Source: Arctopsyche grandis
Taxonomy: Eukaryota > Arthropoda > Insecta > Trichoptera > Hydropsychidae
Length of the DNA: 64,000 nt
Direction of reading: 5' to 3'
Assembly: GCF_051622035.1 (NCBI RefSeq)
Contig: NC_135365.1
Coordinates: forward strand, 29,140,001-29,204,000
The position numbers and the translations under genes are program-made. A model generated the notes under the pieces. The model did no database searches, was not told the DNA's origin, and saw nothing but the letters and a program-made list of their open reading frames with translations. Position 1 is the stretch's first letter. Every line of letters starts with the position of its first letter. Shown piece after piece: positions 1 through 64,000 of this stretch.

Positions 1-276
1 ATGACATCACGTATGAGATTCACTCGTGTAATATGAATTTTCGGACACGTGCTACATTGACGATGGAGATTAGAGTATTTTTTTTTTAAGGCTTTATTAT
101 ATTAAATTATACATAATATTATATAGTACGGCAAAAATCGGTATGAGGGTGCATTCCACAGCACACGACAGACGATCCATCACGCACAGGGAGCGTGTAC
201 ATGACAAATAAATTCACAAAATGGAACTACATATAGTAGCGTCTGGACTCGACAATACAATTATTATTAATTACAA

Positions 277-465
277 TCATTTGTCATCGTATACTTGTCG
301 GCACGTGTAGCTGTCGACTGGAGTTGGCAGTCTACAACCCCAAGGATCGCGACATATACAACAATCGAGACTCAATGTGATTAAAACGAACGCAAATCCA
401 ATTACTGCATATATTATAATGGTGTAATAAATTGTGTTGTTTCTTTTGGTACTGCAATCGTCAAG
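277..465 (-). CDS. Candidate C-terminal exon of a single-pass membrane protein (partial)
   Basis: Read on the minus strand, a 63-codon open stretch begins right after an AG acceptor (AAAAACAG, minus) and ends at a TGA whose complement is at 277-279. It encodes 62 residues: a short polar lead with one Cys (DDCSTKRNN), then about 22 hydrophobic residues (IYYTIIIYAVIGFAFVLITL) that look like a transmembrane helix, then a short Cys-rich tail (DCCICRDPWGC, later YTCRQVYDDK). This layout suits the end of a type I membrane protein with a small cytoplasmic tail. The frame is an exact multiple of three from acceptor to stop. I do not recognise the family. Upstream exons would lie to the right; a possible one is at 2956-3236. 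It could be chance, but the helix, the Cys pattern and the splice site together argue for a real exon. Confidence 0.4.
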   Translation of the reverse strand, partial: LDDCSTKRNNTIYYTIIIYAVIGFAFVLITLSLDCCICRDPWGCRLPTPVDSYTCRQVYDDK

Positions 466-872
466 CTGTTTTTAATCAATAAATTTGACCAATAAAGCCC
501 TTAATATGAGGCCATCCCCCAACTAAAGATGGAAAGACGGCTTTGCACCAGATTGACCTCACCCCAGGGCCGGCTCAAAGGTGCAGCAGACTAAGCACGT
601 GCCTAGGAGCGCCATAGACAAAGGGCGCTGCGAGGCGCCCCCATTTTTTTCTTTTTTTGATTATTAAATTGAAAAAATAAAAAAAATAGTTTGGCTTTAT
701 TTGAACTTATAAAACATTTTATATTCAAAATAATTTTTCTACTCGAAGTAACAATACTGATTGTATAATATAATTTACGAGGAACGCAGGAAGTTGACTG
801 TCAAATATCAACGACTCACTAATAAAACTTGTAGAACAACAAACTGTAATTTGGAATTGTATTTTATATTAA
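466..872. other. Intergenic or intronic AT-rich stretch with a hAT-like terminus
   Basis: No coding signal. From 565 the sequence begins CAGGGCCGGCTCAAAGG, the sort of end seen in hAT transposons, followed by GC-rich bases with repeated GGCGC blocks and then poly-T. No matching inverted end or target duplication was found, so this is at most a remnant. Confidence 0.25.
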
Positions 873-1640
873 ACTAGTGATTTCAACGGGTGGTTTCGGA
901 ATTGATACACGAATTAAAATAAAGTTATATGTTATATCTATATACATATATAAAATTGAATGTCTGTTTGTCTGTCTGTCTGTCTGTCTCTTATAGGCTC
1001 CTAAACCACTCAAACGATTACGATGGAACTTTCAGGATTTGTTGTATGCATGTCCGGGAAGATTACTGTGAAAAAACTTTTAATAATAATATTCGTAATT
1101 ACGATTTTACCGACGCGAAAGTATGAAGCGCCAATTTGTAGTCAAGGAAATGTGTTTGTTGGTAACCACTTTAACAGGTTGGTTTATGACGACACGGCGT
1201 TGAAGAGACGTTACTCCACGACGTTGGGCTCCAACCATCACTTAAAACGGGAACGGGAATGGGAACGGAAATTGCATGTCTTATTCTAGCATTGCAACGC
1301 ATGCCAGGTTCAGATAGTTATATATAAATATAATGCACGCGCGCGCACGTAATATCAATCATAATAAAAAGTGCGCGCATTAAACGCTCACCAATCCAAC
1401 CCGTTCGAAATGATGAAATAATGTGTGTGTGTGTGTGTCATACCCCCCCCCCTCCACTTCCCCGCCACCACGCTTCCACGCGTCTCCTCTTTCACTTGAC
1501 TCTGATTGGCTGTGTGTCCACGGTCTGGCACATACCCAAATACGTACACACATCGCGTCCATTTTTATATATATTATACCGCCAAAACATATGTATGTGT
1601 TTATACATATATATCTGGGTTGGATTTGCTTCACGAAATT
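873..1640 (+). repeat. Dispersed ACTAGTG repeat, copy 1
   Basis: The copy begins AACTAGTGATTTCAACGGG and runs through AATTAAAATAAAGTTATATG and a TGTC microsatellite (961-990). Its right part contains CCAATCCAACCCGTTCGAAA, a GT run and TTTTTATATATATTAT. The same left part recurs at 50529-50660, and both left and right parts recur at 62116-62900. The start, with a short CCCGTTGA/CAACGGG fold-back, resembles the ends of Helitron-related or other non-coding dispersed repeats of insects, but the class is not proven. No credible protein is encoded; open frames across the microsatellites are spurious. Confidence 0.6.
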
Positions 1641-1973
1641 AAATATCTTAACCAATCATATTTGAAAGAAGAAATGTCACTCTATAAAATTCTGCAATTC
1701 ATTGTTTAATATAAATTAATGTCTTCATTACCGAAATTATTCATAGTTATCCATATTTTATTTTATTTTTTTCATTTTTATAGATAAAACTTTATTATAG
1801 ATATACTATATTATAAAACATTTTTATAGATATATTTTGAATACAAATTTTAAATTATTTTTTTGTTTTTGTTTCAATATATTTTTCTTCAAAATAAACT
1901 TTCAAGAAATTTCATAAAATTTATTGCTTAAAAATTAAAGGAGGGAGGGGGGCGCTGCAACCAATCTGCCTGA

Positions 1974-2152
1974 AGGTCTGACCGCACTATGCGTCTGCGA
2001 CACGAACGGCAGCGTGCGGACAAATATTGTTTGTATGACATTGTATGAGATATAACGCACTACGCGTCACGCGACAGAGTTGCCTTTTGTATCAACTTTG
2101 ACGTGTTGTGTCGTGCTGCAGCAGTCGATGGCCGTATAGTGCGGTCAGACCT
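1974..2152. mobile_element. Short MITE with 17-bp terminal inverted repeats
   Basis: The left end AGGTCTGACCGCACTAT is matched by the inverted right end ATAGTGCGGTCAGACCT. The flanks are TGA on the left and TAA on the right, compatible with a diverged 3-bp TNA duplication of the PIF/Harbinger type, though TTAA of piggyBac type (TGAA left, TTAA right) is also possible. It is about 180 bp with no coding capacity. Confidence 0.6.
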
Positions 2153-3509
2153 TAAGGGCGGTTTAATTGCACTGAACTGTCGTCCTGACTCATTTCCTCT
2201 TCATTTGCGTCAACTCGCAGTATCAGTAGTTTGACTTCTACCGTGTGTAACGTAAATAATATTTAATGTACATATATAATATGCACTTGAAGCGTTTAAA
2301 TTTAAAAGATATTACTCAAAACGTTTAACCGCTTTTACAACATACATATATAACTGTATATTTTGCAAGTGAATTTTTATTAGCAAAGTTTTAAAGAGGA
2401 AGACTATATAAAACCGCTATACAAAGCACTTATTCTGCGTATTTTTCACCCCCTCCCCACCCTGCTCTCTCCTAGTAGTAGATTTACCCTCTCAAAAACT
2501 GTGAAGAAAATTGCGAATTAGCGAAAATACGAGACCGTGCTTATTCCTTCATTCGCGAATTGTGAAGGAAAAAATTCTTTATTGCCTGTTTTTTTCTACT
2601 TTTTTCACCCGATTCCCCAAAGGGGATGGTCGTATTTCAGGAGATTAGCACCGGGTAATGTGAACTGTGTCGTTAATTATATAAATCATCATAATTAATT
2701 CACCAGTAAATTTTAAACTCCATTATACGCATTAAAGCGCGGCACAATAAAGGGCAATTTTTAAATCAAAACTATTATCATATTTTTCGAATAAATTTAA
2801 ATATTATTAATAAAATATAAAACAAAAATAACAACATTTTATAATTTAGTTCATTTAAAAAATATATATTTAATTAAAATAAATACAGTGACGCAAAAAT
2901 AACAAAATATCATTGCAAATTTCATACATATTGGATTACACGCATTCGATTTTACATTCAAAAGAGTATTTTATACATTTTTACATATAATAAAATACTT
3001 TTGTATCGACTTGGTTCACTATTCTGATTGAAAGATCTCGAAATCCTCGTCAATTCGTTCGATGTGCGATTAATGAACCGTTGCAAAATCGGTTTAATTA
3101 CACGCACATGTGTCTCGACACATTGCGGTCTCAAATTCAATTTAAACTTTTCCGATTTCCACGCCGGAAAATCTCCAAGGTCACACTTTTCCAGAGCGCA
3201 ACGACTTCGTTGACAATCCCAATTTATAATCTAATCCACACGTGTGGATTAAATCGACGTATCTTGCCTTCATTATGAAAGCCAGATACAACACTGTATA
3301 CATATAATGTGTATGATACTCAAATAGGACCTTTTAGAACTGGATATATTTAAATCATCGATGCAATCATGTATAAAATAAACATTCAACAAAGTTTCTC
3401 GCTACACAGGTTGACTATTTTGTAACGAACGATTCGTGAGAATGTCATCACGAAGAATAGTATTAAAAAATTATATTTTATTCATAATTTTATTTTTTAT
3501 TTTTTATTT
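2153..3509. other. Gene-poor stretch with a possible minus-strand exon at 2956-3236
   Basis: Mostly AT-rich with no gene. On the minus strand from about 3236 down to 2956 there is an open stretch of about 90 codons whose composition is less AT-rich than its surroundings. It contains Cys residues (WDCQRSRCALEKCDLGDFPAW and later LRPQC) and begins just after GGATTAG, a possible acceptor. It could be an exon of the same minus-strand gene as the candidate last exon at 277-465. No homologue is recognised and a donor site is not obvious, so this is a weak call. Confidence 0.2.
3232..3251. promoter_or_regulatory. Perfect 20-bp palindrome centred on an E-box
   Basis: TAATCCACACGTGTGGATTA reads the same on both strands and is centred on CACGTG, the canonical bHLH E-box. 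TAATCC on each side is also a homeodomain-like half site. Whether any factor binds here is unknown; it may be chance. Confidence 0.3.
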
Positions 3510-3510
3510 A

Positions 3511-3986
3511 TACCATGAAGGCCTAACAGGTAGCCCCAATGCGCCTTCTTGGCCAGAAACATTGTACATTTGATGCAAGTATTATTAATATTATACAAAG
3601 TAAATAAATATTAATTAACACTCACAGAGACATTTATCGTCAAATTTGTAAATTTGCAGCATTTTTAAACAATTCAGCGAAATTCAGTAAATACATATTA
3701 ATTAACATCCACAGAGACATTTATGGTCAAATATGTAAATTTGCAGTATTCTATACTATTGAGCGAAATTTGAGATTACTGAAAACTCGAGATTTGCGAG
3801 AAAATGGATAGGGTTGCCAATTTGTTGGAACCGTTTCAGTGAAAATCAGATAAATTGATAGGAATCGATCGACCTGGAGTCACAAATCCAAACTCTGGCC
3901 AGCAGAAACCAGTGGAATTTGTACCACTCTGTTCCATTCCACTCTGTTCACGGCATTATATGCTAGCCACTAGTCTATTCTGCTGG
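3511..3986 (-). repeat. tRNA-derived SINE, copy A
   Basis: On the minus strand it starts with a CCAGCAGAATAGACTAGTGG head followed by a tRNA-like segment. It continues through a body with ATTTGTGACTCCAGGTCGAT and CAAATTGGCAACCC and ends with GGCCAAGAAGGCGCATTGGGG, CTACCTGTTAGGCCTTC and ATGGTATA. The same body and tail recur at 9066-9470, 10774-11188 and 52649-53009, with a partial copy at 12020-12352. Confidence 0.7.
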
Positions 3987-4202
3987 TTTAATCTAATTAT
4001 ATACTAAAAACGCTCAGAATGTCTAAATGTATGTAATATTTATACATTTTTATGGCCACAGTGTCGTATTGAGCAACTATTAAAGCCTTTTTGGTATATA
4101 TGTGAAAGCATATTTCAAGTGAAAATATATTTTCACCAATTCAAGCAGTGAAAATGTATCAAGCAATTAATTTACAACTTTTAACTTTATAAATTTAACC
4201 AC

Positions 4203-4260
4203 ATCTTAAATGAATACGGCCAACCCTTACTTAAAACCTAACCTATCCTAACCTTTAAAT
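4203..4260. repeat. Short dispersed TTAAATGAAT/CTAACC repeat
   Basis: Contains ATCTTAAATGAATACGGCCA, then AACCCTTAC and CCTAACC tracts. A matching segment lies at 51236-51295 (inverted) and a shorter one follows the LTR at 5213-5250. The CCTAACC runs resemble the insect telomere unit but are too short and interrupted to be a telomere. Confidence 0.4.
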
Positions 4261-4280
4261 AATGCTGTAGCTAAAAGGAG

Positions 4281-4503
4281 CCGCCTTTATAATTGGTTTT
4301 CGAGGATTATCTCCAGCCTAAGTGCAAGTAGGCTAAACAATGACCATCGAATTGGCTTAGTAACGGCACCCGGTCCCTTCTCAGAACTGACAGCGATAGC
4401 GTGGGACTGAGTGTCGTGGGAATGCATATCCGGGTACATGCCTACATAAACAAGGGACCGGACGTCAAAGATGCAGGGAGCAACCTGTCCTTTATAAACG
4501 GGT
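4281..4503 (+). repeat. Truncated LTR, same family as 4802-5196
   Basis: Starts at TTTATAATTGGTTTTCGAGG and ends at CTTTATAAACGGGTACTTAT. It shares with the other copies CTAAGTGCAAGTAGGCTAAA, CATATCCGGGTACATGCCTA and GAGCAACCTGTCC. It lacks both LTR ends and abuts the 4520-4795 repeat. Confidence 0.6.
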
Positions 4504-4795
4504 ACTTATAAAAGTGGGTGCTCCAGATCTCTAATAAAAATGAAATATCAAAAAGATAAAAATTATTTAAAAGCTCAAAATAAAATAATTAAATATTACT
4601 ATTTCCGGTTTATGAATTCTACCTTATCTTATCTTGACCTTAGCATCTTTAAGTTAGTACATAAAAAATCTGTCGAACAGGTTTTAAATGTATATTGGAA
4701 CTGTATTAACGACCAATAATGATGTATCTAACATATCCAGTCCTTAATGGAAACTTAATGAGAAGAAAATTCGTCCTTTTTACTAGTGCGTATCG
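4504..4795 (+). repeat. Unclassified 275-bp repeat with conserved 59-codon frame, copy 1
   Basis: This segment is an almost exact inverted copy of 25670-25952, including the junction where it meets the hAT end (GCTCCAGATCTCTA). In both copies a short frame beginning MKYQKDKNYLKAQN and ending YWNCINDQ-stop is open. It may be the tail of a lost transposon protein. I do not recognise it. Confidence 0.5.
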
Positions 4796-4801
4796 TGATA
4801 T

Positions 4802-5196
4802 TGTTACGTACACCACGGATTAAGCGAATAGAATCCCAGAGACTGTGTGACCGTTCAAGGATTATCTGTTAGCGGATTAACTAAGTGCATACCGTGCGAC
4901 CGGTATAAGTGGTTTCAAGGATTAGGGACAGGCTAAGTGCAAGTAAGCTAAACAATGATCGCACTTCTCAGAACGACTGACCCATACCGTGGGAAGACAT
5001 ATCCGAATACGTGACTATACAATTGGTAAACAGATTAGACGTCCTGAGAGATCTACCCTTTATAAGGCGGTACGTAGGCGATATCAAGGCATTCTGGACG
5101 GAGCACTGCCAGTGCGTGTATTTCCTAGATCACCAATAAATGCTGTGAAGCGACTTTGGCCTTTAACATGGATCCTCCACCCAATCCTACGCAACA
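4802..5196 (+). repeat. Solo LTR, TGTTACGTA...ACGCAACA family
   Basis: It begins TGTTACGTACACC and ends CCTACGCAACA, giving the TGTT...AACA ends of an LTR. It carries a TATA-like CTTTATAAGG and a poly(A) signal in CCAATAAATGCTGTG in the expected order. Flanks are ATAT and ATAA, so no clean target duplication. Relatives are at 4281-4503, 26247-26590 and, with a clean duplication, 62203-62641. Confidence 0.65.
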
Positions 5197-8100
5197 ATAA
5201 CAACCCTAACAATAATCTAATCTTAAATGAAAAAACCAACCCTGAAAATGTTATGATTTCACTGAAACGTCATTGAAAATATATTTTCACTTGAAATATA
5301 ATTAAACTGTGACATAAAGGCTTTAATTTAAAAAAAAAACGATCAAACGATTTCACACTACACACTACAAAAGTGAAACTTACAAGTTAGGTTTTTGAGG
5401 CAATTTTTATTATTGAAAATCGTTTTATTCTTATAACATTTTATTTTATTATAACATTTTGAGTAGTATAAACAGGGTCTTATCAGATAAGTTTTTCGTC
5501 GCTGAGAAACAGCAGGGACAAATATGGACGAATTGTAGCCGATTTTTCAAATATCCCCACCAAATTTATTGTTTAGTAATATATATTACTAATGGTATTT
5601 TTTGTCAACTTTTGACCCGAAAATTTGGTTGTATTTCAAGTCGCTCTGTATAATGTTTGTTTTTCATTTGAATAAATAACAAAACCTTAGAGGCGACTTC
5701 AAACAATTTCGCACGCTTAAATCGCACATTATATACAAATCTCTGTTTATTGAACAAACACAGAGTGCGAGAGTCGACGTGGGACAGTGAATAAATGTTG
5801 TGCACGCCGTTTTTGAATTTGTCGCCAAAATAAACCGTATTAATCCAACTATACACGAGTCAAAAATATCGATTCCGAAATATTTGCTGAAAATTTCGAC
5901 ACGAGATCACAACTTTAAATCTTGGCAACGCTAAAATCAAATTGTTTGTCGAATGAGATAATATTTCGCGGGGAGGGCTTTTCCGCGGAAAATCTCGATT
6001 TGATTTTTTCCTCGAGAGACTTTTCTGACGGAGAAATTTTGCGGTAATTTTGACGCGTCCTCGATTTCGATATTAATTTGTTTGTGAAATTTGTTCGTGC
6101 CGTATTAATTAATCGATTTATATTAATATGGAAACGCTGCTTTGATAGGATCGAATTTAATTTATTTCATTATAACCCTCCCCATACGGAAAATAAATAA
6201 CTTGATTTACATGTTGATCGATCAGTTCTTGTTTTCAGAGTACCTCAGTAGTACATACATACATATATAAATGGTACTAATAAATTAAATTAAATTCACA
6301 CATATTGTAATTACAAGAAAACAATCATTTTGTTTGATTTTCCTTCACTTTTATTATCTTGTCTAAACTTACAAAAATAAAACTTGGACTTCTTCACTAA
6401 CCACTGTTTTAATAACCAGTTGTTTCACAATATTACCAAGTGCTTCCACGTAAAATCCCCTTTATTATATAATTTTCTTATCAATACTATTCAACTACTT
6501 AGGGTTGATCGTGTGAGAGAAATTATCTATCCGTTTTCATATTGATGTAATAATAAGCAAGGCATATAGGATCATATAGCCCTTTAAATGCCATAGTACT
6601 GTTGCCTTGGTTTGGAATTAATTTGTAAGAAATTACCTGGAATATGCTAGTACTGTTTGGAATTCTTTTTATCGAATATATGTATGTTAATAATTTAGAA
6701 CGAATAAATAAAAAAAAAACTCCATTCCTACTGCAATTTCAGATTTCTTCACAATGATAGTTTTAATTCTTCACAATCTGGGAGGAAAATGTATGATATA
6801 GGTTTTTTATTTAAGTTTTTGAATTATATAATTGATAGTCCTAATTTTTTAAGTAAGAGCCTAATCAAATCCCCCCGTAATTCTTCATTATTTCACACTA
6901 ATTCCTGTTGTACCAACTATTCATGTTAAATATTTTTATATGTAGATCTGCTCTTCTTTTAAAAAGATAATCTTTTCATATTGATCCTTTTTGTTGATCC
7001 TTTTCTTGCCTTAAACTTATATTTTTTCTAAAGAAGAAGAATTCGAAGAATTCTTTTAAGAGGCCGAAGTCCACTTTTCTTCATCAAATATAAAGCTTTG
7101 CGTTTAATAATATGTAAAAATACTAGTGGCCTGTAATACGATTATTCTGCTTTTCTAAGATTCTGAGTACATCGCATTTTAAAAGAACTGATAACAATTT
7201 GTGAATAAATCAAACAGACTTATGCCATTATCAAATATAACGGTTCATATATCTCATATCTACTGTTATTCAATGCTTTTCTTCCTTGTTTTTTTTCCAT
7301 AGTTGATTATCTTAATAAAATATTTTGGTGTAAATGTTATAAAAGTTGTAATGCTCTTTGTTTCTGCTATTTTTAAATCAATAAATACATACATACATAT
7401 ATACGACGTATCGATTGTTGAAGTTCGTTGGTTATTTAAAGCGAATGAAACTCACCATTTATTAATTTTAACTGTATTTTATTCAAAGCTAATAATATTG
7501 TTAAAGAAAAAAATTCATGAAATCGTTAAAAAATCATTCAATCCGAGAATATTTTCAAAAGAAGCGAAACTTTTGATACAAAAAAAAAGAGTTTTCCGTC
7601 AGAATTAATCTATACACTTGATATTTATTACTATTATATTGTATTATGTATGTAAATAGTTGTGCTATCGTTCGTAGATCCGTCTTTTCGTGATTTGATA
7701 GTAATAATACAATATAAACTGTTATCGTTTTATTTTTTATTCGGTGGGTTATATTTTCAATTGAATTTGAATGTAATAACATAATGTAATCAAAAACACT
7801 ACATATATACATATGAATGTTTGTATAGTGTTTCTGATTACATTACATTTAAAGCAACGTCTATTACTTTGACATCCAGAGTTGGAATGGCAGTTTCTGA
7901 AACATATAGTACGTACATACATTTTTTCGTCTTAAGATTTTCTATGTAAATAAACATACATACGTACATATACATATATATATGTAGTTGCAACAAATTT
8001 TTTGCGTATAACCCATTATTTAAAATTTGTTTTCAACTCTACAAATCAGTTTGTATATAGGATCAGAAATGAGTTTTGTCAGATTGATTTGTATTATTAT

Positions 8101-8520
8101 AAGTATTGAAAAAGATAAGTTTAATAGTTAATAGCGGACCTTTGTATTCGATTTTAGGCTATTTTTTGATTAATTGATTAATTAATTTTGAACCTAGGGA
8201 ATAAATTCCTGTCTATTCCTGTATAAAATCGGTAGATGACAAATTTCGCAAAATAATCAACGGTCTTGCATTGTTTGTGATTTGAGCACTTTTGGCATTT
8301 TAATGGAATGAGCAATTTCAAGAACTAGATGTAACATACATAATGGCAGTTTTTACATCGTTATTTGAAATATTGACGAGCGTATAAATGATTGATAAAA
8401 TATACAATATATATGTATATATGCTACGCAATGTTAGAAATATTGTTGCAATTATTTTCAGATAACAGTTATTTTATTTGTAAAAAGTTCAACTACTGCG
8501 TTTATAAAATTTTATTACAC
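5197..8520. other. Gene-free AT-rich stretch
   Basis: No convincing exon, RNA gene or complete element was seen. The least AT-rich part is about 5690-6110 and holds a perfect 14-bp palindrome TTTTCCGCGGAAAA near 5990. On the minus strand at 5640-5850 an 80-codon open frame looks weakly protein-like (contains SHVDSRTLCLFNKQRFVYN), but it has an in-frame stop just upstream and no homologue I recognise. The rest is AT-rich with scattered ACATATGTA words. Confidence 0.4.
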
Positions 8521-8567
8521 ACAATAAAAACACCGTCTTTCGATTCGATTTGTTGAATTACATTTGA

Positions 8568-8612
8568 TTCGCACAAATGCACTATTTTGAAAACTTAGTG
8601 CATTTGTGCGAA
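8568..8612. repeat. Perfect 17-bp hairpin with 11-nt loop
   Basis: The left arm TTCGCACAAATGCACTA (8568-8584) is exactly complementary to the right arm TAGTGCATTTGTGCGAA (8596-8612). A third, partial copy (CTTAGTGCATTTATTTGGAC) follows at about 8630. It could be the stub of a small fold-back element. Confidence 0.5.
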
Positions 8613-9065
8613 ACTTGGAAACTTGGAAACTTAGTGCATTTATTTGGACAAATGGAAACAAGAAGGTCATGTTGCTATTTTTACAGCTTTCATCCGGCTC
8701 GAAGGACCAAATGTGAACCAAACGAAAATGTTCAAAGTTTTTGATTATGCCAGCTTTAAAAAAATGACTGAATAAATTTTGTTATAATGAAAATTGCTTT
8801 TTTTCAATCAAATAATTATTTAATTTACTTTTTCTCCTGTCTGTGATGACTTTTTATACATATTACAATGCGTGGGGGGAGGGGGGCTGTCGTAGAAATG
8901 TGCTCTATCTACGTGTTGATGATGACAAGCTGAACTCACAACCTTGATTCTGTTTATTACATGGTATATGTAGATTTTGCATAAGGAAGTATCACTTCTG
9001 ATGTGCGTAGTGTAATTTTTTTTCATATTTTCACCCAAGCAACGCCAGGTAATTCAGCAAACTTT

Positions 9066-9470
9066 AGCCAGCAGTTTAGCTCAGTGGTTGCACCGAGAAC
9101 TTACCGTGTTCGATCCTCTGCTAATCTTTAATACTGCTGGTCAGCTTTGGATATTTGTGAATCCAATCCGATCGTTTCCTATCAGAGTTTGCCAATTTAT
9201 CTGATTTCATTGTTGAAATGGTTCCTCCGTCAGATTGGCAAAAATCAACCTACCCGCTGCCGCTAACATCTGAATTTAAAAAAATTATGTACAAGTCTAA
9301 ATCCATAGATGTCTCTATGGATTAATTCATAAATTAATTAATTGTTAATTTAGTGCTCTTCAGCCTCTCGAAATACAACGATTTATGTAATAAAAAATGC
9401 TGCAATATTTGTAATTAATTGTTTAGGAAGGTGCATTGGGGTTTACCTGTTAGGCCTTCCTGGTATATAT
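9066..9470 (+). repeat. tRNA-derived SINE, copy B
   Basis: The head AGCCAGCAGTTTAGCTCAGT is followed by GGTTGCACCGAG and by TGTTCGATCC, which match Pol III A-box and B-box positions of a tRNA. The body contains CAGAGTTTGCCAATTTATCT. The tail is GTGCATTGGGGTTTACCTGT then TAGGCCTTCCTGGTATATAT. This is the clearest tRNA head in the family; the rest of a functional tRNA gene fold is absent. Confidence 0.75.
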
Positions 9471-10773
9471 CTACATATGTAACATAAAATAAAATATAAA
9501 AGTGAGCGATTGTTTGTTTGTCCGTTGTGCAAATCTACATTTTTTTAAATTGAAACCGCAAATTTTGTATACTTTCTAAAGGTAATCTAATTGATAGAAA
9601 ATTTTATGTAAAATCTGAGCAATTCTGTTAGTATTATTACTTTATTTTTAATGTAATATAGTTTTGAAAAGCAATTTATCGTTTAATGGATTTATTCTCA
9701 TACTTTTACGTTGCGCAAAATCAAGGCTAAAATTTATCGCATGTTCAAATAATGTAATAATATATTGCAGTTGGAAAAGTGAGCACAAAAAGTGCACGTA
9801 CATTTGTATATACTACATATATGTATATGTACACTGCAAGCCGGGAAATTTCGGAAAATTTATAGTGCAAGTTACCGACATTTGAATAATAGATATATTT
9901 ATATACGAATACATTTGTAGAAAAATAAAACACCAAGCTCCATTTTTACGCGGGATATTCGCATGTAAATACTATCTCGAATAACCTCTATACGGCCGCA
10001 AATATTGCAAAATTCGCACGACTTTACCGTAACCCTTTGTGTCGGGATTTGAAAGGGTTTTTCGTTGTTTTTTTTTTTTACAAAACTGAAATACGAGCTT
10101 TTTGTGTGTGGGCCAATGTGCATAAATTTTGTCTAATTTCAAAAAATTTTCACGATTTTTCATTTAACCACTCGTCGTTTTAAGCGACGAAGGAGATGAA
10201 CGAGTGGGTGGGTGGGTGGGTGGGTGGGTGGATGCACCAAGGGTTGTCAAACTATCGATCGCGGTTTGAGGCCACGTTTCGGTCGCTTTACGTCAATTTT
10301 GAGCGACGCATCTGATAAGATATGGACATTTGAAATTTATTTTGTGTGTGTGCATTCAAAATGGCTTCCATTATCGTAGTGCAATTTAATCTAATATCCA
10401 CCAAAAATTCTATTTTTAAATAAATTCTAAAATATAGATTTTTGTTTATGAAATGATATATTATATGTATGTATTTTTCCTTTAAATGCAATTCATCGTG
10501 AGATTGTTACGAATGTGGTAACGAAAAGTACACGCTGCTTCTTTCTAACGAGTGTTTATGTCCACTAGCTTTAACCACCAGCACTCCCCGCACCGCTACC
10601 ATAGTCACCCCCCGCACTTTAAAAAAATAGCTAGGGAAATTTTGATTTATTTTTTTTATTATTTTATGTATATTATATATGTATATCCTATAATTAAAAT
10701 AATCTTACAGCAAACAATTCATGTACGAAAATATTTTTATTATTTTAATATTATATTTATTTTATTACATTTT
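9471..10773. other. Gene-free stretch with a GGGT microsatellite
   Basis: AT-rich, no exon recognised. A (GTGG)n microsatellite lies at 10203-10231, preceded by a TTTAAGCGACGAAGG segment that is GC-richer than its surroundings. Short open frames on both strands show no family signal. Confidence 0.4.
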
Positions 10774-11188
10774 ATACCGGGAAGGCCTTACAGGTAAACC
10801 CCAATGCGCCTTGCTGGCCAATTACAAACAATACAGCATTTTTATTTTACAAGTCGCTGAATTACGAAACACTGAAAACTCGCAAATTAACGAGACATCT
10901 ATGTATGAATTTTCCATAAATTTTATTGTACATTAATCATACTCAAATAGTGGTGACATAGTAGGTAGGAAGGTTTTTAGCCAATTTTTAATCGGGAACC
11001 GTTTCAACAATGAAATCAGAGAAAATTGGCAAACTCTGATAGGAAACGATCGACCTGGAGTCATAAATATCCAGGTCTGACCAACAACACTACAGATAAA
11101 TTCTTTTCAATCGAGGTCAGCTCATGGGATCGAACCCGACGCCTCTCGGTGTTAGGCAGAAGCTTAACGACCAGCTATGCTGCTGGCT
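10774..11188 (-). repeat. tRNA-derived SINE, copy C
   Basis: On the minus strand the head is AGCCAGCAGCATAGCTGGTC followed by a tRNA-like box region with GGTTCGATCCC-like sequence (plus strand: GGGATCGAACCCGACGCC). The body includes GACTCCAGGTCGATCG. It ends with GGCCAGCAAGGCGCATTGGG and CCTGTAAGGCCTTCCCGGTA, as in the other copies. Confidence 0.75.
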
Positions 11189-12019
11189 AAATATGTATAT
11201 ATAGTATATAGAACTTAAATATGTATATATTTAATAATATGGTACGAATCTGCCAATTTTGAGAAATTTAGAAAAAGTATTCATTTGATTTTTTTTTAAA
11301 GAAATTCTTTGAAAGAATGCCGAGTTTTCCAGCAAAATGTAATTTTTAACCAAAGGTGACTTTTTTGGTAACTTTTAAATACTATTACGTGGGGGTATGC
11401 GGTGCATGCGAGCCCTTAGGATTAGGATGACCTTCGGGAGGATCTCCAAATAATACATATATTTAAAATAAATAAAAACTACAGGAAAATCAATTCACAC
11501 TAACTGAAAACAGTCAAAATTACATATTTATAAATAAAATTCAGGCGATCTTTCAAAATTAATATGAAGAAGTTCAGAAAATGGCTTTAAAATACGTGAT
11601 TGCAGAATTTTCAAATTTATGTACATAAAGGCTAGGAAGAACATTTAAAATTTATTTAATTCATTGAAAAAAGGCGGAAACCCTTTGATAACATTTGCAT
11701 ACGGATCATATTTTTCTAGTTAACATTACGTTTGATGGAATTTAAATAGAAAATAATGGATTTTACCCGAATACTTTATGATAATTGTGTATTTAGATAT
11801 ATGTAGTTCTGCAAAAAGGATCCAACCCATATGAATAATATCGTAATACCGGCATATAATACTTTACGTTACTTTAAGAAAAAGAAAAAATATATTTATT
11901 TATTTATTACATACATAAGATGAGCGATGAAAGGAATTTCTCCTAGGCAACACATATGGCTAGATTATTTTTGTAAATAAGTACTAACAATTTTTCAAAT
12001 ATAACAGTACATAGAATAT

Positions 12020-12352
12020 AATAGAGACATCTATGTAAAATCAACATTTTTTTTTTGATACAGAGCAATTTTGCGAGAAACACATAATGTAGGTAGCATT
12101 TTTATAATATTCAACAAATTTGAGATGCCAATGCTAATAACTCGAATTTGCGAGAAACTGAGGGGAAAGATACTAGTTTATTGAATCCGTCAACAGTTAA
12201 GCCAGAAAAATCGGAAATCTAACAGGAGGCGGTTGATCTGTATTCTTTTAATAATCACAAGATCTCACCAGCAGCGTATTTGGCCGGGACTTGAATCCAC
12301 GACCTAGTACTGGTATACAATAACTCTACCAGTACACTGAACTGTGGCTGTA
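12020..12352 (-). repeat. tRNA-derived SINE, diverged partial copy D
   Basis: Shares with copies A and C the CTCGAATTTGCGAGAAA body word, the segment before GATCTCACCAGCAGCG, and a head-side box reading GGGACTTGAATCCACGACC on the plus strand. The pyrimidine-rich CCTTCCTGG tail is not seen, so the copy is truncated or older. Confidence 0.5.
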
Positions 12353-12975
12353 TGTATGTATATAATAAGTTTTTGACTTAAAAATATTTAAGTCAACTTT
12401 GAATGTTTGAAATGGCCCTGTAAAGCACTCCATCTTGAAACAAAAATATTATATTATGGCCTTACTACACCACTGCCTGAATTCTTTATCACTAATTTTA
12501 AATCCATCAAAAAGGTTAAATGAAAATCGTCATCAGACTATAAGCCTCTGTTTATCTAAGACTTAAATAAATCTTTAATTTATCATTTTTTTTTAATTTT
12601 GAAAAAACAAATATTAAGAAAAAATTAAATTTTTTTATAAGCTACGCCTCCAGGTTTTTCCTATACAAGTAGAATATTAAATTTTGGAACTTATTTTCTA
12701 ACCCGTCTCAAATATTTATTTTACAGCATTTATTTCGTATTCCGTACCTATGAGTACGTGAAAAAAGAGGAGTCTTTAATTACAAGGAAAACTCAATTTG
12801 TATCTACTTGTTTTTCGCTTCTCCTTGTACTATTTTTCCCTCAAATTCTAAGCGATATATGTATATACCTATGTATAACCAAGTCCCAAACAAATAACCG
12901 AAATATTACACAATTAATCTTACAAAGTTTTCAACCCTTCTATATCAATGGAACCAATTTGTTTCAGGCCTCAAA
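12353..12975. other. 5' flank of the guanylate cyclase coding region
   Basis: AT-rich. The stretch AAAGTTTTCAACCCTTCTAT then TTTGTTTCAG (ending 12967) forms a branch/pyrimidine/AG acceptor nine bases before the start codon. The first coding exon therefore probably begins at 12968 after a 5'-UTR intron. The upstream noncoding exon and promoter were not located. Confidence 0.5.
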
Positions 12976-15900
12976 ATGTACGGCCTAATTCTGGAAAACA
13001 TGGCCGAATACATTCGACAGGTGTACGGCGAGGACAGGTGGGAGGACATAAGGAGACAAGCTGGAGTGGACCAACCTTCGTTTTCAGTGCATCAAGTCTT
13101 CCCCGAAAATTTGGTACCCAGGCTAGCGAAGAAGGCTCAACAGGTTAATACATATTTGAGTCTTTGACCCGAATCTGGATCTATTATCGTCACTTACATA
13201 AGTGTGCGATCGATCCATTATCGCACGTCGACGTGACAATTGCCACCAATTGACACCAATTAATATTGTACATTTGTGGCTTAGTTCCAATAGGGCCAAA
13301 GTCGGGAGCTAGGGCTTTAACGATTCGAATGCACCTCGGAGTATGAGGATATCATAAACCACGTAATAGTAGTTTACGTAGAGAATATTAGGATTCTAAG
13401 GGAAATCATTAAGTTCAAAATAAACGTAAATGATTTCAGAGATTATATTGATAATATTTTAAAAGATAATTGTGATGAACTTCCTGAAACGGTCAGAAAA
13501 GCTAAAAATATTATTAATATTATAGGAAGTCCGCTGGGTAGTAGGGAGGATTGCAGGAGAGAGAGACAAGTAAAAGCGATCTCAATTCAATCTTATACGT
13601 TTATTTAGAACAATAGGTACTCGATGCGCATACGCACCCGGTCTAACGTCACACCGCGACGCTACTGTCGCCCGGACAAGGTTCGGGAGTACCAACCTTA
13701 ACATTAATACATATGTGAATAGTACCAACTGTTCGGCATGAGCCACATCATTATACATAATTATAATCATTTTATATTAATATCCTACAATATTATACAA
13801 TTGCAATAAGTTCTGCAGAGGCGGAACAAGGTTTTTCACTCATGAATACTATTTGTTCAGAAAAAAAGGGCAAATTTAAGTATTAGACACATATCAGACT
13901 TAATGACTATTAATTTGATAGGTTTACCAATGACTTCATGGGATTCTACACCATTCATTAAATTATGGCTCAGAAGTCACCATCACACAGCAGATGATAG
14001 ACGAAAAGATAAACAATTCTGTATTTTTTTTTTTAAGTTGAAATTTTTCCTTTTTTATTTGAAATAAATGCATAAAAATAGGGGGGGGGGGGTTGTTTTT
14101 GGCAAAATACGAACCGGTTCATAGAATTTTAGCAGCACATCACTGCACATCCCTATATATAATAAACCCCCGCGACTGGTGGGCTTCCGCTCTCGGAATT
14201 CGAGCATTCGAGGCAAGAATCTTTCCTTAGAGCCCGGCCACACCGTGCGACTTGCGAGCGATTTGGTTGAGCAAGCAGTTAGAGCCGGGCCACACCGTGC
14301 GACTTGCGAGCGACTTGGTTGATGGTGACCAGACCAATGTATGCAGTTAGATGGGGCACCCGTCACACCCGTCAACTTCTTTGTCGCTCACATTTCCATA
14401 CATTTTTTCTGGTCGCACAACAGCTCGACCGGCAAAGTTACACGGTGTGGCCCAGGTCTTAGATGGGACATGCCACACCCGTCAACTTATTTTTCGCTAA
14501 CATTTCAATATATTTCTTCATGTCGCGCAGCTAGTCGGCCGACAAAGTTTCACGGTGTGGCCCAGCTCATTTAAATATCGTCACGAACGAGGCAAACTTA
14601 GACATTATAGAAGAAGAGTATCACTTTCCTGAGAGCTCCCGGACATAGGACCTCTTAGAATTGAGCCGCAAAGATTAATCCCATTTAAATATACAATTCG
14701 CAATTCTGAGTGTTTCGTAAATTATTCCACCGCGACTCTCATATCTCAAATCCCAACGGAGCACAAGGACATTTATTCTTAAATTATTTTTTTTTATTTA
14801 TTTTTTATTTATTTGATCTAATTTTGTATTCAAATATTCTTCAAATATCAATATTTATAGGTATATATACGCAATGTTTTGGTAAAATTTCTAGCTATTA
14901 CAATTTATTCTTAAATTATTTTTTTTTATTTATTTGATCTAATTTTGTATTCAAATATTCTTCAAATATCATCTAAGATTAAACGGTCGACGTACATGAG
15001 CGTTTGCTTGCATGTGTGTGTGTGTGTGTTTCAGGTGTTGGGTGTGAGCGAGAGGGAGTTCATGGATCAAATGGGAGTACATTTCGTCAACTTTGTCAGT
15101 CAATATGGCTACGACAGAGTGCTGTCGGTGCTGGGTCGTCACATGCGCGACTTTCTAAATGGACTTGACAACCTACACGAGTACCTCAAGTTCTCCTATC
15201 CCAGGATGAGGGCACCAAGTTTCATATGCGAGAACGAATCCAGGCAAGGACTTACCCTACACTACAGGAGCAAGCGCAGGGGATTCGTATATTACACCAT
15301 GGGGCAAATAAGAGAGGTATGACATATTTTACCAGCCCCACACATAGACCCAACATTTTAAATCAAAACATGAAATGCTTTTCTTTTTAATTCAAGGTTG
15401 CTAGACATTTTTACCATAAAGACATGCATATTGAGCTGGTGAGGGAAGAGTTGCTGTTCGACACCATCCACGTCACTTTCCAGCTGACCTTCGACAACAG
15501 AGCCTTCACGCTGGCTTCGTTGGCGATGACCAGGGAAGAAAAGCATCTTCCAATCAGTGCTTCAGTACTCTTCGAAATATTCCCGTTTTGCATTGTCTTT
15601 GGGTATTGTTATGCCAAATTATATAATTTTATTTTAGTTTACAGGCCCAAAGCTAGAACTGTCGAATTGGCTGTGAGTCCAATTTAAAGATTGGATGATG
15701 ATTTCTAATATAGAATTCGTTATGGTGATGAGCAGACTTAGGGTAAAATCAGACAGCGGTGAATGTGGGACGTGGTTCTTTTTAGATAGTTTTAAACATA
15801 CAGAAAAAAATGTGACGTTCATGGGACGCGTACATGGGATAGTCCTTTCAAAATGATACATTCGACCTATGTCGTTGAAATTGTATGGTAGTATTTATCC

Positions 15901-18900
15901 TTGCTTGAAATTGTATGGTAGGGGTCCCTTTCCATTCTGCTCTTGTCTTTGGATAAACGTGTTCTTGCAAGTAATGTCCCAAGTCGAAGCGATGTCTTGA
16001 AGACTTCCATCGCCACAAAATAAAACATCTAAACAACTACATATATGCATATAATTATGATTAAAAATAAATTAACATAGATATTAATAAAATATTTAGA
16101 TACTTTATAATATAATATAAAATCTAAAATAGATATTATTATAGGAAGTTTTTAATTCATATGGAATTACGATATGATGAGAAACAGTATATCTCTTTCT
16201 CACAAATATGCGAATAAGACAGTATGCACGAATCTGTTTCAACCAGGGTTTTCATTTACTTGATGCATGTAAACTTCTGTCTTTACGCATGAATTAAATT
16301 ACATTTTATTTTATTATTACTAAACTATGTTCACAATATATGTATCTTATATATATTCTAATAGCTACTGATCTACTGGCCATTTTATATTTTAGAATTT
16401 TTATTTTTGTTAGTAATTATAGTGATATATTATTTTAATGTTAATCTACAGCCTAATAGGAAAAGAGCTCAAAAACCTATTTGCAATTCTTATAAATGCT
16501 CATAATACATTTTATACATAATATTAGCTAAAGACTCCCTAAAGTCGACGATCTAACATTAAATTACATAAAATATAAACATTTTACAGGAATGATATAC
16601 ATATGTACAGATATTACATAAATTTAGGGGATAATATACAGTACAAGTGTATTTATTAATGTACATATGTCCATATTTACATAAATACTTTCAAAAAAGA
16701 TTAGAAGTTATTGGAAAAGTTCATAAATACAGCATATTTATAAGTAGGAATAGTATTTAAAAAATCGAATTTCCAAAAATATAATAAAATATTCAAGTAT
16801 TTATTCTTTTGAGTGTAAACTTCTAAGAGCGTGGTTAGTCATGAGAACGTTACGAAAGTGGTAATGAAAATTGCAAAATGTTTCTTACCAACATATGGGA
16901 ATATTCTCTAGTTATGTATTTTTTTAAATGAATTTAGATAATGTCAATTATGATAAGTAGCACACTATAATCCCATAACATATGTATTTATTTATTTTTT
17001 TAATTTTTGATTAAGTTAAAAGAGTTAACATGAGTTCAATTATAATCACCGCTCTCATATATTTTCAGATCTGATATGATAGTCCGAAGCATAGGTAACT
17101 CACTCATGGTCATATTACCCGACTTGCTTGGAAAGAAGATAACCAATTGGTTTGATCTTGTACGACCTCTGATATCTTTCAAATTTCAAACAGTGAGTTG
17201 ATACAACACAAAACTATCTTAAATAAGATGCAATGACATTAAATGACATTAAATCTAATACACATTTTAGATTTTAAACAGGACCAATAATATATTTGAA
17301 CTGGTGACTGTGGAAGCAGCTTTAGGATGCAAGCCGAAAGATAGAAACAAAAACAAAATATTAATGAGTGATGAAGTTGAAACTGCCGAAGAGACACACT
17401 TGAGATTGAAAGGTATTTGTCGTTAATTCATAGGTACATATAGTAAATACATCATGTGATATTAGTTTGCCAAGTTATGTATATGTATCAAGTAAAACTT
17501 GATTACTGGAATAGCTACAAGCAACGATAAGTTCTGGCGGAACTTTAGTATGAAACTTGTCCTTTCAAATACATTTGCAATATACATATGTATGTATTGT
17601 ATCCACTCCAATGTTGGGAACGTCTTATTGAAGTCAGTTCGTTGAGGTAAATTTTGTGTTGAATACTATTGCAGAAGAAGAAATGAAAATTGAGCAAGAT
17701 AAAAAGAATCTTGAAAACGAAAATCTCCATAATATCATTGTTAAAAAGCCCAAAGAGGGGAAAAAGAAGCCGGGAGATATACATATACATTTGAAAGGTA
17801 AAAAAAGCGTTATTATAAACGTACAGCGCACGTAGAAAGAATTAGTATGAGTATAGCTTTCACCACAAAGCACTAGCAAGTATAATATATAATAATTTCT
17901 ATGAATATATGCAATAGTAAGCACTATATATAATATATGTATTGGTAGTTGGTATATTGAATTAAAATGTCATTGGAATTACACTTAAAATTCAAAAAAT
18001 CATGGCTTTAAAGACAATTCGTCTTGTTCTTTGTTCAAGAAGTTCTCGCAAATTCAAAAAATGTTTGGATATCTTAAACAGTTATTGATCACTGTTTTTG
18101 TAGCTTATTTGGAAATAATTTTCAAGAACTAATTGATACCATCAAATTTATTGATTATATAGTTATTATACAAAAAAATATTGCTAAAAGTATTAATTTA
18201 AAATAATTTTGTGCATTATTTTATTAAATCAGATGTAAAACATGTGTCACTCTAAAAATTTCATTAAACCTGTTAGTGTATGTCCACATCGACTAAAGTA
18301 AATAATAAATGTATACAGTTATATATGTACATATGTTACACAATTTAGAAAAGGTTTTAAGATAATGTAAATCTTTACTAGGAGGGCCATAACTTTATGT
18401 TCTGCTGCTCATTATATTTCTGTCACACATAATATAATAAAAAAATACGACGCTTTTAAAAAATCATATGCACTGAATATTGTTTTTACAATGCTTTTGT
18501 TATTATGATACACAATATGTAGAAAACTATGATCTACATATTACTGACAATATATTCACAAATTCACAAATATTAATAATTCATACGACATCTACATTAA
18601 TAAAACATCTTAATGTTTCCAGGTCAAATGATTTACATGGATAACTGGAAGATGATGATGTATTTGGGTACTCCAGTGATGCCTGATTTGACTTCATTAA
18701 TATCCACAGGACTTTATATAAATGACTTATCAATGCACGACTTTAGCAGGTATGTTATTTATTTACAGAAATAATCGAAAAATCTGGGATTGTCTGTATT
18801 ATTTAACTTTCGTCATTTAGGGATCTCATGTTAGCGGGAACTCAACAGTCCGTCGAGCTGAAGCTGGCTCTAGATCAAGAACAGCAGAAGAGTAAAAAGC

Positions 18901-21900
18901 TTGAAGAGTCAATGAGAAAGTTGGATGAAGAGATGAGAAGAACTGACGAACTGTTATATCAAATGATACCGAAACAAGTCGCTGACAGACTCAGAACCGG
19001 AGAAAATCCAATCGACACTTGCGAAGTAAGTTAGCAAATAACACAAATAAATTTTGATAGGTTTTAAAACGCCAATTCAATTTCAGATGTTTGACTCGGT
19101 GTCTGTTCTGTTCTCGGATGTGGTCACCTTCACTGAGATATGTAGCAGAATTTCACCAATGGAAGTTGTCTCGATGTTGAACGCTATGTATTCCATATTT
19201 GATAAGCTGACAGAAAATAATAAAGTTTACAAGGTAAATGGAAATGGCATCAAACTATTTTGCATATCAACTATAGTATTGGGCTATGTTGCTGTTGCAC
19301 TGTCAGCCACTAACATTAGTACCGATTGTAAATGCAATATAGTCCTTTAAAGTTTTATATTATGTATACTATATTTGTATACACAATGAGATAACCTGTA
19401 ATGCCATAATGATCTAGAATTCAATAAATAAATAATTGGATAACAATGTGGTCTCCAGGTGGAAACTATCGGCGATGCTTACATGGTGGTGAGTGGTGCT
19501 CCAGACAAGGATAATAACCATGCTGAAAACGTTTGCAACATGGCGATGAATATGGTGGAGGCTATAACTGACTTAAAAGACCCATCTACAGGTAGATTAC
19601 AAAACTGCATGTGTACACATCGCTGTATTGTGATTCAAATATTATAAAAGTATTTCTATATTTGCAGGATCTCATTTACAAATACGTGTCGGCATACACT
19701 CCGGTGCAGTCGTCGCTGGGATAGTCGGTTTAAAGATGCCACGGTATATATGATTTATGTAGATATAAAAAAATGGGTAGCAATAATTAACACTAAAATC
19801 GAGAAAACCTTAGAAATTAATCCAACAATTATTTTATACTGAGAAATATTAATCAAACTGCCTGGGATACGTTCTTAAAGTATCTGAAGAAAGGAACGAC
19901 AAAGAATGGACCTTATAATGATGTGCTCAATATGTGAAAGATTGGGACTTCAACGCGAGAAAGTCTCAGTGGTAACCAAAAACAGGTCTCGTTAGAATCA
20001 TCTTGTAAGTCATTAGGCTTATAAGCCAAGGTTGTATTAGAGGATTTGTGATTTATATAGAAAACTAGCTGATAGACTAGTTATGACATAACATGTCATG
20101 TTACTAAAGCCAATTACTAAAATGAAAGTAATCAAGTAAACAATTAAAATGTGTTGGACTTAAATTGATGTGTATGTACACATATAGTATAAATTGTATA
20201 TATAGATTGAATAACTCGAAATTCGATATATGTATATGTAATAACATTTTCGTAACAAATTTTGACTTGAGTATTAATTGCTGAGGTAAAATATGTAGTA
20301 AGTGAAATTATTATGTATCATTATAATAATTAAAAAAAGTCAAAAAGTTCAATATTTTCATAAATATATCAAAATATTAAGATCTACATACACTAAGGTG
20401 ACCATGCACTAATGTTTTGTAACAAAACCAGGCTATTTTTTTCAAAATAATGTGTAAATACTTGAGTTATTAAAAAAAATAATGAATATTAGAAAATCAT
20501 GGATGCATATTTATGAAAATAAAACAAATCTATTTCAATATTTATAAACAGACCCATCACAAAGATTCTGCCAGGACATATATCCAAAAAACCAATACTG
20601 TACTGGCAAAACCATTAGGAATAATTATCTACTTTAACATACAGTGAGCGACAAAAATAGGTACGCACATAGATTTCGGACAAACAGCGCGAAACAAACC
20701 TCTCTACCTGCCGTAAACAATGAGACCCCAACCTTTTTTTTTTTTTTACACAACTCTATGTACCGTTGGTACAAAGATTTACAAAGCTGATGGTCAATTC
20801 CCTATTTAGTTTCGCGTTAACTTTGGTTGCAATAACATCGCATCAGAAAAATGTCGTCCGCGCGCCAAATGTCGACCGATGAAAAAGCGGTAATTTTGGC
20901 TCTTACGAAAGAGCGAATCGCGTATCGAGAGATTGCTCGTCGGGTGGGGTCCAGTGAAGGTTCTGTGAGAAAATTCATCAAAAAATACAGTGATACAGGA
21001 TTATTACCAAGGGCTCCAGGATCTGGAAGGATGTCAAAATTGATGGAACGTGAAAATCGTGTCATAAAACGTGCTGCTCTTCAAGATCAATTTATTACTG
21101 CTTCTAAAATCAGGAATGAGGTTTACACTTCAACATCCACAGCAGTACATACCCGTATGATCCAAAGGAAGCTGAATAAATTAGGGTTTAGAGCGATAAA
21201 ATTCGCGAAAAAGCCACTTCTGGCGGTTTCAATGAAGAAAAAGCACTTGAAATGGGCCAAGGACAAGAAGAATTGGATATCAGAGGACTGGTACAGGGTG
21301 GTGTTCTCAGATGAATCTAATTGGAATCTTATTGGATCTGATGGGAAGACCACAGTTCGCCGTAGAAGTGGAGGATGTTTTCACGCAAGTTGTGTTTCGC
21401 GACCGCGAAGCATTCCCCGTATGTCATGATATGGGGGTGCATTACAGGATATGGAATGGGGGTGCTAGAGTTCGTCCGAGGGTCCATGAATGCCATCCAA
21501 TACGAAAACACGATACGGGAACGTGTTTTACCCACCATCGAAGCACTCACAGAATCCGTCGCTGAACCAATATTTCAGGACGAATCTTTACCTTGTCATC
21601 GAGCTCGTTCTGTAAGTTATCTAACCGTTTTTCTATCTTTAATTTGTTTTTTTATGTGGTAAATATCATCGACTTGTTTTAGATAACCAATTATAATGAA
21701 AGTTTGGGAATTAAATCCCTTACCTGGCCCGGGAACAGTCCAGACCTGAACATTATCGAAAATTTATGGGCGATTTTGAAGAGGAAAGTAAGAGCCCGCA
21801 ATCCAAAAACACTTCAGGAGCTCGTAAACATAATAACGGAGACATGGGAAAAGGATATTTCCCCAGATGTTATAAAAAAATTGTTTTATTCTATGCCCAG

Positions 21901-23845
21901 AAGAATTGAGGCAGTAATGAAAAACAAAGGGGGAATTACTAAATATTAAGCTTTATTTTATTTATATATTATTGTTTTATGTATATATTATTAATAGGAA
22001 ATATTTAAAAAATTTATACCGTGAAAACCGCTTTAAATTAAATTAAAAACGCCCGAAGAACTGCCAATACTTTTTTCCCAACTTTGTCCATTTCGTAAAT
22101 AATTCCAATATCTCAATAAATACATCAATATAATTAATTATTTGTCTTGTTTTATTATCTTAATGATCCTAGTCATGATTTCAGAAACTTTTAAATCAAA
22201 AATATTGCGATATAAACGAATAAAATGAAATTTTGCTACTGCGTACCTATTTTTGTCGCTCACTGTACATACACCAATGCTATAAAATTTCAATTTTTTT
22301 TTTTGTAATGTTTGATCCATCTTGTTTCGTTGGAGATATTTACGTAAATTTTTATTCGAATTATCAACACTCTTTAAATATACATATAGTTATTGCTTAT
22401 TCGGAGACTCGGTAAACACGGCATCTAGGATGGAGTCAACTTCTGAAGCAATGAAGATTCACATATCTCAATCGACGAGAGAACGACTATCAAGTGGTTA
22501 CGTAGTCAAAGAACGTGGAGAGATCCTCGTCAAAGGGAAAGGTAATCATAGTCAACCTAGAAACATTTCTACAAAATTGCATCCCATACTGATCAATATC
22601 CTTTACACATAGGTGCTATGAAAACTTACTGGTTGATAGAAAGAGACCCTAAATTGTTACCCAGGAGGGAATCAACACCCAGACTAGTATGGAATGAACC
22701 AGTTATAAAAACCAACACCATCGTACAAACAAGGGAAAAATCTGCGGCATCCGAAGACCGGTCAACATATTCGCCCGTTACGTTTAATGAGGTCGCCTCA
22801 AAGAAGAGCACAAGTAGTTCACCTATTAAGATTTCAAATAAAGGTACAATTTATTTCATTGATGAGTTTAGAACTTCTTCGTTTTCAGTTAAACACAATC
22901 TATTGAATTCCAGGTTCCAGATCCAACTCTTTGGCAGGCATGTATGCATATTCCCCAGCGGAGTTGTTTGGATCACTAATATCGGAGACAGACGAATTCC
23001 TCGATCTTCATAGTCAGATGACCCCAGAATCTAAAGTGTCAAGCCTTGGTCATGTGCTGAGATTGCCATCAGCTCCTGTCAAAAATAATGATCATAAAAA
23101 CAACAGTATAAAATTTGCAGATGAAGATGATGTGAGTAAATCTAAGTCCTTATCCTGAGATGGATGCTGCTATTCAGTGTAATTGGAACGATCTTTATTA
23201 GATTCTTGCACCATGAAGTATAAAGCAGATTTAGTTTTATATTAGGGGGTTTAACAGCGAGTTAATAATAATGTAAACATAAAATAATTCTCTCATAAAA
23301 TCAAATATGTACATGTTTCAGATCATCGTTTCATTTTGATGTTGTATTCAGTCAAATATGTATATGTATTTTTTTACAAGGCTTTTATATATGTTTTTCA
23401 GACGAGAGTTATAACACCATCTCATTCTGCACCAGCAATGTTGAGCAAACACAGATTGACATACTTGGAAATACCATTTTCAGAAACAAACAGTATAGGT
23501 ATTATATAAATCCATTTAAAATTTTAATGTAACAATCACTTTCGATGGCTGAAATGGTGTTTTCGGTTTACAGACAAAGAGATATCTGAAGAATACACTG
23601 TGAACCATTTGACGTTGGTGTCATTGCCATCAGCATCCTGCTCTGACTCTAATCTAGCCGCAAGAGCCGCTTCCAAGAACAGCTCCAAATGTCCATCATC
23701 CACAAACTCTCACAAGAACAAGTCTAGAAAACTGACAGGCAAACGTAGCAATGTCACCGACAGTAAGGATCAAGAGTGTTGTGGTGGCTTTGTCAACGCT
23801 CACTCCAAAAACAAACACAGTAATAATTCCTGCAATATGTTTTAA
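12976..23845 (+). CDS. Gyc88E: Atypical soluble guanylate cyclase beta subunit (Gyc88E type), 16 coding exons, 900 aa
   Basis: Converts GTP to cGMP in the cytosol; Gyc88E of flies works alone or with Gyc89D partners in gas (oxygen) sensing. Exons: 12976-13143, 15035-15316, 15397-15602, 17069-17192, 17271-17412, 17675-17797, 18623-18749, 18821-19025, 19087-19233, 19459-19591, 19668-19743, 22390-22541, 22613-22843, 22914-23131, 23402-23498, 23574-23845; they sum to 2703 nt in frame. The haem domain (about 1-180) has proximal His104 (LHEYL) and YRSKR (133-137). The HNOBA region and signalling helix ([15 protein letters not shown]) follow. The cyclase domain from about 460 has metal-binding Asp470 (FSDVV) and Asp514 (GDAYM), purine-site Glu510 and Cys580, and Asn587 and Arg591 (NTASR), so one chain carries every catalytic residue and a homodimer could be active. 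The C-terminal 250 residues are Ser/Lys-rich and ordinary for the type. Intron 11 holds a complete Tc1-like element. Confidence 0.94.
13425..14020 (+). pseudogene. hAT transposase C-terminal fragment, interrupted
   Basis: In intron 1 of the cyclase gene, frames at 13425-13522 ([12 protein letters not shown], then [13 protein letters not shown]) and 13800-14020 ([20 protein letters not shown], then further on FTNDFMGF and a QKSPSHSADD-like tail) match the C-terminal dimerisation region of hAT transposases and their domesticated relatives. In that family an SxAExERxFS..N motif is diagnostic. A 275-bp insertion splits the two halves and there are stops in the second half, so this is a dead remnant. 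Confidence 0.6.
13523..13797 (-). repeat. Insertion resembling a solo LTR, inside the hAT fragment
   Basis: On the minus strand it starts TGTAGGATATTAATAT, has CTAAATAAACG as a possible poly(A) signal and ends near GGACTTCCTATA. Short ends (TGTAGGA/TCCTATA) are inverted, and AATATTATA occurs on both sides, compatible with a target duplication. It interrupts the hAT reading frame between IINI and SSAEAEQ. The family resembles copia-type LTRs, but no internal region is present. Confidence 0.45.
14230..14568. mobile_element. MITE nested within a MITE of the same family (TTA targets)
   Basis: Outer copy: left end GAGCCCGGCCACACCGTG at 14230, right end CACGGTGTGGCCCAGCTC at 14568. Inner copy: GAGCCGGGCCACACCGTG at 14282 to CACGGTGTGGCCCAGGTC at 14458, flanked on both sides by TTA (14279-14281 and 14459-14461). 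The inner copy itself contains GCAGTTAGATGGGG, the uninterrupted form of the site where it sits in the outer copy (GCAG-TTA...TTA-GATGGGA). The 3-bp TTA duplication and G-rich ends fit PIF/Harbinger-type MITEs. It sits in intron 1 of the cyclase gene. Confidence 0.75.
20642..22265 (+). mobile_element. Complete Tc1/mariner-superfamily transposon with TA target duplication
   Basis: Left end CAGTGAGCGACAAAAATAGG then TACGCA, and its exact inverted copy ends at 22265. TA dinucleotides flank both ends (20640-20641 and 22266-22267). Length is 1624 bp, and it lies in intron 11 of the cyclase gene in the same orientation. The perfect 26-bp ends suggest a fairly recent insertion. The transposase gene inside has one frame break (see 20851-21949). 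Confidence 0.92.
20851..21949 (+). pseudogene. Tc1-like transposase with one frameshift and a probable 71-bp intron
   Basis: Starts [13 protein letters not shown] and carries an N-terminal paired-type helix-turn-helix ([19 protein letters not shown]). The DDE domain follows: FSDESNWNL gives the first Asp; the second-Asp region reads [14 protein letters not shown] where the family usually has DNAPCH, and [15 protein letters not shown] gives the last acidic residue (Glu). Near 21375-21390 the frame shifts, consistent with loss of one base. Downstream, GTAAGT at 21612 and TTTTAG ending 21682 bound a 71-bp stretch whose removal joins RARS to [11 protein letters not shown] in phase 0, so it looks like an intron rather than damage. 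It ends GGITKY-stop. It is probably inactive because of the shift. Confidence 0.85.
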
Positions 23846-25669
23846 TAATGTATGCTTTAATGAAAAGAAAAACCGATGTGTGATATAGTATTGAAATTTT
23901 AAAACCTCAAAAGTTTATTAAAAAAAAAAAATAGTACTCACATACTATGTGTATTTTCTGATAATTTTTAGTAAATGAAGAATATTTTTCTATCGTTGAT
24001 ACGGAAATGGAACACAGTTTAAATAATGTCACGTTGATAACGTTATTTTTGTATGCAATATTCTTTACATTATAGATATATTTTGAAATATATTGTATTC
24101 TTAATTTGGAATTGAAAGGATTTCTATTTTCTGTACAACAAAAATTGTACATCTTATTATTACATACATATAAGTATGTACATTAGGGTGGACCTCACTT
24201 CGTTGGAATTTTTTTTTTAAGTACAATTTACGTAATACTCAATTTTATGAGTTACTAAACCTTTTCAAATCTCATCCCAATAAACCTGCTATTAAAAACA
24301 TTGAAAATAATTTTCATAAAATAAATAACATCAAATTTATTTATATCTGGGAAAACTTATTTTATTTGTTACTTACCTTTGTTTAGATAAAATAAATTTA
24401 TTCAACAAACTGAAAAACCAATCTAATGTATATTTCATGTTCATATTCTATGTATTTCAATTCAGAATATTTTCTGTGATTTAAATTGAAAATCTTATAC
24501 GTGTTAAATATATAATAGTATTAAATAAATTATATAATTGATGTGTTGATAATTCATGTTCAGTATTAAAATTAATAAATCTAATTATTTTCTGAATTAA
24601 TTGTATAATACATATAGCTTTAATAATGTTTTATTTAGTATATGTATCCGTAAATGTAGAAGACAGCCAAAGAGCGGTTTCAGTGATAATTTTTCGTAAT
24701 TAAGTCAAGCGTTTTATTTCTACGACGCAACTATTTTATGTCTGTATTAATTCACAATAAAACGTATACATGATGCATAAAGAAAATTATATAAACGTCG
24801 AAAAAAAATGCACTGTGATATAATATTTATAATACATGTATTATGAAGAAAAAAAAGAACCTGATAGATAGATCGTTGAAATAAACATTGTAAATATTTA
24901 GTACAAAAAATTTTATTCATATATATAAATAAGATAATCAACGTAGAATATTCATAAATATGTATAAATTATGTAAAAATCAATTTGTTACTATATAATA
25001 TGTGGGAAAACATAATTATTTTTAAATCGTGTTTTTCCAAGTCAGTGGTAATAAATTGATGATATATATTATATTATTTCAATAAAGTGTATTGTATAAA
25101 TTTAAACAATTCAATGTTTGTATTATTGTACATGTACATATGTATTAAAATTAATGTATGTACATATGTACATACAAATTTTGGAGTTGGTCTACGGAGA
25201 TATGGCTCATCTCACGCGTTGCACACCTGTTCATTGCAAATATTTTAAAGTTGAAATATGCAATATCTCGGAAACATTCTAAAAAGTCAATTTTAGTGTA
25301 AAGAACGCGATATTGGAAACTTCTTCGCGGTATAAGCAATCGTTAGTCACTTCTCCGTATGGACTGACAAAATGTTAGTGCAATGTACATAACTATTCAT
25401 AAGTATGTTGTAATCCTCTATTTATATTATTTAATTATTTAAGATGGATAATAAAGTTTTATGTTTTCTAATTATAAAAAAAATGTCTTCTTTCTTTTCT
25501 AGAGAAATTTTAGCATATGTATCGAGTATCGACGGTTTATAGAAAACTTTGTATTGGTGATTGAAGTGCTAACCGTCATAATTGGTACCTTCCCCTTTTA
25601 ATTCTTTCTTCTCCTAAACTACTGAAACTTACTATACGTGCTAATTTATTTCATGAAAGCGTATTTAAT
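23846..25669. other. 3' flank of the cyclase gene; no gene seen
   Basis: The 3' untranslated region and AT-rich intergenic DNA. From about 24184 the words TAGGGTGGACCTCACTTCG followed by poly-T resemble the end of a Tc1-related non-coding element, but no partner end was found. A run of ACATATGTAC words lies around 25125-25175. Confidence 0.4.
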
Positions 25670-25937
25670 ATCACGATACGCACTAGTAAAAAAAGGACGA
25701 ATTTTCTACTCATTAAGTTTCCATAAAGGACTGGATATGTTAGATACATCATTATTGGTCGTTAATACAGTTCCAATATACATTTAAAACCTGTTCGACA
25801 GATTTTTTATGTACTAACTTAAAGTTGATAAGGTCAAGATAAGATAAGGTAGAATTCATAAACCGGAAATAGTAATATTTCATTATTTTATTTTGAGCTT
25901 TTAAATAATTTTTATCTTTTTGATATTTCATTTTTAT
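25670..25937 (-). repeat. Unclassified repeat with conserved 59-codon frame, copy 2
   Basis: Inverted near-identical copy of 4520-4795. The minus-strand frame MKYQKDKNYLKAQN...YWNCINDQ-stop is preserved with only a few substitutions. It directly abuts the left end of the hAT element at 25938, and the copy at 4.5 kb has the same junction, so the two were already joined when the repeat was copied. Confidence 0.5.
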
Positions 25938-26246
25938 TAGAGATCTGGAGCAACCACTTTTATCAGTTGCTCCACTCCAGCTCCTCTCCGACACCTATGT
26001 AAGTACTTGTTCCAACTCCGCTCCAGCTCCGAATAGTTTTAATAGAAATCATATTATTTATCAGGTGCTACTTTAGTATGCGGTCTACCTTTCAATCGCA
26101 GTCGACATTTATTCATCACCTTTATTTATTTAATCTATTAATTTTATTTATATTCATGTGATAAAAAATTATAAAAGTTTATTTGTAGACAATTTATTTA
26201 TTATTAAAATATTTAATATTTAATATATATGTATTTTCAAGATTAT

Positions 26247-26590
26247 TAGGCCGAGTAGCATCCCAGAGACTGTGTGACCGTTATAATTGGTTTCAAGGAT
26301 TATCTCCAGACTTAGTGCAAGTAGGTTAAACAATGGCCACAGAATTGGCGTAGTAAGACTGGGACTGAGAGTCGTGGGAATACATATCCGGGTACATGCC
26401 TAAACAATGGGGAAGTAACCAGACGTCGAAGGTGTCCTGAGCAACCTGTCCCTTTATAAGGAGGTACTAAGATCATATCAAGACATTCTGGACGGAGCAC
26501 TGGAAGTGCGTGTATCTGCTGAATCAGCAATAAATGCTGTGACACGACTTTGGCCTTTTTACTTGGATCCTCCACCCACCCCTACGCAAC
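26247..26590 (+). repeat. 5'-truncated LTR of the TGTTACGTA family
   Basis: Begins GAGTAGCATCCCAGAGACTG, matching base 30 or so of the 4802 LTR, and ends CCCTACGCAACA. It keeps CCCTTTATAAGGAGG and the AGCAATAAATGCTGTGA poly(A) signal region. It is inserted inside the hAT element. Confidence 0.65.
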
Positions 26591-27119
26591 AATATTTAGA
26601 TAAATATTAAATGAATAGTACCTATAACTATACTACACGGTGCGCACATGGTTGTCCCAAACTACCATAGTAACAAGAGAATAAAAGAAAATAATCAAGA
26701 ATATAATTTGATCACGATGGAAAAATAAAAAAAGAAAGCGCATACATTAATTTGTACAAAACAACAATAAGTGAAAAAAGTATATAAAACAAAATATTTA
26801 ATTGTAAAAATACATACACATTAAATACAAATAATATAAGCAAGCTATATGATGCGCCACATGTCAAATGATTCCAGGATAATATACCAAAAAAATCAAA
26901 TATTGAATTAATCATATATTGAAAAGAAAATTTAATAAAAAAAGCATTCATTTAATTTTTAAATTCTGAAAGAAATTTTAATACATTAAAACAAAATAAT
27001 GGAGCAGTGGAGCCAGAGAAATATTAATAGAAGTGGCTTTAGGCGTCATATTGTTGTCAAGTGACAAGTGTCCACAGACAATCCTAAATCATTTTAGCAT
27101 CAGTCGTATTTCATGCTTA

Positions 27120-27415
27120 GGGCAGTTTCAGACTAGTGTTTTATACGCGCGTATAATCTCGTTTTTTGAAGTGCATGTAGGCGCGTATAGGCGCGTCGTT
27201 TTCCATACGCGCAACTCGTAAGAGCGTAGACGCGCTTATAAGCTCGTATTATCCATGTTGATACTAAATCATCACTACCGGTTCGAGCAAAAACGCCGGA
27301 ATAAGCCCGTGTACGCGAGTCCGGTTTTTTTAAGCCCGAAATGTAGCGCGCGTGTAAGCGCGTATGCCGAAACGACGGTATACGCGCAGAAAAATACGCT
27401 AGTCTGAAACCGCCC
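27120..27415. mobile_element. PIF/Harbinger-like MITE, 296 bp, TTA target duplication
   Basis: Left end GGGCAGTTTCAGACTAGTG and right end CTAGTCTGAAACCGCCC are inverted repeats, flanked by TTA on both sides (27117-27119, 27416-27418). The inside is rich in CGCGTAT/ATACGCG words, giving it a GC content well above its neighbours. It is nested in the hAT element at 25938-27768. Confidence 0.82.
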
Positions 27416-27776
27416 TTAGTGCTCGACGTATGTCCGATAAAAGCTTCTCTGTTTGTTTATATTACTCTCAAGATGGGCAAACATCGGTAAAAATTGCACA
27501 ATGCATTCAAAAACACACAATAAACAACATGGGATACATTTTTATCAGTAAATTGATCCGATTGTATTCCGTGCGTTGTAGAGTATTTATAGAGACGTAC
27601 CGCATAATATTGACAACAATTATTTATACGTAAGGGCCCTTCTATTATTATTACATTTCTCTGAGTGGAGCACTACAAATTTTCGTGCTCCGGTTCCGCT
27701 CCTGCTCCGCGCAAAAACGTTGCTTCACTGCTCCGCATTCCTGCTCCACGCTCCGCTCCAGATCTCTTATTTTTAT

Positions 27777-28531
27777 AGTAAATATAGTAATGTAAAGCAA
27801 TGAAAAAAATTTGAACCAAATCGGTAAAGTAGAACTTGTGTAAGTTTCCTTACATCTGCGCTCAATTTATATCGAAAATGCTCTCATAGCCGATATTTGT
27901 GAACGTGTATGTATGTATGTTCAATTATCTTATTTTGTATTTTATACTTATTTTACTCCTCAAATACATAGATAGTCGTGGGCTGGTCACATCCGAATTA
28001 TTTTTTCACTACACAGACATACATTTTTTTTCTCTGCAATATTTTAGATCATTGTGGCGCATTAGGGATTCCTGTGCTGCCCAATAGTCCAAACTTAAAT
28101 AAATAAAAATGAATATACATATGTACATATTACATACATAATACAATGATAAAAATGTTAAAATCGAAATAAAAAAAAAAAAACAATTTAATCGTTAAAA
28201 TACATATGTATTTTATGCATCCATACATATATTGTAAATCATGACAAATAATTCATAATATTAAAAAAATATATATCTACATATAATACTAAATGAAAAG
28301 CTTTTCAGTTTAATTACATTTACATATTTTATTATATGCATACGTCTGGAAAACTTAATTAAAAAATAATGTACCTATACATAAATTTAAATTTTAAAAC
28401 GTACATCTGTATTAGTATGTCAAAAATATTCAAAAATTAACCAATTCGTTGCATTAGTGGTGTAATATCTAGAATTCCTATGTAGGAACAAAAAGGGAAC
28501 AATTCAAATTGACATTTTTTAAATTTAAGCA
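27777..28531. other. AT-rich intergenic stretch
   Basis: No gene. Contains runs of ACATATGTAC-type words and poly-A, and the likely 3' untranslated region and poly(A) site of the minus-strand SecA-like gene that ends at 28532. Confidence 0.4.
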
Positions 28532-31500
28532 TCAACCAAAAAATGAATCTAAGAACTCCATCGTCGTTCTGTGGTTATCTTCGGCCGCTTTGACTGATTC
28601 TAACGTTTTTGTTCCTTGATTATCAATTTTGATTCGCCTAGCTTCATTCAGGCTGTCATAATTAATGAAAATTGTATTGTTTTGATCATCGCTTTTCTTA
28701 ACCAAACTGTCTTCGATCAGAGCCTCCCGACAAAGGATTAACTCGTAGCTGCCCTTATTATCTTTGCGAGCAGTGCGACCTTTAATTTGGGTTTCTTCTT
28801 TAACGTCTAAGGAAAAAAAAGTTTGTATGACGTGAACTCCACCATTTTTCTCCACAGTAGTGCTAGTTTTGTAGTCGACACCGCGACCCATGCCTCTCGT
28901 TGCCAAAGTTATGGTCTTCGAAATGGCAGCTTCTTCGATCAGCCGCTCCACTTCTGCAGCATCAGTGTTGTTCGTCAATACGTTCAGACGATCGAATTTA
29001 CTCCCGTGCTCGTTTTTGAATGCATTTATTTCAATGTCGGTTTCAAACAATATTAAAACCGACCGTTCTTTTCCAATGTGAAAATTTGCCCTAGACTGTA
29101 TTCTGTCTCGCCACGTTTGTTTTGAATCCAAGACGACAAAATCATCTCCCTTGTCGAATTTCAAATTGCAATCGCCAAAGAATGAAGGCATGCTGAATGT
29201 TTTCTTTATGTTGTACATTTCTCGAACAGTTTCTTTTTCAAAGTTATTCATCGATGTCAAAGTTCCACTGACGCCTAAAATGTACGAATACTTTTGAGGT
29301 AAATTCGCATAAGAAGTCATGCCACAAAATATGGTCAAATAACCATAATTATTATAACCGTTGGGATTGAATTCCGTTATCTTTAATCGGAAATAATTGA
29401 ATACATTGTAATAATCACAGATAGTATTTTCAGCGTATATACCGTCATTCCTTCTATAACAAACATTTCCGTTGTCATTCAATTTGTATGGGTTTATATA
29501 CCAATTTGTATCATTTCCTTTTGCAACCTTTGTCGCACAATCGATCATCTTATCGAGATGTTCACTAAAAAGTGATCGATTTGTATACATTTTCTTCTCA
29601 ATTACGTTACCGTCAGATTCCACTAAAAGTTCATATTCATCAGGTCTACATCGAAAATCTTCAAACGTTAAATAGTCCTCATTTGGTTTACACACTTCGT
29701 TTTTAATATATTCCTCGATCTTTTCTACTATAGTAATCTTTTTATAGTCATTTTCTTTCACCATCTTCCATATTGCACACTGCATATCGGCAATAGCTTT
29801 CATTTCAATGTTTATACACGAACCGTGTGTATTACCATAGAATTCAGATGAAAAGAAAACGTCCACTTCGTCAATCAATAAAATAGTATCGCCAATACTA
29901 TTTTGTCTATTCAAAGTCGACAGATTTTTGGTGCCGTGAAGAATTCTCTTTTCGACCAAGTTTCTCAAGTAGTATTTTGTGTTATTGACGAATGGAGCGA
30001 TCACTTCGTTGGCCATGTCGTCGAAGGTGCCATAAGTCACTCGAGTCTTAATTTTTAATTCGTCGAAAAATTGAGCGAAATCATTATCATCTCGCTTAGC
30101 GAGGTATTCACTGTAGCAAACAACACGCACTTTATTTCCCAAGATAGCCAACAACGACGAGAGCAATCCAAGGATTACAGACTTTCCTTGTCCAGTCAGA
30201 ACTTGTGCGAGACATTTTCCAGTAGTGGTGTCGATGTTACCGACGTTGAGCATCATCAAAATGCACAATATTTGAATGCAATGCGGCTTTAAATACTTTT
30301 GAGTGCACTCGATATCCTTCGACACTTGCACGGACCACAGAGCGGCCAAGTGAGCGAGGATTTGGAGCAGTGTTGATTTTTTGAACTCCAACGTCCACTG
30401 GTCGATTTTCAAATCAGTCTTGAAGCCGATTAAAAGATTGACGATATATTTTATTTTATCTTTTTGTTGCTTCGTTGAACATTCTCCCATGCATTTCTCG
30501 TACTCTTCCAAGTAGTTTTTGAAGCATGTTTTGATTTTTAAAGAGTCTTCGATCGATAACGAGTTTGAAGATAATTTTTGGAACAGTTTTAGGGCCTCGT
30601 CTATATCGATTTCATCTTGCTTTCTTATATACCAAAATGATTGTTTAATTATACCTAATCGTTTCTCAAAATCTTTATAGGAATCGCTTTTTTGTACAAC
30701 GTTGCTAAATGGCTTTGTACTTTCTTCATAGAATGAAGAAAATGAAACATAATCTGGTTGATCTTTAAAATAAAGAAAAGAACTTCTAATAGCTGAAAAC
30801 AACAATCCGGTAGCCAATAAATTTTCATTATCACTGAATTCGCTGCCGTTTTCCCATTGTTTCTTATTCAACAGTTCGATCGCATCTTGTATCAACTTTT
30901 CGATTATATCAATGATGTAATGAGGATAGTTCCCTGTTTTTACAAAGTCTTTTGGTTTTTTCACTTTATATGATGCCTTTTCTAAAGTCAATTTATTCTT
31001 CACAAGCTCAATGACATCGTCATTGACATTGGTTGCTTTATATGCCTTTTCTAAAGTCAATGTATTAGTCACAACCGCAGTAAAAAGTAGACCCAACATT
31101 GCCCCTGGATTTGATATGTTTTGAGCAATCAATTTATTCTTCACATGCTTGATGACATCGCCATTGACACTAGTTGATTTATTTATTTTCACAAACCAAT
31201 CAAACGCTATGTTGTCAAAGTCGTCTAAAAATTCGTTGTACGATCTAAAATACTGAACAAGTGAATGTGAATTTACAGTTTTATCGAGAGCCATCAATAT
31301 AACTTGAAGAAGCTTCGAGGAAATTGCTTTCATTCTTGATTTATGTGGCTCGTAATCAAGTTTGCTATCGATGCTGCCGATTTTCGTTTCTCTTCTGTTC
31401 CAATACTGATTGTATTCTTCTATCATATTTTTGAAATTTTCGAACGCTATAGTATCGTATTGTAAATCTCCAGTTGCGTTTTTAATATGCTCCATTTGCC

Positions 31501-33079
31501 TCATCAATATATCCTGGTCTACTTTCAAATTGTTGTTCTTTAAATAGGGATGCGTATTCCCCATAAAATTGATGATGTTGTGTGTGAACACACGGAATGC
31601 TTCGAACGTGTCGTCTTTCGACATTCCAACGAAATTCACAAAATCCAACAACAAAGGTTGAAATAATTCAAAATAGCTTTTATCATTTTCCCCGGACATA
31701 ACATTATCGACTATGCATAACCATATCTTTCGTTCTTCCTTCATATTCACCAAGTCGTTATTCTTTGAAAACACACTTTTCATATGATCCCATATTGGTT
31801 TCCTTTTGTTGAATTGTAAAAATTTAAAGGTGTATTCGTATTCCTTCTTCCTTGGTCTCGGATTGAAATGCGACATAAGTTGATAAATAAAGCTACTTTG
31901 CCTCTCAAGAGCTGTATGCAGAAAACACGGCGACTTCCAACATATAGGTTTTTTCGTTTGAATTGATTTCAAAACATCTTCTACGGCACAGTTTGTCTTT
32001 TCACTGATCGTCACGACGAGTTCGAACAAACTTTTGAAAAGGTAATAATAAATAGGTCTCGTCAACGGTGAAACTTCTTTAACAGAGCTGTTAAAAGTTT
32101 TTACACTTCGAATAAAAGAATGTTGACAGTTATTCAATATATTCACAAAACATTGTTCGTTCGTTACCGATATGATGTCTGAAAACAGTTTTAAATCAGC
32201 TTTCGAGACATAGAGGGACTGTTGGATAGATAAATCTCGGAGATCACGAATCATCGTATACGGACAATCTTTGAATAAAATCTGCTTGTGATGCCCCATG
32301 CCCTGAGAGACCATTTCTTTCAATTCCGCAGCTAAATTAAATGTGTGTATTTGAAAAGTGTTTTCAATTTTTGGTAATTTTTTGTTTCTTCCATGAAGCG
32401 ATTCTTCCGAGTGTAAAAACCTTCTTGCAACATCTCTAACATTTTTCGAAATGTGTTCATTGTCGGAGATACTTTGCAGAACCGAAATATTCTCTGATGA
32501 TTGTTTGGTCTCGAGATAAATTTGTAAGCAATCTTCAGCGCAGTTTACGTCATCGCCGATATTATTAGTGACATCTTTAATGCACTTCATGAAGATTTCG
32601 TAATTTTTATTTCGCTCGTCCAACAATCCATCTTTTATAATTTCAGTCACTTTAATTCCATCTATGAAAAAATCACGTAAAATAGTGACATCTTTGAAAA
32701 CATTCAGCATGCGAAACTTTTCCAAGTTGAAAATTTTCACCCTGGCGATAAAATTCTCCTCGTCCATTGTTAATAAATATCCCGGAGTTTGCTTTCGGAT
32801 ATAGAATGTGTTTTCGTTGAATTTAGGAATGCTGAATTGGCAAGAGAATATTTCAAGTAAACAGTTGTTCTTCCACATTCCCTTAATATAATGCTTCTTA
32901 TCTTCACTCACAAGCTTCATCGTTTGTGTTGCATCTCCATTTTCAATCTGACTGTCGCTTGCTTTATCGGTTTTAGTATTTTTATTTGTTCTTCCTTTAT
33001 CATTTTTCCATACGTTTTGCCTAAAGTGCTTCGGAGGACGAATCAGTTCAAGGTCGGATATGTAACCGTCACTTTCCAT
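28532..33079 (-). CDS. Large protein with C-terminal SecA-type DEAD motor ATPase, intact copy, 1515 aa
   Basis: Residues 950-1510 form a SecA-like motor: Walker A GQGKS (963-967), the SecA hallmark YLAKRD shortly after, Walker B DEVD (1070-1073), a GVSGTLTS motif, then helicase motif V ATRGMGRGVD (1393-1402) with HVIQTFFS, and motif VI GRTARKDNKGS (from 1434). In bacteria SecA drives preproteins through SecYEG; here the first 950 residues are unlike bacterial SecA, and no preprotein cross-linking or C-terminal zinc region is visible, so the role is unknown. One exon holds the whole coding region; a TTTGAATTTCAG acceptor 22 bases before the ATG suggests a 5'-UTR intron. Residues from about 660 to 720 contain a 47-residue stretch absent from the other copy, with a repeated DVI..VKNKL word. 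Codon and base usage match the host, so this is a nuclear gene, not contamination. Confidence 0.85.
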   Translation of the reverse strand: MESDGYISDLELIRPPKHFRQNVWKNDKGRTNKNTKTDKASDSQIENGDATQTMKLVSEDKKHYIKGMWKNNCLLEIFSCQFSIPKFNENTFYIRKQTPGYLLTMDEENFIARVKIFNLEKFRMLNVFKDVTILRDFFIDGIKVTEIIKDGLLDERNKNYEIFMKCIKDVTNNIGDDVNCAEDCLQIYLETKQSSENISVLQSISDNEHISKNVRDVARRFLHSEESLHGRNKKLPKIENTFQIHTFNLAAELKEMVSQGMGHHKQILFKDCPYTMIRDLRDLSIQQSLYVSKADLKLFSDIISVTNEQCFVNILNNCQHSFIRSVKTFNSSVKEVSPLTRPIYYYLFKSLFELVVTISEKTNCAVEDVLKSIQTKKPICWKSPCFLHTALERQSSFIYQLMSHFNPRPRKKEYEYTFKFLQFNKRKPIWDHMKSVFSKNNDLVNMKEERKIWLCIVDNVMSGENDKSYFELFQPLLLDFVNFVGMSKDDTFEAFRVFTHNIINFMGNTHPYLKNNNLKVDQDILMRQMEHIKNATGDLQYDTIAFENFKNMIEEYNQYWNRRETKIGSIDSKLDYEPHKSRMKAISSKLLQVILMALDKTVNSHSLVQYFRSYNEFLDDFDNIAFDWFVKINKSTSVNGDVIKHVKNKLIAQNISNPGAMLGLLFTAVVTNTLTLEKAYKATNVNDDVIELVKNKLTLEKASYKVKKPKDFVKTGNYPHYIIDIIEKLIQDAIELLNKKQWENGSEFSDNENLLATGLLFSAIRSSFLYFKDQPDYVSFSSFYEESTKPFSNVVQKSDSYKDFEKRLGIIKQSFWYIRKQDEIDIDEALKLFQKLSSNSLSIEDSLKIKTCFKNYLEEYEKCMGECSTKQQKDKIKYIVNLLIGFKTDLKIDQWTLEFKKSTLLQILAHLAALWSVQVSKDIECTQKYLKPHCIQILCILMMLNVGNIDTTTGKCLAQVLTGQGKSVILGLLSSLLAILGNKVRVVCYSEYLAKRDDNDFAQFFDELKIKTRVTYGTFDDMANEVIAPFVNNTKYYLRNLVEKRILHGTKNLSTLNRQNSIGDTILLIDEVDVFFSSEFYGNTHGSCINIEMKAIADMQCAIWKMVKENDYKKITIVEKIEEYIKNEVCKPNEDYLTFEDFRCRPDEYELLVESDGNVIEKKMYTNRSLFSEHLDKMIDCATKVAKGNDTNWYINPYKLNDNGNVCYRRNDGIYAENTICDYYNVFNYFRLKITEFNPNGYNNYGYLTIFCGMTSYANLPQKYSYILGVSGTLTSMNNFEKETVREMYNIKKTFSMPSFFGDCNLKFDKGDDFVVLDSKQTWRDRIQSRANFHIGKERSVLILFETDIEINAFKNEHGSKFDRLNVLTNNTDAAEVERLIEEAAISKTITLATRGMGRGVDYKTSTTVEKNGGVHVIQTFFSLDVKEETQIKGRTARKDNKGSYELILCREALIEDSLVKKSDDQNNTIFINYDSLNEARRIKIDNQGTKTLESVKAAEDNHRTTMEFLDSFFG

Positions 33080-33814
33080 GACGCTACTTGAGTTTTTTTA
33101 CTGAAATTCAAATTGAAAAAGAATGATCATTTTATGAAATTAATGATGTACTTATTAAATTTTCATTATTATTCAAACTTAACTAAACAAAACAAAAAAG
33201 TATATGATGCCACCATTTAAATAAATACAATATTAAATCATTTTAAAAAATATTAAAAGGAATTTAGCTAATCAGAGACTCTTAGCAAACCATTTCGAAA
33301 AACACTCCCCTTATATTAAGTTTTTTTTTGTTTTTTAATAATCTCTAAAATACACATATAGATAAAGTAAAAATCAAAATTGACAACTGATATGAATTGG
33401 AGTTAAAATTGATAGTAAAATAATCTCAGATAAGCACATGTCTATAGAACCAACTCAATCACGTATTCTTACAATAAAATTTAAAATTTTGTAAATTAAA
33501 TTATGTTACTTACGTTATATATAGTATTTATTTTCTATTTTGTCAATCGATTTTTTTGGTCTGCGTGCTGTTTCTCCTGTTAAGATATGGAACTGAAAAA
33601 AAATAAAAATGTATAATAGTTAGCATAATAATATTAAACATACATATATATATTTTAAGACATAACTTGGCGTTGAATACCAATCCTAATATGAAGAGAA
33701 GTGTGTAGTTGTGATCATCAGCAACTCAGTGGAAGTCTCTGCTGCTGAAAAGAACTGACTATTGACGGGAACTAGTGATAAGTGCGTATATGTGCAAGTA
33801 CATATCTATTGTAT
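33080..33814. other. 5' flank of the minus-strand SecA-like gene
   Basis: AT-rich; includes the probable 5'-UTR intron whose acceptor lies at 33101-33102 (minus AG). No other gene recognised. It is not visibly similar to the 5' flank of the plus-strand copy apart from CTTTTTCAAT and ATTTCAG near the acceptor. Confidence 0.4.
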
Positions 33815-34249
33815 CAGTGGCGTGCGTTACGTCCAAGATTAATTCTTTCCGAATTTTTTCGTGTCTAGTCTAAGTCTAGGTCAAAGTCAAAAAGTCAAGG
33901 AAAACCTAAAATTGACCATTTTTTAAAATAATATATGCTGGTTTCAAAGGATTGACGAAAATAAAACTCAAGTACATTCATACAAAACATTATTTATTCA
34001 GATACATCTATTGTTCAAAGGCGTAAATATTAAGTTCTAACGACTTATAAAAGTACTGGTCCAGATTTACTCGCCTTGTAGCTTTTATTTTTTCTTCACA
34101 TATTAATTTCTAACATCTAATACTGTAGCTCTTAATAATTCACTGCTTTTAATATTTTCGAAAATCGTTTGGGACCGGGAATTTGAGCTTGTATGCTCTC
34201 GATGATATTTAAATTTTGCCAGTCATCTTCTTGGTTGATCGTTTTCTTG

Positions 34250-34570
34250 CTGTTCTACTGAAAAAGAGTCTTCTTTTCTCTGCTGATTCTGGCGGTTCCA
34301 TCAAAATTGTCGATTAAATGAACGAAATTATATTCTTCAAGATTTAGGTCCAGAGAACTACATATTTATATTTCTCTGTTTAGTCATTTCGACTAACATG
34401 CTAATAACGTCTTCTTCTTCTTCAGTTTGCATTCTATTGGGGAGTCAAATGATTCCATATATTACTCATGATAGATATTGAAATTTCAGTCCAGGCATCA
34501 CCAATATTTTTAACAGTTTTATAAATGTCTCGCTCTTTCCAGAATTACTTTGACGATTTGCCTAAATCTG
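34250..34570 (-). pseudogene. pogo/Tigger-like transposase remnant
   Basis: On the minus strand, KTVKNIGDAWTEISISI followed by NIWNHLTPQ matches the C-terminal part of Tigger/jerky-type DDE proteins; compare [13 protein letters not shown] in the intact frame at 53272-54525. Several stops interrupt the reading frame downstream. It is a decayed fragment unrelated in position to the element at 53 kb. Confidence 0.5.
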
Positions 34571-34689
34571 TTTCGTAGGTAATGCTTTTTAAATGTATGT
34601 TACATGTGTCATATACATATGTATATACTTTGATCCATTGAAGAATTCACGTAACTCGAGGACTTACTTTAAAGTTAAATTTTTAAACA

Positions 34690-35090
34690 ACATCATCATC
34701 TACAGCCATTTCATTTCCCATCCACTGTTGGATGAAGACCTCTCTAACACACTTCTACTCATCTGTTTTGCGCAACTCTAATTTCATCTAACCATCTTCT
34801 ATGTGGTCTTCCTTTTACCCTTTTGCATTATCTTGGGAACCATTCTAGCACTTTCTTTTGTCCACCTTTCGTCTATTCTTCTAGCCACGTGGCCCGTCCA
34901 TTGCCATTTCAATCTATTTACTCTATCCACTACCCTTGTCTACGTCTCACCCACGTATTCCGCATCTATTTCCTCGTTATGCCGAGCATACAGCGTTCCA
35001 TACACTTTTGAGTGCATTAATCTTTGTGTAGCATCTTGGCGTTCAATGTCTAAGGTTTTTGTCGAAATTTTTTGGAACAGTGGAAATTTT
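34690..35090 (-). pseudogene. RTE-type non-LTR retrotransposon, 3' remnant
   Basis: On the minus strand the frames contain NRLKWQWTGHVARR, then DERWTK and GRPHRRWLDEIR, the conserved end of RTE/CR1-like reverse transcriptases (LKW.W.GH.AR...RW...RGRP..RW.D). The end in CATCATC repeats (GATGATGATG on the minus strand) is typical of RTE tails. Stops and shifts break it. Confidence 0.6.
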
Positions 35091-35359
35091 TAACATATTT
35101 CTTTATTTGAACCACTTTCTACTAATCATTTAAAATATTCTTTCTACATTGCCATTTTGGCCAGGTGTTGGCCAAAATTGGCGCATATCTGTGGCCTCTA
35201 AATTTAAGGAGCCTCCAAATTGTTCAGAGAAAAATTATAATTCGGAAATTCCTATGCATTTTTCCATAAAATATTGGAGTTTGCTCTCACCGTCGTCGAT
35301 TGTTTGGCCTTTCTAGTAAAATTTCCCTGCTATAAAAGAATTCACTAATTAATTACATT

Positions 35360-35765
35360 AAAAATGGCAGAATATCGGAACAACTTGAAAAACAGTCTTC
35401 TGAAAGAACTGAAGAACAGCTCCCTGAAAGGAACGAAGACGAACCTCTTGTAGAAGAACGGAAGAGCAGCTCCCTGAAAGGAATGAATATCAACCTCTTG
35501 AAAGGGCCGAAAAACAGCCCTGTACAAGAACTGATGAGCAGCTCTCTGAAATGAACGAAGACCAACCACTGGAAAGGATCGAAAAGCAAACCTGCAGAAG
35601 AACTGATGAAGACCCCTTTGGAAAAATTAATGAGCAGCATCCTATAACGTCTGAAGAACAGACTCCTGAAAATACTGAAGAACAGTTTTCTGAAAAATAA
35701 AATGAGGAAGAAAGTAAAGGTGAAAATGATACTGTAATGGCTCCCAATGATTATCCTATGGATTT
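35360..35765 (+). pseudogene. Decayed acidic-repeat coding region with a hAT-like word
   Basis: On the plus strand, imperfect 30-36 bp units encode variants of EEQLPERNEDQPLERxEKQ across shifting frames, followed by SEKxNEEESKGENDTVMAPN and DLALWPEH. The last word resembles the region just before the TTF zinc finger of some hAT transposases. Frame changes and stops show it is not functional. Mirrored minus-strand frames over the same bases are shadows. Confidence 0.35.
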
Positions 35766-36228
35766 GGCATTGTGGCCAGAGCATACATATATATGAAAAA
35801 AATATTCTCTTTTTATTAATAAATAAACCGTGCCATACTGGAGACGTAAAAAAATAAAAGTGGAGTATACATATAGAAACCGTTATCAGTGATAACATAA
35901 TAGATAATTTTGCGACATCAAAAGCTCGAAAAGTATCAATTTCAAATGTTTTCCTATTTTTTTTGATTATTTGTATAAGTTTGTAAATAGATGTTTGTTT
36001 ATATAATTGTATAATATATAATTTTTTATTTGTATAATTTTGTAAATAGATTTATATTATTTAATAAATAATTGTAAATACAAAATAGCACACATTTTTG
36101 ATAATGTACATAGCCTCAATTCACAATTGAAAAAAAAAGTCACTTTATGATTAGTGGGGGAGGGGGGGGGCCTCTAAATTACGTTACGCCTGTGGCCTCC
36201 GAAACGCTTAATCCGCCACTGATTGTAT

Positions 36229-36985
36229 GTGTCCAAAAACATAACATGTTCTCTTAATAAGAGACCTCTTGACAACCTTAATCCAAAGTCCCCCACTCGT
36301 TTAAACGTTATATAAAAAAAAACCTTATTACTTTCATCCTATAAATAACTATTATTAACCATCAATATCATCGCAAAGCATTTTTTAATCGCTACATTTT
36401 TCCAAATTTTCATATGATAAGCATAAGATATAATAAAAACCGGAGATAAACATATTATAAGATATAATAAAAACTTGTTATTACAAATCAAAGTAACAAA
36501 CTATTCACAGAGCCCAGGATGAAAACTAATACATTTTAAGCTACGGTTTTTGGAACCCAACAGATATTTTTATCAAAAGGATGTAAAGAAAAATAAAAAC
36601 GAATGCTTAAATAATTACAACATATTTATTATCTTTTAATTTAGATAATATTTATTATATCTACATATATTAATAATACTTTTATTAATGTGGTATTTAT
36701 GTAGACTCGAGGTTTAAATTTTTTACACTTTTAAGAACCACTCATATATTGGTTTTCATTAATGGCGGATCATATTAATTTCAATTTTGATTCAAGCTGA
36801 ATAGAAAGCATTTCTTAAGTACAACAATTATAAAAATAAGAAATGCAAAACATGCTAGAAAGTCTATCCTTTCTTCTCCCTAAGATATTCTGACGAATGC
36901 AGAGGCAGATCTGTCTTTCTTTTATTTATAAAATATTATTAATCAATTAAATGTGAATATGTGAAATTAATTAGATAACAATAAT
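36229..36985. other. AT-rich stretch without a gene
   Basis: Intergenic. It includes the 3' flank of the minus-strand gene ending at 36986 and nothing else recognised. Confidence 0.35.
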
Positions 36986-38362
36986 TCATATTTCCGATGC
37001 AGGGTGGTGCTCTTGCATAACAAAAGCGTTATTGTTCTGGTTGCGTACATTCCTCTTCAAAGGCTTAGTCTTCAGGTCGAATTTGGTGAAGAAGATATTT
37101 TTAAATTTAGAAAACGAAACTTTCCTGCGAGGGATCTTCTCCACTTCCTCTCCATACAGATCATATATAGTCCGCAGTTTCATCTCGGGCATGAGAAATC
37201 TAGCATCGGAATTTTCGCGACGACACGTCGGCATCTTTTTAATGTGATTCACAATGAAGAGCTCATCTTCTTCAGCTATCTTATTCCACCCACCGTGATT
37301 GCCCCTCTTGTCAGTTATAGCCTCGTCGGACCTGATCTTTTTCAGCGAGGTGTCGACCCTCTTTGAGGTCGTCTGCAACGTTTTAAGAAACATATTCTTA
37401 CAAACTCTCACTCCGGATAGGTAATATTCCCGAGAGAACTGTCTCCTCGTTGCTTTGTCTTTACTCTTTTTAGATACATAGCTCCGTTTGACGGGCTTTT
37501 CTTTTACGCAAGCGGCAATGAACATAGACTGGCTATTGTATGAGCCGAAATCGTAAAACTTTTGGAATTCCGAGCGTCGTTTTTGTACCGAAATCAAGTC
37601 GTTGCATTTGAGCGGGCAGCCGCAGTCGTAGTCGATGAAGTCTTTAGATTCGATCAATTTGTTTCTCGAGTTGACGTGGGGCAAGTTTTTGTATTTTCGT
37701 ATCCTTATCTCCTCTCTAGTCAGTTCGTACTTTCTCTTTCTGCCCTTGCGTGGTCTAACTTCCATTGTGACGTTTAATGAACCCGTGGAGCTACTCTGCT
37801 CGCCGTTCAAATTGTAAGGCGACTCTTCGGCAATAGCATTAGTGTTGAATTCAGCAGCAATAAGGCCCTCTTCAGAGTCAGAAACCCCGTTTACGGGTCC
37901 AGATTCTGACTCTTCGGCATTAGCATTGGTGTTAAATTCAGCAGCAATAAGGCCCTCTTCAGAGTCAGAAACATCGTTTACGGGTTCAGATTCTGAATCG
38001 CTGCATTCGTATACACACTCTGGTATGAATTGGGAATCTTTGACGCTGTCGTCTTCTTCATATTCTGAACATTCGTTCTCACGATTCTCAACTTTAATGA
38101 CGACATCCTTCCCACCACGATAATCCTCATTATCACCATTCGCTTCGGGCTCGTTGAACGTTTGCGACGTTGATGGCAACTGTTGCAACGATCTGATGTT
38201 GACCACTTTGATGGTATGCATTTTTATAACAGGTGTTATTTGCGAATTATCTACAAAACACAAGTATTAGATCATTCAGTATATAAACATAACAGTATTT
38301 GTCACATATTACTTACAAGTCGACTTACCATTTATCGTCGTCAAATTCTGCTGAAAAGCCAT
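36986..38362 (-). CDS. Two-exon gene of an unnamed insect family, 432 aa
   Basis: Exon 1 is 38362-38329 (MAFQQNLTTIN) and exon 2 is 38250-36986, joined over a 78-bp intron (GGTAAGT ... TTTTGTAG) in phase 1. The N-terminal 150 residues are acidic and hold two nearly identical 30-residue units (VSDSEEGLIAAEFNTNA). A basic KGRKRKYELTR stretch follows, possibly a nuclear localisation signal. A conserved core then has DCGCPLKCND, FYDFGSYNSQSMFIAACV, RRQFSREYYL, VRVCKNMFLKTL and DKRGNHGGWNKI. The core pattern resembles a multi-copy uncharacterised family of insect proteins often found near transposons; a transposon or domesticated origin is inference. No DDE triad is visible. The frame is fully open, so the gene may be active. 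Confidence 0.7.
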
Positions 38363-38906
38363 AAGTTTTATATTTTCATTGTGTCATTTTAGAAAAACGT
38401 ATTATTAGTTCAAAAAAGGGCTAAAGAAATTACAATAACACGTCAGACTATGCAATGAGATGACATCTGTCAGTTTTCATTTGAACGGTGTTGCCAGTGT
38501 AATAAAATTGTATCGATCTGAAGCCGTCACAATTACAGGCCACGTTTATAAATGAAAATGATTGGATGCATCAATAAAAGTTTTCTTTTCTATTTTTTTA
38601 CTAATACAAATCAAAGATTTGAATTTCATCGTCGAATGCAACAAGAAAGTTGACTACTATTTAATGATGTCATAATATTGTAACCAAAAACCACATTGAA
38701 ATGGTAAACGGACTACTAGTCATATGTGAACCAGTCACGGGACAACTGGTCGCTCTAGATCGGTCACACATGATCACCCGTCACACTAAAACTGGTCACA
38801 CCCAAAAATTCGACTATTTTTAGGTGTTCATTTCACTAGTTAAAAATTTCCTGAAAATGCGCACGAACTTATGGACTGACCTGATACATCAGCATGCGAA
38901 ATAGAG
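38363..38906. other. Intergenic, with a cluster of GGTCACAC/CTGGTC words
   Basis: From 38717 to 38805 the words ACTGGTC, GGTCACAC and CCGTCACACT recur in both orientations, perhaps part of a decayed MITE. The 5' end and promoter of the 36986-38362 gene should lie here; none was pinned down. Confidence 0.35.
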
Positions 38907-39109
38907 GGTTCGGTGATAATTCCGCAAAAATCGATGTCGCACAAGTCATTAAAATCTCGAATACGGAACATCTGGTATCCAAAAACTCCATAAATCGAAA
39001 GGTACCCGTGCGAAATATTGTACTGACGAGAGCTCGAATACTAGATGTTCCGTGATCAAGATTTTAGCGATTTGTGCGAGATCGCTTTTTGCGGAATAAT
39101 CAACGAACC
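38907..39109. mobile_element. Fold-back MITE with about 70-bp inverted arms
   Basis: Left arm begins GGTTCGGTGATAATTCCGCA and right arm ends TGCGGAATAATCAACGAACC. The arms stay complementary for about 70 bases, including ACGGAACATCT/AGATGTTCCGT, around a loop of about 60. A diverged copy of the same element lies at 55229-55425. No coding capacity. Confidence 0.75.
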
Positions 39110-39149
39110 GCAAAAAATATCTTCAAAAATGATTTTATGTCATAATGCT

Positions 39150-39554
39150 TGTCCGAGCCAACAAACCCACATGGCCGTGTTTTGGGCTCTTACGGGCGCG
39201 CACTCATTTTTACGAGGCGCGCTCATCTGTCAAACGAGACGCCCGCCATCCGCCGGCCGAGACGGTACTGGCGTAGCTGGTCTACCTTGCCTGACCAGCT
39301 GCAGCCAGCGTACTCATCCACAGCCCCCGCCATAGAGGGGCACAGGCGAGAGGCGCCGGCAAACTCCCCGGCTCGCCATTCTATGCGTCAATAAACGAGG
39401 ATAACCCGAGCTGACTTGTCTAATTCCCCACCCCGCCCTGTTCCAGCACGTGCTCCAGAGCGAGCTGAACACACATAGAGACGACGACACACACACACAG
39501 CCACTGGTCACCCAGCATACACACACACATTACAGCTCCTGAAGCTATCGTTCA
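39150..39554 (+). repeat. 5' LTR of the BEL/Pao-like element
   Basis: TGTCCGAGCC ... ATCGTTCA, 405 bp, with TCAATAAACG as poly(A) signal. It matches the 3' LTR closely but lacks two short tandem duplications found there. Confidence 0.85.
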
Positions 39555-39819
39555 TGGTCCTTCGAGTCGGGATGATCTACAGCGCTGGACTCTGTCGTCG
39601 GCATACCAGGTTGGTCGTCAGCCATTTTGTCTCTCCCGTTATTCCTTTGTGTTGGCTGTCCGCCATCTTGTAATCCCGCTTCCCTTTTGTTTAACGGCGT
39701 GGGTTTTTCCCCCCCCCCCCTTTTTGTTTAACGGCGTGGGTTTTTCCCCCCCTTTTGTTTCACGGCGCGGGTTTCCCCCCCCCGTGATATCATTTCACCC
39801 CTCACAGTTTCTCGAAGTC

Positions 39820-42229
39820 ATGACGACTCAATTGCGACGTCGTCGTGGCGCCCGTCGGGGAAGGCTGACGAAGCTCACGAATCTGGTCGACCAATTACCG
39901 CCGAGCGTGACCCGACTCGAATATAAGCTCGAGGAGGCGCGCCAGCTGCGTCTCGATTTCTTGGACACGCAGTCCGAGTTAGAAGCGTTAGAGCTCAAAG
40001 AGGCGGAGGAGTCCGCGCTGACATGGGACGAATTTGAGGACGCCTATTTGGCATATACAGATGCAGTGCTGGACAAACTAGATGCCGCAAAGAGCATCAC
40101 CTTGTCGGGAGGAACCTCCCCCCCCAAGCGACCTTTTCCCGGTCGATCAAACCGTCCGTCGCACTGTTGACCAACTCGCTACTCCCCCAGTGGACCAACC
40201 CATTCGTCTCCCGGCACTAGAACTGCCAACATTCGATGGGAAGCTCGAAGATTGGCCCCAGTTCTCCCAACGCTTCCAAGCCGCAATAGACGGCAGTAAA
40301 GTGGATTCAGTCCGCTTCCAATATCTTACTGCCAGTCTTACCGGTGAGGCCCGCAACATTCTCCGCGGCCTCGACTGTGCGGAAGGGGCCTTCACCACCG
40401 CTTGGTCCATTCTCGAGGACCGGTACAATAACAAGAGGTTGTTGGTCCAGAGACACGTCCAGGCATTGCTCAACGCTGAGCCTGTGGGCCATGACGTCGG
40501 TCAAGGGTTGCGGCGGCTGTTGGATGACATCACCATGCATACCCGCACCCTCGGGTCCATGGGCGTCCCCGTCGTCACATGGGACGACATCCTCGTATCT
40601 TCCTTGTCGTCCAAGCTGGACCGGTACACTGCCCGGCAATGGGACAAGCAATCGGTCAAGTACGAGGACTGGACATTCGACAAATTTCTCACGTTCCTCC
40701 GGTTTCAGTGCCAAGTGCAGATGAACGGCGAGGCCTTCGAGAGGATGCACCAGCCGCGTCCGTGCATACAGGCGGTTACCGGGACTTCCGCTCATCACGA
40801 GAGAGTCAAGGCAGTTTCCTGCCCTAAGTGTCGGGGTGAACATGTGCTCCACTCATGCTCCTCGTTCCGGGACCTGGCCCCACCAGAGCGAATCAGCCTG
40901 GTCCGAAGGGCAAACCTCTGCAGGAACTGCCTGCGTCCTGGCCACCAGACGACAGCTTGCAAGAGCCAAACTCGTTGCTCCCACTGTCGCAACCTACACC
41001 ACACACTTTTGCACGCCGAGTTTACTCGGACTCCAAAACACTTCAACGCTGCTCCTGTCCCAAGGGCTGCAAGCGTCGCTAACGAAGCGCCACACGCGCC
41101 TAGCCTTCATTCCCTGCATTCAACCGTCAGGGCAGCAACAACCCCTCGCACCATTCTGTTATCCACAGTGGTGTTGTCTGCCCGTGGAGGCGATGGGCGT
41201 TGGCATAAGTGTCGAGCACTGCTCGACAGTGGGTCAGAGATGAACATCATCTCCAATGACCTGCGTCAGCGGTTGAACATCCAACCGCATGCATTGAATG
41301 CAAGCATGGTCGGGGTAGGCTGTAAGGAAACGCCAATCTCCCAGGGCGTAGTCTTGCACGTTGCTCCTCGGGGGTCGAGGAGCCATGCCAAAATAAAGGA
41401 GATGGAGTTTTTAGTGATCCCTAAGATCACGAACAATGTTCCATCCAGAGACCTGTCGGAATTACGGCTGGGGTTGCCCCAGCGTATTTACCTGGCTGAC
41501 CCCACATTTGATTCGCCGGGGGCAGTCGACATGGTCCTCGGATGCTTGGCATTCCATCAGTCCCTTAAAGACGGTAGGAGGAATATTTCCATTCCGCCCT
41601 CACTCGCCAGCGAACGGGGCTCTACCATTCACCTGTTGAACACTTCGTTCGGCTGGGTTGTTAGTGGGGAACTGGGCTCAGTCCCAACAACCAACCGCTC
41701 CGGGAACTGCCATCAAAAAGCTTCTCGTGATCCGTCAGCGGACCGAAAAGTTCCGTTGCCAAAGCCTAGGGAACCCGCTTCTAAAAGAAGCCGCGGTAAA
41801 CCCGCACCCGTTGTTCCTCATCTCATCCGACCTTCCCAACCCAACTCCAAAAACTCCTGGTCAATTCCTAGCTGGCGAACCACTGGTTGCTCAACAGCGG
41901 GAGGATCTGCTCAATCAGCCCGCAGCACGGGCGCTACTGCACCAGCATCTGCAGCAGCGGGCAGAGATGGTCACTGGAGGAGTGCGGCACACTCCTTCAA
42001 CAGCAACACCAGGAAGGCAGCCCAACGAGTAGCTCGACTACCGACCGAGCGGCATGCAGAACATGGGGCGAGTCACGTTGGTGCTTCCTGGGCACGACGG
42101 CGTCGCACGAATTATCACCCTGTGCACTCAGAGGGGCATCACCGACAGGGCAGCTGGCGAGACGCTCGTTGGCCCCCTGACCAGCCGACTAGGCCTGGGT
42201 GCACTCACTGTTCTCCCGCCCCCATATAA
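39820..42229 (+). pseudogene. gag-protease region of the BEL/Pao-like element, frameshifted and deleted
   Basis: The gag frame starts at 39820 (MTTQLRRRRGARRG) and runs through a coiled region. At a C-run near 40119-40126 the frame shifts. It then continues from LPTFDGKLEDWPQF (DUF1759-like), through two zinc knuckles (CPKCRGEHVLHSC, CRNCLRPGHQTTAC), to an aspartic protease core ALLDSGSEMNIIS. After about 41700 the frame loses the expected order. Near 42060-42120 another frame has GRVTLVLPGHDGVARI, which resembles the very end of BEL/Pao pol. The polymerase and integrase in between are gone. It cannot move by itself. Confidence 0.8.
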
Positions 42230-42566
42230 TTTTGTCTTTTGTGTTTTTTCTTGTTCTGTGTGAAACTTATAACAAAAATGTTTGTGCCAATGTAGTAGTG
42301 GTTTGCTTGTGGTGCGCTAATTGACGCTGTATCCATTAAGTTTGTTTTGTTTTCTTTTGGTTGCTAATGACACTTTACCCTTGTAGTAGTTGGTTTGGTT
42401 TTTTTGTCGATGTGCTATAATGCTTTTTTTTTGCACTTTTAACCATGGGGGCTGGCTTTAGTTCCTAAAGAAGATGTTTGTTACCACTGCTCTGTTTGTT
42501 TGTTGTCTGCTTTGTTATTATGTTAACTTTCTTGAAATATTGTGAATATTCCAACCCCGGGGAGTA

Positions 42567-42999
42567 TGTCCGAGCCAACAAACCCACATGGCCGTGTTTT
42601 GGGCTCTTACGGGCGCGCACTCATTTTTACGAGGCGCGCTCATCTGTCAAACCAGACGCCCGCCATCCGCCGGACGAGACGCCCGCCATCCGCCGGCCGA
42701 GACGGTACTGGCGTAGCTGGTCTACCTTGCCTGACCAGTGACCAGCTGCAGCCAGCGTACTCATCCACAGCCCCCGCCATAGAGGGGCACAGGCGAGAGG
42801 CGCCGGCAAACTCCCCGGCTCGCCATTCTATTCGTCAATAAACGAGGATAACCCGAGCTGACTTGTCTAATTCCCCACCCCGCCCTGTTCCAGCACGTGC
42901 TCCAGAGCGAGCTGAACACACAGAGACGACGACACACACACACAGCCACTGGTCACCCAGCATACACACACACATTACAGCTCCTGAAGCTATCGTTCA
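42567..42999 (+). repeat. 3' LTR of the BEL/Pao-like element
   Basis: 433 bp. Differs from the 5' LTR by a 20-odd-bp tandem repeat of GACGCCCGCCATCCGCCGG, a short duplication at CTGACCAGTGACCAG and a few substitutions. It ends ATCGTTCA. Confidence 0.85.
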
Positions 43000-43041
43000 A
43001 ATGCAATAAAAATTCTCGCTTCCATAATATCGTAAAATTTA

Positions 43042-43056
43042 TAACGCACGCCACTG
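43042..43056. repeat. Orphan hAT-like terminus
   Basis: TAACGCACGCCACTG is the exact inverse of the 15-bp end CAGTGGCGTGCGTTA at 33815. No local partner end is seen, probably because the LTR element at 39150-42999 or other events replaced it. Confidence 0.5.
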
Positions 43057-43386
43057 GTAGATATTATAATGTATACAAATGTAGGCCAATTTTCTGTTCC
43101 CACCCAGTCAGTTTTGCGTCATATTTTCCGCGACTTGTTGCCGTTCAAAACAACTTCTTTTCTTCAAATTGGAATTAGAATTGGTAATCATTCAATCCAA
43201 TTTTATATTTTTGGTCACTTCTTTCCATAAAAAGTGGCGTAATATTTGTTTATTCTGTTTAATTAAATTTTTATAACATTCCTTGACTAACACAATATTT
43301 CACTAACAATCAAATTAAGTCATTTATTAAAGAAATATGTATACTTTTTCAATGTGCGTATATTTAGATTTCAGTTAAACAACATC
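43057..43386. promoter_or_regulatory. 5' flank of the plus-strand SecA-like copy
   Basis: AT-rich. Just before the start codon the sequence CTTTTTCAATGTGCGTATAT then TTAGATTTCAG ends in an AG acceptor, 12 bases before the ATG. The minus copy has the same arrangement, so both copies probably have a 5'-UTR intron ending at the same place. The upstream exon was not identified. Confidence 0.4.
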
Positions 43387-46300
43387 ATGGACAGCGAAGG
43401 TTATGTGTCCGATCTCGAGTCGATTAGTCCTCCGAAACGCTTCATACGAAATGTATGGACAAATGATAATAGTAGAACAAACAAAACGAGCAAAAATGAT
43501 ACAAGCAATCGTCAAACTGAAACATTGGAAACGAGGAAGCTTTCAAGCGAAGATGGGAAGCATTACATTAAGGGAAAGTTGAAAAACAATGAATTGATCG
43601 AAATATTTTCCGGCCAATTCAGTATTGCTGGATTCAACGAAAACACATTCTATATCCGAAAACAAACTCCGGGATATTTATTAACAATGGACGAGGAGAA
43701 TTTTATCGCCAGGGTGAAAATTTTCAACTTGGAAAAGTTTCGCATGCTGAATGTTTTCAAAGATGTCACTATCTTACGTGAATTTTTCATAAATGGAATT
43801 AAAGTGACTGAAATTATAAAAGATGGATTGTTGGACGAGCGAAATAAAAATTACGAAATCTTCATGAAGTGCATTAAAGATGTCACTAATAATATCGGCG
43901 ATGACGTTAACTGCGCTGAAGATTGCTTACAAATTTATCTCGAGACCAAACAATCATCAGAGAATACTTCGGTTCTGCAAAGTATCTCCGACAATGAACA
44001 CATTTCGAAAAATGTTAGAGATGTTGCAAGAAGGTTTTTACACTCGGAAGAATCGCTTCATGGAAGAAACAAAAAATTACCAAAAATTGAAAACACTTTT
44101 CAAATACACACATTTAATTTAGCTGCGGAATTGAAAGAAATGGTCTCTCAGGGCATGGGGCATCACAAGCAGATTTTATTCAAAGATTGTCCGTATACGA
44201 TGATTCGTGATCTCCAAGATTTATCTATCCAACAGTCCCTCTATGTCTCGAAAGCTGATTTAAAACTGTTTTCAGACATCATATCGGTAACGAACGAACA
44301 ATGTTTTGTGAATATATTGAATAACTGTCAACATTCTTTTATTCGAAGTGTAAAAGCTGTTACTTTTAACAGCTCTGTTAAAGAAGTTTCACCGTTGACG
44401 AGACCTATTTATTATTACCTTTTCAAAAGTTTGTTCGAACTCGTCGTGACGATCAGTGAAAAGACAAACTGTGCCGTAGAAGATGTTTTGAAATCAATTC
44501 AAACGAACAAATCTATATGTTGGAAGTCGCCGTGTTTTCTGCATACAGCTCTTGAGAGGCAAAGTAGCTTTATTTATCAACATATGTCGCATTTCAATCC
44601 GGGACCAAGGAAGAAGGAATACGAATACACCTTTAAATTTTTACAATTCAACAAAAGGAAAACAATATGGGATCATATGAAAAGTGTGTTTTCAAAGAAT
44701 AACGACTCGGTGAATATGAAGGAAGAACGAAAGATATGGTTATGCATAGTCGATAATGTTATGTCCGGGGAAAATGATGAAAGTTATTTTGAAATATTTC
44801 TACCTCTGTTGGTGGATTTTGTGAATTTCGTTGGAATGTCGAAAGACGACACGTTCGAAGCATTCCGTGTGTTCACACACAACATCATCAATTTTATGGG
44901 GAATACGCATCCCTATTTAAAGAACAACAATTTGAAAGTAGACCAGGATATATTGATGAGGCAAATGGAGCATATTAAAAACGCAACTGGAGATTTACAA
45001 TACGATAGGAAAGCGTTCGAAAGTTTCAGAAATATGATAGAAGAATACAATCAGTACTGGAGTAGGAGAGAAACTAAAATCGGCAGCATTGATAGCAAAT
45101 TTGATTACGAACCACATAAATCAAGAATGAAAGCAATTTCCTCGAAGCTTCTTCAAGTTATAATGATGGCTCTCGATAAAACTGTAAATTCACATTCACT
45201 TGTTCAGTATTTTAGATCGTACAACGAATTTTTAGACGACTTTGACAACATAGCGTTTGATTGGTTTGTGAAAATAAATAAATCAACTAGTGTCAATGGC
45301 GATGTCATCGAGCTTGTGAAGAATAAATTGACTGCTGAAAATACATCATATAAAGTGAAAAAACCAAAAGACTTTGTAAAAACAGGGAACTATCCTCATT
45401 ACATCATTGATATAATCGAAAAGTTGATACAAGATGCGATCGAACTGTTGAATAAAAAACAATGGGAAAACGGCAGCGAATTCAGTGACAATGAAAAATT
45501 ATTGGCTACCGGATTGTTGTTTTCAGCTATTAGAAGTTCTTTTCTTTATTTTAAAGATCAACCAGATTATGTTTCATTTTCTTCATTTTATGAAGAAAGT
45601 ACAAAGCCATTTAGTAACGTTGTACAAAAAAGCGATTCCTATAAAGATTTTGAGAAACGATTAGGTATAATTAAACAATCATTTTGGTATATAAGAAAGC
45701 AAGATGAAATCGATATAGACGAGGCCCTAAAACTGTTCCAAAAATTATCTTCAAACTCGTTATCGATCGAAGACTCTTTAAAAATCAAAACATGCTTCAA
45801 AAACTACTTGGAAGAGTACGAGAAATGCATGGGAGAATGTTCAACGAAGCAACAAAAAGATAAAATAAAATATATCGTCAATCTTTTAATCGGCTTCAAG
45901 ACTGATTTGAAAATCGACCAGTGGACGTTGGAGTTCAAAAAATCAACACTGCTCCAAATCCTCGCTCACTTGGCCGCTCTGTGGTCCGTGCAAGTGTCGA
46001 AGGATATCGAGTGCACTCAAAAGTATTTAAAGCCGCATTGCATTCAAATATTGTGCATTTTGATGATGCTCAACGTCGGTAACATCGACACCACTACTGG
46101 AAAATGTCTCGCACACGTTCTGACTGGACAAGGAAAGTCTGTAATCCTTGGATTGCTCTCGTCGTTGTTGGCTGTCTTGGGAAATAAAGTGCGTGTTGTT
46201 TGCTACAGTGAATACCTCGCCAAGCGAGATGATAATGATTTCGCTCAATTTTTCGACGAATTAAAAATTAGGACTCGAGTGACTTACGGCACCTTCAGAG

Positions 46301-47806
46301 ACATGGCCAACGAAGTGATCGCTCCATTCGTCAATAACACAAAATACTACTTGAGAAACTTGGTCGAAAAGAGAATTCTTCTCGGCACCAAAAATCTGCC
46401 GACTTTGAATAGACAAAATAGTATTGGCGATACTATTTTATTGATTGACGAAGTGGACGTTTTCTTTTCATCTGAATTCTATGGTAATACACACGGTTCG
46501 ATTAATAGAATTGAAATGAAAGCTATTGCCGATATGCAGTGTGCAATATGGAAGATGGTGAAAGAAAATGACTATAAAAAGATTACTATAGTAGAAAAGA
46601 TCGAGGAATATATTAAAAACGAAGTGTGTAAACCAAATGAGGACTATTTAACGTTTGAAGATTTTCGATGTAGACCTGATGAATATGAACTTTTAGTGAA
46701 ATCTGACGGTAACGTAATTGAGAAGAAAATGTATACAAATCGATCACTTTTTAGTGAACATCTCGATAAGATGATCGATTGTGCGACAAAGGTTGCAAAA
46801 GGAAATGATACAAATTGGTATATAAACCAATACAAATTGAATGACAACGGAAATGTTTGTTATAGAAGGAATGACGGTATATACGCTGAAAATACTATCT
46901 GTGATTATTACAATGTATTCAATTATTTCCGATTAAAGATAACGGAATTCAATCCCAACGGTTATAATAATTATGGTTATTTGACCATATTTTGTGGCAT
47001 GACTTCTTATGCGAATTTACCTCAAAAGTATTCGTACATTTTAGGCGTCAGTGGAACTTTGACATCGATGAATAACTTTGAAAAAGAAACTGTTCGAGAA
47101 ATGTACAACATAAAGAAAACATTCAGCATGCCTTCATTCTTTGGCGATTGCAATTTGAAATTCGACAAGGGAGATGATTTTGTCGTCTTGGATTCAAAAC
47201 AAACGTGGCGAGACAGAATACAGTCTAGGGCAAATTTTCACATTGGAAAAGAACGGTCGGTTTTAATATTGTTTGAAACCGATTGAAATAAATGCATTCA
47301 AAAACGAGCACGGGAGTAAATTCGATCGTTTAAACGTATTGACGAACAACACTGGTGCTGCAGAAGTGGAGCGACTGATCGAAGAAGCTGCCATTTCGAA
47401 GACCATAACTTTGGCAACGAGAGGCATGGGTCGCGGTGTCGACTACAAAACTAGCACTACTGTGGAAAAAAATGGTGGAGTTCACGTCATACAAACATTT
47501 TTTTCCTTAGACATTAAAGAAGAAACCCAAATTAAAGGTCGCACTGCTCGCAAAGATAACAAGGGCAGCTACGAGATGATCCTTTGTCGGGAGGCTCTGA
47601 TTGAAGACAGCTTGGTTGAGAAAGACGATGATCAAAACAATACAATTTCCATTAATTATGACAGCCTGAATAAAGCTAGGCGAATCAAAATTGATAATCA
47701 AGGAACAAAAACGTTAGAATCAGTCAAAGCGGCCGAAAATGACCACAGGATAACAATGGAATTCTTAGATTCATTTTTCACCAAAGACCTGCAATCCGAT
47801 GAATAA
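43387..47806 (+). pseudogene. SecA-like motor protein, second copy, broken by a 2-nt deletion
   Basis: Inverted paralogue of 28532-33079. The first frame (43387-47286) gives 1299 residues with Walker A GQGKS, YLAKRD and the DEVD box; it stops at FETD-TGA. Compared with the intact copy, two bases are missing at about 47281 in the word encoding ETDIEI. The second frame to 47806 then supplies motif V (ATRGMGRGVD) and motif VI (GRTARKDNKGS), and ends FFTKDLQSDE rather than FFG. The remaining frame is otherwise open, so the break is recent, or an assembly error. It lacks the 47-residue insertion of the other copy and has two extra residues (SVKAVTF). If translated as is, the protein would lack the second motor lobe. 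Confidence 0.85.
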
Positions 47807-49997
47807 ATCTACAATAGTGTAGTTAGAAAATGTGTTGAGGAAGTGTGGGAAAGGGAGAAGAGTGTATTGATAAAAAAAATTGTCTACATTTAATTTAATG
47901 TTGTAAATTGCAAGTGAGAGTCAAAATATGGACATAAAAATCGTTTATTCATTTATATTTAAATATAATAATAATCATTTCAATGCATAATCATAATACA
48001 TACATGTTTCTCATATAAAAATGTCTTATTTACAAACATCGATTACTTGTTTTTTTTTGTCACTGTATGATTGCTTTGCAAATAAATAAATTGCCAATTC
48101 CAAACACACTCGAGTGCACTGTACAAAACTGCGGACGCGGTGTGAACGAGAATAGTAATAAAATAAAATCGTACGATATATAATGTAATGAAAAACAAAA
48201 CAAAAACAATATACGACATGACAAACCATCCCAAAAACTCCATCACCCGATCGTCTACTATCAATCTGGCCGATATACTCTCAACAATTGCATCATATCA
48301 TCATCACATGACCAATTCAAAAACTTACACTTTTTCAATATCGTCTAATTTAAGAATTTCAACTTCCAATAAAAATTAATGCCAGTGCGAAAACTATAAT
48401 AAAATAAAATGCTTTAAAATAAATCAATACTCATAAAAAAATAATTATTTTTCTATCATATATATATATATATATATTATACATATTTTTCTACAGTAAA
48501 TGTTAAAAATATATCATTTTATTAATACACGACTTGAGGAAAGGTTGCCAATTTAAGCTTAAAATAACCTCTACCATGAATTTGGAAACAATGCAAAATT
48601 GCATCAAGCCGAGACCTTCACGACAGCAACGCAGACCAGCTCCTAAAGTTGTAATTTTCTAATCATATAATCATATGCTTTCATCTAGGAGCAGGCCTGT
48701 AATTAAATCTCACTTCATAGCGATCTGCTTCAGCAGTGGTGAACCCATGGTATGCGACTTTAAAAATAACAGGTTTTATTAAAAAAAAAATTGCCTGCAG
48801 CGCACTATAAATACTGGCGTAAAATACTTCAATTTTAAAAACAGCTTTGTTTATATAAGGAAAGGAAGAAGACGGGGTAGACGGAGAGAAACTTTTTTGT
48901 TTTGCTAAAAAAAACTTTCTTGTTTGCAAAAAAAAGTTTTAGCATCAATTTTTTTTTAAATTTCAATATATACATATGTAGGGTTGGAATTGAACGAAAC
49001 GCTGATGTATGGGCTATGGTTGAGAAAGGGTATGTTACGACTGATTGTGAGAAGGGGATGAAAAGGGGTAGAGATGTAACGGTTAGTCGCAGTTGGACCT
49101 GTGCTCCGCGCGGTCGGTCGCTAAACCTCCGCACGTGTTTGATTTTCACCTAAACCGCCACATCCCAACCGTGGTCCTGAACAGCGTCATCTGTCAGGAA
49201 TCTCTACCACATACAATATGTAATTTTCAAAATAAGTATGACTGAAATATGTGCATACGATTTAAAGTCAATGTAACAAACAATAAAAAGAAAATGACTA
49301 GGAAATAGTAATGTGAGAAAATACATAAATAAATCGCCCAAATTGCCACTCACTGTGAATTTTATGGCAAAATGCTTATAAAATGGGTCTCCAGCAATAA
49401 GTAATGATTTAAATTCAACATTTTTAGTTACTCCGACTCCAAAAGGTTCACCATAGCTGATCAAGTTTTAAGTTTTTGCTTCAGAAATATATACATATTC
49501 AGATCAAAGAAGAATTTTCAGAATTATTTTGCATAAATTTTAGCCACATCATTCCACATGATTGCAATCACAGACACGAAATCAAATTACTTATCTACAT
49601 ACTGGAATGAAATTTTGAAGTAGCATCTTGATCCGATTGTAAAACGATACACCGAATACGAGGCTACATATAATACATTCGTTGAAACGTTAATTTTACA
49701 TGAATACAAAACAAACTGTCGTCGGAGTCTCGATCTCACCAACAGGGGGGGGGGGGACGATCGTGTTAGGCATTAAATAAAAAATAAAAAATAAAATGCA
49801 ATTCGCATGATATATATGTATATATATTAAATTTTTCATTAATTAGTATTGCTAAAATGCAATAATCAACGTATCGGTACTACATATTGGTACCCGTCCG
49901 AAGTTAGTGAAGAGCGTCGAGTTCCGCACGGTATCAATTTGATGACGGATATAAAATGCGAATACGTTGCGCGGCGAAGGATGCACCGTCAGATTCC
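47807..49997. other. Intergenic stretch between the SecA-like copy and Sec24CD
   Basis: No gene. Contains a TA microsatellite (about 48462-48477), AT-rich DNA, a less AT-rich segment at 48990-49200 (with CTCCGCGCGGTCGGTCGCTA) of unknown nature, and a G-run at 49747-49756. The Sec24CD 3' untranslated region occupies the right edge. Confidence 0.4.
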
Positions 49998-52900
49998 CTA
50001 AAGCAGACCCCTTATTTCCTTGTGCACGTGGCAGAGGAAGTCCATGTAGGAAGATGCCCCGTTGCGTCCGTCGTCTTCCACCAAAAAGTGACGGAACACC
50101 ATCTCGAGCTTGTCGTGCTGTCTGACCATCGTCAACTGCGACGCAAATCAAAATCATTTACACTATGAACAATTTAACGTGCATATACATTATAAAACTT
50201 ATACATGGTACGAAAATAGTTACCCGCATCGCTCTTCTCCTTTCTTTTCTAATTGATTGTATTAAATCTCTCACTCTTTCGTTGAATTCGTTGGCTACGA
50301 TCGGAACGTGGGTCTCTTCCGTGTTGACTTCGGCCACCGAATTCACACCGAAAAGATCTTTTATTATATCCGGAGGGGTCTGCAAGCCGATCCACATCAT
50401 CATGTGCACGCTGTTTTCTGAAAGTAAAAAAAAAACAACAACAAATAAGAATAAATTTAATTTCATAAATAATTGTTTTCCTAATATTATACATCATTCT
50501 TTTTATCAATTTTACATTTTATTAAATAACTAGTGTTGTGCTCGTTGATTTCAGCGGGTGGCTTCGGAAAGGAATTGATACACAAATTAAAATAAAGTTA
50601 TATCATATCTATATATGTATGTATATAAAATTGAATGTCTGTCTCGTATAGGCTAATATAAATGATAAGTAAAACCAAATAAATTATAATTTATGACAGT
50701 TGGATGATTTATTTAACCGTTGGCCCGCGGCCGTCTTCTATGGAAGCTTTGCGCGACAAGTCTGTAGCGCGGCTGTCTTCCATAGAATTTCTGAACGTTG
50801 CACGGGATTTTGAGCCTTATATGCGCCTATTTCAACTGTTTTAAGGTTCAAAATTGGTTGAATATATTACTGAGAGTTGAATGCCATCTATTCAATTTGC
50901 TTAAAATGAATATATACCAGTCAAAATTAGTTTTTTGTGGAACCATACTGAAACCTCGTTTATGTGACGTCACGTCTGTTGAACAATGGCGACGATACGA
51001 CGAACTCAATTGTATGAAGAATGATTATTTGACAATTAAGCCAAAACTACGACATATATTATGTATTTTATTGTTGAAAATAATACTTTATGTGTTAATC
51101 AACATATGTGGTTACTTGAATAAATATTAAAATCTGTATTTAAGGTCGAAAACTCGATTGCCAAATTGGCGAAAAAGGTGCCGCCGCGTACAGGGCTTGT
51201 TCGCTATATTTATTGCCGCGGGCAAAGGGTTAAGGGTCAGGTTAGGTTAGGTTAAGTTAGGGTTGGCCCTATTCATTTAAGATTAGGTTGTTAGAGTCGG
51301 TATTTATTAATTTAGCAGACACACGAGAACCGAGACTGAAATGAACCTGGAGCGAGGGGCGAGGACGTCAATATTTGTTTATGAACGATGTTCAGGTTGT
51401 TAAAGCCGGGTCAAACACATATCTGAGAAAAAGTCAGTCCAAAACTCGGGAAGCCAGTAGCGTCAGCAAGTGAAAGAAAGCCAATTGAAAAACAAATTCG
51501 AAGTCCAGGAGAAAAGCGAGAAATCAAAACACCAGTGAACGTCAGATTTTATCAACGCGTGATCACTTCATCTGTCAGAATGCGTAAAACTGACCGTTTC
51601 ATTTCAACAATTGATCATTCATTTCACAATCTTAATCATTTCGTTTTATACACTGATCATTTTGGTTTAATTACTGCTCATATAATTTAAATACTTATCA
51701 TTCTATTTAATAACTGATCGCATAGCAACTGATCATTTATTATATGTATATTCACTGATCAATCCATTATTTTTACCTACCAAACGTTTTTTTTATACCG
51801 ATCAAAATGTGAATTTTTTACTGATCGGTTAAATAGAGGCCGTGTATATTAGTATATATTTACCGAACAAAAATATCGAATCGTCTCTGAGCTTCTCGTT
51901 GGTGCACCGCAGGGGTTCGGCGAGCGCGCCCGACGCCAGCGGATTCAGACACAACAACCGAGGGTACAACATCACGACCGACGTGGAGACGTCGGCGCAC
52001 AAGGCGGCCTGCATCGCCCAACTTCGATCGTCGCACGACATATCGGGACCTGAAAACCAACACGAAACAATCATCATCATCATCATCATCGTCGTGAGCG
52101 GAACCCTCCGTGGGAATCGATGCGACCGTCGAAGATCGAACCTCCGCTGAGAGCGTCGCTCCTGAGCAGACAGTTGGCGTACAGCGGCAGCAGCTTCATG
52201 CTCTCCGGTAATACTAATTGGCCGACGCTGGACGGAGTCGCGCAGTGTTTCCTATAGCACGCCAACGACTGCGCGCACCTGGCGATGATACCCTCCTTGA
52301 TGCTCTTCGGAGAGTGCTCGCTCAGTCTCGTCACGGCTGAAAGAACGTCAGTACGTAAAGCAAACAGCGGACGATATATATTTATACACATATACACAAT
52401 TGAGCGCAATCTTGGTCGTTGTCGAACCTTGCTTGGCGAGGAAGTTGATTATGGTGTCCAAGTCGCACGAGCGATACAAGTCCGCCATTTGAGTGGCGAT
52501 TCCGAGCGCCAAGTTGCAAATTCTGAGCCGTCTTTGTCCCGTTGCGTGTGTGTATAGTAAAGCGACCTGAAACCAAAAGATGCATCTTTACATGTAGTTT
52601 TGCATGATGGAACTAAACCCACAAGAGTAATTTTTACAATGTCAAGTTAGCCAGCAGCATGACTTGGTGGTTGGACTTATGGGTTCAATCCCGTGAGTTG
52701 ACCTCGATTGAAAAGAATTTATTCCGAGTATTACTGTAATGCTGCTGGTCGGAATTGGATATTTGCGACTCCAGCTCAGTTCCAGAAACGGTTCCTCGAT
52801 TAAATTGGCTAAAAACCTTCATACCTACTGTGTCACCACTATTTGAGGATGATTAATATACAATGAAACTTATGTATAAGTTAAAATTCATACATGTCTC

Positions 52901-53005
52901 AGTTTTCAGTGTCTCGTAATTCAGCGACTTTTGTAACAAAATGTTGCATTGTTTGTAATTGGCCAGGAAGGCGCATTTGGGTTTACCTGTTAAGCCTTCC
53001 TGGTA

Positions 53006-53052
<47 letters not shown>

Positions 53053-56000
53053 AAAAATAAAAATAAACTTATACAGGCGTACCTCAACTTTTGCACATTC
53101 GACTTTCGCACAATTCGCTATTTCGCACATTTTTAAAAAATCGTTTTTTGGTGATAATGCAAAAATGTTTGTTTGCATTCAATTGTTTCCCTCTCCTCCA
53201 TTCCCTGTCGCACTATGAAATGCGTATGAACGAGCCCGTACTGTGAAAAGTGTTACATCCTGCACGGCATAATGATGGATGAAATGGAGAAATCTTTGTC
53301 TTATTGGATAAGTGACCAAAATCAAAAAACTTCAATAATTCAAGCTAGAGCTCTTAGTTTGCATAAGGATTGGAAGGATAGACTAAAAGAAGATTCTAAC
53401 ACGGTGTTTCATGCAAGTCACGGCTGGTTTTCAAATTTTAAAACAAGATATTCTTTACACAACATTAAATTCACTGGAGAATCAGCTGATGCGGATAAAG
53501 ATGCTGCAAAAGACTTTATTTCTTCATTGTCCAAAATTATTGAAGATGGTGAATATTCCTCTAGTCAAATATTCAATGTAGATGAGACTGGTTTATTTTG
53601 GAAGAAGATGCCTAATCGTACATTCTTATCAAAGGAAGAATCAGTTGCCCCTGGTCATAAACCTTCTAAAAACCGATTGCTTCTTGGTGGAAATTTAGCT
53701 GGTGATTTAAAATTGATGCCAATGTTAATTTATCAAGCAGCAAATCCTAGAGCATTGAAAGGGAAAGATAAAAAATTGTTTCCTGTCATTTGGAAATCAA
53801 AAAAAAAAGCCTGGGTTACTGCTTTAATATTTAAAGATTGGTTCACTTCACATTTCGTACCAGCAGTAAAGCAATATTGTGAAGTTAATAATTTACCATT
53901 TCAAATATTATTAATCTTAGATAATGCTACAGGACACCCAAAATCTCTACAAAATTTATATCCAGAAATCAATGTTGTGTTTCTTCCCCCCAATACTACG
54001 TGTCTCATACAACCCATGGACCAAATAGTGATAGCTACGTTTAAACGATATTATATGAGGTCGATAATGAATCAGGCCATCAAGACAACTGACATGGAAG
54101 GTGGGCCCACATTAAAAGATTTCTGGAGGAATTATAACATATGGAACGCAATAAACAATATTGGAGACGCGTGGGCTGAAATAAAAGAGTCAACAATGAA
54201 AGGTTCATGGAGAAAACTATGCCCACAAATGATGGGTGATATAAATTTTGATGAAACTCCAGAAACTATCACACTTGAAATAGTTCACTTAATGAACGAA
54301 CTTAACCTAGATGTTAACATTGAAGATATTAATGAGATGATTGAATCTCATTCTGAACCCATGACCAATGAATTTCTAATGGACCGGCAAGAGAACGAGA
54401 ATGATATACATATTGAAAGTGAGGAAGAAGAACCAGAAGTAATCATTAATACCTTAACTATAAAAAAATATGAACGAAGCTTTTACGCATCTCGAAAAGT
54501 TTTTGAACATTATGGAAGACTGTGATCCCAATGGAGAACGAATATCTCAAGTACGTAGGGCTATTCATAAGAGTACTGTCTGTTACAGAACTCTCTATGA
54601 AGAAAAAAAAAATTGTCATATTCCAACTAACTCTTGACAAGTTCATTACGAGATTATAATTTGCCGTGCCTGAATGCGATCTTTTCCACCTAAGTGAGTG
54701 TAGATTATCGGATGTTATTTTAACATATGTATCTGGCAGCCTGCGCTCATCATTATTCTCTTAATTTGAATGTGATGTATGTGTGGAATCTTTATCTACT
54801 CTCTTCCATTTGGGCCTCGCTGTGATTTTTTTTTACTATTTTTCTTTTGCAGAATGTAAAACTAAGAATAGGATTTGAGTATTTTATTTACGTATTATTT
54901 TTCTTTTGTTTTTATTTTTTATTTTATCGTGTTTTTCTGCTTTTGCTTTTTTGCTTTTTATTTTGTGTTTACTTTTCTTTTTAATGTATATAAATAATTT
55001 TTATTTAATACATACATTTTTTGCTTTTTTTTTTACATCCCTCTACTTTCGAACATTTAACTTTCGCACACATTTTCAGGAACCAATTGTGTGCGAAAGT
55101 TGAGGTCCGCCTGTACCCTTAAGCAAACAGTTATTGTATATTGAAAATTTTAAAAAATGGCTAACGATTTTGATGAAACTACCCTCACTACCCTCTCTGG
55201 CCTTTAAATAAGTGGTGTTTTTTTTTTTGGTAAACGGATTATTGCGATCAATCGTTGCCACAAAAATCGCGAATATGGATGGGATATCTGGCACTCGAGT
55301 TCTCGTTAATACAATATTTCGCGTGGGTAGCTTTCGATTGAGGGAGTTTTTGGGTGTCAGATGTTCCGTGATCGAGATTTTAGTGACGTGCGCGATATCG
55401 CTTTTTGCGGAATAATCACCGAACCGTACTTGTATATTCAATTTATACTATACATAGTGCCATAACAGGTGCGAGTCACAGGAGGAGAAAACAAATCACG
55501 ATTCCTCAGGTCCCTGAACTTACTAGGTGCATAAAACTTAAAATTCATTAAGAACCTGAGGATTGTGTACTAGCCCATTGAATAGGTTAAAAAAATGCTT
55601 TCCCAGAAATATAACACGACGAGACTCCAATGAGTTGAAGCTTAACGCCCCTAATAGGAACGCACGAGGATAGAGCCAAGGATATAATTTCATATAAAGA
55701 TATCTGAGAAACCGTGTTTGGATTCTCTCAATCTTCGATGAATGAGTCATATGGGTAGGACTCCATATATTGTAGAATGCTACGTACTATTGATTCATAA
55801 AGAATTTTAAGCACCGACGCACTCTGGAAAGGTTTACTAACCCGTAAATATAACCAGCAGGATTACAATGCTAACATACAGAACGAATCAAACGTTTAAA
55901 ATCAAAGATTGTATCGTTAAAACTCACTTGTATGTATACTCCGTCTTCACCAGTCAATTTATCGTCGTGCTTTATTTCGACGGCTATCGCTTTGTCGCAA

Positions 56001-59000
56001 TCTAAAACATAGATACAGTAAAAAGAGGTGCATATTATATTAGATTTCCAACATTATAGAATTTGACATTTTTACCCAAAGTGGCGAGCTCGACATCTGT
56101 GGTGTTGGACATGAAGAAGTGACCGTAGAAATCGGTAGCTCGCACTCCAGTCGAGGTTCGCACTCTCATTACGGCGTCGTAAGCCGTCGGCCTCGACAAT
56201 ACTCGTGACAAGTCGTCGATAAACCTATCACCGTCTACATCAGCCTGGAAACAATAACAGCACCATTTGAACATCAGCCAGACATTTGAATAACAGAAAT
56301 TTAATATAGAAAAAAAAGATAAACACCTGGAAATATGTATATTTGTGGAGGCTGCCGCCAGTGAGACGCGACAATTGTCCGAGAGTTGCCACATCAGCGT
56401 ACGAACTGTTGAAAAGGAACATTTCAATTCCGCAGCCTGCACCGACGCATTCTTGAGCAACTTCGTTGTACGCCTTCGTTTGAGGATCTTACAAAAAAAA
56501 AATAGCACAAAATTGAATGACACCGTTTTAAAGTGATAATTCTGTTTCAACACGTCAGGCCAGTTCTATACGCTAAATCAGACTCAAAGCCTCGGTTGTA
56601 CTCGACATATACACAAGTCGCTTGACGACGTAAGATGCGACACTAGGGCTTCCAAGCCAGTTTAAGCCGAAAAACAGGCTTTTTGACCATTTTTCAAAAA
56701 ACCAAAAGCCGGCTTTTGGCTCAAATCAACTGGCTTTTTAAGGTTTTCTTTAATTAATGTTTTTTTTTCTTCAAAACTAACAATTATCAATTTCAAATTC
56801 CTATGAAAGATAAAAAAAAATGTGTATATCTAAACGATCTTGGGTAATAGGTGTAAATTTTTTTTTGAACAACAAAAAAAAGGTACAGCACTTGGCGGTT
56901 TCCAAGACGAAGACCAAGTCATAAACCAATAAAATGTTATTGAAGGAAATGGAAGCCCTTTAAATTTTGAGGCCACATACCTACTTTTTATTATGGTTTT
57001 AAAATGTTTGTGATGTGTCGTTTCTTTTCCGAAATTTGCAACGGTTTGACAAGCTTTTGGATTCTTAAGCTAAAACAGATGAGTAAAAATAGCTTATGGA
57101 AATATTTCAACATTGAGCGCATCTCAGCAGTGTTCTTAATATCTATTCACGATTTCACAATTGTAGTTTTTCTACGAGGTAACACACTGAAACCGGTGAA
57201 AGCCGGCCAACCGGCTTTTTCATTTGGGCGGTTTTTTGGAACCCCTAATGCGACACAGATACACCATACAAGGATTCGTCAATTGATCAGGATACGTAGT
57301 CAGCAGTCAGGTTCGAGTCTGAGCTTCCGTCTGTCTTCTAAGCTGACATCTTCACCTACATATTAAGGTCTAAAGACCCATATATACTTAGATAAATACT
57401 CACTCAATACACTTTTCTCTTTGTCGGTGCCGAGAAGTTTCCGATCGTCTCGATTGATGAGCTGTCCAGGAGCTTGCGCCGATGGCAGCGACGAGTGGAA
57501 AACGAGAAGCTTCCCGCAGCATTCGGACGCTTTGAGCGCTTCCAAGCCAGCCTGCATCATCAAACAACATAAATCGCCGCATTCAAACACACACACACAC
57601 ACCGAGAATATAAACAGACGATTCATACTTGTACGGCCGGAAGCAGAATGGTCTCCGTCTCTTTAGTCTCCTGGAACATTATCGGTATCTGCTGAGCGAG
57701 CGCGTCCAGCAAGTGATCGGCCTGACCGGGCTCGGCGAGCAGACCATGCGACAGCGGAACGAACACGTCTTGAATATCACCAACCACCATCATCTGCGGC
57801 TGTCCGAGATTTTTCTAAACATACCGACATATCTGATCTGAACGACGGATTCTCAATGTAATGTACGTGGATGCTTACATATGTATGAGGACGCTTACGT
57901 TGATATTGTAAAAGTGGATTGTTGAACTGTAGGTGATGAGGCCGACTCGAGGAGGGATCGGCAGGTTTGCTAGGAGCGAACGCAGCTGTCCGACCACTAA
58001 ATTTACTAATCCGGAGCGAATCGCATTATAAGAGACGTCCACGACAAAGATCAAGGCAGGCGGAGTCGGCAATACGTTATTCTGCAAACGACACAAAAAG
58101 CACGTACAGATAAAATGTTAAACTTAGAGAGGGAAAATGATCGCCGAAAATGAAATTACCCGACAGTATTCTTTCGTAGCGACAATTTCATAACATCCGA
58201 GAGACATTTCAGGAGTGCTTTGTCCATAATGTTGTCCGTTATTGAGGTATTGCGTGTATTCCATAGGGACTGAAACATGACAAAATGCGATGACTTGCAT
58301 GATCCAATTAGATCATATATCGTATGTTTTATTTTACGGGCTTCGAACTCCCGGAACGCGCAGTCAATAGCATCACGAACAGAGCTTTATAGAGAAATAC
58401 TTTCCATCATTTTGAAGTGATCATAGGATTACCCACCTTCGGTCGTGGCTTTACAGAAGGCACATTGGAAATGACGACCGGCATCGACAAATCTCATCGC
58501 TGGACACATGTAAGCTTTGCAACGGCTGCACCGCACCGGTCCAGTGCCTGGCATTCCGGTCAACACGGAAAAGTCCAAGAGCGGTGGCGGCCTCTCATCA
58601 GCAACAGTCTCCGCCATTGGAGATAACTGAAACGGCAACATCGAGCATAAACCGAGTGACGCAACCTGAAAACAACCATCTGATCCATATGGCGGCACTC
58701 ACCACAATGCAGAACGGTACGGCCGTTTGCTTCATCATGTCTGGCGTGGCGGGAACATTGTACATTGAGCTGCGGATGTAGCGAGGACCTGGAAAATACC
58801 ACATATAGATTTTTGAAACAAAGAAAACCAGCATAGAACGCGACGATCGGAAAGTGAGTGAGCGTACTTGCGTTCCCTTGATCCATGACGGTGAAGTCCG
58901 TGGTGACCAACGGTGGTACTCGGCCCTTGGCATTGGTCGCAAACATGCCCCCATTTGAATTCTGATCTTCGGTCATGACTTGGATCTGCAATGTGAAAGT

Positions 59001-60858
59001 AGCAATGAAAGCAAACTACGTACGTTGAGAAAAAATACGTTGTATCTTAAAAAAAATGCATGTGCATTATTTTCGGCGCGTTATTAAACAATCTCGTATT
59101 GTGCATTGAATAAAATATTTTGGCATTATAAAGTGACCATTAAAATAGATTTTAGCATTGGGATGGATACAAAAAGTGGCATTATTAAGCAAGTTAAACA
59201 TTTTTTGCCCGATAGACCAACGATTTGGACGAAATTTCTAAACACTTCTATTTGTCTTAAAAATTCCAATGAAATGGATCTCGGAAAAAACTCACTTAGG
59301 GGTTGAAATTACCCTCATTCAACCTCCATATAAACTAGCGCATCATTACCTTGACAACCAAAAGATACTAGTCAACAAATTACTATCGAATATAAATGAA
59401 ATATTTGTATCTTACATTAGAACCATCGTTCAGTCTACATGTAGCGGGCGAAGCTTGCTCTTTCAGATATTGCACATATAAAATACAATTTGTTAAGTGC
59501 CATAACTATCAAATATAGATCTACCTTTGTATGTCTTCCGTGACGCAATCTTAGATTTTCATTTTAGTTTATTCTTGAACCAAAACTAAGCCGTTTAGTT
59601 CGGACAAGTTACATATTAATGGATACGTCATAGGCATAATTACGTTATTTTCTATCTAAAAAAGTTATCAGGTCTTAAAACGGAAGCAACATACGGGACT
59701 GGGCATCTGATCAGGGTTCAACTTCTTCGCCGTCTGCGGTTGATATCCGTACTGATTCTGCTGAGGGGGGTATCCCGGCTGGCTGGGATAGCCCGCCTGT
59801 TGCCCACCATAGCTCGCCTGCTGCCCAGGATACGGCATCTGCTGTCCCGGGAAGTTACCCGGCTGCGGCTGAAACCCAGTCTGCGGCTGAAGTCCAGGCT
59901 GCTGTTGCTGCTGCATCTGCGGCGGATACGCACCCGGCTGCTGCTGATATCCCGACACGGGCGGCGGCATCGGCCCTTTGCTCTGATACTGTTGGGCGTT
60001 CGCCATCGGCGGGACCATGCCCGGATGAGGCATAGAAACCATCGGCGGAATCTGTTGACCGGCTGCCGGCGGTAATGGAGGCATGCCTGGCTTGGGCGGA
60101 GACGGAACCTGATTAGGGAAGGTCGCTTGTTGGTTGGTAAAAGGCGGTATTTGATTCAGAGACATTTGATTCGGAAGCATTTGATTCGGAGGCATTTGAT
60201 TCGGAGGCATTTGACTCTGAGGCATTTGACCTGGTGGGAATGGTCCTCGCTGTTGAGGAGGCGCTAGAGCAGTCGGAGGCGGCCCGAGTGAGCTCGGTTG
60301 ACTGTGCGGTGGCATTGCGCTTTGAATCGGAGCCATTCCTAAATTTTCCTGTGGGGCAGAAGTTGGTGGAGCGCCGAAGTTAGACGGTGGCCTCTGAGGA
60401 GCACCGAGCGAATTGAAATCAGGCGAGTTCGGCTTTTGCGAATTGGGCATTAGAGGCGGTTGATTGGCCCCGCTCATATTTCCATAGTACTGTTGGGGTT
60501 GCTGTCCGGGAGTGAGCGGCTTCGGCGGAAATTGTGAGGGTGTGGGGAATTGCTTTGGCGGCATTTGACCCGGTGGGAATTGAGGTTGGGTTGGTCCGTT
60601 GGAGAATTGGCCGTTGGGTTGGGGGACAGGCGGCGTGTTGCCCAAGTTCAACGATTGCATCTTCTGGTTCATGCTCATGCCCGGCTGTTGGGGGAAGTTG
60701 GCCGACTGAGGCGCGTTCATGTTCGGATTCATGTACAGGTTGTTGTTGGTGCCGTTGTTGAGTGGGGGCATCATGCCCGGACCGGGGGGATATGGCAAGG
60801 GGCCCATCGCTGAATTATTATTTGGGGGCGGTTGCCCCGGTATAAACTGTGCATTCAT
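49998..60858 (-). CDS. Sec24CD: COPII coat cargo adaptor Sec24C/D type, 16 coding exons, 1146 aa
   Basis: Sec24 pairs with Sec23 in the inner COPII coat at ER exit sites and selects cargo. Exons (minus): 60858-59695, 58985-58868, 58788-58703, 58626-58437, 58269-58160, 58081-57899, 57814-57629, 57551-57404, 56487-56327, 56244-56076, 56001-55928, 52566-52428, 52336-52142, 52049-51864, 50417-50224, 50135-49998; they sum to 3441 nt in frame. Residues 1-388 are a disordered Pro/Gln/Gly/Asn-rich tail with tandem MPPNQ units. The zinc finger has Cys489, 492, 511 and 514 (CSRC, CAFC). The trunk follows from about 557 ([13 protein letters not shown]), with [13 protein letters not shown] and [14 protein letters not shown], then the helical region ([15 protein letters not shown]-like) and the gelsolin-like end ([10 protein letters not shown]) finishing KEIRGLL. 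Features match Sec24C/D rather than A/B. Two donors (after exons 12 and 13) are weak GTTCGA. At exon 4 a second acceptor 39 bases upstream stays in frame. Confidence 0.94.
50529..50660 (+). repeat. Dispersed ACTAGTG repeat, truncated copy 2
   Basis: AACTAGTGTTGTGCTCGTTG then ATTTCAGCGGGTGGCTTCGG and AATTAAAATAAAGTTATATC, ending near TGTCTGTCTCGTATAGG. It matches the left part of 873-1640. It lies in a Sec24CD intron. Confidence 0.6.
51236..51295. repeat. Short TTAGG-like tract and dispersed repeat
   Basis: GGTCAGGTTAGGTTAGGTTA, AGTTAGGG and then CATTTAAGATTAGG. This is the inverted counterpart of 4203-4260. The TTAGG units match the insect telomere repeat in sequence, but only three or four are present. 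Confidence 0.4.
51612..51833. repeat. Degenerate minisatellite, about 20-21 bp unit with ACTGATCATT
   Basis: Units such as ATCATTTCGTTTTATACACTG, cut here to 20 as ATCATTTCGTTTTATACACT, then ATCATTTTGGTTTAATTACT and ATCATTCTATTTAATAACTG follow one another, joined by G. About ten diverged units are visible, some longer because of insertions. The array lies in the Sec24CD intron before exon 14 is reached from the 3' side. Confidence 0.6.
52649..53009 (+). repeat. tRNA-derived SINE, copy E
   Basis: Head AGCCAGCAGCATGACTTGGT with GGGTTCAATCCCGTG as B-box-like sequence. The body has GGAACTGAGCTGGAGTC on the complement, and the tail is GGCCAGGAAGGCGCATTTGG then TTACCTGTTAAGCCTTCC. A (TA)n run (53010-53049) follows directly. 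In Sec24CD intron 11. Confidence 0.75.
53074..55113 (+). mobile_element. pogo/Tigger-type DNA transposon with TA target duplication
   Basis: Left end CAGGCGTACCTCAACTTTTG and right end CTTTCGCACACAATTGG-complement form 24-bp inverted repeats with two differences (CAGGCG-T/G-ACCTCAACTTT). TA flanks both ends (53072-53073, 55114-55115). It is 2040 bp, inside Sec24CD intron 11, opposite in strand to the host gene. Confidence 0.9.
53272..54525 (+). CDS. Tigger-like transposase, N-terminally truncated, C-terminally frameshifted
   Basis: 417 residues. It begins inside the family's usual protein at [13 protein letters not shown], so the first pogo-type helix-turn-helix is missing; the CENP-B-like second DNA-binding domain (about 1-75, with [11 protein letters not shown]) remains. 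The DDE domain carries three Asp positions in [20 protein letters not shown] and [12 protein letters not shown]. Near 54462-54468 an A-run appears to carry one extra base: the frame ends in YGRL, while the next frame continues the family's tail ([34 protein letters not shown]). The middle is open throughout. It is probably inactive without the N-terminal domain. Confidence 0.85.
   Translation: MMDEMEKSLSYWISDQNQKTSIIQARALSLHKDWKDRLKEDSNTVFHASHGWFSNFKTRYSLHNIKFTGESADADKDAAKDFISSLSKIIEDGEYSSSQIFNVDETGLFWKKMPNRTFLSKEESVAPGHKPSKNRLLLGGNLAGDLKLMPMLIYQAANPRALKGKDKKLFPVIWKSKKKAWVTALIFKDWFTSHFVPAVKQYCEVNNLPFQILLILDNATGHPKSLQNLYPEINVVFLPPNTTCLIQPMDQIVIATFKRYYMRSIMNQAIKTTDMEGGPTLKDFWRNYNIWNAINNIGDAWAEIKESTMKGSWRKLCPQMMGDINFDETPETITLEIVHLMNELNLDVNIEDINEMIESHSEPMTNEFLMDRQENENDIHIESEEEEPEVIINTLTIKKYERSFYASRKVFEHYGRL
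55229..55425 (-). mobile_element. Fold-back MITE, diverged second copy
   Basis: Its minus strand starts GGTTCGGTGATTATTCCGCA and runs parallel to 38907-39109 through CACGGAACATCTGACACCCA, AAAAACTCC and GAAATATTGTATTAACGAGA. Its far arm has decayed. In Sec24CD intron 11. Confidence 0.65.
55490..55840 (-). pseudogene. LINE reverse-transcriptase C-terminal fragment
   Basis: On the minus strand, a frame with [20 protein letters not shown] and then [20 protein letters not shown] matches the segment after the polymerase domain in Jockey/CR1/R1-type non-LTR elements (W.P....I..IQ..F...L....LL.L.SL..RR). No intact element surrounds it. In Sec24CD intron 11. Confidence 0.6.
56644..57247. mobile_element. 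Small hAT-like element with target duplication ATGCGACAC
   Basis: Left end TAGGGCTTCCAAGCC and right end GGAACCCCTA are imperfect inverted repeats. ATGCGACAC occurs directly on both sides (56635-56643 and 57248-57256): 8 bp would be usual for hAT, and the ninth may be chance. Inner subterminal regions repeat AAGCCGGCTTTT-like words. It is 604 bp with no transposase, in Sec24CD intron 8. Confidence 0.78.
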
Positions 60859-61700
60859 GACAGTTTTATTTCAGTATCCTGAAAAAACAATAAAATAAAT
60901 CAGTGATTCAAAATATATGACGTACATACATAGGTAGTAAAAATTAATTAAAATAGTTTTATGGGAAGGAAAAATAACAAAACCAATTACACACATGAGA
61001 GTTGAGAAATGGTGGTTGAAATTTGGTAACTTTGAAATAGTCGAAAAAATTTAAATTCCCTTAAATTTGAACCCTTTTCATCGCTGGGTTATTATCTTAT
61101 TTATTAAGTATATTTTCATACAATAAAATATCCGGGATTGCAAAAATAATCCATTACATTGATTAAACCTAAAATAGTTGCGAGTGAAAAAGGTCAATGT
61201 AGGACTATTCAGTGTTTTCGATGAGATGTATGGAAATTTAATGATATAGGGGATGAAAATATTGTACAATAAAAAAATATTTAATACACCTCTCTGCATG
61301 TATTTATCAGCACAAAAACACGATTTCAATGTCGATGTTTAGAGTAATCGTTGTACAAGTGTAATACAAATTTTCGATTATCTTTTTCTTTCGACATATC
61401 AAGTTAATAATTTATACTTATGTATACTAACGGGTCGACTAAAACTTGTTCTCGTATGCGAAAAATATCAGTATAGTAAAGTAGTTTCATAATCAATATA
61501 CACCGATTGAACGAGCTAAAAGTCAATTGAAAGTTCAACGACCAAACCCAATCTAATTGAAAAGTTTGAATTTGGCCGATTGGTTGAACGCAAGCAGCTG
61601 TTTGTGGTTCAATGATACGATCCACCAGATAAGCGAATAAACAAATGTAAACGTAAGAAATGTGGGGCACAAGAAAGAGTGATGTGTGATATCAGAGCGG
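60859..61700. other. 5' flank and probable 5'-UTR intron of Sec24CD
   Basis: Reading the minus strand, TTGTTTTTTCAG ends at 60879 and is followed by 20 bases and the start codon, so the first coding exon probably begins at 60878 after a 5'-UTR intron. The rest is AT-rich with no gene. Confidence 0.5.
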
Positions 61701-61708
61701 GTGACGTG

Positions 61709-61960
61709 TGGTGTCGCGGGGGGGGCGGAGGCGGGAGGGGGCGCGCTCGGGGGCTCACGGGAGTCTCAAAGGAGGGGCGTACGCTCGGGGGGCGACGGCG
61801 GAGACTCCGGAGCGACGTTGACGGCGACAACGGCAGCAGCGGCGACAGCGGCTGCGGCCCCAACTGTCAGCGCCACGTATCCCAGACGTCGATGTTGCCA
61901 CACGCGATCGCCGATGTGGAACTTGGCCGTAACCTCGACAACGTAGGCTCGCTTTCGATC
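61709..61960. promoter_or_regulatory. GC-rich, CpG-rich block, possible Sec24CD promoter or first exon
   Basis: This is the only long GC-rich, non-transposon stretch near the 5' end of Sec24CD: GGGGGGGCGGAGGCGGGAGG at its left, then CGACGG and CAGCAGCGGCGAC runs. Open frames cross it on both strands; the minus-strand one has an alanine/valine-rich hydrophobic run (LGYVALTVGAAAAVAAAA) after basic residues, but this follows from the GCN-rich composition and no family is recognised. A promoter or noncoding first exon is the simplest reading; a separate short gene is not excluded. Confidence 0.3.
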
Positions 61961-62115
61961 TATTTTACGGTTTTTCACACTTTCATCGTTGGTTAGCGTG
62001 TGTAAATTTGCTTTATTTACACTACCAATACGGACCTTGATCTTAGTACCGCAATTTTGAGGATTTCGAACTGTCAATATTGTCGACGTCAGTATGCAGT
62101 TTAAGTTTATAGAGG

Positions 62116-62900
62116 ACTAGTGTTATGCCCGTTAATTTCAAAGGGTGGTTACGAAAAGGAATTGAATAAAAATAAAGTTATATGTAGTATAATGTAAGGT
62201 AATGTTGCGTAGGAGTGGGTGGAGGATCCAAGTAAAAGGCCAAAGTCTTCTCACAGCATTTATTGGTGATTAAGAAGATACACACACTGGAAGTGCTCAG
62301 TCCAGAATGTCTTGATATCGCCTAATTATCGCCTTATAAGGGATAGATCTCTCAGGACATCTTCGACGTCTAATTTTTTTACCTATTGTTATGGTCACGT
62401 ATTCGGATGTGCATTCTCACGACACTCAGACCCCCGGTATGGGTCACTTCTGAGAACTCCATGGGAATGCGACAGAGCACCGCTATCGCCGCATTCATTG
62501 TTTAGCCGACAGCACTTAGTTTGCCGATAATCCCCAAAACCAATTATAACGGTCACACGGTATCAGGTATGCGCCTCGGCTTAATCCGATGGCACTTGAC
62601 CGGCGGCTCTTTACTAACCTCTTATTTTAGTATACGTAACAGTAATTTATAGGCACACGCGCACGTAATATTAATCGTAATAAAAGTAGCACATTATACA
62701 CTTAGCAATCCAACCCGTTCGAAATGATGAACTCTCCGGGGTCTTCGCCTCCACGCCCCTGACACGTTCGGCGCGGCCGACGGTCAGGATCTCGATTACT
62801 CGGCTGTGATTGGTTCCCCATACTGGTTGATCATCCGTCACAAACATACAAACATATACATACATATTTAGTGACCGTCAGTTTTTATATATATTATTAT
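62116..62900 (+). repeat. Dispersed ACTAGTG repeat, copy 3, split by a solo LTR
   Basis: Left part 62116-62202 (ACTAGTGTTATGCCCGTTAA, AATAAAAATAAAGTTATATG) and right part 62642-62900 (CACGCGCACGTAATATTAAT, AATCCAACCCGTTCGAAATG, TTTTTATATATATTATTATT) match 873-1640 in order. The LTR at 62203-62641 sits between them. Confidence 0.65.
62203..62641 (-). repeat. Solo LTR with 4-bp target duplication GTAA
   Basis: On the plus strand it runs TGTTGCGTAGG ... ATACGTAACA, the inverse of the 4802-5196 family, and is flanked by GTAA on both sides (62199-62202, 62642-62645). It keeps the poly(A) signal region (CAGCATTTATTGGTG, plus strand). The ends and 4-bp duplication suit a Ty3/gypsy-type LTR. Confidence 0.8.
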
Positions 62901-62989
62901 TATTATATTCGTGTTTTGCTTCTCTGAGCCTTCAAACTGGATAATAGAAGAAAAGCCGCTGAAGTTAAAATACTCGCAATTAGGTTGAA

Positions 62990-63835
62990 AACAGGCTGTT
63001 GCAAAATTGGAGCTGGAGGGTTTTGAGGTGCCGTTCCGCGATTCGGTGCGATACCTCGGAATCCAGCTCGACCGAAAGCTCAGGTTCACGGAGCATGTGG
63101 AGCGGGCATCCGCCAGGGCGGACGTGACGGCCTCTCAGTTAGCCCGCCTCATGAAAAATGTGGGTGGACCTGGAGTGTTAGGAGGAAACTCCTGAGCTCG
63201 GTGGTCTACTCCATACTCTTATACGGCGCTCCCGTCTGGTGTGACTCCCTTAAAGTGGAGCGCACTAGGCGGAAAATGGCTGGAGTGCAGACGGAGCGCT
63301 CTGAGGGTCGTTTCGGCGTACCGCACGGTATCGGAAGATGCCGCACTGGTGCTTGCTTGCAGAACTGCTTGCGGTTGAGCGAAAGCAAACACACGGCGGG
63401 TTGAAAAGAAGCGAAGCGAGGGATGCCACCATGATACAGTGGCAGCAGCGGTGGGAGTCAGCTACTGGGGGGAGGTGGACGCAAAGGCTCGTCGGTGACC
63501 TGAAGCAATGGTGCGGAAGGACACACGGCGACCTGAGCTATCACCTCACCCAGTTGTTGACAGGACACGGTTGCTTCGGAACCTATCTGCACAAGATAGG
63601 GAAAGAAGCAACACCAAGCTGCCACCACTGTGAGGCAGCTGACGATGATGCGGAGCATACATTGCTTCACTGTCCTGCGTGGGATGCCCCGAGAGAGGCC
63701 CTCAAAGCCACGATCGGGGAGGAAACGCTATGGACGGGGATGGTGATGGTTTCCATGCTCCGCGATAGAGGGAGCTGGTCATTAAAGTCTTTAATTGAAA
63801 ATGCATCGATATTACTAGATTGCATCTGGTTATAA
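62990..63835 (+). pseudogene. R1-clade non-LTR retrotransposon, 5'-truncated 3' end
   Basis: The frames, read in order across shifts at about 63180 and 63340, give AVAKLELEGFEVPFRDSVRY and LGIQLDRKLRF. SVVYSILLYGAPVW and then RALRVVSAYRTVSEDAA-like words follow, ending with GCFGTYLHKIGKEATPSCHH and AEHTLLHCPAW. This is the end of the reverse transcriptase and the tail domain, with its CCHC-type C..C...AEHTL..C signature, of R1/TRAS-like elements. It ends with CIWL-stop at 63835 and an A-rich tract at about 63880. The GC content is higher than in the flanking DNA. Frameshifts make it inactive. Confidence 0.75.
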
Positions 63836-64000
63836 ATAATTTCTACATGCGACATTAACTTGTGAAAAAGTTCTGACTAAAATAAAAAAAATTATTCAGT
63901 AAATTGGAAGAATCTGTTATTGTTTCATCAGTATTTTCGGAAGAATATTTGTTCTTGAAAACATTGGCTCAGCTTCTCTTGATTTTGATACCATCTTAAA
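63836..64000. other. AT-rich right edge
   Basis: 3' end of the non-LTR element and flanking DNA; nothing else seen. Confidence 0.3.

Follow-up and report, generated by a model that had tools for sequence, protein, structure and literature searches.

Genes termed 'eukaryote-like secA' have been described, in short and giant forms, from Wolbachia and phage WO, and the passages on them in PMC3639933 (Duplouy et al. 2013) and PMC5062602 report relatives in mosquitoes, an ant and Daphnia. The family is also in print in PMC9203015. The two size classes are represented by wBol1_1091 and wBol1_1092 in Wolbachia wBol1-b and by wHa_3920 and wHa_3930 in phage WO, and measure 4488 and 11,829 nt in Wolbachia. 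According to the relevant passages of PMC3639933, the short Wolbachia gene has its SecA domain in the later part, an N-terminal half matched only in mosquitoes and little evidence of true introns, and wBol1_1091 evolves neutrally in Wolbachia. In Daphnia similoides, a SecA DEAD-like transcript stands at row 13 in a list of the 30 transcripts with the strongest up-regulation in sexual versus parthenogenetic females (Table 1 of PMC5037449); it may be of the short type, a giant or not the animal's own. The gene family considered here is already in print and so is not new; the missing domains, the toxin link and the anatomy of the copies are.

The window, the whole 64,000-nt stretch of Arctopsyche grandis DNA that was analysed, contains the single-exon gene P0001 at positions 28532-33079 on the minus strand (ATG at 33079, stop codon at 28532-28534). 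Its single stop-free frame of 1515 aa lies exactly where the first-pass annotation had placed it, and no stop-free run longer than 164 codons arose when the window was shuffled 50 times. A 141-nt in-frame insertion (30983-31123, minus strand), which has partial internal repeats inside it, is missing from the other five sequences aligned. Bacterial contamination or an assembly error could account for a long intronless frame. However, as the gene is carried on a 30.8 Mb contig of the 475.7 Mb genome, shares the window with a Sec24C/D exon (56038-56565, minus strand) and is surrounded there by transposon genes, we conclude that it is nuclear and not contamination. With paralogues on C2, C6, C11 and C12 as well, the probability of either artefact is negligible and contamination is ruled out for practical purposes. 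The frame, the host contig, the Sec24C/D exon and the SecA_DEAD match described below bear out the earlier description of the gene as eukaryotic, nuclear and equipped with a SecA-type motor.

The gene shares with the short type a length of approximately 1500 aa, an N-terminal half free of recognized domains, SecA in the C-terminal half and a frame free of introns, an assignment made by comparison with the description in the passages of PMC3639933 rather than by sequence identity to wBol1_1091 or the Culex and Aedes proteins. Two giant relatives of 3521 and 4161 aa are also present in the genome, such that the caddisfly genes fall into the same two size classes as those of Wolbachia and phage WO (approximately 4.4-4.5 kb and 10.6-12.5 kb in A. 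grandis). Unlike the Wolbachia pair, both caddisfly classes reside in animal chromosomes, are multi-copy and are not adjacent, the nearest giant lying approximately 0.9 Mb away on C11.

The SecA-type DEAD motor spans residues ~877-1515 (28535-30451, minus strand) and is recognized by SecA_DEAD, by PDB SecA chains (E 1.6e-8) and by a model built from five bacterial SecA-like proteins. SecA_DEAD matches residues 930-1017 of the window protein at 38.4 bits (cut-off 24.6), while Helicase_C and the SecA P-loop family fall below cut-off in this copy (copy 1). Among the rows of the six-row family alignment, SecA_DEAD was found in all six and the other two in five; the row without them is presumably that of the 5' part of copy 2, where that region is missing. 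Within the last ~640 residues, TGQGKS (residue 962), YLAKRD (992), DEVD (1070), GVSGTL (1269), RGVD (1399) and GRTAR (1434) occur in SecA order, and we take these to be motifs I, Ia, II, III, V and VI, respectively. Motif I, the Walker A motif (30179-30196, minus strand), and motif II (29861-29872, minus strand) are invariant in the six-row alignment, and motifs I, Ia, II, III and VI are present in 5/5 intact full-length copies. The step from RGxD to GRxxR is 35 residues in the window protein, in all three canonical SecAs and in 5/5 large SecA-like proteins measured, which, with the motif positions, confirms the claim that the motifs have SecA order and spacing. From the start of motif VI (28766-28780, minus strand) to the C-terminus there are 81 residues, versus 264 in Jeotgalibacillus SecA. 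As the YLAKRD pattern matches none of the three canonical SecAs (it matches three of the five large SecA-like proteins), it is no SecA hallmark by this pattern test; the DEVD/DEAD pattern matches two of the three. A 19-residue hydropathy scan of copy 1 found no strong membrane segment: a single peak, of 1.68, exceeded 1.6, and it falls within the motor beside Walker A.

Upstream of the motor, residues ~1-876 (30452-33079, minus strand; boundary uncertain, 820-890) have no SecA match, and local alignments of the window protein to large SecA-like proteins begin at residues 823 to 891. The motor assigned to the last ~560 residues stands, but its boundary does not: the stretch unlike SecA runs to ~820-890 and not to 950. 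Pfam searches of residues 1-650 and 351-819 returned no family at E<=5. An AlphaFold model of residues 1-650, run with two nearly identical window rows, was unusable (mean pLDDT 32.5), with secondary structure mostly helix.

To our knowledge, SecA has no expected use in animals, and we know of no SecYEG partner that would be expected in the animal secretory pathway. Neither the preprotein cross-linking domain PP_bind (PF01043) nor the wing/scaffold domain SecA_SW (PF07516), which includes the two-helix finger, matched the window protein at E<=1, and neither was among the 10 families listed for the six-row alignment; both were detected in 2/2 canonical SecAs used as controls. With the best NCBIfam SecA model the score was 57.1 bits (cut-off 862). 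Canonical SecA and SecA2 thus share with the window protein the order of the motor motifs and the 35-residue V-VI step, but it lacks PP_bind and the wing/scaffold and has ~880 extra N-terminal residues. The interpretation in the first-pass annotation is supported in part: judged by its domains, the window protein is not a SecA protein and its motor lies outside canonical SecA, an identity we reject because the defining domains PP_bind and SW are missing. That it is a true SecA translocase acquired from a bacterium and still moving protein across a membrane is very improbable, despite the SecA_DEAD score and the motif arrangement, given the missing domains, the low NCBIfam score and the partner that, from general knowledge, an animal would not offer.

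The motor scores higher with a set of large bacterial SecA-like proteins, from Megaera, Bandiella, Legionella geestiana and two IMG/VR contigs (L046 and L047), than with canonical SecA: copy 1 scored 141.7 bits with the model of these five rows and 50.8 with a model of three canonical SecAs. As the canonical SecAs score 167-208 bits with the bacterial model and complete rows of the caddisfly family only 127-145, the large bacterial proteins are, on these scores, closer to SecA than to the caddisfly family. In the first tblastn listing, a Rhizobium match (4e-9) was about equal to that of Bandiella (3e-9). In trees that carry long-branch warnings, a branch with 100/100 support sets apart only the three canonical SecAs (joined in one tree by a Mesorhizobium row), and the branch of the caddisfly family is very long, at 2.8-3.3 changes per column. 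In topology tests bearing on the choice between an old eukaryotic family and a transfer from a bacterium with later fusion, a single clade of the bacterial rows that excludes the animal giants was not rejected (p-AU 0.103), and a single clade of the two A. grandis families was weakly rejected (p-AU 0.041).

The large SecA-like genes of the intracellular bacteria Megaera, Bandiella and L. geestiana are carried on plasmids, and in Megaera a 1589-aa SecA-like gene is adjacent to a giant one. Those of the bacterial proteins that were scanned have, like the window protein, no SW match. One of the five modelled, a giant on an IMG/VR contig, has SecA, WHH and Colicin-DNase domains. It terminates in a nuclease of WHH/colicin type, and the next gene is an immunity gene of the SUKH (SMI1/KNR4) group, a layout that, from its domains, is that of a polymorphic toxin. 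The passages of PMC9111745 that touch on the subject mention only an ordinary SecA gene as a neighbour and no SecA-toxin link. The bacterial giants are longer than the window protein, which has no BLAST match to them before residue 823 and, unlike them, shows neither a C-terminal toxin nor a LysM or membrane segment; no Pfam match to a C-terminal toxin domain was found in it or in the six-row alignment. Directly downstream of the gene, a single ORF of at least 100 aa (27133-27456) is by eye unlike an immunity gene, and introns could hide genes there. A defence function, one of those suggested for the gene, found no support in a PADLOC search, which covers models of known anti-phage systems (0 families matched).

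Relatives were also sought more widely. Two pattern scans of genome contigs and three of viral contigs, using the family or a mixed motor alignment, returned none, but as the patterns were mostly N-terminal or very short, these negatives do not show that relatives are absent. Viral contigs yielded none with a degenerate DNA pattern written for Walker A. Three contigs were found when two animal and two bacterial giants were aligned and used for a scan. Against phages, tblastn gave weak matches only, to 2 records for the window protein and 24 for the motor of a giant.

Beside copy 1, the genome holds four further intact full-length copies, giving five intact frames of 1450-1515 aa. Copy 2 lies inverted in the same window. 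Its 5' part (43387-47281, plus strand; 1299 codons) ends at a frameshift caused by the loss, relative to copy 1, of 2 nt at 47282, and its 3' part (47282-47806, plus strand) retains RGVD and GRTAR in the shifted frame. Compared in 28 steps of 150 nt, the bodies of the two copies reach 95% identity or more in 26, and their flanks are mostly at background, a pattern that fits gene conversion. On chromosome 2 (C2) there is a cluster of N-terminal copies that lack SecA: 11 are intact (8 distinct proteins), share a common truncated end and are spread across 30.6-34.4 Mb, and C2 copies that were compared, over 3.2-4.5 kb, show 97.6-99.2% identity. Broken copies were found at C11:7.113 Mb, as pseudogene pieces on C2 and, in three cases, in the C2 cluster. 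Given the frameshift in copy 2 and the other broken copies, the gene may be on its way out.

For three older full-length pairs NG86 dN/dS was 0.25-0.34, and the two giants gave 0.27; by these estimates the older paralogues show purifying selection. The value of 0.125 for copy 1 against copy C11a rests on saturated synonymous sites. Between the motors of the two window copies it was 1.03 (from 3.7 synonymous and 15.3 non-synonymous differences), so recent constraint on it is unsupported. On a spanning tree of the C2 copies, 84 non-synonymous and 9 synonymous changes were counted (P = 0.009), falling to 37 and 6 (P = 0.25) when copy L019 was left out, and seven cluster copies compared with the intact copy C11b gave ratios of 0.95-1.07, the values to be expected if nothing constrained them. 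Positive selection on the C2 copies, which pairwise counts had suggested, is weakened by the count without L019.

The reading we favour, and to which we give about an even chance, is that the gene, a nuclear gene of the host, belongs to the 'eukaryote-like secA' family and encodes a soluble, ATP-driven protein-remodelling engine drawn from a gene pool shared by hosts and symbionts. The protein comprises a SecA-type ATPase motor, predicted to hydrolyse ATP, behind an N-terminal region of ~880 residues. As the scaffold and two-helix finger are missing, it would not push protein through SecYEG; it may instead remodel or unfold proteins, with the N-terminal region selecting the client. The motor probably came from a pool of mobile effector or toxin genes traded between hosts and intracellular bacteria, and the host may have kept it, perhaps for dealings with symbionts or for reproduction.

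It is also conceivable, though unlikely, that this is a multi-copy gene that spreads itself or drifts and does nothing for the host, shaped by transfer, segmental duplication and decay. The frameshifted window copy and the broken copies on C11 and C2, the near-identity of the C2 copies, the unconstrained motor of the window pair and the neutrality reported for the short type in the passages of PMC3639933 would all suit such a history, but five intact frames with their motifs kept and the low dN/dS of the three older pairs argue against it. The SecA-less copies could point elsewhere, to a killer and suppressor or decoy pair, in which the motor proteins target cells or symbionts while the fast-evolving C2 copies bind the same partners and block them. 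Their number, intactness and common end are consistent with this, as are the spanning-tree excess and the toxin with an immunity gene in which a relative of the motor sits; yet the excess depends on L019 and the cluster ratios against C11b are those expected without constraint, and we consider such a pair quite unlikely. A fuller version, in which the SecA-type motor of a symbiont toxin became a host conflict system, with the full-length proteins as effectors and the amplified, fast-changing SecA-less C2 copies as decoys or antidotes, is a long shot.

A SecA-type motor that lacks the parts for translocation has been kept in several intact copies in an animal and scores nearest to the motors of large bacterial proteins, one of them toxin-bearing, and this offers a testable lead on a family described in 2013. 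The N-terminal region and the SecA-less C2 copies are the places to seek its function. Should the motor serve symbiont toxins as a delivery module, the family would bear on how Wolbachia and its relatives affect host cells.

The frame that the first-pass annotation had placed at 28532–33079 on the reverse strand was borne out: it encodes 1515 residues, from an ATG at 33079 to a stop codon at 28532–28534, and when the 64 kb window was shuffled 50 times, no stop-free run exceeded 164 codons. A Sec24C/D exon lies at 56038–56565 on the reverse strand (PDB match, E = 1.3e-16). A scan of six further ORFs in the window found matches to transposon or retroelement families in four, of which three are above cut-off and one below; two had no match. 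With this exon and the transposon and retroelement ORFs in the same window as the gene, the window is host chromosome (C11, 29140001–29204000), part of a 475.7 Mb assembly of 189 contigs.

Elsewhere in the assembly, a nearly complete COX1 was found within contig C1 (36084329–36085669). It contains 11 TGA codons and is open throughout when translated under the invertebrate mitochondrial code, so the source is an invertebrate. This COX1 may be a recent nuclear insertion or an assembly join. A 16.6 kb 'Wolbachia plasmid' record from the moth Corcyra (NZ_CP087955.1) covered 99% of the COX1 query with 70% identity, and may be the mitochondrial genome of the host moth.

The window protein matches SecA_DEAD at residues 930–1017 (38.4 bits, Pfam cut-off 24.6), while Helicase_C and the SecA P-loop family fall below their Pfam cut-offs, and solved SecA chains in the PDB match it with E = 1.6e-8. 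The motifs TGQGKS, YLAKRD, DEVD, GVSGTL, RGVD and GRTAR (motif VI) are found, in that order, at residues 962, 992, 1070, 1269, 1399 and 1434. The step from RGVD to GRTAR is 35 residues in the window family, in all three canonical SecAs and in the five large SecA-like proteins measured. The YLAKRD pattern is present in three of the five large proteins and in none of the three canonical SecAs. The earlier reading of the motifs was thus right in the main. PP_bind (PF01043) and SecA_SW (PF07516) gave no Pfam match in the window protein at E ≤ 1, and the 10 families listed for a six-row alignment of the window family include neither of them; in two canonical SecAs used as controls, both were far above cut-off. 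PP_bind and the wing-scaffold are the parts of SecA that grip the preprotein and push it through SecYEG. The stretch that begins with motif VI and ends at the C-terminus is 81 residues long in the window protein and 264 in Jeotgalibacillus SecA. Judged from its sequence, the window protein is without the gripping and pushing parts. A canonical SecA was rejected, as the best NCBIfam SecA model scored 57.1 bits where its cut-off is 862, and PP_bind and SecA_SW are missing. In the N-terminal region, residues 1–650 and 351–819 returned no Pfam family at E ≤ 5, and AlphaFold gave no usable model of residues 1–650 from a two-row alignment (mean pLDDT 32.5).

When the window protein was used to query plasmids with tblastn, 15 records were matched. 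Among the best 10 of these, the closest were Megaera and Legionella geestiana (each 4e-12), followed by Bandiella (3e-9) and Rhizobium johnstonii (4e-9), with weaker matches that include Enterococcus SecA2. The matched genes are 15.7 kb in Megaera, 8.8 kb in L. geestiana and 8.9 kb in Bandiella. A model built from five bacterial rows (Bandiella, two from Megaera, Legionella and L046, an IMG/VR contig) gave the window protein 141.7 bits, versus 50.8 with a small model of three canonical SecAs. Canonical SecAs score 167–208 bits with the five-row model and complete rows of the window family 127–145 bits; as the canonical SecAs fit it better, the large proteins appear to lie between SecA and the window family. 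Phylogenetic trees separated the three canonical SecAs from the window family plus the large proteins with support of 100/100, and the large proteins formed one clade with support of only 90/83 and, in a second tree that omitted the Mesorhizobium and L048 rows and the incomplete second copy from the window, 90/88. The window family branch is 2.8–3.3 changes per column, and the tree program flags long branches.

The genome also holds two giant, intronless, intact frames with a SecA motor, of 3521 and 4161 aa from the first ATG, at 28.28 Mb on contig C11 and 33.02 Mb on contig C5 (L009–L010 and L012–L013). They align with the large Megaera, Legionella and Bandiella proteins over 562–824 residues at 29–34% identity. 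One tblastn search with the C5 giant's motor gave E-values of 6e-97 for Megaera, 4e-69 for Bandiella and 5e-57 for Legionella, versus only approximately 1e-21 for annotated plasmid SecAs. A single clade of the bacterial rows without the animal giants was not rejected (p-AU 0.103), and one uniting the genome's two families, the window family and the giants, was weakly rejected (p-AU 0.041). Both giants have a hydrophobic stretch toward the C-terminus, and the C5 giant has a unit of approximately 114 residues repeated several times.

A protein search of the genome, in which copy counts are lower bounds, found at least four further intact full-length copies, on C6, C12 and C11 (two, C11a and C11b). 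They are 1450–1463 aa from the first ATG and 52–55% identical to the window protein. Broken or partial copies were found on C11 and C2; at 7.113 Mb on C11 a broken copy (L031) adjoins an intact one, and the broken copy's 911-codon frame passes from the N-terminal region to sequence resembling, by eye, a retroelement frame. The window itself includes a second copy (43387–47806), inverted relative to the first and with its frame broken by a 2 nt deletion at 47282. Between approximately codon 100 and the stop, 26 of 28 steps of 150 nt show at least 95% identity between the two; the remainder are at 94%, and a step at an insertion has 9 aligned bases. Identity is 75–80% over the first 300 nt, 62% in the 150 nt preceding the ATG and 35–49% in the other flanks. 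As the coding body is nearly identical while the first 100 or so codons have diverged and the flanks are mostly at background, the pair is consistent with an old inverted duplication that gene conversion has homogenised. Between them, at 39150–42999, lies an element that we take to be BEL/Pao-like, with a DUF1759 match, an aspartyl protease match below cut-off, and terminal direct repeats that are mostly 98–99% identical.

By Nei-Gojobori counting, dN/dS is 0.28 (C12/C11a), 0.34 (C6/C11b) and 0.25 (C6/C12) in older full-length pairs and 0.27 between the giants. The first window copy and C11a gave 0.125, with synonymous sites saturated, and the window pair 0.40 overall and 1.03, on few changes, in the motor part. 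These ratios show longer-term constraint but give no sign of recent constraint on the window motor.

A SecA-less cluster lies at 30.6–34.4 Mb on C2 (L019, L032, L033, L035, L037–L039 and L055–L061). Its 11 intact frames, of 512–516 aa from the first ATG, encode eight distinct proteins matching only residues 54–524, approximately, of the window protein; three more copies are broken, and one intact copy on C162 encodes a protein identical to that of a C2 copy. The last 24 residues are the same in 11 of the 12 intact copies, the twelfth, L019, being a close variant, and broken motor remnants lie downstream of L019. This common end and the remnants suggest that a single truncation, then amplification, is the likely origin. 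L032 is 97.6–99.2% identical to six other loci over 3.2–4.5 kb and 96.8% identical to L019 over 2.2 kb. On a spanning tree of 11 copies, a simple count made with no codon model gave 84 non-synonymous changes to 9 synonymous ones (P = 0.009 when tested against equal rates); with L019 removed, these were 37 and 6 (P = 0.25). The L019 edge differs at 47/1244 non-synonymous, 3/298 synonymous and 13/589 flank sites. An excess of amino acid changes in the C2 copies is thus possible, and may reflect either relaxed constraint or selection for change.

Probable relatives in print are the 'eukaryote-like secA' genes of Wolbachia, wBol1_1091 (4488 nt) and wBol1_1092 (11,829 nt). In the account of Duplouy et al. 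(2013; PMC3639933), full-length matches were only to insect proteins, from mosquitoes for wBol1_1091 and the ant Harpegnathos for wBol1_1092, with a near-full-length match also in Daphnia. The authors argue for transfer from a eukaryote to Wolbachia, and report purifying selection on the long gene and neutrality of the short one. This giant and short pair is echoed on Megaera plasmid CP113870.1 (L053), where SecA-like genes of 15.7 and 4.8 kb are adjacent. Two SecA homologues are listed for the eukaryotic association module of phage WO (PMC5062602, 2016), and a eukaryotic-like secA module is mentioned for WOHa2 (PMC9203015). In Daphnia similoides, a SecA DEAD-like transcript occupies row 13 in a table of the 30 transcripts most strongly up-regulated in sexual versus parthenogenetic females (PMC5037449, Table 1), a hint that such genes may be expressed and tied to reproduction. 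The part of the open-licence literature covered yielded no paper that addresses the function of eukaryote-like secA genes or connects them with toxins in animals.

Among the bacterial relatives, the 3554 aa protein of L046 has SecA_DEAD in the middle and a RickCE-like stretch (18.4 bits, under the cut-off of 27) close to its N-terminus. Its extreme C-terminal end carries WHH (56.7 bits) and Colicin-DNase (41.0 bits), and the next gene is SMI1/KNR4 (SUKH; 82.9 bits). With a C-terminal WHH/Colicin-DNase followed by SMI1/KNR4, the layout matches that of a polymorphic toxin and its immunity gene. Published cases, as far as the sources describe them, agree that SecA-like modules occur in toxin- or effector-type proteins, namely Amoebophilus effectors (PMC3482391) and giant actinobacterial toxins (PMC8195603).

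The motor motifs are intact in all five intact full-length copies, from which we infer that the window protein would bind and hydrolyse ATP. Its hydropathy profile exceeds 1.6 at a single peak (1.68), which lies within the motor, and shows no clear membrane segment; the other four copies have no such peak or one, of up to 1.87, in the same place. As it appears to have neither the translocation parts nor a clear membrane segment, the likeliest reading of the window protein is a soluble protein-remodelling engine, in which the N-terminal region would be a putative client selector. The company that the motor keeps points to a putative link with symbionts.
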